Source: an uncultured Acidobacteriia bacterium
Lineage (GTDB): Bacteria; Acidobacteriota; Terriglobia; Bryobacterales; Bryobacteraceae
Direction of reading: 5' to 3'
DNA: 44,690 nucleotides
NCBI GenBank assembly: GCA_903828455.1
Contig: CAIKMJ010000004.1
Coordinates: 1-44,690, forward strand
In this document: piece by piece, positions 1-44,690 of the stretch
Numbering within the stretch: position 1 is the stretch's first letter
Layout: each line of letters starts with the position of its first letter
The notes under the pieces: model-generated
Seen by the model: only the letters and a program-made list of their open reading frames with translations
What the model was told of the DNA's origin: nothing
The model's database searches: none
Translations under genes and position numbers: made by a program

Positions 1-1
1 C

Positions 2-574
2 GCACTAGCCACGCCGTCCGGCCCGGTCCTGGGGCCAGCGAGTGACGACATCTGGAACGAGCAGATACCGGGACAGGGCTCGGGGTCGATAACTACGGGA
101 GGTGTTTTCGGCAGCGGGAACACCAGCCCGTTTGTGTTCAGCCTCCAGCAAACGGTGCCGTCCCTGTCACAGGAACTCCAAAATAGGATCATCGCGATCG
201 CGCGAACTTGGGTCGGCGTCCCGTATAAGCTCGGTGGCAAGAACAAGCAAGGAGCTGACTGCTCAGGTTCCGTCTGGTGCATCTACAACGAGGCGGGGCT
301 GCCGTACAAGTACCTGCAGACGAGCCAATTCAAGAATAGTTGCTCGTTCGTGAAATTAGGGCCCAACCAAGCCCCCGAGACAGGCGACGTCGGAGTATAT
401 CCCGGACACGTGGTTATACTCGATCCGAAGGCCGGGCCGACCTATACCGGTGCCCCAGGTGATGTCTGGTCGGCGTTCCACACTAATGGCCCGACATTCG
501 GACCTGCCCAGCAGAAATGGTTTCCGCCCGGAGCGCCAGACTGGTATCGGTATAACGCGAAGGGATGTCAATGA
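2..574 (+). CDS. NlpC/P60-family C-terminal domain protein, 5' end outside window
   Basis: The frame is open to the left edge, so this is the 3' part (191 codons) of a longer gene; a GTG at 134 is a possible internal start but nothing favours it. The first ~45 residues are rich in Gly, Ser, Thr and Pro, like a linker. After them comes an NlpC/P60 cysteine-peptidase core. It has GVPYKLGG followed by GADCSGSV with the catalytic Cys, and about 50 residues later GDVGVYPGHVVIL with the candidate catalytic His. NlpC/P60 enzymes cleave peptide bonds of peptidoglycan stems, or act as deamidases or acyltransferases. The stop overlaps the start of the next gene (ATGA at 571-574), so the two are translationally coupled. 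A GS-rich linker, a C-terminal peptidase and a coupled secreted partner suggest an exported effector or toxin module. That role is inference; an ordinary cell-wall hydrolase is the alternative. Confidence 0.7.
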   Translation, partial: ALATPSGPVLGPASDDIWNEQIPGQGSGSITTGGVFGSGNTSPFVFSLQQTVPSLSQELQNRIIAIARTWVGVPYKLGGKNKQGADCSGSVWCIYNEAGLPYKYLQTSQFKNSCSFVKLGPNQAPETGDVGVYPGHVVILDPKAGPTYTGAPGDVWSAFHTNGPTFGPAQQKWFPPGAPDWYRYNAKGCQ

Positions 575-1278
575 CCTCACTTTCCATGCGGTATATCGTA
601 TGCTTGCTTCTCGTGGTCGACGCGATAGCGAGGTGCCAGACCACGAGCGGCTCTACGCCCAATGCGGCGCTTTTGGCTGGTGACTATGTGCGGAGTGACT
701 ATCTAGAGACCTTGCGGAAAACAAATTCGCCATTGAAGTCGCTTATGTTCGACACGCCGCAAATGGCTGTCGTCGATGATAAGGGCCCTCAGGGAGAAAT
801 CGTGAATTCGATCTTCAATTTTCACGAGGGCGGGGCAAGCTTTTTGCTCTCAAGGGGTTCTTTGCGACCCGATGCTGACGGCGGATTTTCGCTGTCTAAT
901 CTCGCGTTTAAGGTGATCGACTCCCGCCATTTCGTCTTGGGGTTCGACAGGTTCCCAGCGAGCACCTATACTTTCGTCGGCGACCTTGCGCGGTTCATGC
1001 GCGGGGTTCTTGTGGGCGTTTACTCCGATCAAAGCGGGAGGCCCTACGCTTTTCGTGATGATGGCACAGCCAACTTTGCTGGCCGGACATTCAGGTACAC
1101 TGTCGGTGCCGATCAGGTCATCAATCGCTTTGACTATTTTCAGGACGACACGGAGCACAAGGTATTCGGCTTTAAGCGCGTCGGCAATACTGTCGAGGTC
1201 TTCCGTACAAAAGGCGAGCTTGGTCAAGAAGTTGAGGAAAAGCCATTTCTTCTTCTAACGAGGCACAGCGGCAAGTAA
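571..1278 (+). CDS. secreted protein of unknown function, possible immunity partner of the NlpC/P60 protein
   Basis: I do not recognise the family. The start is ATG at 571, which overlaps the upstream stop as ATGA; another in-frame ATG lies at 565. The 235-residue product begins with MTSLSMRYIVCLLLVVDA, a hydrophobic signal peptide that ends just before a Cys (IARC). The Cys could make it a lipoprotein, though the lipobox is poor. The rest looks soluble, with mixed beta-type sequence and several aromatic residues (FDRFPASTYTF, FRYTVG, FDYFQDD). Periplasmic immunity proteins against peptidoglycan-cleaving effectors are encoded directly after the effector and carry signal peptides, and this gene fits that arrangement. 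Only the position and the signal peptide support this role. Confidence 0.6.
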   Translation: MTSLSMRYIVCLLLVVDAIARCQTTSGSTPNAALLAGDYVRSDYLETLRKTNSPLKSLMFDTPQMAVVDDKGPQGEIVNSIFNFHEGGASFLLSRGSLRPDADGGFSLSNLAFKVIDSRHFVLGFDRFPASTYTFVGDLARFMRGVLVGVYSDQSGRPYAFRDDGTANFAGRTFRYTVGADQVINRFDYFQDDTEHKVFGFKRVGNTVEVFRTKGELGQEVEEKPFLLLTRHSGK

Positions 1279-1353
1279 TAAAGCGCATCGTGCGGCTGTG
1301 CCCCGCACGGCAAATCAGCAAGTTACCGGGCGGCATCCAAAACCGGCCGAAGA

Positions 1354-1370
1354 AGCCGCCTATGGCGGCT
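1354..1370. other. 7-bp perfect hairpin in the gap after the secreted protein
   Basis: AGCCGCC and GGCGGCT flank the loop TAT. No T-run follows on either strand, so it is not a typical intrinsic terminator. A second inverted repeat (GGGTGAC-AC-GTCACCC, 1377-1392) follows directly. The rest of 1279-1481 shows no credible gene. Confidence 0.35.
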
Positions 1371-1481
1371 GGAGAAGGGTGACACGTCACCCCGGCGCGG
1401 GTGCTGCGGAGGAACCGTCGATTGCCTGTGGTGCGCAAGAACTCGACCCCGTACTATACGAAAACTCGGCCGAAGCGCTTT

Positions 1482-1823
1482 TCAGGTCGCTCGGTCACAG
1501 TAATTGAGCAATCCGCCCAGGCGGCTTCGACATTGGACCGGCCCAACGCGATTTGCCAGACCTGGACCGGGCATGATCAGCATGTTTCCGATGCCCTGAT
1601 GATTTCGCTCGGAGTGATAATGCGCGACGAACTCCCGGACGGCGGTCCGCAGCGCATCTTCGCCGAACAGAATCATTCGGTCCAGACAGCCTTCCTTAAT
1701 ACTGCGGACGAACCGCTCAGCGTAGCTGTTCAGGTTTGGTGAACGAGGCGGCAACTTCACCGATTTGGTTCCGACCTCCGCGGGGGTGGACAGGAACTTT
1801 GCCGTGAACAGGTCACGTCGTGG
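1482..1823 (-). pseudogene. IS transposase (DDE integrase core) C-terminal remnant
   Basis: The frame read from 1823 encodes a typical integrase-core C-terminus. It begins DLFTAKFLSTP, then has KLPPRSPNLNSYAERFVRS, where the Glu of AERF is probably the last residue of the DDE triad, then EFVAHYHSERNHQG. A TGA (1824-1826, minus strand) interrupts the frame just upstream. The expected N-terminal part, with the HTH and first Asp, is not found at 1827-1932. I saw no terminal inverted repeats. This is a dead fragment lying just beyond the distal end of the kdp gene set, so that end of the locus may have been a site of past insertion or deletion. Confidence 0.75.
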
Positions 1824-1932
1824 TCAGAAGTTCTTGCATATTTTCATGCAGAGCGAGTTTTTGGATATTCCGCTATTGACGCTGTGGCCACCAATTCGGC
1901 CGCTAAAGCACCGCTGCACATCCCATGGGACT

Positions 1933-3018
1933 TCAGCCGCTGCGCACCCGTTCCGAAACAATCGTCACCTGCATGTCCCGCGCGAGTTGCACGAGGTTGT
2001 GAATGCCTTTCGCATGACGCGTCACGAAAATCTGTGTAACCTGGTGTGCCCTCGCCCATTCGGTCACCGCACTTGCCGCGTTCGATCCTGTTATCACCTG
2101 GGTATCAATGCGCAGATTCCGGCAGAAATTCAGATGCCGGTCCGCGGTAGCGCGGTCCTCCGGGGAAAGATCGGACAGGGCGGCATCGCGAGTGACGAGG
2201 ACGGCGGCGCAGGTGGAATTCAGGAAGTCCGCCACGCGCCGCCCGCGGCGAATGAGCATGGCTGCAGCGGGATCGGGTGTCAGCCAGAGCAGAATGTGTT
2301 CCTTCCGGCCCGAATGGCTTTTGCGCACGGGCACGGGGGAAAGCAGTTCGTCGCGGCGCTCTTCGAGCTGGTGCGCGGTCTGGCGTAAGGCCAGTTCGCG
2401 AAGCGCCGAGAGATTCGATTCGGTGAAGAAGTTTTCCAGCGCCTGCAGGGCTTTTTCGGGAGCATACACGACACCGCGTTCGAGACGATGCAGGAGCGCG
2501 CGCGGCGTGACGTCAACCATAACGACTTCGGTTGCGTCCTGCACCACCCAGTCGGGCACGGTTTCGCGGACACGAATTCCGGTGACCTGCCACACCTGAT
2601 CGTTGAGGCTTTCGATGTGCTGAATGTTCAGGCTGGTGTAAACGTCGATACCGGCATCGCGGATGGCTTCGACGTCTTCCCAGCGCTTGGCTCGTTCAGC
2701 GCCGGGGACATTGGTGTGGGCGAATTCATCGACAACGGCGATGCGCGGATGCCGGGCGATGACGGCGGCAGTGTCCATGTCTTCGAAGCTGGCGCCGCGA
2801 TAAGAGAAGGTCCGGCGAGGGACGGTCTCGAGGCCTTCGGTCTGGGCGATGGTTTCCAGACGGCCGTGCGGTTCGAAATAGCCGATCACAACATCCACAC
2901 CCTGCCGCCGGAGAGCGCTGGCCTCCTGGAGCATTTGATAGGTCTTGCCGACGCCGGCGGCGTAACCTAAAAAGATTTTGAGGCGGCCGCGACTTTTCAC
3001 CGCTTCGGAGGGAGACAT
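1933..3018 (-). CDS. stand-alone KdpD N-terminal sensor protein (copy 2)
   Basis: This 361-residue protein equals only the cytoplasmic N-terminal part of KdpD and lacks transmembrane and kinase domains. Early in it is GRLKIFLGYAAGVGKTYQML, a full KdpD Walker A motif, followed by VVDEFAHTNVPGAERAKRW, the Walker B/DELAHTN region. The segment from about 240 (ILLWLTPDP) to the end is a Usp-type domain. In complete KdpD proteins this part regulates kinase/phosphatase balance in response to nucleotide or c-di-AMP and K+. The start is ATG 3018, two bases from the preceding stop (3020); the longer frame to 3078 would overlap the upstream gene and adds only a basic Arg-rich stretch. It is the last gene of the kdp set and presumably acts on the separate histidine kinase at 10050-11489. 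Confidence 0.85.
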   Translation of the reverse strand: MSPSEAVKSRGRLKIFLGYAAGVGKTYQMLQEASALRRQGVDVVIGYFEPHGRLETIAQTEGLETVPRRTFSYRGASFEDMDTAAVIARHPRIAVVDEFAHTNVPGAERAKRWEDVEAIRDAGIDVYTSLNIQHIESLNDQVWQVTGIRVRETVPDWVVQDATEVVMVDVTPRALLHRLERGVVYAPEKALQALENFFTESNLSALRELALRQTAHQLEERRDELLSPVPVRKSHSGRKEHILLWLTPDPAAAMLIRRGRRVADFLNSTCAAVLVTRDAALSDLSPEDRATADRHLNFCRNLRIDTQVITGSNAASAVTEWARAHQVTQIFVTRHAKGIHNLVQLARDMQVTIVSERVRSG

Positions 3019-3019
3019 C

Positions 3020-4117
3020 TCAGACCGCCTGCGGCGCCGGCGGAAAAATCCGGACGTCCATTCCTTCCGCGGCTTCAATCAGCCGGTCCACGGCGCTGGA
3101 CTTCCAGAACTTCCACGCAGCCTGCCGGGTGTGGCCGATGAACAACTGGGTAATCCGCTGTTCGCGGGCGAAGCGGATGATCTCACCGACCGCGTCCGAC
3201 CCTTCGAGGAGATGCACATCCGCATCGAGTTTACGGGCGTAATCGAGGTTATGACGGAGAGCCTCTTCATCGGCCCGGCTCAATTCGGCGGTGCGAACAG
3301 AGACAGCCAGCAACTGACCGTGAAATCGCGCCGCTGCGCGGGCGCCGCTTTCGAGCATGGTGCGCGCCGTCTTCTGCGTTGTGACACAGACGAGGATGCG
3401 TTCCTGCGTTCCCCAGCTCTGCACGATGCCGTGGAGGTCCATGTAGTGCTGGAGTTGGCGTTCCACCACCTGGGCGGCGAGCAGAAGCGCCGCCTCGCGA
3501 AGTTCCGAAAGCTGTTCCGGAGTCAGGCTGCTGATGCCGCCCTTGTGCTGCCGCAGTTCCTCGGCGGGCACATCGACAATGACGATTTCGTCGGCGGAAT
3601 GCACGAAACTTTCCGGCACCGAGTTCAGGGCGCGCTTGCCGGTGATGCGTTCGACGACGGGCTGCTGCTCCGAAATGTGCTGGAGGTTCACGGCGCCGAC
3701 GACGTTGACGCCACGTTCGCGCAGTTCCTCGACATCCAGCCATCGGTGAGCGTGACGACTGCCGGGCGGATTGTCGCGGGCCAGTTCATCCACGAGGCAT
3801 ACCTGGGGAGCACGGCGGACGACGGCGTCGATATCCATGGTTTCCACGCCGTCGACCTTCACCGGGGGAATGATTTCGAACTGCCCGATGAGTTCGCGGA
3901 GTTCTTCGGAACCCTTGGTCTGGATGGCGCCGATGACAACATCCTGACCTCGTTTGAGTCGGCGACGGCCTTCATCGAACATGCGCAGCGACTTGCCGAC
4001 GCGGCGAGCGTAGCCGAGAAAGACCTTGAGGCGTCCGCGTGCCTCCTGAGCTTCCTGCGCCTGAATTCTGCGCAGTAGTTCTTCGGGATCCGGACGAGAG
4101 AAGTCCTGCGAAGCCAT
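3020..4117 (-). CDS. stand-alone KdpD N-terminal sensor protein (copy 1), altered Walker A
   Basis: The 365-residue product has the same architecture as the next gene: a KdpD sensor domain (about residues 28-225) and a C-terminal Usp-like domain (about 240-360). The Walker A segment reads GYARRVGKS where KdpD normally has GYAAGVGKT, so the small Ala-Gly pair is replaced by Arg-Arg. The Lys and Ser remain. The Walker B region is kept as VCLVDELARDNPPGSRH, with Arg for the usual His of DELAHTN. Nucleotide binding may therefore be weakened or changed. It follows kdpC by 14 bases and abuts copy 2, so it is part of the kdp operon. The two copies look like diverged paralogues that split the sensor role. 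Confidence 0.85.
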   Translation of the reverse strand: MASQDFSRPDPEELLRRIQAQEAQEARGRLKVFLGYARRVGKSLRMFDEGRRRLKRGQDVVIGAIQTKGSEELRELIGQFEIIPPVKVDGVETMDIDAVVRRAPQVCLVDELARDNPPGSRHAHRWLDVEELRERGVNVVGAVNLQHISEQQPVVERITGKRALNSVPESFVHSADEIVIVDVPAEELRQHKGGISSLTPEQLSELREAALLLAAQVVERQLQHYMDLHGIVQSWGTQERILVCVTTQKTARTMLESGARAAARFHGQLLAVSVRTAELSRADEEALRHNLDYARKLDADVHLLEGSDAVGEIIRFAREQRITQLFIGHTRQAAWKFWKSSAVDRLIEAAEGMDVRIFPPAPQAV

Positions 4118-4131
4118 ATCTGATTCTGATG

Positions 4132-4716
4132 CTATCGCTTCACGGGCAGGGAGCGGTCGAGCGCGAGATTCAGTTTCAGCACGTTGACGCGCGGTTCACC
4201 GAGCACGCCGAAGTCGCGAGACGCCGTGTTTGCGGCCACCAGCGATTCAACCTCGGCGCGGGAAGCATTCCTCGCCTTCGCAACGCGGGCTGCCTGGGCG
4301 AGTGCATTGGCTGGGCTGATTTCCGGATCGAGGCCGCTCGCTGACGTGGTGACGGCGTCCGCCGGAATCGGGCCGTCGAAATCCGGATTATCTTTGCGAA
4401 ACTGCGCGGCGTCTTTCGTCAGACGATCAGAGAGCGCGGGATTGGTGGGGCCGAGGTTGCTTCCGCCGGATGCCGTTGGGTCGTAACCGTTCATGCCTGC
4501 GGCCGAGGGACGGGGATGAAAATACTCGGGTTTGGCGAAGTTCTGCCCGATCAGTTCCGAACCGGCCGGCTCGCCGTTCACCAGGATGAGACTGCCGTTT
4601 GCCTGCCGGTGAAACAATGGCTGGGCAGCGCCGGTGATCGCCAAAGGATAGAAGATACCCGTCAGCAGGGTGAAGAACATCGTAATCAAAATGGCGGGTT
4701 TCAGTTCGCTCAGCAT
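4132..4716 (-). CDS. kdpC: K+-transporting ATPase subunit C
   Basis: KdpC is the single-span subunit of the KdpFABC potassium pump that sits between KdpA and KdpB. The 194-residue length is normal. Residues 1-30 ([25 protein letters not shown]) form the membrane anchor, followed by family motifs [21 protein letters not shown] and [10 protein letters not shown]. The [21 protein letters not shown] motif and the [16 protein letters not shown] ending are also classical. It lies 9 bases after kdpB on the same strand. Confidence 0.97.
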
Positions 4717-4725
4717 AATTCGTCC

Positions 4726-6858
4726 CTACACAAGATGCAGAACACCCAGCAAACGGTCGATGAGCCAGATGCCGGGGAACGGGGCGACGACGCCGCCGAG
4801 ACCGTAAACCAGCAGATTTCTGCGCAGCAGCGCACCCGCCGACAGAGGCCGGTATTTTACGCCGCGCAGCGCCAGCGGCACGAGCGCGATGATGATCAGC
4901 GCGTTGAAAATGACCGCCGCAAGAATGGCGCTCTCCGGCGTATGGAGCCGCATGATGTTCAACCGGTTCAGCGCCGGATAGGTTACCGCGAACATCGCCG
5001 GAATGATGGCGAAGTACTTGGCTACATCGTTGGCGATGGAGAAGGTGGTCAGGGCGCCGCGCGTAATGAGCAGCTGCTTGCCGATGGCGACGATCTCGAT
5101 GAGCTTGGTGGGATTGCTGTCCAGATCGACCATGTTGCCGGCCTCCTTGGCCGCCATGGTGCCGGTGTTCATGGCGACGCCGACGTCGGCCTGCGCGAGA
5201 GCCGGCGCGTCATTGGTGCCGTCGCCGGTCATGGCGACCAGACGTCCGCCGGCCTGTTCGCGTTTGATGAGATCGAGTTTGTCGCGCGGCGTGGCCTGCG
5301 CGAGAAAGTCGTCCACGCCTGCTTCGGCAGCAATGGCGGCAGCCGTAAGCGGATTGTCGCCGGTAATCATCACGGTGCGGATTCCCATGGTGCGCATCTG
5401 GTTGAAGCGCTCGCGCATGCCACCCTTCACGATGTCCTTGAGATGAATGACGCCGAGTACCCGGGCATCCTCGGAGACGACCAGAGGAGTGCCGCCGGTT
5501 CGTGCGATGGCATCGGCGATATCCGTCACGCTTTGCGGAAACTCGCCGCCCAGCGACGCGATGTGGCGACGGACCGATTCACCCGCGCCTTTGCGAATCT
5601 GCCGCCCTTCGTAATCTATGCCGCTCATGCGCGTTTGCGCGGTGAAGGGAATGAACTCGGCTTCGTGCGAGGCGATCTCGCGGCCGCGGAGTCCGTACTT
5701 TTCCTTCGCGAGGACGACAATGCTGCGCCCTTCCGGCGTTTCGTCGGCGAGGCTGGACAGCTGCGCGGCGTTGGCCAGTTCTCCTTCATGAACGCCGGGC
5801 GCCGGAAGAAATTCCACGGCTTCGCGGTTCCCGAGAGTGATGGTGCCGGTCTTGTCGAGAAGCAGAGTGTTGACGTCGCCGGCCGCCTCCACGGCTTTTC
5901 CGCTCATGGCGAGGACGTTGTGCTGCATCACGCGATCCATGCCGGCGATGCCGATGGCCGAGAGCAGGCCGCCGATCGTCGTCGGGATCAGACAGACGAG
6001 CAGCGAAACGAGAACAATGACGGTGGGCGCAGTGCCGGCTTTGGCCTGATCGACGCTGTAGAGCGCAAACGGCGCGAGTGTAACCACGGCGAGGAGAAAG
6101 ATGAGAGTGAGGCCGGCAATCATGATGTTCAGCGCGATTTCGTTCGGCGTCTTCTGGCGCGCGGCGCCTTCGACGAGCGCGATCATACGATCCAGAAACG
6201 TTTCGCCGGGGTTCGAGGTGATCTGCACTTTGATGTAGTCCGAAAGGACTTTGGTGCCGCCGGTCACCGCGCTGCGGTCGCCGCCGGATTCGCGGATGAC
6301 GGGCGCGCTTTCGCCTGTGATGACGGATTCATCGACGCTGGCGATGCCTTCGATAACGTCGCCGTCGCCCGGGATGATGTCGTTGGGTTCACAGAGGCAG
6401 ATATCACCTTTGCGCAGGGATGAGGCGGGCACGACGTCCACGCGGCCGTCGGCGTCGAGCTTTTTGGCGGTAGAGTCCGTCTTACTTCGGCGGAGGCTGT
6501 CGGCCTGGGCTTTGCCGCGGCCTTCGGCCATGGCTTCGGCAAAATTGGCGAACAGGACAGTGAACCAGAGCCACGCCGCAATCTGGAGCTCAAAACCGAA
6601 CCCGGAACTGCCGGAGATCAGGGTGCGAAGCATGAGGCCGGTCGTGAGAGCGGCGCCGACTTCCACGACGAACATCACGGGGTTCTTCGCCAGTGTGCGG
6701 GGATTCAGCTTGGCGAACGAATCGGTGACGGCGCGGCGGACGATGGGCGGATCGAACAGAGGCCGGGCACGCTGACCGCGGCCCAGTGCCCGGTCGGCCG
6801 CAATAGAGGCCTCGGAGGGCACCGTTTGATTCATCGGATCCTGTACCTGAACAGACAT
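4726..6858 (-). CDS. kdpB: K+-transporting P-type ATPase subunit B
   Basis: This is the catalytic P-type ATPase subunit that drives K+ import by KdpFABC. The 710 residues include the actuator motif ITGES (in [12 protein letters not shown]), the phosphorylation motif DKTGTIT (in [14 protein letters not shown]), and the hinge [20 protein letters not shown]. Membrane helices flank these and include [17 protein letters not shown], the KdpB family helix. All catalytic residues appear intact. A GGGAG-type ribosome site lies shortly before the ATG, and kdpA ends 15 bases upstream. Confidence 0.98.
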
Positions 6859-6873
6859 TGGCTCGTTTCTCCC

Positions 6874-8637
6874 TTACAGCATGAGGTGCTCGACGATCGG
6901 TCCCAGCGAAAGAGCGGGAAAGTACGTCAGAGCGCCGACAATAATCACGACGCCGATCAACAGGCCAACAAAGAGCGGGCCGTGGGTCGGAAACGTTCCG
7001 GCCGAGACGGGCACCTGGCGTTTGGCCGCCAGCGATCCCGCCACGGCGAGCAACGGCAGCAGCATCAGAAAGCGTCCGATCAGCATGGCGAGCCCGAGCG
7101 TGACGTTGTACCAGGGGGTATTGGCATTCAGACCGGCCAAGGCGCTGCCGTTATTACCGGTGGCGCTGGTATACGCATAGAGGATTTCGGAAAGCCCGTG
7201 TGCGCCCGGATTATTGGTGTTGGCAGCCGCCGGGCCGGGCGCATTCCAGTAGCCGCCTTTCACGAACGGAGCGACGGAACTGGCGCCGGCAAAGAGCAGC
7301 ACGCTCGCCGCCAGAACCAGCATGGCGATCATCGCCATCTTCACTTCTTTCTGCTCGATCTTTTTGCCCAGATATTCGGGGGTGCGGCCGACCATCAGGC
7401 CGGAGATGAAAACGGCGAGGATCGCGAACATGAGCATGCCGTAGAGTCCGGCGCCAACGCCGCCAAACACGACTTCTCCCAGTTGGATATTGAACAGCGG
7501 CACCAGCCCGCCGAGCGGCGTAAAACTATCGTGCATGGCGTTGACGGCGCCGCAGCTGGCATCGGTGGTTGCGGTGGCGAAAAGCGCCGAGTTGGCGATG
7601 CCGAAGCGCGTTTCCTTGCCTTCCATGTTGCCGCCACTTTGCGCAGCGTCGGCCTGCATCGCGATACCGGCTTTGGCCAGCATCGGAGTCCCTTTCTGTT
7701 CGAAATAGTAAGCGGTCACCACGCCGCCCAGCCACAGCACGGTCATGGCCGCGAAGAGTGCCCAGCCCTGCCTCGTATCGCGAACCATTTTGCCGAATGT
7801 GTAAGTCAGCGCCGCGGGAATCAGGAAGATCAGGAACATCTCGATCAGGTTGCTGAAGGGAGTTGGATTTTCGAAAGGATGCGCCGAATTCGCATTGAAG
7901 AAACCACCGCCGTTGGTCCCGAGCATTTTGATGGCTTCCTGCGACGCTACCGGCCCCTGGGCGATAACCTGCTTCACGCCTTCGAGCGTTGTGACGGTCG
8001 TATAGGCACTCAGGTTCTGGATGACGCCCTGCGAGCAGAGAACTAAAGCTGCGATGACGGAAGCAGGCAACAGAACGTAGAGCGTCGCGCGCGTCAGATC
8101 GGCCCAGAAGTTACCGATTGTTTTGACCGACTGGCGGGCGAAGCCGCGCACCAGCGCCACGGCAATGCCGAGGCCGGCCGCGGCCGACAGGAAGTTATGC
8201 ACCGTGAGACCGGCCATCTGCACGAAGTAACTCAGGGTCTGTTCGGGCACGTAGCTTTGCCAGTTGGTGTTCGTCGTAAAACTAACGGAGGTATTAAAAG
8301 CGAGGTCCGGACTCACATTGTTCTGACTAAACGCCTGTGGATTAAAAGGCAGCCACGCCTGCATGCGCTGCATGGCGTAGAGGAGCACGGCGCTGAAGCC
8401 GCTGAAGGCGAGCAAAGCCGCCGAGTAACGTGTCCAGGTCTGTTCCTCGGGCTGTCCTTCGGCATCCAGCCGGACGCCGCAAACGCGGTAGGTGAGGCGT
8501 TCGAGAGGGCCGAGCAGCGGACTCAGGAACGTTCTTTTGCCCTCCATCACAGAGGCGATGAATACGCCGAGCGGCTTCGTGCACGCAAGAATCAGCGCGA
8601 AGAACAGGGCAATCTGCAGCCAGCCATTAGCAGTCAT
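6874..8637 (-). CDS. kdpA: K+-transporting ATPase subunit A (selectivity channel)
   Basis: KdpA is the channel-like K+-selective subunit of KdpFABC. The 587-residue protein has about ten hydrophobic segments. Its four pore-loop regions are visible as [49 protein letters not shown] and [11 protein letters not shown]-like (here [17 protein letters not shown]). The conserved [16 protein letters not shown] segment is also present. It starts 29 bases after the kdpF stop. Confidence 0.98.
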
Positions 8638-8665
8638 GATCTAAACTCCGTCGGAAATGAGCCGG

Positions 8666-8749
8666 TCAAAATTTTTCGGGATGCAGCAGCGCATAGAGGA
8701 GATAAATGCCGAGCGCCGCCGAAATCAATCCCGCCACAAGGTATTCCAT
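8666..8749 (-). CDS. kdpF: K+-transporting ATPase subunit F (27 residues)
   Basis: Reading the minus strand from ATG 8749 gives a 27-residue peptide starting MEYLVAGLISAALGIYLLYA and ending HPEKF. This is a single hydrophobic helix with the KdpF pattern: a short N-terminus, one membrane span, and a basic C-terminus of the type PEKF. KdpF stabilises the KdpABC complex. A GAGGAG-like ribosome site (TTTGAGGAGATTCGCG) precedes the start. It lies 12 bases after the preceding small gene and just ahead of kdpA, the standard place for kdpF. Confidence 0.9.
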   Translation of the reverse strand: MEYLVAGLISAALGIYLLYALLHPEKF

Positions 8750-8760
8750 CGCGAATCTCC

Positions 8761-8844
8761 TCAAAGCCTTTCGCAGGCGAGCACCAGTTTCCAGGCCACC
8801 ACGAAGAAGGCAGCAATCGCGAGGCTGTAAATGATGTCAGGCAT
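8761..8844 (-). CDS. 27-residue single-span membrane peptide of the kdp operon
   Basis: ATG 8844 opens a 27-codon frame starting MPDIIYSLAIAAFFVVAWKL and ending VLACERL. It has one membrane helix with an acidic start and a Cys-Glu-Arg-Leu tail. A strong GGGAG site lies 8 bases upstream, and the start overlaps the end of the Usp-like gene (stop at 8837). I recall similar short peptides ending in CERL or CDRL before kdpF in other genomes, but not an assigned function. It could be a second KdpF-like stabiliser. Start, ribosome site and tight packing between two real genes make it convincing despite its size. Confidence 0.7.
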   Translation of the reverse strand: MPDIIYSLAIAAFFVVAWKLVLACERL

Positions 8845-9289
8845 TCGAATCTCCCTCATAAAACAGCACTGTGCGGTATCCGGCGCGCTGCAGCGCCGCG
8901 GCGAGACGTTCGGTCCGGGTGCGCCACCAGCGTTTTTTCGACGCAAGGACGACGACGGAATCCGGACGCAGCGCGCTCGACAAACCACTGTGCATCTCTC
9001 TTGCCAGACGAACTTCAGCACGAATCGGCAACGTGGAGCGAAAGCCTTCCAGTTGCCCGCGCAGGAAGCTCAAAGGAATCAGCGGGTGATTCAGGTCGCA
9101 GGGAAATGGCACGACCTGGACGCGCACCAGCCGCAGGGCGGCGCGCAGACCATGCGCCATTGTGCTTGCCGCCGCGACCGCCGCACGGGTCATGGCCGGA
9201 TCGGTAAACGGCACGACAAGATCAAGTTCAGATTCGGCGGCCGCAAGCCGCGGCACTGCCGGAAGTGGTGTTTGTGTTAAGTGTTTCAC
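8837..9289 (-). CDS. Usp-like protein encoded before kdpF
   Basis: This is a 150-residue cytoplasmic protein with a possible GTG start at 9289. It begins KHLTQTPLPAV, has a central LDLVVPFTDPAMTRAAVAAAS stretch, then a beta-alpha segment (ALRLVRVQVVPFP). It ends SVVVLASKKRWWRTRTERLAAAL and an ill-defined acidic tail. The alternation of beta strands with amphipathic helices resembles the universal-stress-protein fold seen at the C-terminus of KdpD. No Walker or Usp ATP-binding G-2x-G-9x-G(S/T) motif is evident. The start is uncertain because a hairpin lies directly against the GTG and no clear ribosome site is seen. Its position at the head of the structural kdp genes suggests a role in K+ sensing or assembly (inference). 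Confidence 0.65.
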   Translation of the reverse strand: MKHLTQTPLPAVPRLAAAESELDLVVPFTDPAMTRAAVAAASTMAHGLRAALRLVRVQVVPFPCDLNHPLIPLSFLRGQLEGFRSTLPIRAEVRLAREMHSGLSSALRPDSVVVLASKKRWWRTRTERLAAALQRAGYRTVLFYEGDSNA

Positions 9290-9290
9290 A

Positions 9291-9323
9291 GGTTGTCACC
9301 CATCCGAAGGGTAGGCGACAACC
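9291..9323 (-). promoter_or_regulatory. hairpin immediately upstream of the kdp structural genes
   Basis: GGTTGTC (9291-9297) pairs with GACAACC (9317-9323), and inside it ACCC (9298-9301) pairs with GGGT (9309-9312), leaving a 7-base loop and a 4-base bulge. In the minus-strand transcript the stem ends one base before the GTG at 9289, where a ribosome would bind. It could be a leader structure controlling translation, a weak attenuator, or part of an operator. Confidence 0.45.
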
Positions 9324-9327
9324 CGTT

Positions 9328-9355
9328 AAAAGTTCATAAGAAGTCTGTCAGAAGT
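9328..9355 (-). promoter_or_regulatory. three direct repeats with 11-bp period, candidate KdpE binding site
   Basis: On the minus strand the hexamers ACTTCT, ACTTCT and ACTTTT occur at exact 11-bp spacing (plus-strand positions 9350-9355, 9339-9344, 9328-9333). OmpR/PhoB-family regulators such as KdpE bind direct repeats phased at about one helical turn. The site fills the 66-bp gap between the kdpE stop and the first structural gene, where a kdp promoter is expected. Confidence 0.55.
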
Positions 9356-10057
9356 TTATTCGGCCGCCGCGAGGCCGGCGAACCGATATCCGACCCAGGG
9401 CTCTGTCAGCAGATATTTTGGTCTGGAGGGCACAGGTTCGATCTTCTTGCGCAATTGATTGACGAAGACGCGCAGGTATTCCACTTCGTCGCCATAATCC
9501 GGGCCCCAGACGGTCTGCAGAAGCTTGCGATGAGGGATAGGCTTATCGGGGTGGCTGACGAGGAAGTGCAGAAGATCGAATTCCTTGGGAGTCAGGCGCA
9601 CGCTGCGGCCTTTGAGAGTGACTCGGCGGGCGGCGAAATCGATTTCGAGTTCTCCGTCGGCAAACCGCCGCGGGCCGCTGTCGCCCAGGGCTGGCGTGCG
9701 CCGCATTGCGGCCCGGATGCGGGCCAGCAGTTCCTGAATGCCGAAGGGCTTGGTGACGTAGTCGTCTGCGCCGGCGTCGAGAGCCTGCACTTTTTCGCGC
9801 TCGGCATTGCGAACGGAGAGGATGATGATCGGGACGTCGGAAGTTTCGCGAATCGCGCGGCAGGTTTCGAGGCCGCCGATTCCCGGCATGTTCAGATCGA
9901 GCAGCACGAGGTCGGGCGGTTCCTGACGGATGGAGGCGAGCGCCTCTTCGCCGGTTTTGGCCTCGATGACGGAGTAGCCGAGGTCGGTGAGCGTGGCTTT
10001 CATCGCGCGGCGAAGCTGCGGCTCGTCGTCCACCACCAGAATCGTCGCGTTAATCAT
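9356..10057 (-). CDS. kdpE: KDP operon response regulator
   Basis: This is a 233-residue OmpR/PhoB-family regulator. The receiver domain (1-120) has the acidic pair D10-D11, phospho-acceptor D54 (in LVLLDLNMPG) and the switch Lys in DYVTKPF. The C-terminal winged helix (about 130-228) contains LTPKEFDLLHFLVSHPDKPIPH and EVEYLRVFVNQLRKKIEP, the recognition-helix region typical of KdpE. It overlaps the histidine-kinase gene by 8 bases, so the two are co-expressed. It probably acts on the repeats right after its own stop codon. Confidence 0.95.
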   Translation of the reverse strand: MINATILVVDDEPQLRRAMKATLTDLGYSVIEAKTGEEALASIRQEPPDLVLLDLNMPGIGGLETCRAIRETSDVPIIILSVRNAEREKVQALDAGADDYVTKPFGIQELLARIRAAMRRTPALGDSGPRRFADGELEIDFAARRVTLKGRSVRLTPKEFDLLHFLVSHPDKPIPHRKLLQTVWGPDYGDEVEYLRVFVNQLRKKIEPVPSRPKYLLTEPWVGYRFAGLAAAE

Positions 10058-11489
10058 GCAGTTCCTGCGTGAGCGGCAACGTAATGGAAATCACCGCGCC
10101 GCCCTGCGGGCCGTTCGATGCCCGGATTCGCCCTCCGTGAGCTTCGATGATACCCCGGGCGATCGCCAGCCCCATGCCGGTTCCCTCCGTCTTTGCTTTG
10201 ACGCGCCGGCCGCGGTAAAACTTTTCGAACACGCGTTCCAGTTCGTCTTTGCCAATGCCCGGGCCGTGATCGGCAATTGTGATGATGAGCTGCGCATCCT
10301 GCGCGGAGGCGGCAATTTCGATCGGCGAATCCGGGGGTGCATATTTCTGCGCGTTCTCAAGAATCTGCAAGAGAGCCCGGCGGATGAGGTCTCCATCGGC
10401 GCAGAAGCGGAGGTCGGCGGGAACACTGACGATGAATCGCTGCGGATTCTCTTCCCGGGATTGCGCGAGCGCCATGCCGATGAGGTCGGCCACGCTGGCA
10501 TCCTCGCGGTGGAGCTTCAGTTCGCGCGATTCGATGCGCGCCAGTTCGACGGCCTCCGTAATGGACTGCTCTAGGCGGCGGGACTCCTGATCCACGATGC
10601 TGAGCAGTTCGCGGCGGACTTCCTCGCTGCGGGGCGGGATGTCGATGAGTCGGGTGACGCAGGAGCGAATCGCGGTCAAAGGGGTCTTGAGGTCATGGGC
10701 AAGACCATCAAGCAGAGAGGACTTGAACTCCTCATTGCGTCTGGCCGCTTCGGCTTCGGCGGCGCGGTCGAGAGCCCGCACTCTTTCGTAGTTGATGGCC
10801 AGCAGGCCGGCCAGTGAATCGAGCAAGGCCGGAGTGAGCGACGGGCCGCTCGCCGCCAGAGCGCCAACTACACTGGCGCCGAGCCGGACCGGCATCATGG
10901 AATAACGCTCCAGGGAGGCCGGTTCGCCACTGCTCGCAATGTGAGCAAGATCATCGGGGGTGATGCCCGAATCGCCGGTCGAGCCGTACATCTGTCCGGC
11001 GGCCACATCATAGAAGGCCACCGATTCGAGTTCCAGGATCTGGCACGCGCTGGTGACGGACTGCGCCAGAGCATTGCGTGCTTCATCCATCAGCATGGCG
11101 CGGCTCAGTTCGTACAATTTGCCCATTTGCCGCCGCCCGCCTTCGGCTTCCTCCGCGCGCTTTCTCGCCTGCGAAGAGAGCTGGCTGGAGGTAACGGCCG
11201 TGAGCAAAAAGGCGGCGAGCGCAATCCAGTTTTCCGGATCGGCAATGGTCAGGGTGCCGATCGGCGGGAGAAAATAGAAGTTGAAACCCAGCATCGCAAT
11301 TACCGAAGTGGCAATCGCTTCGCTGAGTCCCCACCTTGTCGCGACCGCGAGTACCACGAGCAGCAGAACAAGAGCCGCCGTTGTGGCGTTCACGTGCGCG
11401 AGCCGGAAGCAGACAAATATAACGCCGCCAACAGCCGCCAGACAAAAGGCGTAACGCGCTGGCTTTGAATATGCGCTCACTGGGTTCAA
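10050..11489 (-). CDS. kdpD: histidine kinase equal to the C-terminal part of KdpD (DUF4118-GAF-HisKA-HATPase)
   Basis: The 479-residue membrane kinase has a four-helix DUF4118 region (about 12-105) and a GAF-like segment (about 125-235). The dimerisation domain follows with H-box DGLAHDLKTPL (H265), then an ATPase domain with N-box ILENAQKYA, G1 DHGPGIG and G2 GTGMGLAIA. It starts where a full KdpD would begin its transmembrane part. The N-terminal KdpD sensor domain is missing and instead exists as two separate genes at 1933-4117. It pairs with the overlapping kdpE. The start at 11489 is TTG; a GTG nine bases further in is equally possible. Confidence 0.9.
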   Translation of the reverse strand: MNPVSAYSKPARYAFCLAAVGGVIFVCFRLAHVNATTAALVLLLVVLAVATRWGLSEAIATSVIAMLGFNFYFLPPIGTLTIADPENWIALAAFLLTAVTSSQLSSQARKRAEEAEGGRRQMGKLYELSRAMLMDEARNALAQSVTSACQILELESVAFYDVAAGQMYGSTGDSGITPDDLAHIASSGEPASLERYSMMPVRLGASVVGALAASGPSLTPALLDSLAGLLAINYERVRALDRAAEAEAARRNEEFKSSLLDGLAHDLKTPLTAIRSCVTRLIDIPPRSEEVRRELLSIVDQESRRLEQSITEAVELARIESRELKLHREDASVADLIGMALAQSREENPQRFIVSVPADLRFCADGDLIRRALLQILENAQKYAPPDSPIEIAASAQDAQLIITIADHGPGIGKDELERVFEKFYRGRRVKAKTEGTGMGLAIARGIIEAHGGRIRASNGPQGGAVISITLPLTQELHD

Positions 11490-11671
11490 CCGTTCTTCTG
11501 CGCGATGTTGCTGGCAGCGCAGAGGCGTACCTGATCCATTACATGGGAGGCCCCATCGGCGGCATTGATCATCCTGTCATGGAGCTTTCCAGCGGAATAG
11601 TCGGCCTTCTATCGATTTTCAACGTCCGGATACCGCCGTCATTGGTTCTTCCTGGGGAATAGTATAGAACC

Positions 11672-12802
11672 GTGAGCAACGATATCGCGCCGACCGAACT
11701 TCGGAAGCACCTCTTCTATGAAACTTCGCATTCGCCCTCGTTGGCTGATCTGGTGGGTTACGAAAAGGCCCGGGACATCATCGACTTTTGTTTTATTGCC
11801 AACCCGTACTATCCGACGCCGGGAATGCTCAAAGACCTGACAGATAATTTTCCGAACCTCATAAAATCGTATCCCTCCAGCAACCCTGAGAAGAGCCAGA
11901 GTGATCTGGCCACGGTGCTGCATGTGAACCCGGACCACCTGATTATCGGCAATGGCGCTACCGAGTTGATCGTGCTCATCAATACCACGCTGATCGACCG
12001 TATTGCCGTCCCCGTACCCACTTTTGGCGAATATATCGAAAAACTCAGAGACCAGCGCGACGCCGAGCTTTTCAACCTGAAGCCGCATGAGAACTTCAAT
12101 CTCGACCTGACGAAATATCTCATTTGGGCGCGAAGGCGTGGCCTGAAAGCCCTGCTCATCATTAACCCCGGTAACCCCACCGGCCAACTCTTCCCGCTTG
12201 ATGAGATGAAAGATTTTCTGCAGCGCGCGAAGGACATGGAACTCGTCATCGTGGACGAATCGTTCATCGATTTCGCCGGCGACGCGATTCCGAGTCTGCT
12301 TCCGATAGCGGACCAATTTTCGAACCTGCTTCTGGTGCGAAGCATGAGCAAGCACTGCGGCATCCCTGGTTTGCGTTTGGGGTATTGTTACAGCGGAAAT
12401 CTTTTCGTCCTGAATCGAATGCGCCAGTTTATTCCCACCTGGAATGTGAACACGGTGGCCCAGTATTTTCTGTCCTTGCTGCCCGCTACCAACGCGGCGT
12501 ATCACGAAACGAGAAAGCGGCTGATCGGCGATGTCCGCTGGCTCTTCGCGGCGTTGCAGGACATATCCGAAATTGATGTTTATCCCACTGGCGCCAATTT
12601 TGTGCTTTTCCGGATCAAAGGCGAAATGACGGCCGGGGAACTCCAGGCACTCTTATTGAATGAGCATGGAATGTATGTGCGAGATTGCTCGAATAAGATT
12701 GGCATGGACAATTTCCACATTCGCGTGGCGTCGCAGGGGCGCGAAAAAGACGCCTTGTTAGTCGGTGCGCTCCGGAAGTTGCTTCACCGAAACGCCGTAT
12801 GA
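11672..12802 (+). CDS. PLP-dependent class I/II aminotransferase (HisC/CobD-like)
   Basis: This 376-residue fold-type I PLP enzyme has NPGNPTG at 165-171, the cofactor-binding Asp in VIVDESF (D195), the Schiff-base Lys in RSMSKHCG (K227) and the phosphate/carboxylate-binding Arg in GLRLGY. The pattern is that of histidinol-phosphate aminotransferases and threonine-phosphate decarboxylases (CobD). No histidine or cobalamin genes are nearby, so neither assignment can be made. Its stop overlaps the next gene as ATGA, so the two act together. The GTG start is chosen from the open frame; a GGGGAA element lies about 14 bases upstream. Confidence 0.8.
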   Translation: MSNDIAPTELRKHLFYETSHSPSLADLVGYEKARDIIDFCFIANPYYPTPGMLKDLTDNFPNLIKSYPSSNPEKSQSDLATVLHVNPDHLIIGNGATELIVLINTTLIDRIAVPVPTFGEYIEKLRDQRDAELFNLKPHENFNLDLTKYLIWARRRGLKALLIINPGNPTGQLFPLDEMKDFLQRAKDMELVIVDESFIDFAGDAIPSLLPIADQFSNLLLVRSMSKHCGIPGLRLGYCYSGNLFVLNRMRQFIPTWNVNTVAQYFLSLLPATNAAYHETRKRLIGDVRWLFAALQDISEIDVYPTGANFVLFRIKGEMTAGELQALLLNEHGMYVRDCSNKIGMDNFHIRVASQGREKDALLVGALRKLLHRNAV

Positions 12803-13533
12803 ATTCGAAAACACGCCCGCGTGTACTGGTCGTTACCCGCAGGACGGCCCGGAAAAACAAGTACATTGACTACGTTGGTGAGTTTCATCTCGCGCTACTG
12901 ATGCGCGTGGGCCTTCTCCCTTTAATGGTTCCTGTGGCTGAGGGTGCGTCCGCGTGCCTGCCTGACTACATGTCCGGCATGAAGGGCCTCCTGCTCGTCG
13001 AAGGCGAGGACATTCACCCGGAGCGGTATGAGGCGCTGCCCGAAAACTGGACGTATCTCGAAGCCACCCATCCGCTGAAGGATGAAATTGAGATCCGGCT
13101 CATCCGCCACGCGCTCCGGCTGAAACTTCCGATTCTCGGTATCTGCCGCGGATCGCAACTGCTCAACGTCGTTTGCGGAGGCACTCTGTACGGCGATGTG
13201 CAAAAGGAAAAGAGCTCTTCCCTGCCTCATATTGATTTTGCGCATTACGACACATATCGCCATCGAATTTCCATTGTCGCCCGCAGTCCACTTGAGCAGT
13301 GGTATCGGCGAAAAACACTGCAAGTGAACAGCTATCATCATCAGGGAGTTCGTAATTTGGCGCGCAGATTTCAGCCGATGGCATATTCGGGGGACGGACT
13401 CGTGGAAGCCTTCTGGGACCCGAAATCTGATTTCGTGGTGGGATTGCAGTTTCACCCCGAGCGGATGCCGGAAGAAGCCTCCGGCAACCGGCGCATCTGG
13501 AAAGCATTTGACGCCGCCATTCGCCGATCATAA
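12799..13533 (+). CDS. class-I glutamine-amidotransferase-like hydrolase (peptidase C26, PuuD-like)
   Basis: The 244-residue protein has the GATase nucleophile elbow GICRGSQLLN (C116) and the His-x-Glu pair in LQFHPER (H219, E221), so the catalytic triad is complete. PuuD-type members hydrolyse gamma-glutamyl-gamma-aminobutyrate and related gamma-glutamyl amides. Translational coupling (ATGA) to the aminotransferase suggests the pair handles one amine or amino acid: amino-group removal plus gamma-glutamyl hydrolysis. The substrate cannot be told from sequence. Confidence 0.85.
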   Translation: MNSKTRPRVLVVTRRTARKNKYIDYVGEFHLALLMRVGLLPLMVPVAEGASACLPDYMSGMKGLLLVEGEDIHPERYEALPENWTYLEATHPLKDEIEIRLIRHALRLKLPILGICRGSQLLNVVCGGTLYGDVQKEKSSSLPHIDFAHYDTYRHRISIVARSPLEQWYRRKTLQVNSYHHQGVRNLARRFQPMAYSGDGLVEAFWDPKSDFVVGLQFHPERMPEEASGNRRIWKAFDAAIRRS

Positions 13534-13679
13534 CCCATTATTCGAGAATGCGGTGAACACGCGACGTTCTTCAGATCGCGCTCCGTGGTCGCACTGACGA
13601 ATGACCGAGCAGCAGGTGGATGTTCTCCCGTGCTGTAGCCGAACCAAAGCACCAGTGACGACCCGGTGACGAGGCCAGC

Positions 13680-14065
13680 GATCCGATGCCGGTGGCGGAA
13701 CATCTGCTGCAGGCCGAGTTGGACGGGGCAACTGAACGGGCGATTCGTCCATGTGCCACCAGACAGCGGAGGGTCAATGCAGCCTGTTAACCGTGTTGAA
13801 TCCCCCGCCTGCTTGAATTCGTGTCGCTGAATCCACAGGCCGAAGCGATTTTCCCGAATGCCGAGTGAAGAGCGGCCCATCGAAAAGGTCCGATCTTCAA
13901 GTTCACTCGCGAACCGGGTTCGATGCCCCCTTCTTTTCGGATGACGCGCACGGGAGGATACGGCGGATTGAGAAGTCTCAAAGCGTCTTCCCGCTCATGG
14001 AATGCCCATGCTCCCTCGACCGGGGCGTGGAGCAAAACGCTCCGGAATAACGCGGGCAGTGTCAG
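13680..14065 (-). pseudogene. decayed SRPBCC-domain gene (frameshifted, start codon lost)
   Basis: Two minus-strand frames together spell one SRPBCC (START-like) domain. The first, from about 14065, reads TLPALFRSVLLHAPVEGAWAF, then ALRLLNPPYPPVRV and GGIEPGSRVNLKIGPF. The second, from about 13880, continues RFGLWIQRHEFKQAGDSTRL and ends near LQQMFRHRHRI. Neither covers the domain alone, so a frameshift lies around 13850-13880. The first frame would start at CTG 14065-14063, overlapping the SDR stop as CTGA where neighbouring genes have ATGA or GTGA, so the start seems mutated too. It is a relic of a second SRPBCC gene beside the intact one at 15420-15896. The stretch 13534-13679 holds nothing recognisable. 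Confidence 0.6.
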
Positions 14066-15423
14066 TTTTCCGTTCCCGCCCGGGCGGCGATGCCGCGGAG
14101 CATTCCGCTGAAGACAAACTCGTGCAGCGGGCAAACGGAATACCAGTAAGCGCGGCCCAACAGGCCGCGGGCGTCGAAGGTGGCTGTTTGGCTGATCAAA
14201 CAACCCGCGGAGTCTTCAGTCACCTTGAACTCCAGCCAGGCACGTCCGGGAAGTTTCATTTCCGCAGACAGGCGAAGACGCCGGCCGGGCTCGATTGCCT
14301 CGACCCGCCAGAAGTCGACCGTGTCCCCAACCTGCAACGCGTCCGCGTCTCGCCGCCCCCGCCGAAGTCCCACGCCCCCTGCCAGGTTGTCGAGCCATCC
14401 ACGAAGTTGCCATAACCAGTTCGCGTAGTACCAGCCTCGTGCCCCGCCAATCTTCCGGATCGGCGCAAAAGCAGCTTCCGGACCCACGCTGACGCGGATC
14501 GTCCGGAAATCCGTCAGCAGGTGCTTTCCGTCTGCCTTCAGGGCCGCCGAGATCGCATCACGAAATCCGGATGGCTGAATCGGAAAGGTACTCAGCGCCG
14601 TCTGATCCTCAACAACCGTCTCGTGGCGAATGCTGTCGATCAGTTTGCGGCCGACGCGCACGTAGAGGGGCGTAATCAGGCCGAGCCACAGACTGGACAG
14701 GCGAGGCGTCAGCAACGGGACCGAAATGACCAGACGCTTCAGTCCACGCTGCCTCGCGTACTCGCGCATCAGACCGCCATATGAGACACGATCCGAACCG
14801 CCGATCTCAAAGGTCTTACTTCCATCAAGAGGAAGATCGAGAGCGGCAATCAGATAGGAGAGCAGATCTGCGATGGCAATCGGCTGGGCGGCAACCGAAA
14901 CCCATCGGGGCGCGATCATCACCGGGAGCCGTTCCACCAGAGCCCGGATCATTTCAAACGAGAGACTGCCGGAACCGATTACGACCGACGCGCGGAATTC
15001 GATAACCGGAACGCCCGTCGACCTGAGGATCTCGCCAACTTCCTGGCGGCTCCGCAGATGTGCCGACAGTTCGTCGGTGCTCTGACCAAGACCGCCAAGG
15101 TAAATGATTCGCTCAACTCCCGCCGCCCGAGCCGCATTTGCGAAATTTTGCGCGGCCACGCGATCCTGATCTTCAAACGACTGCGTGGAACCCATCGAGT
15201 GAACCAGATAATACGCGGTCGTGACGCCGGCCATCGCTTCGTTCACCGAAGCCGAATTGAGGACGTCTCCTGCCTGAACCTCGACCCCGGACAATCCCGT
15301 TGCTTTGAAAGCTTCCGGTCGACGCACGAGACAACGCACCGGATAGCCTGCTTCATGCAGAGCCTTGAGCAGTTGGCCGCCGACGTAGCCCGTGGCGCCG
15401 GTGAGCAAAATCAGCGGTTTCAC
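14062..15423 (-). CDS. SDR/NmrA-type NAD(P)-binding oxidoreductase with C-terminal DUF2867 domain
   Basis: The N-terminal half is an extended or atypical short-chain dehydrogenase fold: ILLTGATGYVGGQLLKAL (GxxGxxG nucleotide site), then AYYLVHSMG and RIIYLGGLG. The C-terminal part (about 300-450) matches a DUF2867-type domain, with GWYYANWLWQLRGWLDNL, LRLSAEMKLPGRAWLEF and LHEFVFSGMLRGI. GTG 15423 is preferred because it overlaps the previous stop (GTGA) with AGAGGA about 10 bases upstream; the GTG at 15432 would sit against that ribosome site. Similar SDR-SRPBCC sets recur next to LitR/CarH regulators. The reaction is unknown. Confidence 0.8.
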   Translation of the reverse strand: MKPLILLTGATGYVGGQLLKALHEAGYPVRCLVRRPEAFKATGLSGVEVQAGDVLNSASVNEAMAGVTTAYYLVHSMGSTQSFEDQDRVAAQNFANAARAAGVERIIYLGGLGQSTDELSAHLRSRQEVGEILRSTGVPVIEFRASVVIGSGSLSFEMIRALVERLPVMIAPRWVSVAAQPIAIADLLSYLIAALDLPLDGSKTFEIGGSDRVSYGGLMREYARQRGLKRLVISVPLLTPRLSSLWLGLITPLYVRVGRKLIDSIRHETVVEDQTALSTFPIQPSGFRDAISAALKADGKHLLTDFRTIRVSVGPEAAFAPIRKIGGARGWYYANWLWQLRGWLDNLAGGVGLRRGRRDADALQVGDTVDFWRVEAIEPGRRLRLSAEMKLPGRAWLEFKVTEDSAGCLISQTATFDARGLLGRAYWYSVCPLHEFVFSGMLRGIAARAGTEN

Positions 15424-15896
15424 TGGACGCACGTCCTCTGTTCCGCGAACAATTCCTGAATTCGCTGGCGCCTGTAGTCGAAAATCCGCCGAACGTCGCC
15501 ACGAACCTTTAGCGCATGAACCAGTCGCCCCAGTAGGCCGAAAGGCAGCCGGTAGCGCACGATATCGATCATCCTGGTTCTGCCCTCATATGCTTCAAAG
15601 CGATGAGTATGGTGCCAAAGCCTGTAAGGGCCCGATCTTTGAATGTCGACGAAACGGTGCGGCGACTGCCACTGACGAATCTCGGTTCTCCAAAAAATCG
15701 GGATTCCGTGCAGCCGCAGCCGGTAGCGAATTTCCGTACCCGCCGAAACAGCGTCGGAACTGATGGCCAGAATCCGAAACCCCAGCCATGGCGGAGTGAT
15801 CTCCTCCAGGTTGCGGGCGTCGGCAAAGAAGGCAAACACCTCATCGATCGGACGAGAGATCCACTGTTCTCTGCGCAAGGTATGAAATCTGATCAT
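15420..15896 (-). CDS. SRPBCC-family (START-like) ligand-binding protein
   Basis: This 158-residue single-domain protein begins MIRFHTLRREQWISRP, followed by IDEVFAFFADARNLEEITPPWLGF. It also has FVDIQRSGPYRLWHHTHRFE and TRMIDIVRYRLPFG, all standard landmarks of this family. SRPBCC proteins form a helix-grip pocket for hydrophobic ligands and sometimes act as cyclases. It follows folE by 30 bases and is translationally coupled to the SDR gene, so the three are co-expressed. Confidence 0.85.
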   Translation of the reverse strand: MIRFHTLRREQWISRPIDEVFAFFADARNLEEITPPWLGFRILAISSDAVSAGTEIRYRLRLHGIPIFWRTEIRQWQSPHRFVDIQRSGPYRLWHHTHRFEAYEGRTRMIDIVRYRLPFGLLGRLVHALKVRGDVRRIFDYRRQRIQELFAEQRTCVQ

Positions 15897-15926
15897 TGTC
15901 TGAAGATCACGAGAGCCGCGACTGTT

Positions 15927-16526
15927 TTACCGATGGCCGCGTCCGACCAGGGAGAGGAACTCGTTCCGGGTCGCATTGTCTTCCCGGAACGCGCCCACCA
16001 TAGCACTCGTCACCGTGGTGGATTGCTGTTTTTCCACGCCGCGCATCATCATGCAGAAATGGCTTGCCTCGCACATCACGGCCACGCCGCGAGGCTGAAT
16101 CGCATCGGAAATTGCATCAGCCACTTCCTGGGTCAGCCGCTCCTGCACCTGCAGCCGGCGAGCGTACATATTTACGATTCGCGGAATCTTGCTCAGCCCG
16201 ATCACCTTGTTCGTCGGCAGATAGGCCACATGCATCCTGCCGTGAAACGGGAGCAGATGATGTTCGCAGAGACTGAAGAACTCAATGTCCTTTACCAGCA
16301 CCATCTCGTCGACTTTGACCGCGAACAACGCACCATTGACCAGGTCTTCCACCCGAGTGTGATACCCGCTCGTCAGGAAGCGCATTGCCTTCTCCCAGCG
16401 CTCGGGCGTTCGCTTCAACCCGTCGCGTGACGGATCTTCCCCGACGAGGGCCAGCACCTCCTCCATGTGAGAGGCAATTCCGGTCGCTTGCGGGGAGATC
16501 ACTTTGACAGCCGCCGACCGTCTCAA
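15927..16526 (-). CDS. folE: GTP cyclohydrolase I
   Basis: FolE converts GTP to dihydroneopterin triphosphate, the first step to folate and other pterins. The 199-residue protein has the zinc/active-site segment [22 protein letters not shown], then [14 protein letters not shown] and [18 protein letters not shown] with the second Cys and catalytic His. All key residues are present. The predicted start is TTG 16526 overlapping the DinB stop, with GGGGTGAGG just upstream; a GTG at 16502 is an alternative. A folE gene inside CarH/LitR clusters is usually explained by folate or deazaflavin-type antenna supply for photolyases. No photolyase gene is in this window. Confidence 0.93.
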
Positions 16527-17203
16527 AACCTCACCCCTTTCGGAAACCCGGGTTGCCGCAGTACGCCGGCGATCTGCGTGCCGTGCCGCTCTTCATGCGC
16601 CGCCATCAGGCCGAAAATATTGGCAATCGTATTCCTGCCAAAAACCGGGTGGCTGACCGTTACGCGTCCCGTCTTCGCCGGCAGCGCCCCTACAAACAGG
16701 GCTTCTGTCTCGCCAAGTGAGGCCGCCAGTTGCTCACGCAAAACGGCGAGTGGCTTTGCGGGCGCCGGTTCCGAGATCTTGGGATTCTTCGCCTTCATGA
16801 TGGGGAAGCGCAGTACCGTCTCCCGCAGAGACTGTGGCACAAACATGTTCATCATCGTGAGCGGCAGGGCCATCGCCGGCATCAGCGCCTTTGGAATGAA
16901 TGGCAGGCTGAGGTCGACCTCGCTCAGGGTCACGTCGATATTCGAACGCTTCCCCTCACGCGCAAGCTCAATCAGCCGCTTCATCTGCGTCCGGTAAAGC
17001 GCCTCCGTGAGTAAAAGATGGTCGAGAATCTGCGACACTGACCACGCATCAGAGGTTGGCCTGTATGCGGCCTGCTCTTCTGTCAGGCCCTCCACCAGAC
17101 GGATTGTGCCGCTGCGCACCCGAGTGAACAATCGCAGCGAGTCGTTTATGGCGGGATGCGGATCCACCAGTCGAGCCGCTCCCATGGTCAAAGTTCCGGT
17201 CAT
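16523..17203 (-). CDS. DinB/YfiT-family putative metalloenzyme
   Basis: This is a 226-residue four-helix-bundle protein. [19 protein letters not shown] carries the first family His, and the C-terminal [20 protein letters not shown] carries the other two (HEERH), so the three metal ligands of the DinB superfamily are present. ATG 17203 is chosen because AAGGAG lies 8 bases upstream; the open frame to 17272 has no such site. Family members include thiol-dependent S-transferases. It heads the DinB-folE-SRPBCC-SDR set and its stop overlaps folE. Confidence 0.85.
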
Positions 17204-17272
17204 TTTCAGTCTCCTTATAAGTGCGTCAAAACCACTGCGCGGCCAGTTTCGTGAATAAATCCATTCGCGCAC

Positions 17273-17289
17273 GCGACGTCCGACGTCGC
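17273..17289. promoter_or_regulatory. perfect 8+1+8 palindrome before the DinB-folE operon
   Basis: GCGACGTC and GACGTCGC flank a single C. A further ACGTC follows at 17291-17295, giving three GACGTC-like units in a row. It lies 70-86 bases before the DinB start in the 183-base gap after the methyltransferase gene, and is a candidate operator for an unknown regulator. It does not resemble the CarH palindrome. Confidence 0.4.
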
Positions 17290-17386
17290 AACGTCTGCGG
17301 CCGCCATCCGGAACGAATCCCGCAAGCTCCGATCCGGGAATTCTGTACGCGGCAGAGCCGCAATGTTCGCTGCATCGGCCACTTGC

Positions 17387-18490
17387 TTAGCTCGAGGCAA
17401 GCTCAAGCGGCGCCTGCGCTTTCTCGAACAGGTAGTGTGAAACGATCCATTCGGCGCCGTCCCGATAGCCCCACAGTTCGGCGCAGGCCATGAAAAAGAT
17501 GCGCCAGCGTACGAACCACTTCAATGCCTCATTCCTGCCATAAACGCCCGAAAACAACTTCAGCAACGCATCCCGGCATTGGTCCATGTTGACGAGCCAG
17601 GCTTCGGCGGTCTTCTGGTAATGTTGGCCGTTCACCACCCAGTGATTGCGAATCCTGACGTCGCTCTGGAAATACAGCAGCAGGTCGTCGCTGGGCATCT
17701 GGCCGCCGGTGAAAAAGTGCTGCGCCATCCAGTCCCCTGCATCACGGACTTCGAAGAGGTACGCGAGTCGATGGTGAGTGAATATGTGGATGAACAACAG
17801 GCCCTCCGGATCCATCCAGGAGGAAACTTTGTTTAGCAGGCGCTGATAGTTCCGCACGTGCTCCATCATTTCGACCGACACGATGCGGTCGAAACGCTGG
17901 CCCGCTTCAAAAGCGTTGATGTCGGCGGTGACGATGCGAAGATTTGTGAGGCCACGCTCGCGAGCCTGCGTTTCGATGTACTGGCGTTGAGAGTGCGAGT
18001 TGGACAGGCCTGTGATCTGACTGTTCGGGAAGCGGGCGGCGGCGTACAGCGAGAACGCGCCCCATCCGCACCCGAGATCGAGGATGGAATGTCCGTCTTC
18101 GATTTGCGCTCGCGTCGCTGTGAGGTCGAGCATACGGCGCTCGGCGGCATCGAGCGTGTCCCCGGCTTGCCAGTAACAGCAACTGTACTTGCGGTGGCTT
18201 CCCAGAACGGAGCCAAAGAAATCCGCCGGAATTTCGTAATGCTGCTGATTCGCCCTGGGCGCATGGATGGCGATCGGACTCGCATTCAATTGCGCGACGT
18301 AGCTCATGAAATGAGCCTGCTGCTTTTCCGGATCGCCCTTCTCCTCATCGCGGAGGCGCTGCGCAAGGAGACGCCTGATCCCGGCTCGCAGGATACTATC
18401 GGGCACAAGATCTCTTTCGACCAAAGCTTCGTACCAGGCGGCCTTCGGTTGCCCGGTGCTTTGTTCGGCTGTAAGTGCAGAGGCTTCCAC
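17387..18490 (-). CDS. CFA-synthase/CNMT-like SAM-dependent methyltransferase
   Basis: The 367-residue protein belongs to the cyclopropane-fatty-acid-synthase superfamily, in the branch resembling coclaurine N-methyltransferase. [10 protein letters not shown] is the acyl/phospholipid-side motif, [13 protein letters not shown] is the SAM-binding glycine loop, and [12 protein letters not shown] is the acidic loop. The start is GTG 18490, overlapping the TAG of the DUF1295 gene by one base with CAGGAG upstream. It is the fourth gene from carH on the minus strand, and a second, different CFA-like gene is on the other arm. It probably methylates an unsaturated lipid or related substrate (inference). 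Confidence 0.85.
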
Positions 18491-19293
18491 TATGTCTTCT
18501 CCTGCGGAATTGCCTTCGGAAACCACGGCGCGAAGGCACTGGTGGTCCGTTGGTAGCGACGGTATTCTTCGCCTCGCGTGCGGATGGCCTGTGCTTCGGT
18601 GGCCGGGATACCCGTTACGCGAAGCACGAAATACAAGATGAGAGCGGGCGAGAGCAGCCCCCAGAATCCACCCGGGGAAGCGACGGCAAACGACGCGTAC
18701 GCTACCCAGATCAGCCATTCGAAGAAATAGTTCGGGTGGCGTGAGTATCGCCATAATCCCGTTTGGCAGGTGCGGCCTTTATTTGAGGGGCTGGATTTAA
18801 ACTTATTGAGTTGTCCGTCGGCAATGGCTTCTCCCGCCATCGCCAGAGTCCAGAGACCCGCGGATGCCCATTCGATCCAGGAAACCCTGGGTTCCGGGTT
18901 GCACGATGCCGTCAGAAATGGCACCGCGAGCACCACACACAGCAACGCCTGGAATTCGTAGAACAAAAGAAACTTGAACGGGATGTTGGTCTTCCACTGG
19001 CGTCGCAGTTCCTGGTAGCGCCCCTCCTCCGGGTGCCCGATGATGCGGGTCGTGAGGAGGTAAATGGCCAGCCGCAGTCCCCAAATTGCGGACATCGTGC
19101 CAATCAGCGCGGAGCGGAGCCAGTATCCGCCGCCCGATACAGCGTAAAGCACTCCCAGCAGAGCCAGTCCTCCGGCCCAACCAGCGTCGACAATTGCCGC
19201 GTTGCCGGTTCGCAAATGAATCAACCACAGCAGCAGCATTAGCAGCGCTACGCTCGCCGCACCGATGAGCACCAGAGTGAGACCGTGATTCAT
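18490..19293 (-). CDS. DUF1295 membrane oxidoreductase (steroid 5-alpha-reductase-like)
   Basis: This is a 267-residue protein with about seven hydrophobic segments. The C-terminal motif [21 protein letters not shown] and the ending [19 protein letters not shown] are hallmarks of the DUF1295/ICMT-like group, which binds NADPH and reduces isoprenoid, steroid or acyl double bonds. ATG 19293 overlaps the previous stop (ATGA). DUF1295 genes repeatedly occur with CFA-like methyltransferases and DUF1365 in light-controlled clusters. I infer reduction of a methylene or enoyl intermediate on a lipid. Confidence 0.85.
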
Positions 19294-19616
19294 CGCAGAA
19301 GCAGCGCCTCCACGGATTGGTCCGGTCTCAGACGGAAGAGCCGGATCAGGACGTAGCACGACATTGCGATATTGCCCAGGCCAAGGATCAGCACCAGCCA
19401 CAGCAGACGCGACCAGAAGGTGTTTTCTTTGTAAGCCACCCATACCCAGAAGGTGATGAAGCCGAAATAGGCGTCGTAAAGCGTGGCGACCGCCCACGGA
19501 TTGGCGGCAAACGAATCCCACGCGCTCCAAAGGCTGACCGCCAGACTGGTACGGATGGTGAGCACGGTCATCCACAGGAAGATCGCCCCGAACAGAAGCT
19601 TGAGCGCCGTTTTCAT
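19290..19616 (-). CDS. DUF1475-family small membrane protein
   Basis: The 108-residue protein has three predicted membrane helices (LKLLFGAIFLWMTVLTI, VATLYDAYFGFITFWVWVAY, LLWLVLILGLGNIAMSCYVL). The YDAYFGFITFW segment matches what I recall of DUF1475. Function is unknown. It lies 3 bases after the carH stop and overlaps the DUF1295 start, so it is an accessory of that enzyme. Confidence 0.75.
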   Translation of the reverse strand: MKTALKLLFGAIFLWMTVLTIRTSLAVSLWSAWDSFAANPWAVATLYDAYFGFITFWVWVAYKENTFWSRLLWLVLILGLGNIAMSCYVLIRLFRLRPDQSVEALLLR

Positions 19617-19619
19617 CAG

Positions 19620-20513
19620 TCAGTTTCTCCAGCGGCGGCATTCGCTTTCGAGCGCCGGAAGATCCTTTATCCAGACAGTTTTACGGCCCAGGCCGGAAAG
19701 ATCGAGACTGGCACTGCCCGCGCCGCCGACCCACAATTCGGCGGCCTCCGGCATGGCTGCGGCAAGAGCCCTCAACTCTGCCTGCGTCGTATCGAGCACG
19801 AATGTGATGCTCAGAGCCACCACCTTCGCGGATGTGATGCGGGCCGCATCCGCAATCTCGCGCGCCGGAAGGTTTGGACCGAGGTAAACCGGTTCCACTC
19901 CAGCCAGGGAAGCCAGCATCGCAGCGGAAAGCATACCGAACTCGTGCGATTCGCCGGCAGGCGTGGCGAGAACCATCTTTATCGCCGGGTTGGAAGGCCG
20001 GAACAGGCGCGTCATATTTCCCAGCAGGGTGCGCAGCATCTGCGAAAGCAGGTGTTCCTGTGCAATGGCCAGTGTCCCTTTGTGCCAGCGGATTCCCACT
20101 TCGCGCATGAGCGGAATGGCAACATCATAGACCAGATCGCGGGGGCTGAGAACGGCCGCCAGTCGGCTCAATTCGTCGCTGGCGCGAACCGTGTCGAAAT
20201 TCATGATCGCCGTGAGAACGGGGGCCAGAATGTCCGTCTGCGATGCCGGCGCAGCGACTGCGTGGTCAGACTGCCGGCTCAGAAGCCCCCGAAGTTCTTC
20301 GTCGGACCGCTCCGCAATCCCGCCGATCGCGTGCCCTTTTTGCACTAACTGGTTCAGCAACAGCAGTCGCTCGACGTGCTCCGGGCCATATTGGCGCCCC
20401 CGGTCGGAACGCTCCGGGACCACTGCCTTGTAACGGCGCTCCCAGGCTCGCAGCGTGTCCAGGCTAAGCCCTGTGATTTTCGCCACGGCTCGAATTGGGT
20501 AACGGGTGTCCAT
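19620..20513 (-). CDS. carH: MerR-family adenosylcobalamin photoreceptor-repressor (CarH/LitR type)
   Basis: The 297-residue protein has an N-terminal MerR winged helix (1-70: YPIRAVAKITGLSLDTLRAWERRY). A helical domain (about 95-170) follows, then a B12-binding Rossmann domain (about 178-290). Key light-sensing residues are present. They are the W-x9-EH motif (W143, E153, H154) that caps the adenosyl group, His after the Trp (H144, equivalent to the light-state ligand of Thermus CarH), and the lower cobalt ligand H190 in GESHEFG. The 46-residue spacing of H144 to H190 is as in known CarH. In the dark such proteins bind AdoB12, tetramerise and block promoters; light breaks the Co-C bond and releases DNA. 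It starts at ATG 20513, only a few bases after its predicted transcription start. Confidence 0.9.
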   Translation of the reverse strand: MDTRYPIRAVAKITGLSLDTLRAWERRYKAVVPERSDRGRQYGPEHVERLLLLNQLVQKGHAIGGIAERSDEELRGLLSRQSDHAVAAPASQTDILAPVLTAIMNFDTVRASDELSRLAAVLSPRDLVYDVAIPLMREVGIRWHKGTLAIAQEHLLSQMLRTLLGNMTRLFRPSNPAIKMVLATPAGESHEFGMLSAAMLASLAGVEPVYLGPNLPAREIADAARITSAKVVALSITFVLDTTQAELRALAAAMPEAAELWVGGAGSASLDLSGLGRKTVWIKDLPALESECRRWRN

Positions 20514-20522
20514 CCGTTCACC

Positions 20523-20551
20523 ACTATAAACAGAGGCGTGCCTTTTGTCAA
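20523..20551 (-). promoter_or_regulatory. predicted carH promoter
   Basis: On the minus strand there is a perfect -35 TTGACA (20551-20546), a 17-bp spacer and -10 TATAGT (20528-20523). Transcription would begin near 20516, three bases before the carH ATG, so the mRNA would be almost leaderless. The -35 lies inside the left arm of the palindrome, so bound CarH would block polymerase. Confidence 0.7.
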
Positions 20552-20581
20552 TCGTATGTCATGGACAAATGATTGACAAAA
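20543..20581. promoter_or_regulatory. 39-bp palindromic CarH operator
   Basis: Outer arms TTTTGTCAATC (20543-20553) and GATTGACAAAA (20571-20581) are perfect inverted repeats. Centred on the same base (20562) is an inner pair TGTC/GACA (20557-20560 and 20564-20567). The element has four TGTC/GACA half-sites in symmetric order, which suits a tetrameric MerR-type repressor. It lies midway between carH and the desaturase. Confidence 0.75.
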
Positions 20582-20601
20582 CACCAAGAGTCGGATACAA
20601 A
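20573..20601 (+). promoter_or_regulatory. predicted promoter of the desaturase operon
   Basis: It has -35 TTGACA (20573-20578, perfect) in the right arm of the palindrome, a 17-bp spacer, and -10 TACAAA (20596-20601, 4 of 6). The predicted start is near 20608, which is the first base of the GTG start codon, so a leaderless mRNA is likely. Confidence 0.6.
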
Positions 20602-20607
20602 TAAAGG

Positions 20608-21450
20608 GTGGCTGTGCGTGCGCGTAACGGGCGGTACCAATTCGGGGCGGTTTTCTTCTTCCTGTTGCTCCATGCCGGAATATTGGCCGTCTGGTGGACC
20701 CCGCCTACACTTTCCCTTCTGGCTTGGCTCGCCGGCACCTACTCGATCCGGATGTTCGGCGTTACGGCGGGCTATCACCGGTACTTCGGGCACCGAAGTT
20801 ACAAACTTGGCCGCACTGCCCAGTTTGTAATGGCCTTCCTGGCGCAGAGTTCAGCGCAAAAGGGAGTTTTGTGGTGGGCGGCCCATCATCGCCTGCATCA
20901 TCGGGAGTCGGATCGGGATAAAGATGTCCATTCACCCACCATGCGCGGTTTTTGGTGGGCGCACGTCGGTTGGGTGCTCTCCAATGAGTTCGACGAATAC
21001 GATCCGCGCTCGGTGGCTGAGTTTCTGGGGTTTCCGGAAATCCGCTGGCTGGACCGGCACCACTGGATTCCAACCGTGGTCTTTGGCGCTGGCATAGCCT
21101 GGATCGGCGGATGGCCGGTGTTCCTGTGGGGCTACGTGGTATCCACGGTGGTCTTGTACCACTGCACGTTCGCAATTAATTCGCTGGCACACTTGTGGGG
21201 CACTCGCCGCTTCGATACTCCCGATGAGAGCCGCAATAACTGGTGTCTGGCCCTGATCACGCTGGGCGAAGGGTGGCACAACAACCATCACCACTCACCC
21301 GGAAGCTGTCGCCAGGGGGAGCGCTGGTGGGAAGTCGACATTACCTATATGGTGCTGCGGGCAATGAGTTGGGCCGGCATCGCCCGCGATCTGCGCCCCT
21401 TCCGCAAGGCGGAGTGGCGCCCCCCTGTTGCTCGCGTGGCACAGTCATGA
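20608..21450 (+). CDS. membrane fatty-acid (acyl) desaturase
   Basis: This is a 280-residue diiron desaturase of the delta-9 acyl type. The three histidine boxes are HRYFGH (57-62), HHRLHH (93-98) and HNNHHH (224-229). Hydrophobic segments before and between them would form the four membrane helices. It would introduce a cis double bond into an acyl chain, the substrate of a downstream methyltransferase. GTG 20608 coincides with the predicted transcription start and there is no ribosome site, in line with leaderless translation; a GTG at 20614 is an alternative. The next gene overlaps its stop (ATGA). Confidence 0.92.
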   Translation: MAVRARNGRYQFGAVFFFLLLHAGILAVWWTPPTLSLLAWLAGTYSIRMFGVTAGYHRYFGHRSYKLGRTAQFVMAFLAQSSAQKGVLWWAAHHRLHHRESDRDKDVHSPTMRGFWWAHVGWVLSNEFDEYDPRSVAEFLGFPEIRWLDRHHWIPTVVFGAGIAWIGGWPVFLWGYVVSTVVLYHCTFAINSLAHLWGTRRFDTPDESRNNWCLALITLGEGWHNNHHHSPGSCRQGERWWEVDITYMVLRAMSWAGIARDLRPFRKAEWRPPVARVAQS

Positions 21451-22694
21451 AGCGCATCGCGGTGATCGGCTCGGGAATCTCCGGTTTATCGGCCGCATAC
21501 TATCTGAGCCGACGCCACGAAGTACATGTGTTCGAACGGGACAATCGACTGGGAGGCCATACGCACACCGTATTGGCCGAGTCCGCGAGCGGTCCGGTCC
21601 CGGTGGACACGGGTTTTATCGTTCATAACGATCGCACTTATCCAAACTTCTGCCGGTTGATGGCGGAACTGGGCGTTGAAACGCAGCCGAGCGATATGTC
21701 GTTCGCCGTCACAGAGCCCGGCGGGGCCTTTGAATATTCCAGCCGGGGCCTCAGCGGATTTTTTGCGCAGAAGAGCAACTGGTTTTCCGTCCAACACTAC
21801 ACTTTGCTTCGCGAGATCCTGCGCTTCAATCGCGAAGCTCCGAAGATTCTCAACGATCCGGAAGCTGAAGAAATGACGCTCGGCGAGTTTCTTGAAGCGG
21901 GCGGTTATTCCCCGGTCTTCGTGGATCGCTACCTGATTCCGATGGCGGGCGCGGTCTGGTCCATGGCCCCGGAAGTCATGCCGATGTTTCCGGCCCGGAC
22001 GCTGGTTCGCTTCATGCAAAACCACGGCATGCTGGGAATCAATACGCACCCCCGATGGAAGGTGATCCGGGGCGGGAGCCATTCCTACATAGCTCCACTG
22101 ACCGCACGATTCCGCAATCGGATTACCGCGGAAGCCAGCATCGCTTCGATCGAACGTTCGGATCTCGGAGTGACGTTGCAATTCCGGGACCGGCCAGCGC
22201 TGCAATTCGACGAAGTCGTGTTCGCGTGCCACGGGGACCAGATTCTGCCATTGCTCGCGCAGCCAACCGACACGGAGCGCAATGTCCTCAGCGGCTTCAC
22301 CACTTCCCGCAACGAGACGTGCCTGCACACCGATTCGGCTTTGCTGCCGCGACGGGCGGCGGCCCGGGCGTCGTGGAATTATCTGTTAGGCGATCGCGGC
22401 AAAGTGACGGTCACATATCACATGAACCGGCTGCAGTCCCTCAGGACGGCGGAAGATTTCTGCGTGACACTGAATGCGAATACAGCCGTGGATCCGGGCC
22501 GCGTGCTGCGCAAAATGGTCTATGAACATCCGCTTTTCACAAAGGCGGCGATTCGCGCACAGGATCGGTGGCCGGAAATCAGCGGAAAGAATCATACGCA
22601 TTACTGCGGCGCGTACTGGTTTTACGGCTTCCACGAGGACGGCGTGCGGAGCGGCATGCGGGTGGCTGAAGCCCTGGGGGTTTCCTGCGTATGA
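21447..22694 (+). CDS. FAD-dependent amine-oxidase-like oxidoreductase
   Basis: This is a 415-residue flavoprotein. The N-terminus KRIAVIGSGISGLSAAYYL is a dinucleotide-binding GxGxxG loop, with VHVFERDNRLGGHTHT completing the FAD site. PVDTGFIVHNDRTYPNF is typical of this NAD/FAD-binding family found beside DUF1365 and CFA-like genes. ATG 21447 is set by overlap with the desaturase stop and by the glycine-loop position. In the Rhodobacter furan-fatty-acid system a related flavoprotein gene neighbours the CFA-like methyltransferase and takes part in desaturating a methylated acyl chain. A similar role here is inference. Confidence 0.88.
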   Translation: MKRIAVIGSGISGLSAAYYLSRRHEVHVFERDNRLGGHTHTVLAESASGPVPVDTGFIVHNDRTYPNFCRLMAELGVETQPSDMSFAVTEPGGAFEYSSRGLSGFFAQKSNWFSVQHYTLLREILRFNREAPKILNDPEAEEMTLGEFLEAGGYSPVFVDRYLIPMAGAVWSMAPEVMPMFPARTLVRFMQNHGMLGINTHPRWKVIRGGSHSYIAPLTARFRNRITAEASIASIERSDLGVTLQFRDRPALQFDEVVFACHGDQILPLLAQPTDTERNVLSGFTTSRNETCLHTDSALLPRRAAARASWNYLLGDRGKVTVTYHMNRLQSLRTAEDFCVTLNANTAVDPGRVLRKMVYEHPLFTKAAIRAQDRWPEISGKNHTHYCGAYWFYGFHEDGVRSGMRVAEALGVSCV

Positions 22695-23521
22695 TTCCCG
22701 AACCCGGCCTCTACACGGGCACGCTGCGTCACCGCCGCTTCCGCCCGCGCAGGCATGACTTTACTTACACACTCTTCATGGCGTGGCTGGATATCGACCG
22801 GATTCCTGAATTGATGGCACAGTCGCCATTTACCAGCTACAACCGCTTTAACTGGGCGAGTTTTGACGAAAGGGATCACTTTGGCGATCCCCGGATCTCT
22901 CTGCGCGCGCGTGTGGCACAGGATGCCCGCGCCCACGGAGTGCCCTTGCCGGATGGTCCGATTTTTCTGCTGACCCACCTGCGTTATCTGGGTTATTGCT
23001 TCAATCCGATATCGTTCTTCTTCTGCTACGACCAGGGAGGGCAGCTCGATACCGTCCTTGCTGAAGTCAACAGCACGTTCGGAGAGAGCCGCAATTACTG
23101 GCTGTGGCCGCGAAACCGGCAATCCCCGGCAAACGCGCCGGACCGGCCATCCGCTGCGCCTGCGCTGCACTTTCGCTGTCCGAAGGCACTGCATGTGTCA
23201 CCGTTCATGGAAATGAACCTGGATTACGAATTCGTGCTCACCGAACCGGGCGAGAAGCTGGTGGCTCACATGAACACCCAGGAGTCCGGCCCGGTACCGG
23301 CATCCCCGCAGCCTCTGCTTGATGCGACGCTCGCGCTCGAACGCGAACCCTGGACGGCACGAAGTCTCGGCCGTGTCCTGTTGCGCCATCCGTGGATGAC
23401 CGCCAAGGTTATCGGCGCGATCCATTGGCAGGCGCTTCTTCTTTTCCTGAAGCGAGTCCCGGTGTATACCCATCCGGCCCGAGTGCGGCCGCTGGCTCAG
23501 GAGGCAACGAAACGAACATGA
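22691..23521 (+). CDS. DUF1365-family protein
   Basis: The 276-residue protein has DUF1365 landmarks: ETGLYTGTLRHRRFRPRRHDFTY-like start (here PGLYTGTLRHRRFRPRRHDF), FLLTHLRYLGYCFNPISFFFC, AEVNSTFGESRNYWL and HVSPFMEMNLDYEF. The strongly conserved HRRF, CFNP and STFGE clusters suggest an enzyme, but no reaction is established. It overlaps both neighbours by 4 bases. DUF1365 is almost always found between an FAD oxidoreductase and a CFA-like methyltransferase, as here. Confidence 0.92.
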   Translation: MIPEPGLYTGTLRHRRFRPRRHDFTYTLFMAWLDIDRIPELMAQSPFTSYNRFNWASFDERDHFGDPRISLRARVAQDARAHGVPLPDGPIFLLTHLRYLGYCFNPISFFFCYDQGGQLDTVLAEVNSTFGESRNYWLWPRNRQSPANAPDRPSAAPALHFRCPKALHVSPFMEMNLDYEFVLTEPGEKLVAHMNTQESGPVPASPQPLLDATLALEREPWTARSLGRVLLRHPWMTAKVIGAIHWQALLLFLKRVPVYTHPARVRPLAQEATKRT

Positions 23522-24840
23522 GCATTAGTTTTGCGCAAAAAGCTGTCTTCCGCATGCTGGAGAACATCCGTCACGGCGAACTCGAGGTGATCTGCCCGGC
23601 TGCCGGATCGCAAAAAGCCCGGACCTACCTCTTTGGCGAAGCGGGCACGGGCTTGCGGGCCTCGATCGCCGTGCACAACGAGCGTTTCTTTTCCCGAGTG
23701 CTCTGGGGTGGAGACGATGCCGCGGGAGATGCCTACATGGACGGCGACTGGTCTTCACCGGACCCGGTCTCCGTAGTCCGCCTGGCTGCCCGAAATCTAT
23801 CCGAACTGGAAGGCGGAAACCCTGTTCTCTCTTTCGCCAACCGCCTCTTCCAACGGTTGCGGCATCGAATGAATCGCAATACCGTCGCAGGCAGCCGCCG
23901 CAATATACAGGCGCACTATGATTTGAGCAACGATTTCTTTCGCCTGTTCCTTGATCGCAACATGGTGTATTCGAGCGCTGTCTACCGGCACGCCGGCGAT
24001 TCGCTCGAAGAAGCACAGATCGAAAAGCTCGACCGGATCTGCCGCAAATTGCGTCTGGGACCGGACGACCACGTCCTCGAAATCGGTACCGGCTGGGGTG
24101 CCTTTGCGCTGCACGCTTCGCGAAACTACGGCTGCCGGGTCACTACCACCACCATAAGCCGCGAGCAGCATGATGAGGCCCGGCGGCTATTCGCCGGTGC
24201 CGGAGAAGCAGGAGCCCGGATCAATCTGCTGATGGAGGACTATCGGAATTTGCGGGGCTCGTTCAACAAGCTGGTAAGCATTGAGATGTTCGAAGCGGTT
24301 GGCCTGGACTACTACGATGCGTTCTTCTCAGCCTGCGACCGACTGCTGACCCCGGACGGTTCCATGGTGATGCAGGCCATTACGATGAACGAACACCGGT
24401 TCGATGCTTACCGGAAGCAGAGCGACTGGATTCAGCGGCGCATTTTCCCGGGCGCACAATTGGCCTCGATTCGGGAGATTCTCAACTCCCTGGTGCGTTC
24501 GACGCGGCTCTCCCTGTTCAACATTGAAGACATTGGGCTGCACTACGCCTACACATTGGAGGAGTGGCGCCGGAGATTTCACGAATCGATCGGGGCAGTT
24601 CGCGCCCTGGGCTTCGACGAAGCATTCTGCCGGATGTGGGACTACTATCTGGCCTATTGCGAAGGCGCCTTCCGCGAGCGCCACATCAGCGACGTGCAGT
24701 TGATGCTCACAAAGAACGCCAATCCTGCAATTCTCTGCGGAGAGCCATGGGTATATGCGGAGGAAAGCGAAGTGCCGGCCACGCCCGAGCTGACCCCGGG
24801 CCATCTGGAAATGAGCCATCCGTCCAGGGTTGGCGTGTGA
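23518..24840 (+). CDS. CFA-synthase-family SAM-dependent fatty-acid methyltransferase
   Basis: This is a 440-residue member of the cyclopropane-fatty-acid-synthase family. The N-terminal accessory domain (1-120) includes FFSRVLWGGDDAAGDAYMDG. The catalytic domain has IQAHYDLSNDFFRLFLD (about 130-146), the SAM loop VLEIGTGWGAFAL (186-198), VSIEMFEAVGLDYY and VMQAITMNEHRFDAYR with the active-site Glu/His region. It would transfer a methylene or methyl group to a double bond of a phospholipid acyl chain. It is coupled to DUF1365 (ATGA) and to the next gene (GTGA). Whether the product is cyclopropane, methyl-branched or a furan precursor cannot be decided from sequence. Confidence 0.9.
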   Translation: MSISFAQKAVFRMLENIRHGELEVICPAAGSQKARTYLFGEAGTGLRASIAVHNERFFSRVLWGGDDAAGDAYMDGDWSSPDPVSVVRLAARNLSELEGGNPVLSFANRLFQRLRHRMNRNTVAGSRRNIQAHYDLSNDFFRLFLDRNMVYSSAVYRHAGDSLEEAQIEKLDRICRKLRLGPDDHVLEIGTGWGAFALHASRNYGCRVTTTTISREQHDEARRLFAGAGEAGARINLLMEDYRNLRGSFNKLVSIEMFEAVGLDYYDAFFSACDRLLTPDGSMVMQAITMNEHRFDAYRKQSDWIQRRIFPGAQLASIREILNSLVRSTRLSLFNIEDIGLHYAYTLEEWRRRFHESIGAVRALGFDEAFCRMWDYYLAYCEGAFRERHISDVQLMLTKNANPAILCGEPWVYAEESEVPATPELTPGHLEMSHPSRVGV

Positions 24841-25379
24841 TTCGCCGCATCTTGTACATTGCGCTGTTGACTGCTATGGCCTCTTTATCATCTTCAGCGA
24901 GTGATTTGACGGTCGGCGGGAAGATGCCCGAACTTAGAGCAGAGTACCTCAGCGGGCGAAAGGCACTTTTGCCAGGTGACGCAACTGGACGCGTGGCCCT
25001 GCTGCTGTTCGGCTTCACCTATCAATCACGATTCGCGGTGGAAGCCTGGACGAAACGTTTTCGCGAAGATTTCGGGAACACCCCTCGGGTCACCTTCTAC
25101 GAAATTCCGATGATCGGAGGCTTCGCTCGCATGGGGAAATGGTTCATCGATAGCGGCATGCGGCGTGGAACTCCAAAAGCAGATCACGAAAACGTGATCA
25201 CGGTTTACGGCGCTACAGAACCGTGGAAGCAGCGGCTTGGAGTCACCGCAGAGGACTCTGCATATTTGGTTTTGGTCGACCAGACGGGTAAGATCGCCTC
25301 GCGTCACGCAGGGCCGTTCGATGAAGCGTCTTATCAGGCACTGGCTGCACAAGTTCGCGCACGGCTCTCTACCGAATAA
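24837..25379 (+). CDS. secreted thioredoxin-fold protein without cysteines (ATP10-like)
   Basis: The GTG start overlaps the CFA stop. The 180-residue product has a signal peptide (IRRILYIALLTAMASLSSSA, cut after SSA). It then has a thioredoxin-like fold: VALLLFGFTYQSRFAVEAW, VTFYEIPMIGGFARMGKWFI, VITVYG and SAYLVLVDQTGKIASRHAGPF. It contains no Cys, so it cannot be a redox thioredoxin. The layout resembles the ATP10 family of assembly factors. It is the last gene of the desaturase operon. Function is unknown. Confidence 0.75.
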   Translation: MIRRILYIALLTAMASLSSSASDLTVGGKMPELRAEYLSGRKALLPGDATGRVALLLFGFTYQSRFAVEAWTKRFREDFGNTPRVTFYEIPMIGGFARMGKWFIDSGMRRGTPKADHENVITVYGATEPWKQRLGVTAEDSAYLVLVDQTGKIASRHAGPFDEASYQALAAQVRARLSTE

Positions 25380-25522
25380 TGGAAACTCGCAGCAAGTAAC
25401 GACGACGCGACGAGGCGGGTGTGCCGGAGAGCATAGAAGCTCGCGGCAGCCCGGCCGGCCATCCTCATCCTCCGGACGCTGGCGCCAAACCAACGGACAA
25501 GGATGACCGGTGATGCCGGCGG

Positions 25523-26482
25523 CTACGGCTTGAGCGAGGCCACGTATGCAGAAATATTCAGGATGTCGTCATCACTGAGATTGGCAACCACGCGTTTCAT
25601 CAGTTGCATCGCCTTCCCGTTACTTTCGCCGCGTTTGATGTCGTATAGCTGGCGGGCAACGTAAATCGGATGCAAACCCGCGAGACGCGGAACTTCGCCG
25701 AGGCCCTTTAGTTCGGCACCGTGGCAGATCTCGCACTGAATACTCTTGCCGTTGCCGCCAGTCTTCACGAGCGCTTCACCCTTGCCAATGCTGCCTTTCG
25801 GGACATACGCAATGTAGCCGGAATGCGGGTCGCGCGCATCTTCGCGTTCTTTGTCCTGAGGGACGGTAATGATGCGATTTCCGATCGGCTCCATCCGGCC
25901 ACCCTCCTTTACGAAGCGTTCCCGCACGCGGTTGACATAGGTTTCCGGAACCATGTCTGTCTCGATTACCTTCGTGAATGCCTGTGGTTTCAGCGCGGCG
26001 AAGTAGGCGGCCGCATCACGATCCTCCTGAGGCGTCACAGTTTTGGCAATGGCGTTCATACGAATGCCTTTTCGGGTATCGTCACGAAAATAAGCCATCT
26101 GCCGCTCAATGTATTCGGCGGGATAGCCGTCGAGCCCGGCGGAACCGGGATGACCGCTCCCCGTCATAAGGTGGCAGGAACCGCAGGCGACCGCCTTGCG
26201 GCCGGGCGCGCCAATCACAGCTGCGGGTGCCGGCGGGTGTTCATTGGGGTACCAGTCGGGCGGGTTGCTCAGATCGTCGATCTGCTCCCGTGTATAGGTT
26301 CGCGCACTCGGAGGCAGCTTTACCACTTCCTTCGCGTCCGGCTCCGGCGGCGCGTCCTTTCCCGCCACAGCGAATGCCCAGCTCAGGTCAGGCCCTGGCT
26401 GCTGGGCCGCGGCGTGATGCAGGAGTGTAAGCACCGCCATACCGGCCAGAGCAGGCAAGCAGATCGATCTCAATTTACGCAT
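25523..26482 (-). CDS. periplasmic diheme cytochrome c
   Basis: The 319-residue protein has a signal peptide (MRKLRSICLPALAGMAVL, then HHAAA-QQ). It carries two class-I cytochrome c heme sites, CGSCH (100-104) and CEICH (250-254), each followed by an axial Met candidate. It ends LSDDDILNISAYVASLKP, typical of c4/c553-like domains. ATG 26482 is chosen for GAGGGA 8 bases upstream and for the signal peptide; the open frame to 26569 is longer. It is downstream of the amidohydrolase by about 120 bases and probably co-transcribed. It would carry electrons from a periplasmic oxidation linked to the neighbouring catabolic genes (inference). Confidence 0.88.
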   Translation of the reverse strand: MRKLRSICLPALAGMAVLTLLHHAAAQQPGPDLSWAFAVAGKDAPPEPDAKEVVKLPPSARTYTREQIDDLSNPPDWYPNEHPPAPAAVIGAPGRKAVACGSCHLMTGSGHPGSAGLDGYPAEYIERQMAYFRDDTRKGIRMNAIAKTVTPQEDRDAAAYFAALKPQAFTKVIETDMVPETYVNRVRERFVKEGGRMEPIGNRIITVPQDKEREDARDPHSGYIAYVPKGSIGKGEALVKTGGNGKSIQCEICHGAELKGLGEVPRLAGLHPIYVARQLYDIKRGESNGKAMQLMKRVVANLSDDDILNISAYVASLKP

Positions 26483-26603
26483 TCGTGTTCCCTCACTTGA
26501 ATTGAAATACCGTGTCACATGGGTCCTGACGCCTGCAAAGCATGAACGCAGTCGCCGCTTTATTGGCATGTACGCTTGAAAGACGCCGCCGCGGATTCTC
26601 AGT

Positions 26604-28229
26604 TCAAAAACCGTTTTTTTCGCCCGGGCTGCTATACACCTTGCGACCGCCTACATACGTGGCAAGTGGATGAAGTTTCGGAATTTCGTCTTCGGGCACA
26701 GTCAGGAAATCGCCGGACAGAACGACGAAATCAGCCAGCTTTCCAGTCTCGATTGAACCTTTCACCTTTTCCTCCCACGTGACAAAAGCGTTATTGTTGG
26801 TGCCAATACGCAACGCTTCTTCGCGGGTGATCTTTTCCTGCGGCCCGATCACCTTTCCGTCATGTGTCTTGCGCGATATGTAGTGGTAGAGGAACAGGAA
26901 CGGATTGTTAGGCGTCAGGGTATCGGGATTGGGACCGTTATAATCGCTGCCCGCAACCACTACCAGGTGATGATCGAGCAATTCACGGACCGGTGTTTGG
27001 CGTGCAGCTTCCGGTTCGCTCATGCGCGTCACCGCGACGTCGTAATTGCCGTAGCCCGCCATGTTGGTGGAGACAATAACGCCCAGCTTCGCGAGGCGTT
27101 CCATCAGGGGGGCGCTGACTACGGGAATATGCTCAACCACCCATCGCCTGTCACGAATCGGGCTTTCGCGATCGGCAGCCTCCAGTGCGTCGAGCACGCT
27201 GGCGAGGACCAGATTGTTTGGCACATGCGTAGAGTGCCGCCAGCCGAGCCGGTTCAGTTCGGAAAATAAAGGCAAATACTTGCTCAGCGGCATGTCCCAG
27301 GGCTCTTCGCCCGCCGAATCGATCCGCAGCCAGTGATCGCCGAAGCCTGGAATGACGCCCTGTTGACGCAACAAGGCAGCCGGATCGTTCCTGTCCGGAA
27401 GATCGATCCCCATGCTGACGCGCACGGTCAGTTTTCCCTGCTGCCACATCCGGACAAACGCGCGCATGCCTTCCGGGAAATTTCCCAGATCGCGGATACT
27501 CGTAATTCCGAGCGCGTTCCGCTCCTGCTGACCATGGGCGATCATGCGGTCTTCTTCCTCCGGCGTCGGGACAGGGACGACCTTGTCGACAGCGTAGACG
27601 GCGGCAGGCCAATCCGGCAGCTCCCCCGTCAGTTCCCCGCTCTTGTCTTTCGGGATCGGTAATCCCATGTAAGACTGCAGGTCTTTGGTGATCCCCGCTT
27701 TTGCCAGCGCGGCGGTGTTCATCATGACCGAACCCCGGCGCGTGCGCAGCGCAACCACCGGCACAGTAGCAGAAAGCTGATCGAGATCCATTCTGGTCAG
27801 CGTCGCCCGCCAGCCGACGCTGCCGAAGACCGTTTCGCCAGGTTTGGCCTGGGCCACGCGTTCGCGGAGCCTCTTCAGTAATTCTTCCTTGGAGGTGACG
27901 CCGACAAGGTCAACGCCGCGCATAACTTTTTCGGTTAGATAAAGATGATCATGATTGTCGGATAGTCCGGGAATGACTTCAGCGCCTTTGAGATCGACCA
28001 GACGCGTGTTTCGCCCTGCGAGCGCGCGAATGCGCGCATTCGTCCCCACTGCGACATACTGGTCGCCACGCACGGCAAACGCCTGCTGGATCGTAAAAGC
28101 GGAATCGACCGTCACCACTTTGCCGTTAAAAAAAATCGCATCGGGCGGTGTATTGTTGCCCTGCTGCGCGAATAAGGCCGCGGCAAACAGACCACAAGCG
28201 ACAAATCTGAAGCCCGCCGGCGTTCTCAT
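26604..28229 (-). CDS. exported amidohydrolase (YtcJ/amidohydrolase-3 family)
   Basis: The 541-residue protein begins with a signal peptide (RTPAGFRFVACGLFAAALFA). It is a metal-dependent hydrolase: NGKVVTVDSAFTIQQAFAV is the start of the beta-sandwich, IPGLSDNHDHLYL holds the His-x-His metal pair, and WVVEHIPVV and VVAGSDYNGP hold later ligands (His and Asp). The C-terminus (GSIETGKLADFVVLSGDFLTVP) is the family signature. It starts in the ATGA overlap with the DGKPDLSG gene upstream. The substrate is unknown; an amide or cyclic ester/amide outside the cytoplasm is likely. Confidence 0.85.
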   Translation of the reverse strand: MRTPAGFRFVACGLFAAALFAQQGNNTPPDAIFFNGKVVTVDSAFTIQQAFAVRGDQYVAVGTNARIRALAGRNTRLVDLKGAEVIPGLSDNHDHLYLTEKVMRGVDLVGVTSKEELLKRLRERVAQAKPGETVFGSVGWRATLTRMDLDQLSATVPVVALRTRRGSVMMNTAALAKAGITKDLQSYMGLPIPKDKSGELTGELPDWPAAVYAVDKVVPVPTPEEEDRMIAHGQQERNALGITSIRDLGNFPEGMRAFVRMWQQGKLTVRVSMGIDLPDRNDPAALLRQQGVIPGFGDHWLRIDSAGEEPWDMPLSKYLPLFSELNRLGWRHSTHVPNNLVLASVLDALEAADRESPIRDRRWVVEHIPVVSAPLMERLAKLGVIVSTNMAGYGNYDVAVTRMSEPEAARQTPVRELLDHHLVVVAGSDYNGPNPDTLTPNNPFLFLYHYISRKTHDGKVIGPQEKITREEALRIGTNNNAFVTWEEKVKGSIETGKLADFVVLSGDFLTVPEDEIPKLHPLATYVGGRKVYSSPGEKNGF

Positions 28230-29020
28230 TTCGTCAGCCCCTGGCCAGCCTTGATGTGGCTCAGACTTTTTTCGTTCTCATTGCATATGAGCGGAAGCAG
28301 CTCCGTATCGGGCTGGAGGACCTGAGGCATGGTAAATGTCCACGGCGCGGTGTAGGCCTTGGGATCATCAACGGTCACTTCAACCAGAAGATGACCGAAG
28401 TCGACGCGGCGAATTCGTTCCGTGATTTTTGCGGCGTCGGTGGTGGGATTTCCCTGAATGTCAATCCAGATTCCGTCGCGAAATCCATTCGACTCAACTA
28501 CCAAGGTGTCGCCGTCCCATCTGCCCACCGAATACCCGTCCCATTCCGGGTTGGGATCCGGCTCCAGCGTACGGCCATCGAGAAAAATCTGCCGGAAACT
28601 TTTCATATATTCGCTAAGAACGAGAAGGAGACCTGGAGTCTGAACTACCTTGACGTTCTGCTGATGCCAGCGATAGATAATGCCGATCGGCAGGCAATTT
28701 GCAAGAGGCTCCTGCGCTCGCAGCGGGCTGTCCTGCGGGCTGCGCACTTTCATGAGCGCCGCCGTTTCCGGCTTAAATGGCAACCCTCCTTTCACCAGTT
28801 TTCCTGTGTCGAAAAAAGTCGGCTTGCCGGGTTCGTGTTCCATGCTCCAAATGCCGGAAAGGTCAGGCTTGCCGTCCGCGGTTCGAGGCGCCGGCGCCGA
28901 CAGATTTGGCTTTCCGTCCGCAGTGCGCGGCACGCCCGGCGTGGGATGGTCCAGCCATTGCGCGGAAAGCGGAACACACGCCGCAATCAGGATAAGCATG
29001 CGTGACATTAATCGATTCAT
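28226..29020 (-). CDS. secreted DGKPDLSG-family protein (1)
   Basis: This 264-residue exported protein belongs to a family I recognise from Solibacter-type genomes but cannot name. After the signal peptide (MNRLMSRMLILIAACVPLSA) comes a tandem PRTADGKPNLSAPAP / RTADGKPDLSGIWS, an internal duplication at residues 31-57. Later are FRQIFLDGRTLEPDPNPEWD, GYSVGRWDGDTLVVES, and TERIRRVDFGHLLVEVTVDDPKAYT. All of these have counterparts in the paralogue at 32448-33254. ATG 29020 is set by the signal peptide. It heads the operon with the amidohydrolase and cytochrome, with paired CRP-like boxes 72 bases upstream. Confidence 0.7.
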   Translation of the reverse strand: MNRLMSRMLILIAACVPLSAQWLDHPTPGVPRTADGKPNLSAPAPRTADGKPDLSGIWSMEHEPGKPTFFDTGKLVKGGLPFKPETAALMKVRSPQDSPLRAQEPLANCLPIGIIYRWHQQNVKVVQTPGLLLVLSEYMKSFRQIFLDGRTLEPDPNPEWDGYSVGRWDGDTLVVESNGFRDGIWIDIQGNPTTDAAKITERIRRVDFGHLLVEVTVDDPKAYTAPWTFTMPQVLQPDTELLPLICNENEKSLSHIKAGQGLTK

Positions 29021-29092
29021 ATCAGGTTCTCGCTTCGGACAGAATTTATCAGTAACTTTAATATTCTCCGCCCGCGAGGCGGTATTGCGGAA

Positions 29093-29128
29093 GTGACAAG
29101 TGTCACAGCATTTAGTGACTCCCGTCAC
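29093..29128. promoter_or_regulatory. two CRP-type boxes (GTGA-N6-TCAC), 22 bp apart
   Basis: GTGAC-AAGT-GTCAC (29093-29106) and GTGAC-TCCC-GTCAC (29115-29128) are perfect 5-bp inverted repeats with a 4-bp centre. They lie in the 267-bp space between the minus-strand DGKPDLSG operon and the plus-strand amidohydrolase, nearer the former. A candidate -10 for the minus gene is GAGAAT at 29068-29063. The same pair, in the same order and spacing, precedes the TonB receptor gene. The rest of 29021-29287 shows nothing else clear. Confidence 0.75.
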
Positions 29129-29287
29129 GGCACCCCAGTACCCGCTCCCGTAGACTCGTGAGTACCGCCCGATCCGTTCATTCCGGGTGCTCACAGCCAT
29201 GCGCGGATATAGTCGCCAGAACACTTTTCATTTGGAACAGAAACGCTCCTCCGGCGGCGCCGGTCAGTCAGCGCGACATACGCAGCG

Positions 29288-30136
29288 ATGATAGTCGACA
29301 TCCATCCGCACATTATCAGCCCGGATACCGGGCGATATCCAAACGCCCCTCTCGGCGGTCACAAATCAGACTGGTCGGCCAAAAGGCCTGTTAGTCTCGA
29401 ACAGATGTTGGTCGCGATGGAACAGGCTGGTGTCGACAAGGCTGTGCTGGTACAAGCCTCAACGTGTTACGGCCATGATAATTCTTACGTGGCGGACGCC
29501 GTCGCCGCCCACCCGGAACGTTTCACTGGTGTTTTTTCCGTCGACGTACTGGCACCCGACGCGCCCGACAAGATGCGCTACTGGGTGGGACGCGGACTGA
29601 CGGGCCTGCGCTTGTTCACGACAGGCAGCACAATGCCGAATCAGGCGGACTGGATTGACGATCCCCGCTCGTTCCCCGCCTGGCAGTGCGCCAGCGATAT
29701 TGGAATATCGGTTTGTATGCAGATGACTGCGAAGGCGATACCGCAGCTCATACACTTACTGGAGCGCTTTCCAGGCGTTCCGGTCATTCTTGATCATCTG
29801 GCGCGGCCTGTGCTGGAGGACGGTCCGCCGTATACCGCCGCCGCGGACCTGTTTAGTCTGGCGCCCTACAAGAACGTGTACCTCAAAGTAACTCCAAGGG
29901 TCTTTGCCGAGGCGCAGCGCGGAAATGCCAGTCCGGTCAGTTTCTTCAGGCGTCTGATCTGCGACTTCGGGGCTTCACGAATCGCGTGGGGCTCCAACTA
30001 CCCGGCCACCGAAGGAACATTGCGAGAGCTGCTGGCGCTTTCGCAGGAAGCTTTGTCGTCGCTGACCTCTCAGGAACGGGAATGGATTTTCTGTAAAACG
30101 GCGCTGAGCCTTTATCCGGCATTGGTTAAAACCTAG
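29288..30136 (+). CDS. amidohydrolase-2 family TIM-barrel hydrolase (LigI-like)
   Basis: The 282-residue soluble protein starts MIVDIHPHI, the His-x-His metal-binding strand. It continues with VDKAVLVQASTCYGHDN, the VILDHLARPVLEDGP segment and SRIAWGSNYPATEG. These regions line up with 2-pyrone-4,6-dicarboxylate lactonase (LigI) and its relatives. In LigI the last motif is WGTDWPHP with a catalytic Asp. Here the position is Asn, as in some lactone isomerases, so the exact reaction may differ. It starts a plus-strand set with the decarboxylase-like gene and transporter, close to a ligJ-ligK pair 13 kb away, which makes an aromatic-lactone substrate plausible. Confidence 0.75.
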   Translation: MIVDIHPHIISPDTGRYPNAPLGGHKSDWSAKRPVSLEQMLVAMEQAGVDKAVLVQASTCYGHDNSYVADAVAAHPERFTGVFSVDVLAPDAPDKMRYWVGRGLTGLRLFTTGSTMPNQADWIDDPRSFPAWQCASDIGISVCMQMTAKAIPQLIHLLERFPGVPVILDHLARPVLEDGPPYTAAADLFSLAPYKNVYLKVTPRVFAEAQRGNASPVSFFRRLICDFGASRIAWGSNYPATEGTLRELLALSQEALSSLTSQEREWIFCKTALSLYPALVKT

Positions 30137-30148
30137 GAGCGCACATCG

Positions 30149-31039
30149 ATGCTGGAAACTGAGACGGGGCTGACCCTTCAAACACTTTTGTCGCTTTACC
30201 CGAACACTGCCGTACTCAGAAGCGGGCAAGTGCAATCGCCGCTGGTTCATTTTGCATTTGCGGACGTCGCCGTTGCCAACAAGGCGTTCAAGAGCCTCGT
30301 GCGGGAACAGGCGTTCGACGTCGGGGAACTGGCGATAGTAACGTACCTTCAGGCGAAAGCGTTCGGAAAGCCCTACGTGCTGATGCCGGCCGTGGTGGTC
30401 GCACGGGGACAGCACCACACGATCCTGTACAACCCCTCGCGGCGCCAGTTGTCGCCAGGAGATCTTGCTGGCTGTCGAGTGGGCGTCCGGTCCTACACCC
30501 AAACTACGGGCGCCTGGGTGAGAGGCATTCTGGAAGAGGATTACGGCGTCGACTTCAAGCGCGTGCAGTGGATCACGTTTGAAGATCCGCACGTGGCTGA
30601 ATACTCGGATCCGCCGTGGGTAAAACGCGCCTCGGCCGGACAGGAACTGCTGCAAATGCTGCTCGACGGCGAGTTGGATGCGGCGATCTTTGGCAGTGAG
30701 ATGCCTGCGGGCAATCTGAAGCCGTTGATCCCGGACGCTGAAGTTGCAGCCAGACGCTGGGCGGGACAACATGGCGGCGTGCCCATCAACCACATGATGG
30801 TGGTAAAGGAATCGCTCACCCAATCGCGCCCCGACGTGGTTCGCGAGGTTTATCGACTGCTTCAGGAGAGTCAGAACGCGGCCAGGACTGCAGACAATGC
30901 AGCGGCTTACCGATTCGGCGTGGAGTCGGTACGCAAGTCACTCGAAACGATCATCTATTACTCATTCCGACAGGGCCTCATTCCGCGGCGATTCGCGGTG
31001 GATGAGCTGTTTAATGAAGTCACCGGTGTTCTCGGCTAA
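30149..31039 (+). CDS. 4,5-dihydroxyphthalate-decarboxylase-like protein (substrate-binding fold)
   Basis: This is a 296-residue protein without a signal peptide. FDVGELAIVTYLQAKAFGKPYVLMPAVVVARG, DLAGCRVGVRSYTQTTGAWVRGILEEDYGV and DVVREVYRLLQESQNAA match the family of 4,5-dihydroxyphthalate decarboxylase (Pht5/OphC). These are periplasmic-binding-protein folds turned enzyme. The reaction would give protocatechuate, the entry compound for 4,5-cleavage. An AGGAG site lies 10 bases before the ATG and the gene follows the amidohydrolase by 12 bases. A true substrate-binding protein is unlikely since there is no signal peptide or ABC genes. Confidence 0.72.
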   Translation: MLETETGLTLQTLLSLYPNTAVLRSGQVQSPLVHFAFADVAVANKAFKSLVREQAFDVGELAIVTYLQAKAFGKPYVLMPAVVVARGQHHTILYNPSRRQLSPGDLAGCRVGVRSYTQTTGAWVRGILEEDYGVDFKRVQWITFEDPHVAEYSDPPWVKRASAGQELLQMLLDGELDAAIFGSEMPAGNLKPLIPDAEVAARRWAGQHGGVPINHMMVVKESLTQSRPDVVREVYRLLQESQNAARTADNAAAYRFGVESVRKSLETIIYYSFRQGLIPRRFAVDELFNEVTGVLG

Positions 31040-31140
31040 TACCAGCGTGAAACTAACCCGACGTTTCCGGCACCGTCGAGGTTGCTTCAAATGTACGACA
31101 CTGGTGCTGTTGTATCGTGCGCCGGAGGACTGAGCGAACA

Positions 31141-32439
31141 ATGACCAATCACGACGCGGATCAGAGTCCCCGGCGCACGCAGCGCTGGTATCGCGATCTT
31201 TCCATACAGATTCTGGCTGCAATGTGTTTAGGCGTTCTGGTCGGCTATCTCTGGCCGCAGAGTGCCGACTCCATGAAGCCGCTGGGAGACCTCTTCATCC
31301 GCCTTGTGCGGATGCTGGTTGCGCCGATCATCTTCTGCACGGTTGTGCATGGCATAGCAAGCGTGGGAGAAGCAAGACGGGTCGGCCGTGTGGCAGTTAA
31401 GGCGCTGATCTATTTCGAGATCGTGACCACTATCGCACTGGTTCTCGGCCTTTTGCTGGTCAATGTCTGGGGTCCAGGTGTCGGCATGAACGTTGACCTC
31501 GCCAGCCTCGCCGACAGCGGCGTAAAGGCGACAAAGCCCGCGGGATTCGGCCAGTTCCTGCTGTCACTCGTGCCGTCCAGCGCAGTAGGCGCTTTTGCCG
31601 AGGGCGAAGTCATTCCGGTACTGGTCTTTTCGCTCATGTTTGCGTTTGCACTGCTCGCGCTGGGGCCGAAGGGAAAGCCGATGGTGGATGGCATCCAGTC
31701 CGTCTCGCAGGTGCTTTTCAAAATGATCGGTTTCGCAATGTACGTAGCACCGATCGGAGCATTCGGCGCTATAGCGTTTACGGTCGGCAAATTCGGCCCC
31801 TCTTCGCTGGTTTCGCTCGGCAGACTCGTTGGAGAATTCTACGTTTGCTGCGTTCTGTTTGTCGGGCTTGTATTGACACCCGTCGCATGGGGCTTCGGGG
31901 TCAATATTGTTCGCCTGATCCGCTACTTTGCGGAAGAATTGATGATCGTCGTGGGGACTTCTTCCGGAGAATCGGTCTTCCCCCGCGTCAACGCGAAGTT
32001 ACGCCGACTCGGCGCCGAAGAATCGATCGTCGCACTCGTGCTGCCGGTCGGTTATTCGTTTAATCACGATGGCACATGCCTCTATTTCGCATTCGTATCG
32101 GTATTCCTCGCGCAAGCTGTCGGAGTTCATTTGTCACTTATCCAGCAACTCGGACTTCTCACGACCATGCTATTCACTTCCAAAGGAGGCGCGGGTGTTA
32201 GCGGCTCTGCGATTGTCGTTCTCACCTCCACGCTGGCCGCGAGTGGCACGATTCCGGTCGCCAGCGTCGGATTGATTCTCGGTGTGCACCGACTCCTGTC
32301 ATCGGCCTTCGTGCCCGTTAATGTGCTGGGCAACGCTCTTGCAACGATCGTTATTGCTCGAATGGAGCGCGCGATCGATATGACGACACTAACTACGGCC
32401 TTGTCCGGCAAGCCGGATGACCTTTCGCAACTGATTTGA
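31141..32439 (+). CDS. dicarboxylate/amino-acid:cation symporter (DAACS, DctA-like)
   Basis: This is a 432-residue membrane protein. It has RMLVAPIIFCTVVHGIAS (TM3 region), the serine-rich reentrant loop GTSSGESVFPRVN (in place of GTSSSEAALP), VGYSFNHDGTCLYFAF (in place of YSFNLDGT) and LLTTMLFTSKGGAGVSGSAIVVL, the substrate/cation site. The changes at usually strict positions suggest an unusual carboxylate substrate. ATG 31141 is preferred to the GTG-type frame start at 31117. It stands in the aromatic-acid set and could import a dicarboxylate or aromatic acid. Confidence 0.9.
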   Translation: MTNHDADQSPRRTQRWYRDLSIQILAAMCLGVLVGYLWPQSADSMKPLGDLFIRLVRMLVAPIIFCTVVHGIASVGEARRVGRVAVKALIYFEIVTTIALVLGLLLVNVWGPGVGMNVDLASLADSGVKATKPAGFGQFLLSLVPSSAVGAFAEGEVIPVLVFSLMFAFALLALGPKGKPMVDGIQSVSQVLFKMIGFAMYVAPIGAFGAIAFTVGKFGPSSLVSLGRLVGEFYVCCVLFVGLVLTPVAWGFGVNIVRLIRYFAEELMIVVGTSSGESVFPRVNAKLRRLGAEESIVALVLPVGYSFNHDGTCLYFAFVSVFLAQAVGVHLSLIQQLGLLTTMLFTSKGGAGVSGSAIVVLTSTLAASGTIPVASVGLILGVHRLLSSAFVPVNVLGNALATIVIARMERAIDMTTLTTALSGKPDDLSQLI

Positions 32440-32447
32440 ACATTTCC

Positions 32448-33254
32448 ATGGCACCTTTCCTGTACCGGGCCCGAGCCGCAGCAACGCTGATAGCTGCGGG
32501 GCTGGCATGCGGCGCCGCCCTTCCGCTGGCTGCTCAGTGGCCGACTCATCTTCCTCCGAATATCCCGCGGAATTCTAAAGGCGAAATCAATCTCGACGCA
32601 CCAGCGCCAACAACGCGCGACGGCAAACCTGATCTTTCCGGCGTGTGGTCGACCACAGCCTATTTTTTCGATCTGGCCAAGGATCTAAAGCCGGAAGACG
32701 TTGTCATGCAGCCGTGGGCCAAAGAACTGCAGCAACTGCGCGAAAGCAGGGATCACAAGGACGATCCCATGGGGTTCTGCATGCCGCCCGGCGTTCCGCG
32801 AATCGATACATCGAATGCCGGCGATGCATTGCATCCGTTTAAGATTGTCCAGACGGATTCTCTGGTCGTTCTGCTTTACGAAACTTCCTCCAATTCCAAT
32901 TTCAGGCAGGTGTTTATCGATGGCCGGTCGCTGCCCACAGATGTGGAGCCAACATGGCTGGGATATTCAGTCGGTCATTGGGAAAGAAACACACTGGTTG
33001 TCGACACAACGGGATTTAACGGGCGCGCGTGGCTGGATACCGGCAAGGGCCACCCGCAAACCGATGCAGCGCACGTGACAGAGCGCTTCACGCGGCGCGA
33101 CTTCGGCCACATGGATCTGGAAATTACCATTGACGATCCCAAGGCTTACGAAAAACCGTGGCATATGCAAATGCCGGTCGTTCTGCTGCCGGAAACGGAT
33201 CTTATCGAAACGGTCTGCGAAAACGAAAAAGATTCGTCGCGATTTGTTCGTTAG
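32448..33254 (+). CDS. secreted DGKPDLSG-family protein (2)
   Basis: This is a 268-residue exported paralogue of the protein at 28226-29020. The signal peptide ends at AALPLAA-QWP, followed by the same tandem motif (PRNSKGEINLDAPAP then TTRDGKPDLSGVWS). It also shares FRQVFIDGRSLPTDVEPTWLG, YSVGHWERNTLVVDTTGF and TERFTRRDFGHMDLEITIDD. ATG 32448 is selected over TTG 32436. It overlaps nothing but follows the transporter by 8 bases, so it is in that operon. The conserved Arg/Asp/His-rich C-half hints at ligand or metal binding. Function unknown. Confidence 0.7.
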   Translation: MAPFLYRARAAATLIAAGLACGAALPLAAQWPTHLPPNIPRNSKGEINLDAPAPTTRDGKPDLSGVWSTTAYFFDLAKDLKPEDVVMQPWAKELQQLRESRDHKDDPMGFCMPPGVPRIDTSNAGDALHPFKIVQTDSLVVLLYETSSNSNFRQVFIDGRSLPTDVEPTWLGYSVGHWERNTLVVDTTGFNGRAWLDTGKGHPQTDAAHVTERFTRRDFGHMDLEITIDDPKAYEKPWHMQMPVVLLPETDLIETVCENEKDSSRFVR

Positions 33255-33275
33255 AAGAGTCGCATCACATCTCTT

Positions 33276-34220
33276 CTACTGAAGCCGAAGCGGGAAGCCG
33301 CCGGGACCTCCGCATGCATATGTGCATTGCTCCGGGGCTTTGTACTTGTCTTTAATCTTTTTACGAATATCCGGGTACATTGTTTCCGCGCCTCCCAGTG
33401 AAGCTTCCGGCGGAATACCGTACTTCTTCATAATTTCATCCAGGAACGGGTTCTTGCCCGGCAGATAGTGAGGCACAACTTCCTCCGCCACACCTTCATC
33501 GCCCTGAATGCATGGAGGTCCGACTGTTCGTATCGCCGGCAAAACGTCCAGCTGAAAAGTCCGCGTCAGGTAGTAGGGTTCGGCCAGATACTCCGGATCG
33601 TCAATCCGAGCGGTAACGGTAAGGATATCGCCGTGCCGGAAGTAACGGGTTGTCATCGTAACCTGATCACTGTTGGGCGCGCCACTCTTGCGCACCTGAC
33701 CCGCTTTCATGTGGGTCGTGTAAGTGGTCAGCACGTCGTCTACCCACTGACCGGTTGTGAAGCCGCTCATTCCGTGCGGGGCATTTTCTGAAGGGTGCGC
33801 CCGGCCGTCCATCCAGATCGTCGTCGGCCCGCGGTCTTCCCATCCATTAATGTGCCAGGCGATCGTCGTGCCGTTGCGTGGTTCCGTTTCATTCCAGATC
33901 TTCAGTCCAAAAGGCCCCATCAGCATGTAGATCGGCGGATAGAAAGAGCAAATGCGCTCCGGCATCGAAATAGTAGATGGCGAGTAGATCAGTCCTCGCC
34001 ACAGACCTGTGGCGTTGAGCGGAAGCCCCATGAAGTCGAGTGGGAGCCAGCGTGGACCGGGATTATTACTCAGCGCGTCGCTGTAATTGCGGGCACCCCA
34101 CGATCCGGACAGTTCGATCTGGGCGAATACAGGAGTAACTGCCTGAAGCATAATCAGGCAGGCAACTCCGAACGTCCGGATGCTTCCGGATCTGGCTTCA
34201 GAATGTTGGGGGCGATCCAT
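33276..34220 (-). CDS. secreted protein of the TonB-receptor operon, unknown function
   Basis: The 314-residue product has a signal peptide (IRTFGVACLIMLQAVTPVFA-QIE) and a beta-rich body. The core shares the layout of the DGKPDLSG group: LSGSWGARN, then WMDGRAHPSENAPHG, then RYFRHGDILTVTARIDDPEYLAEP. It ends in a Lys/Pro-rich tail with YACGGPGGFP. ATG 34220 is set by GGAG 8 bases upstream and by the signal peptide. It is the last gene of a minus-strand set that begins with the TonB receptor. Convergent with the plus-strand gene ending at 33254. Confidence 0.65.
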   Translation of the reverse strand: MDRPQHSEARSGSIRTFGVACLIMLQAVTPVFAQIELSGSWGARNYSDALSNNPGPRWLPLDFMGLPLNATGLWRGLIYSPSTISMPERICSFYPPIYMLMGPFGLKIWNETEPRNGTTIAWHINGWEDRGPTTIWMDGRAHPSENAPHGMSGFTTGQWVDDVLTTYTTHMKAGQVRKSGAPNSDQVTMTTRYFRHGDILTVTARIDDPEYLAEPYYLTRTFQLDVLPAIRTVGPPCIQGDEGVAEEVVPHYLPGKNPFLDEIMKKYGIPPEASLGGAETMYPDIRKKIKDKYKAPEQCTYACGGPGGFPLRLQ

Positions 34221-34243
34221 GTTAGTCTCCAGCAATAATTCGG

Positions 34244-35020
34244 CTACCAGCGCGCCGAGCACGGCGTCGGGTCCCATCCCGTCGCGTCTTTTTGCTTTTT
34301 GAACTGTCCCGTAAGGATCAGCGGACGCTCCAGGTACTTCGGGTCATCTACCACGGTGGTGACAATCATCCAGTCTTCGCCTGTTGGCTCATGGAAGCCG
34401 TCGTAGGTCTCTGTCAGGACCGCGTCCTCGCTGTACGGTACGCCGTTTTTGCGAAGGAAACCGGACAACATATGTGTTGTGGTCGCCTTGAGATACTTCG
34501 CCTTAGGCTGGAGCTTATCTCGCTCGCGGGACTCCCAAACAGCGGTGGTAGTTCCCTGCCAGGTCGGATTGCCGGCTTGCGGCGTCCATTTCCCGAAGTG
34601 AAATTCGCGGGTCTGCATCCCGGCATCGATCTCCATCTTCAGCGTATTGTCGTCCTGCCATGTAATATGGAGTCGCTCCGGTGCAGTCATGATCGTCGCG
34701 GCGCCATAGCCTTTGCACTGGTTACCCGCGGCCTCTTCCTTGCCCGGGTCCCAGGCGTCAGCGACTTTCTTGGAATCCGCCGTCATGGAAATCCCCATGT
34801 AATCGCCCTTCGGCGGTACCACCATCCGCAGTCGCCAGTTCTGAGTTATGACGGAAACCCAATACCCGGTGATATCGAAAGGAGCTTCGGCTTTGGGTGT
34901 GACTGGTGTTGCGCCTTTCTTGCCTGCATTTTGGGCGCTGACCGGTAACTGCCACGCGAGAAGTCCGAGAACGGCGGAAACCAGGATGCCGGTTTTGCGC
35001 ACAATCGAGGCCCTCCTCAT
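34244..35020 (-). CDS. secreted protein of the TonB-receptor operon, unknown function
   Basis: This 258-residue exported protein has a signal peptide (TGILVSAVLGLLAWQLPVSA-QNA). The body begins PFDITGYWVSVITQNWRLRM and has WQDDNTLKMEIDAGMQTREF and DWMIVTTVVDDPKYLERPLI, the same ITGYW...DDPKYL frame as its neighbours. The ATG overlaps the metallo-beta-lactamase stop (ATGA). I regard it as a distant relative of the DGKPDLSG proteins; no catalytic motif is visible. Confidence 0.7.
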   Translation of the reverse strand: MRRASIVRKTGILVSAVLGLLAWQLPVSAQNAGKKGATPVTPKAEAPFDITGYWVSVITQNWRLRMVVPPKGDYMGISMTADSKKVADAWDPGKEEAAGNQCKGYGAATIMTAPERLHITWQDDNTLKMEIDAGMQTREFHFGKWTPQAGNPTWQGTTTAVWESRERDKLQPKAKYLKATTTHMLSGFLRKNGVPYSEDAVLTETYDGFHEPTGEDWMIVTTVVDDPKYLERPLILTGQFKKQKDATGWDPTPCSARW

Positions 35021-36039
35021 TTAGCCGCCTTCAGACTCTTATAGACAGCTTCTACAAAGTTGTCCGTAGTCCAGCCCGGCGTCGAACCATAACGCTTCTC
35101 CCAGCCCAGAGCGGGCCGGGCCGCCTTGACCTGTTCCAAAGTTTTGCCGCTGTCGATCATGTCTTTAATGATGTCCCGGATGATGACCACCATATCGCGG
35201 TAATCCACCACATCGATTTGCTCGCACAGACGGCCGTGACCGGGAATAATGTACGTACCGCCTTCAGCAAATGAAAATGGCCCGGGCGGGATTGCGAGTT
35301 CGATTACCCTGTTGAGTGCATCGATTTCGCCCTGGATGCTTCCTCCCTTCGCGATATCGATGACGGGAAATCGTGTCTCGTCAAGAATATCGCCCGCCAC
35401 TACGACGTCGGACGCGCGGAAGAACACGATGCTGTCGCCATCCGTGTGGGCGGCGGGCTGATGCCGGATATCGATGCCTTCATGATTGAAGTACAGATAC
35501 TTCCGATTCCGATCGAAGGCTTCATCCGGCCAGGAATTACGGGGAAACTCCGCTACTTTACCGGTTGGCGCACTCATCCGCATCAGGACTTTGTCGGTCG
35601 ACAATATCGTGGCCGCGAATCCGTTGGTCATATCCGAAGCAGCCTGTCCCCCGAGAGGTTCAGTGCCTACGTTGAAGATACTTTGTCCGGCCTTTGCGAC
35701 CGTCGCATTACCACCGACGTGGTCGGCATCGGCATTACTGTCGATGATGTAGCGAATCGGTTGATCGGTAATGCGCTTGATCGCCGCCACAACCTTGCTC
35801 GCCGCCTGTTCAGAACCTGCGTCCACGAGCACCACGCCGTCCGAACCAATCTGGACGGCAATGTTACCGCCAGCCCCGGCGATCATATAGAAATTCGGCC
35901 GTACCTGCAGCACCTCAACGGATGAAGCGGCTTGCTGGGCCCGCGCGAGAGGCAATGAAACGGTAAGCGTTAATATACACACGCCAACGAACAGTCCGGC
36001 GCGCCGAAAGATTTTCTGAAAGCTGAGGAGCGCGGTCAC
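35017..36039 (-). CDS. exported metallo-beta-lactamase-fold protein with altered zinc site
   Basis: This is a 340-residue MBL-fold protein with an N-terminal signal/anchor (1-34, LARA-QQA). Fold marks are VVLVDAGSEQAASKVV, DADHVGGNATVA, the later AAHTDGDSIVFF (H198), VVAGDILDETRF and YIIPGHGRLC (H268). The metal motif H-x-H-x-D-H reads N102-A-D-A-D106-H107, so both first-site His residues are replaced, while the second-site residues remain. It might use one metal or a different metal. The GTG start is 1 base after the previous stop. It sits between two secreted proteins in the TonB operon. Confidence 0.82.
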   Translation of the reverse strand: MTALLSFQKIFRRAGLFVGVCILTLTVSLPLARAQQAASSVEVLQVRPNFYMIAGAGGNIAVQIGSDGVVLVDAGSEQAASKVVAAIKRITDQPIRYIIDSNADADHVGGNATVAKAGQSIFNVGTEPLGGQAASDMTNGFAATILSTDKVLMRMSAPTGKVAEFPRNSWPDEAFDRNRKYLYFNHEGIDIRHQPAAHTDGDSIVFFRASDVVVAGDILDETRFPVIDIAKGGSIQGEIDALNRVIELAIPPGPFSFAEGGTYIIPGHGRLCEQIDVVDYRDMVVIIRDIIKDMIDSGKTLEQVKAARPALGWEKRYGSTPGWTTDNFVEAVYKSLKAAK

Positions 36040-36040
36040 T

Positions 36041-36979
36041 TTATTGCAGTCCTTTGTCTTCCCTCAACGCCGATTTCGGCATAATGAACAGTTTGTCGTC
36101 CAAAGGAGCGTTATCTTCGATTTTCGTTGCCACGCCCCGCGTGATGGAGTTCTTATTCTGCGACACCCATTGGAACGGCGCAACCGTACCATCGCCCACC
36201 TGCCGATATTGCAGGAAGCTGGTGAATTTTGCGTTCGCCGCGGGAGGGCCGGGCGTGGCGCCGTCGTCACTCTGCCGGCGAAGCAGCGCACCTGTTTCTT
36301 TATCGAACAGGAACCATGCTCCCTCGTCACCTTCGCGCGCGGCAACCCCAAGCACGAGATAAGCATCCCGGGGGCCCGCTCCCACCAGATCCTGACCGAC
36401 GCCTCCGGCCATCGATCCGTAAACCGTCACCGGCGGCTGAACTACCTTCAATTCAGATTTCACTTCGAGCGTTTTGTAGGACACCTTCATCGCTTCCAGG
36501 TCGAGCGGGAGGTAGCCATAGTAGTAGAGCTCCTGATGGCACATGGGTCCCGCCGACACGTTCGGCCCGACATCTTTAATCTGCTCGCCCGTCCCGTGCT
36601 GCCATCCCGTTCTTCCGTCGCAGCCATTCTGCCAGTGATTCAAGGTTGCGTCGAGATTATTGTGCCGCATAATCGAAAAGTTCGGCTTCTTCGAATAGTG
36701 AAGCAGAATGGTTTCGTCCGGTGCGCCGGTCTCCTGAATCCGCCGCGTCCATACGGTCCTTGTGGCAACTTTGACCAGAGCTGCCTTTCCGCCCATGAAC
36801 TTCTCGTACTTAGCCAGAACGACATCTGCGGACGGCAATCCGGTGATGACAGGATTCTCGGCGAGCAAGTTCTCATGGGCGGCGCTGACTTTGGGCTGCT
36901 GTGAGAGCGAGACAGCAGCACCCAGCCCCGCGAGGGCCGAAACTGCTGCGATTCGCAGGAATATCTTCTTGCCGGCCAT
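36041..36979 (-). CDS. secreted protein of unknown function after the TonB receptor
   Basis: The 312-residue product has a signal peptide (KKIFLRIAAVSALAGLGAAV). The body has repeats of beta strands around LPSADVVLAKYEKFMGGKAALVKVATRT, LNHWQNGCDGRTGWQHGTG and AWFLFDKETGALLRRQSDD. The layout suggests a lipoprotein-localisation (LolA/outer-membrane carrier) type beta-barrel half, common for exported acidobacterial proteins, but I cannot assign it. ATG 36979 is preferred for GAAGGAG 11 bases upstream. Transcribed from the TonB receptor side. Confidence 0.65.
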   Translation of the reverse strand: MAGKKIFLRIAAVSALAGLGAAVSLSQQPKVSAAHENLLAENPVITGLPSADVVLAKYEKFMGGKAALVKVATRTVWTRRIQETGAPDETILLHYSKKPNFSIMRHNNLDATLNHWQNGCDGRTGWQHGTGEQIKDVGPNVSAGPMCHQELYYYGYLPLDLEAMKVSYKTLEVKSELKVVQPPVTVYGSMAGGVGQDLVGAGPRDAYLVLGVAAREGDEGAWFLFDKETGALLRRQSDDGATPGPPAANAKFTSFLQYRQVGDGTVAPFQWVSQNKNSITRGVATKIEDNAPLDDKLFIMPKSALREDKGLQ

Positions 36980-37091
36980 AGTGAACTTAACTCCTTCGTT
37001 CTGCCGAAGACTACGATCCATCCGACGCGCGTGACTGTTTTGGGGCCGCCGAAAGTAGCTTACCCGCCCGATGCAGAACGCTCCAACGACA

Positions 37092-40000
37092 TCAGAACAA
37101 GATCTTCAAGCCCAACTGAATCGCACGGGGACCGCCAGCGCCGAGCACCGGATTCCCTGCCGCCACGTCAGGCGTGGCGCGCAACACACCGAAGTTCACA
37201 CCGGCATTGCCCGAAGGATCGGTGTTGCTGTTACCGATCGTGGGTACACCGTAAGGGTTAGCCAAAATCGGATGATTGAACAGGTTGAAGACCTCAGCCC
37301 GGAACTGGAATCGGAACTTCTCCCGTAACGAGAAAGTCTTCGCCAGCGAGAAGTCGAAATCCACAAACCCGGGACCACGGAAGACGTTCGGACCGAGGGT
37401 TCCATAGGTGCCGTAACCGGGAGGAATCAACATTGAGCTGCCGCTGGCGTAACATCCCAGAACTTTCAGCGCCGCAACGGCGGCCGGACCGAACGTGGCC
37501 GCCTTCGCGGCGCAGTTCGCATTGCTGGCGCCGGCGAAGTACGGAATGCCACCGCTACCATTATTCGTATTCAGCAGCGCCTTCGTTGTTTTGAAGTCCG
37601 AAGCATTGCCGAAGAAATTCCACGACTCGCCGACGGTCTGCGACGAATTGACATTTTCCGCGGTTCCGCTGAAATCCGTGGTCTCGTCGTTCACGCCCCA
37701 CGGCGTGCCTCCCTGAATATGCGTGATCATGTTTACCGTCCAGCCCTGCAACAACTGCGCCGGGGACTTGCGGCCGGGGATGGCGTAACTTGTGGACAGA
37801 GTGAGACGGTGCCGTATGTCGAAGAGAGTGTTTCCGTACAGGGCCTTCGGATTGGCGCTGTTGATCGGAATAATGAACTTCCAGCTATCCGATGACATAC
37901 CCATCGCGTGCGAGTACGTGTAGCCGGCCACATACGACAATCCATGCCACGACCGCTGCGTCAGCGACACCTGCAGGCCGTCGTAATTGGACTCGTTCGT
38001 GTTCGACATGTAGTTGATGTACTTCAGGTACGGATACTGCGAGTTATACGGACGCGCCGCCTGAATTGCATTGCTGTTCGGCGCGCAGTTACCGGCGGTG
38101 GGATTCGCCTCACAGGTAGCCAGAACAGTGGGAGTCCAGCCCGCGCCGGGGGTCGGCTGATTGAGATCAGTAACGCCGTACAGTTTAGTGCCGTGATTCC
38201 CGACAAAAGCCACGTCGAGCGTAAGACCAGGCCCGAGTGAGCGCTGAACGTCCAACATCCAGTTGGTCACATAAGGAGTACGGAGATTGCGGTCGACACC
38301 CATGATGCTGCATTGCGACGGCGTGACGCCGTTCGGCAGCGTCACCGAGCCATCGCCGCATGCGGGGGTTATCGAGAACAGGGGGGTGTTTGGCCCGTTA
38401 TTTCGCCATGCCGCATTCACCGGCGCGAGTGAACCACCGGTGACCGTGAGAGCCGCGGCGCTGATCGTGCCGCCGGCATATTGGGCCGTCTGGCTGCCAT
38501 TCGAATAAAAGGGAACGTTTGTCGGCATGGAGTTCAGTCCGAACTGGTTGCTGAACGACATCAGTGAATCGAGGCTGCCATTGTCAAACGCAATGCCACC
38601 GCCAACGCGCACCACTGTCTTGCTGTTGACCGACCAGGCGATACCTAACCGGGGCGCAAAGTTGTTGTGATCTCCGTTATAAGGAGCGCTGATCTGCTTG
38701 CCAACCTGCAGGAAGCCGAGCTTAGGATCAAAGTTACCCAGCAAATTGTTGGCTTCCTTCACCACCGTGTTGACTTCATATCGAACGCCGAAACTCACTG
38801 TGACGTTCGGCCGGACGTGCCATTCGTCCTGAGCAAAACCAGCATAACCCTGATTGCTGTAGCTCCGGGCGTAATTGCCAGCAGAGGCTTTCGCCTGGTT
38901 TAGCGTGCCCTGGAAAAACGCAGTCAGATTGGCAAACCGTTCCGAAGTTTTTGCATTGCCGGGAACGTTAATATCGGCGGTGCTTGCCTGGATCTGGACG
39001 CCGAACATCAGGGAATGCTTTCCACGTTGCCACGATACGTTGTCGGAGTAGTACAGCACTCCGTCCGGCCCCTGAATATTGGGGAAATTCGTACCCGACA
39101 AAGGCCCGGTAAATCCACCCTGAATGGTTATCAGCGGGAATCCGAAATTGACCGGATTGGTTTGGCCGGTATAAATGTGATACTGCCCATTGTAATTCGC
39201 GGGATCCTGCGTGTGATCAGCCGAATAGAACGTCTGGTTGTAACGGGAGTATCCGATGTGCGCCAGATTCACCACCGTCGAGGTTGGCGTGTACGTCCAC
39301 GCAACAGAAGCAAGCTGGGCCTGCGCGCTTTGAAGAAGCGTCCGGTTCGGACTGATTTCGATCGTTGGGTTGTCTACAAACTGCCCGTTGCCCGGGCTGA
39401 TGAAGTAAGTGCCGCTCAGTGTGTTTTTATTGCCAAGATGGTAATCGACCTTAGCGACACCTGAGTTGATCGTATTGGTACTTGGCAGCGCGGTATAAAG
39501 CGCCGTGGTGGGGCCGTTGTTGACGGGGAACAGCCCTGGGGAATTCGCGAGGGGCACGCAACCGGTGCTGAGCCCTGCGAGCTGCGCACTCAGCGCGGCA
39601 AGCCCCGTGGACGAAGCCAGCGCCGCCTGACAAGCTGCAACCAGATTATTCGATGCATTGCCCACGCCCGGTGTCGTAATCGGCACTACATGCTGGACCG
39701 GTGTCTCCACGCTGTACTGCTGCTGCTCGAAATTGACAAAATAAAACAGCTTGTCTTTCATGATCGGCGCGCCCAAACTAAGTCCCCACTGCTCAACCCC
39801 GAGGTTTGCCTTGGGCTGACCGGATGAAAAGAAATTCTGTGCATCCCACGAGCCGTCGCGTCCGTATGCGTAAGCCGACCCATGGTAGGCGTTCGTGCCG
39901 GACTTTAGCCCAACGACAGTCACTGAACCCGGCTTCCAACCAAACTCCGCCTGGGGATTGACCACATTCTTGAACTGGTCGATGGCCTCGATCGGAAGAA

Positions 40001-40670
40001 TTGTGCCTGCGTCGCCCGCCGCCATGGTGGCATTCATCGAGCTCTTGGCATTCCATGGATCGTTGCCATATACGCCCTCCACCAGAAACATTTCGCCGTG
40101 AGGGCGGCCGCCGTCAGAACTCTGTGAGTTATTGGATCCACCTGGATACTTTGTAACGCCCGGACGCAGATCCAGCAGGTTCTGGAAATTCCGGCCGTTC
40201 AGCGGAAGCTCGTTGATCTCCTTATTTTCCAGAGTTCCGCCGAGCGTTGCCGTGGTCGTATCGATCAGAGGGATGTCGCCACTGATGGTGACGGTCTGAT
40301 TCTGTTCGCCGGTGTGGAGCACCAGGTCGACCTGGAGTTCCGCATCCACTTCGAGGGTGATACCGTTACGCTCCGTGGCACTGAATCCTTTAGATTCCGC
40401 CCGCACAGAGTACACGCCGGGAATCAGGTTCGGTGCGTTGTAGGCCCCGGCCGCGTCCGTTGTCAGCTTTCGGGCGATATTTCTCTCTGTGTCGGTAACC
40501 GTAACGGAGGCACCGGCAATGACGCCGCCCGACTGGTCCGTAATTGCGCCAACAATCCTGCCCGCGCTGGTCTGAGCAAGCAGCGCCCCTCCGCTCAATG
40601 CGCTGATTCCAGCGCACAAAAGCGCGTTTACACAACAAATGAGTCGACGGTTGGCCTGAAACCTGTACAT
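37092..40670 (-). CDS. Oar-like TonB-dependent outer-membrane receptor with carboxypeptidase-regulatory domain
   Basis: The 1192-residue protein starts with a signal peptide (about 1-34, ending ALLA-QTS). A carboxypeptidase-regulatory-like Ig domain follows (about 35-115: GRIVGAITDQSGGVIAGASV). A plug-like region (about 130-260) has INELPLNGRNFQNLLDLRPGV and MFLVEGVYGNDP. The rest is a long beta-barrel ending in GPRAIQLGLKILF, with a C-terminal Phe for outer-membrane insertion. Such proteins are the SusC/Oar-type transporters abundant in Acidobacteriota and import large or scarce compounds with TonB energy. It heads a five-gene operon of secreted proteins and is preceded by the paired CRP-like boxes. 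Confidence 0.92.
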   Translation of the reverse strand: MYRFQANRRLICCVNALLCAGISALSGGALLAQTSAGRIVGAITDQSGGVIAGASVTVTDTERNIARKLTTDAAGAYNAPNLIPGVYSVRAESKGFSATERNGITLEVDAELQVDLVLHTGEQNQTVTISGDIPLIDTTTATLGGTLENKEINELPLNGRNFQNLLDLRPGVTKYPGGSNNSQSSDGGRPHGEMFLVEGVYGNDPWNAKSSMNATMAAGDAGTILPIEAIDQFKNVVNPQAEFGWKPGSVTVVGLKSGTNAYHGSAYAYGRDGSWDAQNFFSSGQPKANLGVEQWGLSLGAPIMKDKLFYFVNFEQQQYSVETPVQHVVPITTPGVGNASNNLVAACQAALASSTGLAALSAQLAGLSTGCVPLANSPGLFPVNNGPTTALYTALPSTNTINSGVAKVDYHLGNKNTLSGTYFISPGNGQFVDNPTIEISPNRTLLQSAQAQLASVAWTYTPTSTVVNLAHIGYSRYNQTFYSADHTQDPANYNGQYHIYTGQTNPVNFGFPLITIQGGFTGPLSGTNFPNIQGPDGVLYYSDNVSWQRGKHSLMFGVQIQASTADINVPGNAKTSERFANLTAFFQGTLNQAKASAGNYARSYSNQGYAGFAQDEWHVRPNVTVSFGVRYEVNTVVKEANNLLGNFDPKLGFLQVGKQISAPYNGDHNNFAPRLGIAWSVNSKTVVRVGGGIAFDNGSLDSLMSFSNQFGLNSMPTNVPFYSNGSQTAQYAGGTISAAALTVTGGSLAPVNAAWRNNGPNTPLFSITPACGDGSVTLPNGVTPSQCSIMGVDRNLRTPYVTNWMLDVQRSLGPGLTLDVAFVGNHGTKLYGVTDLNQPTPGAGWTPTVLATCEANPTAGNCAPNSNAIQAARPYNSQYPYLKYINYMSNTNESNYDGLQVSLTQRSWHGLSYVAGYTYSHAMGMSSDSWKFIIPINSANPKALYGNTLFDIRHRLTLSTSYAIPGRKSPAQLLQGWTVNMITHIQGGTPWGVNDETTDFSGTAENVNSSQTVGESWNFFGNASDFKTTKALLNTNNGSGGIPYFAGASNANCAAKAATFGPAAVAALKVLGCYASGSSMLIPPGYGTYGTLGPNVFRGPGFVDFDFSLAKTFSLREKFRFQFRAEVFNLFNHPILANPYGVPTIGNSNTDPSGNAGVNFGVLRATPDVAAGNPVLGAGGPRAIQLGLKILF

Positions 40671-40721
40671 GGGCGGTCCCCTTTTCTTAGGGGAGTCTAT
40701 CAGGGCCGGGAAACCTGATCA

Positions 40722-40757
40722 GTGACGCAAGTCACAGGTTGAAGTGACTGCCGTCAC
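40722..40757. promoter_or_regulatory. two CRP-type boxes (GTGA-N6-TCAC), 22 bp apart, before the TonB receptor
   Basis: GTGAC-GCAA-GTCAC (40722-40735) and GTGAC-TGCC-GTCAC (40744-40757) are perfect inverted repeats. The nearer is 51 bases before the ATG. A candidate -10 (TAGACT, 40699-40694 on the minus strand) would put the start near 40687, so the near box would centre at about -41.5, the class II activator position. There is no good -35. The remainder of 40671-40845 shows nothing else. Confidence 0.75.
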
Positions 40758-40845
40758 GGTCTCGGCATTGAGGCAAAACTATTTAACTGATTGGACTTAA
40801 TCCCCTTGCGCGGCATCCTCGCACGCCATTCCGGGCATGTGAAAC

Positions 40846-41805
40846 TTAGTGTTCCCGGTCTTTCGCCCGGCCCGGCCGTCCTCCAGGCGAAGGCCTCAGC
40901 TTGGAAAACTCTTCGAGACAACTGGCGCGAACCGATGCCCGTAGCCATTGCTGGGCTGCATCCGCATCATTTCTTGGATGCCAGATCTGGTAGTAGGCGA
41001 ATAGCCCGATCTCCGGAGGAGCCGGAATAACCCGCACTCTCGGGGTCCGCGCCAGATCCCGCGCCGCTCCCAGCGGCAGCGTCGCGACCAGATCCGTATT
41101 CCCGACAATCGTGTCCACACCGGCGAACGACGGCAACTGAACGCGCACGTCGCGCTGCCTGCCCAGTTTTGCCAGTGCATCGTCTACAAGCCGTTGCTTG
41201 GTCTGTGTCACCGAAACGGCCAGATGCTGGCATTCGACGTAGCGCGCGAGCGTCAGCGAATTTTGAGCGATCGGGTGATCGGCGCGCACGAGGCACGCAA
41301 GTTTGTCTTTCAGCAGCAACTGACTGCGCAGGTGCGGAGGCGGCGGAAGGCTCGCCAGAACGAGGTCGGTTGCGTTCGATTCCAGTTCTTCAAATGAGTG
41401 ATTCCAGGGGGTGATTTCCAGTTGCACATTCGGCGCGGTACGGACCACGGTGCTGATGATGGCCGGCAGCAGCCAGAAGGAGCGGTGTATCGCGCCGATC
41501 CTGAACAGGTCTTTTGATTCGGCAGCACGAAACTCGCGCGCCCGGAGCAGCGACTCAATCTCCGGTAAAAGCTGCTCCAGTTTGGCATAGACGGCAAGCG
41601 CCCGCGTGGTGGGCTCGTACCCCTTCGCGGTCCGCACCAAAAGTTCGTCCGACAGCAATTCCTGCAGACGGTGGAAGACCCGGCTCATGGCCGGCTGGCT
41701 CAGAAAGGCCTTTGCCGCCGCCCTCGTGACGCTGCGTTCCTCCATCAGAACCAGAAAGTTGACCAGGAGGTTGAGGTCGCCGCTGCGAATATGCGCGTAA
41801 CGCAT
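40846..41805 (-). CDS. LysR-family transcriptional regulator
   Basis: This is a 319-residue regulator. The N-terminal winged helix begins MRYAHIRSGDLNLLVNFLVL. It continues ERSVTRAAAKAFLSQPAMSRVFHRLQ, typical of LysR, followed by the effector domain (about 90-300: LFRIGAIHRSFWLLPAII, HLAVSVTQTKQRL). ATG 41805 is picked by family pattern; 41817 is possible. It is divergent from the Crp/Fnr gene across a 77-base gap. LysR proteins often control aromatic catabolism, which fits the surroundings. Confidence 0.9.
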   Translation of the reverse strand: MRYAHIRSGDLNLLVNFLVLMEERSVTRAAAKAFLSQPAMSRVFHRLQELLSDELLVRTAKGYEPTTRALAVYAKLEQLLPEIESLLRAREFRAAESKDLFRIGAIHRSFWLLPAIISTVVRTAPNVQLEITPWNHSFEELESNATDLVLASLPPPPHLRSQLLLKDKLACLVRADHPIAQNSLTLARYVECQHLAVSVTQTKQRLVDDALAKLGRQRDVRVQLPSFAGVDTIVGNTDLVATLPLGAARDLARTPRVRVIPAPPEIGLFAYYQIWHPRNDADAAQQWLRASVRASCLEEFSKLRPSPGGRPGRAKDREH

Positions 41806-41882
41806 GACGCCAATCATAGCAATGCATTTGTGTAAAGAGAAATCACTTGATAGGTTAAGGGGGTCCAAGCAGGGAGAAACGA

Positions 41883-42599
41883 ATGTCAGGACTTTATCGT
41901 GTAGATGCCGGCGACCGGTGCGACTCGTGTCGATCCAGATCGGGAGGATTTTTCTCCGCCCTTTCTGCAAATGCGGTGCAGGCATTTGAAGCCGCAAAGC
42001 ACAACTGCGCGTACCCGCCGGGCGCGATGTTCTTCATGGAAGGGCAGGAGTCGAGCGGAGTATTTCTGCTCTGCAGAGGCCGGGTGAAACTGACCATGAC
42101 ACGATCGGACGCCCGGTCCATCATCGTACGAATCGCCGAACCGGGTGAACTGATTGGCCTGGACTGTGCGATCGCAGGCAAGCCGTCACTGCTCACCGCC
42201 GAGGCGTTCGACCCGTGCGTTGTCCACGTAGTGCGGCGCGACGCACTGCGGACGCTGATGCGTGAACACCACGAGTTGTGCATCGCCATCACAGAGCAAC
42301 TTAGCCGGGATTATCGCTCAGCTTGCTTCCACATCCGTGCTCTGGGCCTGTCACGTACGGCATCTGAGAAGATCGTCCATTTTCTGCTGGCGTGGGCAGC
42401 CAAGGGAATGGAAACAGCGGAAGGACTCAGCGTCAACATTCCACTGAAGCACGAAGAGATCGCGCAGATCGTCGGGGTCTCGCGGGAAACAGTGACCCGA
42501 ATGCTTACCGAACTGAGACACAAGGGCCTCATCACGATCAAAGGCGCGTCCGTACTGATCCGGAATAAATCGGCGCTCGAAGCTCTGGCGGTCGCGTAA
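41883..42599 (+). CDS. Crp/Fnr-family transcriptional regulator
   Basis: This is a 238-residue regulator. The N-terminal cyclic-nucleotide-type domain (about 40-150) has YPPGAMFFMEGQESSGVFLLCRGRVKL. The winged helix has KHEEIAQIVGVSRETVTRML. The recognition helix carries R201, E202 and R206 in the CRP pattern RETVxR that reads GTGA, not the FNR pattern ExxSR. Cys are at 13, 16, 42, 64, 95, 112, 133 and 148; C13-x2-C16 and C112 resemble FNR iron-sulfur ligands in spacing, so redox sensing is possible. A GGGAG ribosome site precedes ATG. It is the likely binder of the GTGA-N6-TCAC boxes in this region. Confidence 0.9.
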   Translation: MSGLYRVDAGDRCDSCRSRSGGFFSALSANAVQAFEAAKHNCAYPPGAMFFMEGQESSGVFLLCRGRVKLTMTRSDARSIIVRIAEPGELIGLDCAIAGKPSLLTAEAFDPCVVHVVRRDALRTLMREHHELCIAITEQLSRDYRSACFHIRALGLSRTASEKIVHFLLAWAAKGMETAEGLSVNIPLKHEEIAQIVGVSRETVTRMLTELRHKGLITIKGASVLIRNKSALEALAVA

Positions 42600-42623
42600 G
42601 ATTCGGATTGCCGCTGTGGTGTC

Positions 42624-43658
42624 ATGATCGTCGATTCCCATCAACACTTCGTCCGACTTGCGAAGCATCGGGATATTGAAAGGTTTCGCGAATCCCAACT
42701 CGCTGGCGAAGCGCCGGATTCACCGCCCGAACTGAGTGACGCGGACATTGGCCAAAGCCTGCAGACGGTACTCGGCCTGATGACGAAGCGTGGCATTGAT
42801 ACGGCGTTTGCTTCTCCGCGCGCCAAAGCGATGGCCACACACGATGGCGCCGCAGAGCAGAATGAGATCTGGGCCGACCTGAATAACAGCCTTGTCCTTC
42901 GCGCATGCATGCTCAACAGGGGGAAGTTCGCGCCGGTGGGGATGCTCGGCCAGCACGGGAGCGCCCCATCGGACCGTATTGCCCGGCAAATGGAGCGCTG
43001 GGCCCGGGCTGGCTTCATCGCGTTCAACTTCGATCCAGACGGTAGCGGCGGGCGCTGGAGCAATCCGCCATTCACGGCCCGCCAAAACTACCCGGTGTTC
43101 GAAGCCGCGCAGGCACTCGACGTGCCGCTCGTGCTGCACGGATCGGAATCCATCAACCCGAATTTCCCGCACACCGCCGTCCAGTATCTTGTTGCCGATA
43201 TCGCCGGATTTGTTCAGCTCATGATGGCGAAGCAGCTCTTTCGGGAATTCCCGCGATTGCGCTTTGTGATTCCGCACGGTGGCGGCGCGCTGCCATGCCA
43301 GATCGGCCGCTGGCGGGCGATTGCGAAATTCAACGACTGGTCCGCACCGGATGAAATTCTCGGATCAGGCAACGTCTTCGTCGATACCTGTGTTTACAAC
43401 GGCCTCAATATGAAGATGCTGTTCGATGCCGTTCCGCTCGACAATATCCTGTTCGGTTCTGAATGCGACGGGGCTTTTCCCGGCATCGTAAATCCGGAAA
43501 CTGGCGATCACGCCGACAACACGCGAAGCTACGTGGATGAGTCCGGCCTGAGCAGCGCTGACCGGAGACAGATCTATTTTGGAAACGCCGCGCGCGTCTA
43601 CCCCCGGGCCAGCCGCTGGATTGAATCGCAGGGATCGAAAAGTAACTCAAGCCTATGA
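42624..43658 (+). CDS. ligJ: 4-oxalomesaconate hydratase-like amidohydrolase
   Basis: The 344-residue protein lines up with LigJ of the protocatechuate/gallate 4,5-cleavage pathway. Shared landmarks are MIVDSHQHF (metal His pair), ASPRAKAMATHD, FDPDGSGGRWSNPPF, VLHGSES (third His), RFVIPHGGGALPCQIGRWR, VDTCVYN and NILFGSECDGAFPGIVNPETGDH, which includes the metal-binding Glu. LigJ hydrates 4-oxalomesaconate to 4-carboxy-4-hydroxy-2-oxoadipate in the cytoplasm. It directly overlaps (ATGA) the gene for the enzyme that uses that product, which strongly supports the call. Confidence 0.8.
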   Translation: MIVDSHQHFVRLAKHRDIERFRESQLAGEAPDSPPELSDADIGQSLQTVLGLMTKRGIDTAFASPRAKAMATHDGAAEQNEIWADLNNSLVLRACMLNRGKFAPVGMLGQHGSAPSDRIARQMERWARAGFIAFNFDPDGSGGRWSNPPFTARQNYPVFEAAQALDVPLVLHGSESINPNFPHTAVQYLVADIAGFVQLMMAKQLFREFPRLRFVIPHGGGALPCQIGRWRAIAKFNDWSAPDEILGSGNVFVDTCVYNGLNMKMLFDAVPLDNILFGSECDGAFPGIVNPETGDHADNTRSYVDESGLSSADRRQIYFGNAARVYPRASRWIESQGSKSNSSL

Positions 43659-44338
43659 AACCCGTCGTCGTTCGAAATATCCAAAGGCCAGATTCCGATG
43701 CCGTCGCGGCTCTCGGCAAACAGGGCGTCGCCACTGTCCACGAAGCGCAGGGTCGTACCGGTCTGATGAGGCCCTACATGCGGCCCATATACTCTTCCGC
43801 AAGAATGGCCGGGCCGGCCGTAACTGTCCTTTGCCCGCCCGGCGACAATCTCATGATTCACGCCGCGGTGGAAGTCTGCAGGCCAGGCGACGTGCTGGTT
43901 GTGGCCACGATTGCGGAATCCACCGATGGCTACTTCGGCGAACTGCTGGCAACATCGCTTCGCGCGCACGGTGTAATCGGTCTGATTATCGATGCCGGCG
44001 TGCGCGACGTCACTGATCTCACGGCAATGGGATTCCCCGTCTGGTCGAAGGCCATCTCCGCACAGGGGACGGTCAAAGCTACGGCCGGATCGGTGAACGT
44101 GGATGTAGTTTGCGCCGGTGCACTCGTTCATCCCGGCGACGTCATCGTCGCCGATCTCGATGGCGTCGTGGTTGTTCCCCGTCGGCTTGCGGCAGAGGTT
44201 GCTGGCTTGGGCGAGGCCCGTATTGCAAAGGAAGAAATTAGTCGGCAGTCCTACATGGCAGGGATACTTGGCGTTGAGCGCATGGGCCTCCGGGCAAAAC
44301 TGGCGGATTTGGGAGTTGAATATATCGACGAAGCCTGA
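43655..44338 (+). CDS. ligK: 4-carboxy-4-hydroxy-2-oxoadipate aldolase-like (RraA fold)
   Basis: This is a 227-residue member of the RraA/HMG-aldolase family. It has GVATVHEAQGRTGLM, PGDNLMIHAAVEV, the central GLIIDAGVRDVTDLTAMGFPVWSK with the Arg-Asp catalytic pair, and DVIVADLDGVVVVP. LigK-type aldolases split 4-carboxy-4-hydroxy-2-oxoadipate into pyruvate and oxaloacetate and can decarboxylate oxaloacetate. The overlap with ligJ and the matching substrate make the aldolase role much more likely than ribonuclease regulation. Confidence 0.85.
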   Translation: MKPVVVRNIQRPDSDAVAALGKQGVATVHEAQGRTGLMRPYMRPIYSSARMAGPAVTVLCPPGDNLMIHAAVEVCRPGDVLVVATIAESTDGYFGELLATSLRAHGVIGLIIDAGVRDVTDLTAMGFPVWSKAISAQGTVKATAGSVNVDVVCAGALVHPGDVIVADLDGVVVVPRRLAAEVAGLGEARIAKEEISRQSYMAGILGVERMGLRAKLADLGVEYIDEA

Positions 44339-44419
44339 TCTGCCTCGGATTGCCATGGGTGCGGGAGAAAATGATCTTCCGGAAACTCCGAGTCGAAATC
44401 TTACTTACGTCGCACACAA

Positions 44420-44433
44420 GTGATACCGGTCAC
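44420..44433. promoter_or_regulatory. single CRP-type box before the DUF6152 gene
   Basis: GTGAT-ACCG-GTCAC matches the other boxes except for one base in the left arm. A candidate -10 TAGTAT lies at 44456-44461; start near 44468 puts the box centre at -41.5, as for the TonB gene. No second box is present 22 bp away. Apart from this promoter, 44339-44507 shows no gene. Confidence 0.55.
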
Positions 44434-44507
44434 TGACGGCAGGAATGCGATCTTTTAGTATGAATTCTTGCAGCGCTACGCCGAGTAGAATGGCGGACAG
44501 AAAACCT

Positions 44508-44690
44508 ATGAAACGTAAGTTTGCTTTGCTGATGGCATTGTTTGCCGGTGTCTTTCTGGCCACCGAGAAAGGCTACGCTCATCACTCGTTTGCCGCGACG
44601 TACTTTGAAGACAAGAAAGTCACTGTCGAAGGCGAACTGGTGCAGTTTCTGTATCGCAATCCGCACTCCTTTATTCAGGTGGAATCGAAG
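44508..44690 (+). CDS. secreted DUF6152-family protein, 3' end outside window
   Basis: The first 61 residues are visible: a signal peptide (MKRKFALLMALFAGVFLATE, then KGYA) and the mature start HHSFAATYFEDKKVTVEGEL. It goes on to FLYRNPHSFI, the typical opening of DUF6152 proteins, which are exported and of unknown function. An in-frame ATG at 44490 would add six residues. It continues past the right edge. Its promoter carries a CRP-type box, linking it to the TonB and DGKPDLSG genes. Confidence 0.8.
   Translation, partial: MKRKFALLMALFAGVFLATEKGYAHHSFAATYFEDKKVTVEGELVQFLYRNPHSFIQVESK

Follow-up and report, generated by a model that had tools for sequence, protein, structure and literature searches.

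The 94-bp gap between carH and the oppositely oriented fatty acid desaturase gene of an uncultured Acidobacteriia bacterium (Bryobacteraceae) contains a 39-bp near-palindrome, probably the operator for the B12-type CarH repressor encoded next to it. The element is best read as a CarH operator in dyad form: two tandem TnnACA pairs run outwards from a common central A:T pair, and CarH bound to them would block both promoters in the dark and release them in the light. It lies in the window, that is, the whole stretch of 44,690 nt that was analysed (contig CAIKMJ010000004.1 of assembly GCA_903828455.1). Coordinates are given in Table 1.

Table 1. Position of the element, its parts and the neighbouring genes in the window.
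Feature	Position	Strand	Basis or remark
39-bp near-palindrome, proposed dyad CarH operator	20543..20581	none	16/18 arm pairs; conserved beside carH
Conserved 33-bp core TGTCAA-N5-TGTC-N3-GACA-N5-TTGACA	20546-20578		20 fixed bases
Dyad centre, base T	20562	none	common to both inner half-sites
Inner half-site TGGACA, full TnnACA	20562..20567	+	11 bp before outer half-site
Outer half-site TTGACA, candidate -35 box of the lipid operon	20573..20578	+	
Inner half-site ATGACA	20557..20562	-	3/4 consensus bases
Outer half-site TTGACA, candidate -35 box of carH	20546..20551	-	
Candidate carH -10 box TATAGT	20523..20528	-	17-bp spacer
Candidate operon -10 box TACAAA, weak	20596..20601	+	17-bp spacer
carH, MerR-type DNA-binding and B12-binding domains	19620..20513	-	Pfam profiles; ATG 20513
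Fatty acid desaturase	20608..21450	+	PF00487; start GTG 20608 or GTG 20614
FAD-dependent amine-oxidase-like, likely UfaD homologue	21447..22694	+	PF01593; family type and gene order
DUF1365 protein, likely UfaO (furan-forming oxygenase) homologue	22691..23521	+	PF07103, E 3e-78
Cyclopropane-synthase-type methyltransferase, possible UfaM	23512..24840	+	PF02353, E 9e-81; family type and gene order
DUF1475 protein, downstream of carH	19290..19616	-	PF07343
DUF1295 protein	18490..19290	-	PF06966; longest ORF begins further upstream, at 19641
Second cyclopropane-synthase-type methyltransferase	17387..18754	-	PF02353
FolE, GTP cyclohydrolase I	15927..16526	-	TIGR00063, above cut-off

Anatomy of the element and its predicted promoters

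The arms of the near-palindrome (20543-20560 and 20564-20581) are 18 nt each, pair at 16 of 18 positions (89% complementary) and are separated by 3 nt. The outer arm sequences, TTTTGTCAATC and GATTGACAAAA, and the inner pair TGTC/GACA have one centre, at 20562, so that coordinates and symmetry are as originally predicted. The prediction was equally accurate in placing a TTGACA in each outer arm, at 17 bp from TATAGT on the minus strand and from TACAAA on the plus strand, and in letting the element overlap both -35 boxes, which are only 21 bp apart. On each strand, two TnnACA half-sites at 11-bp spacing run outwards from one common base and overlap the -35 box, as half-sites do in classical CarH operators. 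The at least three full repeats on one strand that make up a classical tandem operator are not found in the window element, and all three of its full half-sites lack the additional A that the consensus derived from Thermus, nAnnTnnACAn, contains (PMC8156234). A Thermus-like third tandem repeat on one strand was rejected, since none of the 36 exact sites carried a full one in registers -33, -22, -11, +22 or +33 of either strand.

Because the two inner half-sites have the central base in common, they cannot both match TnnACA in full: a central T completes the plus-strand one, a central A the minus-strand one, and a G or C neither. The central base was A or T in all 36 exact sites and in all 59 non-redundant sites with up to two mismatches; as the search pattern dictates the remaining half-site bases, the statement that each element has three full half-sites reduces to this finding. 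A preference for A/T in DNA bending would also explain the A/T centre. The full inner half-site pointed away from carH in 28 of 36 oriented sites, a polarity that is suggestive only, given that the sites are related to each other.

Conservation also extended to bases that the search had left free, namely the A/T centre and the carH-side TAnnnT at 17 bp, and this was counted in favour of a CarH operator. When sites were aligned by their centres, the T, A and T of the carH-side -10 box were each present in 29 of 36 sites, at a spacer of exactly 17 bp; on the operon side, T34 was present in 23 and A35 in 26 of the 36. Among those of the 59 sites that had a recognisable motif (43 for carH, 20 for UfaD), TAnnnT was found in 33 of 43 on the carH side and in only 2 of 20 on the UfaD side, where TA alone occurred in 10. 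The promoters are thus mirror images, as had been claimed, in that both -35 boxes lie in the arms, but neither the -10 boxes nor the polarised centre are symmetrical.

Transcription starts about 7 nt after the -10 box, which puts the predicted starts at ~20516 on the carH side and ~20608 on the desaturase side, in agreement with the original placement 3 bases before the carH ATG and on the desaturase GTG. The ATG at 20513 is the sole in-frame start listed for carH before the helix-turn-helix, and TATAGT is centred ~12 bp before it with no Shine-Dalgarno sequence, which corresponds to the TA-led leaderless pattern (TANNNT ~10-12 bp before the start). For the desaturase, the alternative to GTG 20608 is GTG 20614, which is preceded by AAAGGG. 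Across the motif-bearing sites, the last possible start codon was located 46-51 nt from the centre in 27 of 43 carH and 12 of 20 UfaD sites, at 52-61 nt in 8 and 3, beyond 61 nt in 4 and 5, and below 46 nt in 4 carH sites. Eight of the 14 desaturase loci had a possible start at 46-52 nt; no start was found in this interval in the other six (L032, L034, L037, L052, L056, L058). Pairing with the anti-Shine-Dalgarno sequence at or below -4 kcal/mol was detected for 3 of 27 close carH starts and 2 of 12 close UfaD starts, as against 5 of 12 and 4 of 8 far starts; the internal genes of these loci showed it in 21 of 23 cases. If transcription begins at about +46, predicted leaders of the close-start class would be 0-5 nt, and very short leaders without a Shine-Dalgarno signal are possible at 27 of 43 carH and 12 of 20 UfaD sites. 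The proposed near-leaderless transcripts on both sides therefore hold in part: the 17-bp spacer and a very short leader recur on the carH side, but the distance is short in only 27/43 carH, 12/20 UfaD and 8/14 desaturase cases.

Conservation and co-occurrence with carH

The exact core was searched in a one-genome-per-species collection of 257 Gb (257 billion bases) and was found at 35 places, as compared with ~0.2 expected at equal base frequencies. Gene content of these loci, scored with the window's own 13 proteins as queries, revealed a carH homologue inside the fetched stretch in 31 of 35; in the other four (L038, L048, L061, L064) the element adjoins FAO-DUF1365-CFA lipid genes, and the L064 site is that of G173:C167, where carH, broken by Ns, is at the edge of the stretch. 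The divergent side held a desaturase or FAO gene in 31 of 35 loci and other genes in L046, L050, L060 and L065, that is, in L046 and the three Gemmatimonadota loci. In L046 (2689-5209), the element precedes genes that by eye resemble an epimerase/cyclase fusion and a ferrochelatase, perhaps indicating light-controlled haem synthesis. The records were labelled as Acidobacteriota, or as a group within it, in 28 of 35 cases; the other seven labels were Gemmatimonadetes (3), Acidimicrobiia (2), Opitutaceae (1) and Betaproteobacteria (1). The element sequences of the two Acidimicrobiia records (L033, L047) equal those of G382:C94 and G411:C4, whose genomes are placed in the phylum of the window; these two labels look wrong, and bin labels in general are unsafe.

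The symmetry and spacing of the 35 exact loci were imposed by the search pattern. Since this pattern selects for symmetry, a CarH-first search was also run, and only the CarH-first sets are free of the constraint. In this search, 35 of 56 loci had the core with at most three mismatches within 600 bp upstream, whereas the best of 1120 mononucleotide shuffles had five mismatches. The 56 loci comprise 28 from the family sample and 28 from the phylum sample, the latter given for 30 of 47 matching places, with the 17 others outside the set. Two of the CarHs classed as neither dyad nor tandem (L102, L104) lie ~1.7 and 2.3 kb from their own genome's element, beyond the scanned stretch.

The original prediction had also proposed looking for the element upstream of carH in related genomes, and the result bore it out. 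In the sample of 200 genomes of the family, CarH (E 1e-20) was present in 29 and the core (up to two mismatches) in 24, all of them CarH-positive, with none among the 171 CarH-negative genomes. The five CarH-positive genomes without the core were three with remote homologues (G010, G029, G115), one with a perfect tandem triple (G015) and one with a degenerate site (G058). In the phylum sample of 396 genomes, CarH (E 1e-35) was present in 42 and the core in 14, again all CarH-positive, with none in the backwards control; the core was not found at up to two mismatches in 28 of the 42, three of which (G250, G433, G465) have a version with three. Sites with three mismatches in G055, G082, G141 and G179 were set aside as chance occurrences, given that these genomes are CarH-negative, that none of the 13 window genes was present and that the rate was no higher than that of the backwards control (7 of 200 family genomes at up to three mismatches). 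In the genome of the window itself, the core is unique at up to three mismatches.

Where carH is ~2 kb away or absent from the stretch (L124, L130, L131, L135), the element still precedes a UfaD-like gene. Two or three copies of the element were observed in some genomes (L130, L053 and L098 in G570; L129 and L135 in G397), some of them before a UfaD-like gene away from carH, from which it follows that the regulon can be scattered.

The CarH regulator and the layout of CarH operators

The product of carH has the MerR-domain plus B12-binding_2/B12-binding architecture of CarH and class I LitR proteins, and is the sole match in its own genome at E 1e-3. PF13411 and PF02607 scored above their cut-offs and PF02310 (30.5 bits) just below its cut-off of 32.1. 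Residues 5-287 align with the Thermus CarH/LitR structures 3whp and 5c8d, and W143, E153, H154 and H190 are retained, at the positions of the residues that contact cobalamin in Thermus (W-x9-EH plus the axial His). From the domains, the alignment and the retained residues, the protein should be a B12 light sensor. The score against the NCBIfam CarH equivalog NF052513 was 114 bits, below the cut-off of 400, and the window CarH is a relative of this curated equivalog, not a member.

The DNA-binding wing (RG-RQY in the window carH) is mostly one residue shorter in dyad CarHs than in the Thermus type: the short form was found in 49 of 53 dyad CarHs, 1 of 8 tandem CarHs and 5 of 12 others. The dyad label is clustered on the CarH tree (7 changes against a shuffled mean of 17.6); of 84 CarH rows, 11 were dropped as identical in their first 200 residues, and rows shorter than this, or with a match that began beyond residue 8, had been excluded earlier. 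The short wing as the cause of the dyad layout was ruled out as a claim by four dyad CarHs with a long wing (L050, L060, L065, L120) and by the shared ancestry in the tree.

CarH repeats are described as nnnnTnnACAn, in tandem at 11 bp and overlapping a promoter box, three in Thermus and four in Bacillus (PMC9304148, PMC8156234). The match of the window half-sites to the TnnACA of this repeat (PMC9304148) was counted in favour of a CarH operator. With the operators of Thermus thermophilus and Bacillus megaterium the element thus has in common the 11-bp TnnACA repeats over a promoter box and a CarH with B12 domains, and with that of Thermus also the three full repeats; it differs in that its repeats form two opposed tandem pairs with a common central base pair, where the described operators have three or four tandem repeats (PMC9304148, PMC8156234). 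The earlier term CarH-type palindrome was apt in that the half-sites fit TnnACA and the element goes with carH, but described operators are tandem direct repeats, not palindromes (PMC8156234, PMC9304148).

In Sorangium cellulosum, CarH sites lie between crtI-carH and crtE-crtD, and one site is proposed to serve overlapping divergent promoters, with carH among the light-regulated genes, as in the window; there, however, the repeats are tandem and the genes are carotenoid genes (PMC9304148, section 10). The CarA operator of Myxococcus xanthus resembles the element in being described with inverted repeats, one over the -35 box, but it is ~55 bp long, is also read as direct repeats, serves one promoter and does not need B12 (PMC9304148, PMC8156234). 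The dyad layout was not found among the CarH operators described in the open-licence literature searched, among the matches listed and in the parts of those papers available. The arrangement had been called unusual, which holds for the palindromic layout as compared with described sites, but leaderless genes were predicted earlier in Acidobacteria (PMC3160421) and a divergent CarH site was proposed in Sorangium (PMC9304148).

Distant CarHs of the same phylum (L111, L114, L115, L029, L030) are accompanied by perfect tandem triples, with none of 40 shuffles each as good, and no dyad at three mismatches was found in these five loci; tandem and dyad layouts exist side by side in the phylum. Three of the remote CarH-like proteins (L028, L029, L030; 31-34% identity) are from the same bacterial family as the window, and L028 has a tandem triple with one mismatch. 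A dyad plus a third tandem repeat on one strand was perfect in L105 (G411) and had one mismatch in L094, L015, L024 and L106, which possibly are intermediates between the two layouts.

The architecture of the element could also be that of two independent classical CarH operators placed back to back, each with its own dimer or tetramer, the symmetry reflecting two similar divergent promoters. Each strand indeed has an 11-bp tandem pair with its outer member as the -35 box, like classical sites, the CarH of Cystobacter occupies overlapping sites as a pair of dimers (PMC9304148), and the loci with a third tandem repeat are in line with this. The A/T identity of the base common to the inner half-sites in 59 of 59 sites, which is expected of one unit, and the fit of 35 of 56 CarH-first loci to one fixed spacing argue against it, and we consider two separate operators rather unlikely. 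It is improbable that the element serves a different regulator, be it a classical MerR-type dimer or some unrelated repressor, and lies near carH by coincidence. MerR proteins normally bind pseudo-palindromes (PMC8156234) and the loci were screened for the window's own 13 proteins only, but the presence of the element tracks CarH across genomes and its half-sites fit TnnACA.

When the window was shuffled with its dinucleotides kept, 7 of 200 shuffles gave a palindrome of this quality somewhere (18-nt arms, at least 16 pairs, loop 0-12). By itself the palindrome is only modestly surprising within 44.7 kb, and from the window alone a chance palindrome around two ordinary TTGACA boxes would be conceivable. 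It is the comparative evidence of conservation and co-occurrence with carH that speaks against chance: with 35 exact places in 257 Gb, the content of these loci, the co-occurrence with CarH in the family and phylum samples and 59 non-redundant sites, this explanation was rejected, and its probability is close to nil. The inverted repeat could also suggest an RNA hairpin or a bidirectional terminator, which was likewise rejected as very improbable, since the arms are AT-rich and contain the -35 boxes, a conserved -10 box lies 17 bp away and the element is outside both predicted transcripts. For the operator of CarH in dyad form, the preferred reading, the points counted against were the NF052513 score, the missing extra A, the 28 of 42 CarH-positive phylum genomes without the element at up to two mismatches, the weak operon-side -10 box, the starts that are not close, the symmetry imposed on the 35 exact loci by the search, and the different divergent genes in L046 and the three Gemmatimonadota loci.

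Predicted light control of lipid genes

The operon that diverges from carH has the same gene order as the UfaD-UfaO-UfaM genes of R. palustris (RPA2571, 2570 and 2569), and UfaO contains DUF1365 (PMC7380195). This domain and the order together make furan fatty acid synthesis the likely product of the operon. A DinB-like gene is also among those grouped with carH. For the protein encoded at 24690-25379, Pfam and NCBIfam gave no match at the thresholds applied; it is found again in several loci that carry the element (e.g., L032, L035, L037, L044). Further away on the minus strand (4726-11489), E1-E2 ATPase, KdpA and DUF4118 sensor kinase genes form a potassium-transport cluster unrelated to the element.

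In the proposed mechanism, each outer half-site would double as the -35 box of a promoter whose transcripts begin on the start codon or only a few bases from it. CarH loaded with adenosylcobalamin would be bound to the element in the dark, probably as a tetramer that contacts three full half-sites and perhaps also the degenerate fourth, and would keep RNA polymerase off both promoters. Cleavage of the cofactor by light would release CarH, which would turn on carH with the co-oriented lipid and pterin genes, and also the divergent desaturase-UfaD-UfaO-UfaM-like operon, whose product is probably furan (or otherwise methylated) fatty acids acting against photo-oxidative damage. With carH itself light-induced, repression could return fast in darkness, and once CarH has left, two polymerases may compete at the closely spaced -35 boxes. 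We give an even chance to a wider proposal: that Acidobacteriota, and records that carry the labels of several other phyla, have a class of dyad CarH operators not described before, where a single tetramer would sit on inverted pairs, the central A:T would set the side with the third full half-site, both transcripts would be leaderless, and furan fatty acid synthesis would be under direct B12 light control.

Other bacteria regulate related genes differently. In Pseudomonas putida, UfaM and FolE are light-induced through class II LitR (PMC9758184); for the Pseudomonas proteins PplR1 and PmlR2, FAD oxidoreductase and short-chain dehydrogenase genes in the region are a further likeness, whereas the site is T(G/A)TACA-N12-TGTA(C/T)A, the partner is a LOV protein instead of B12, and P6650 has its start site 48 bp before the ATG (PMC9758184). 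The furan fatty acid genes of Rhodobacter belong to the singlet-oxygen response of RpoE-ChrR (ECF11), but under sigma factor/anti-sigma control (PMC6852236, PMC7380195); these furan genes respond to singlet oxygen (PMC6852236).

The element raises the question of how a CarH tetramer could bind an inverted site, when described CarH sites are tandem. It allows a direct test, as it has the half-sites of the tandem operators arranged in the opposite geometry, and tandem-type relatives to compare it with exist within the phylum. CarH is a model B12 photoreceptor and an optogenetic tool, and the element is predicted to offer a compact, natural and bidirectional light switch. It would connect a lipid pathway, run via a sigma factor or LOV/LitR in other bacteria, with light sensing by B12, and the occurrence of the same pathway under different controls suggests that one photoprotective module may have been rewired to different light sensors.
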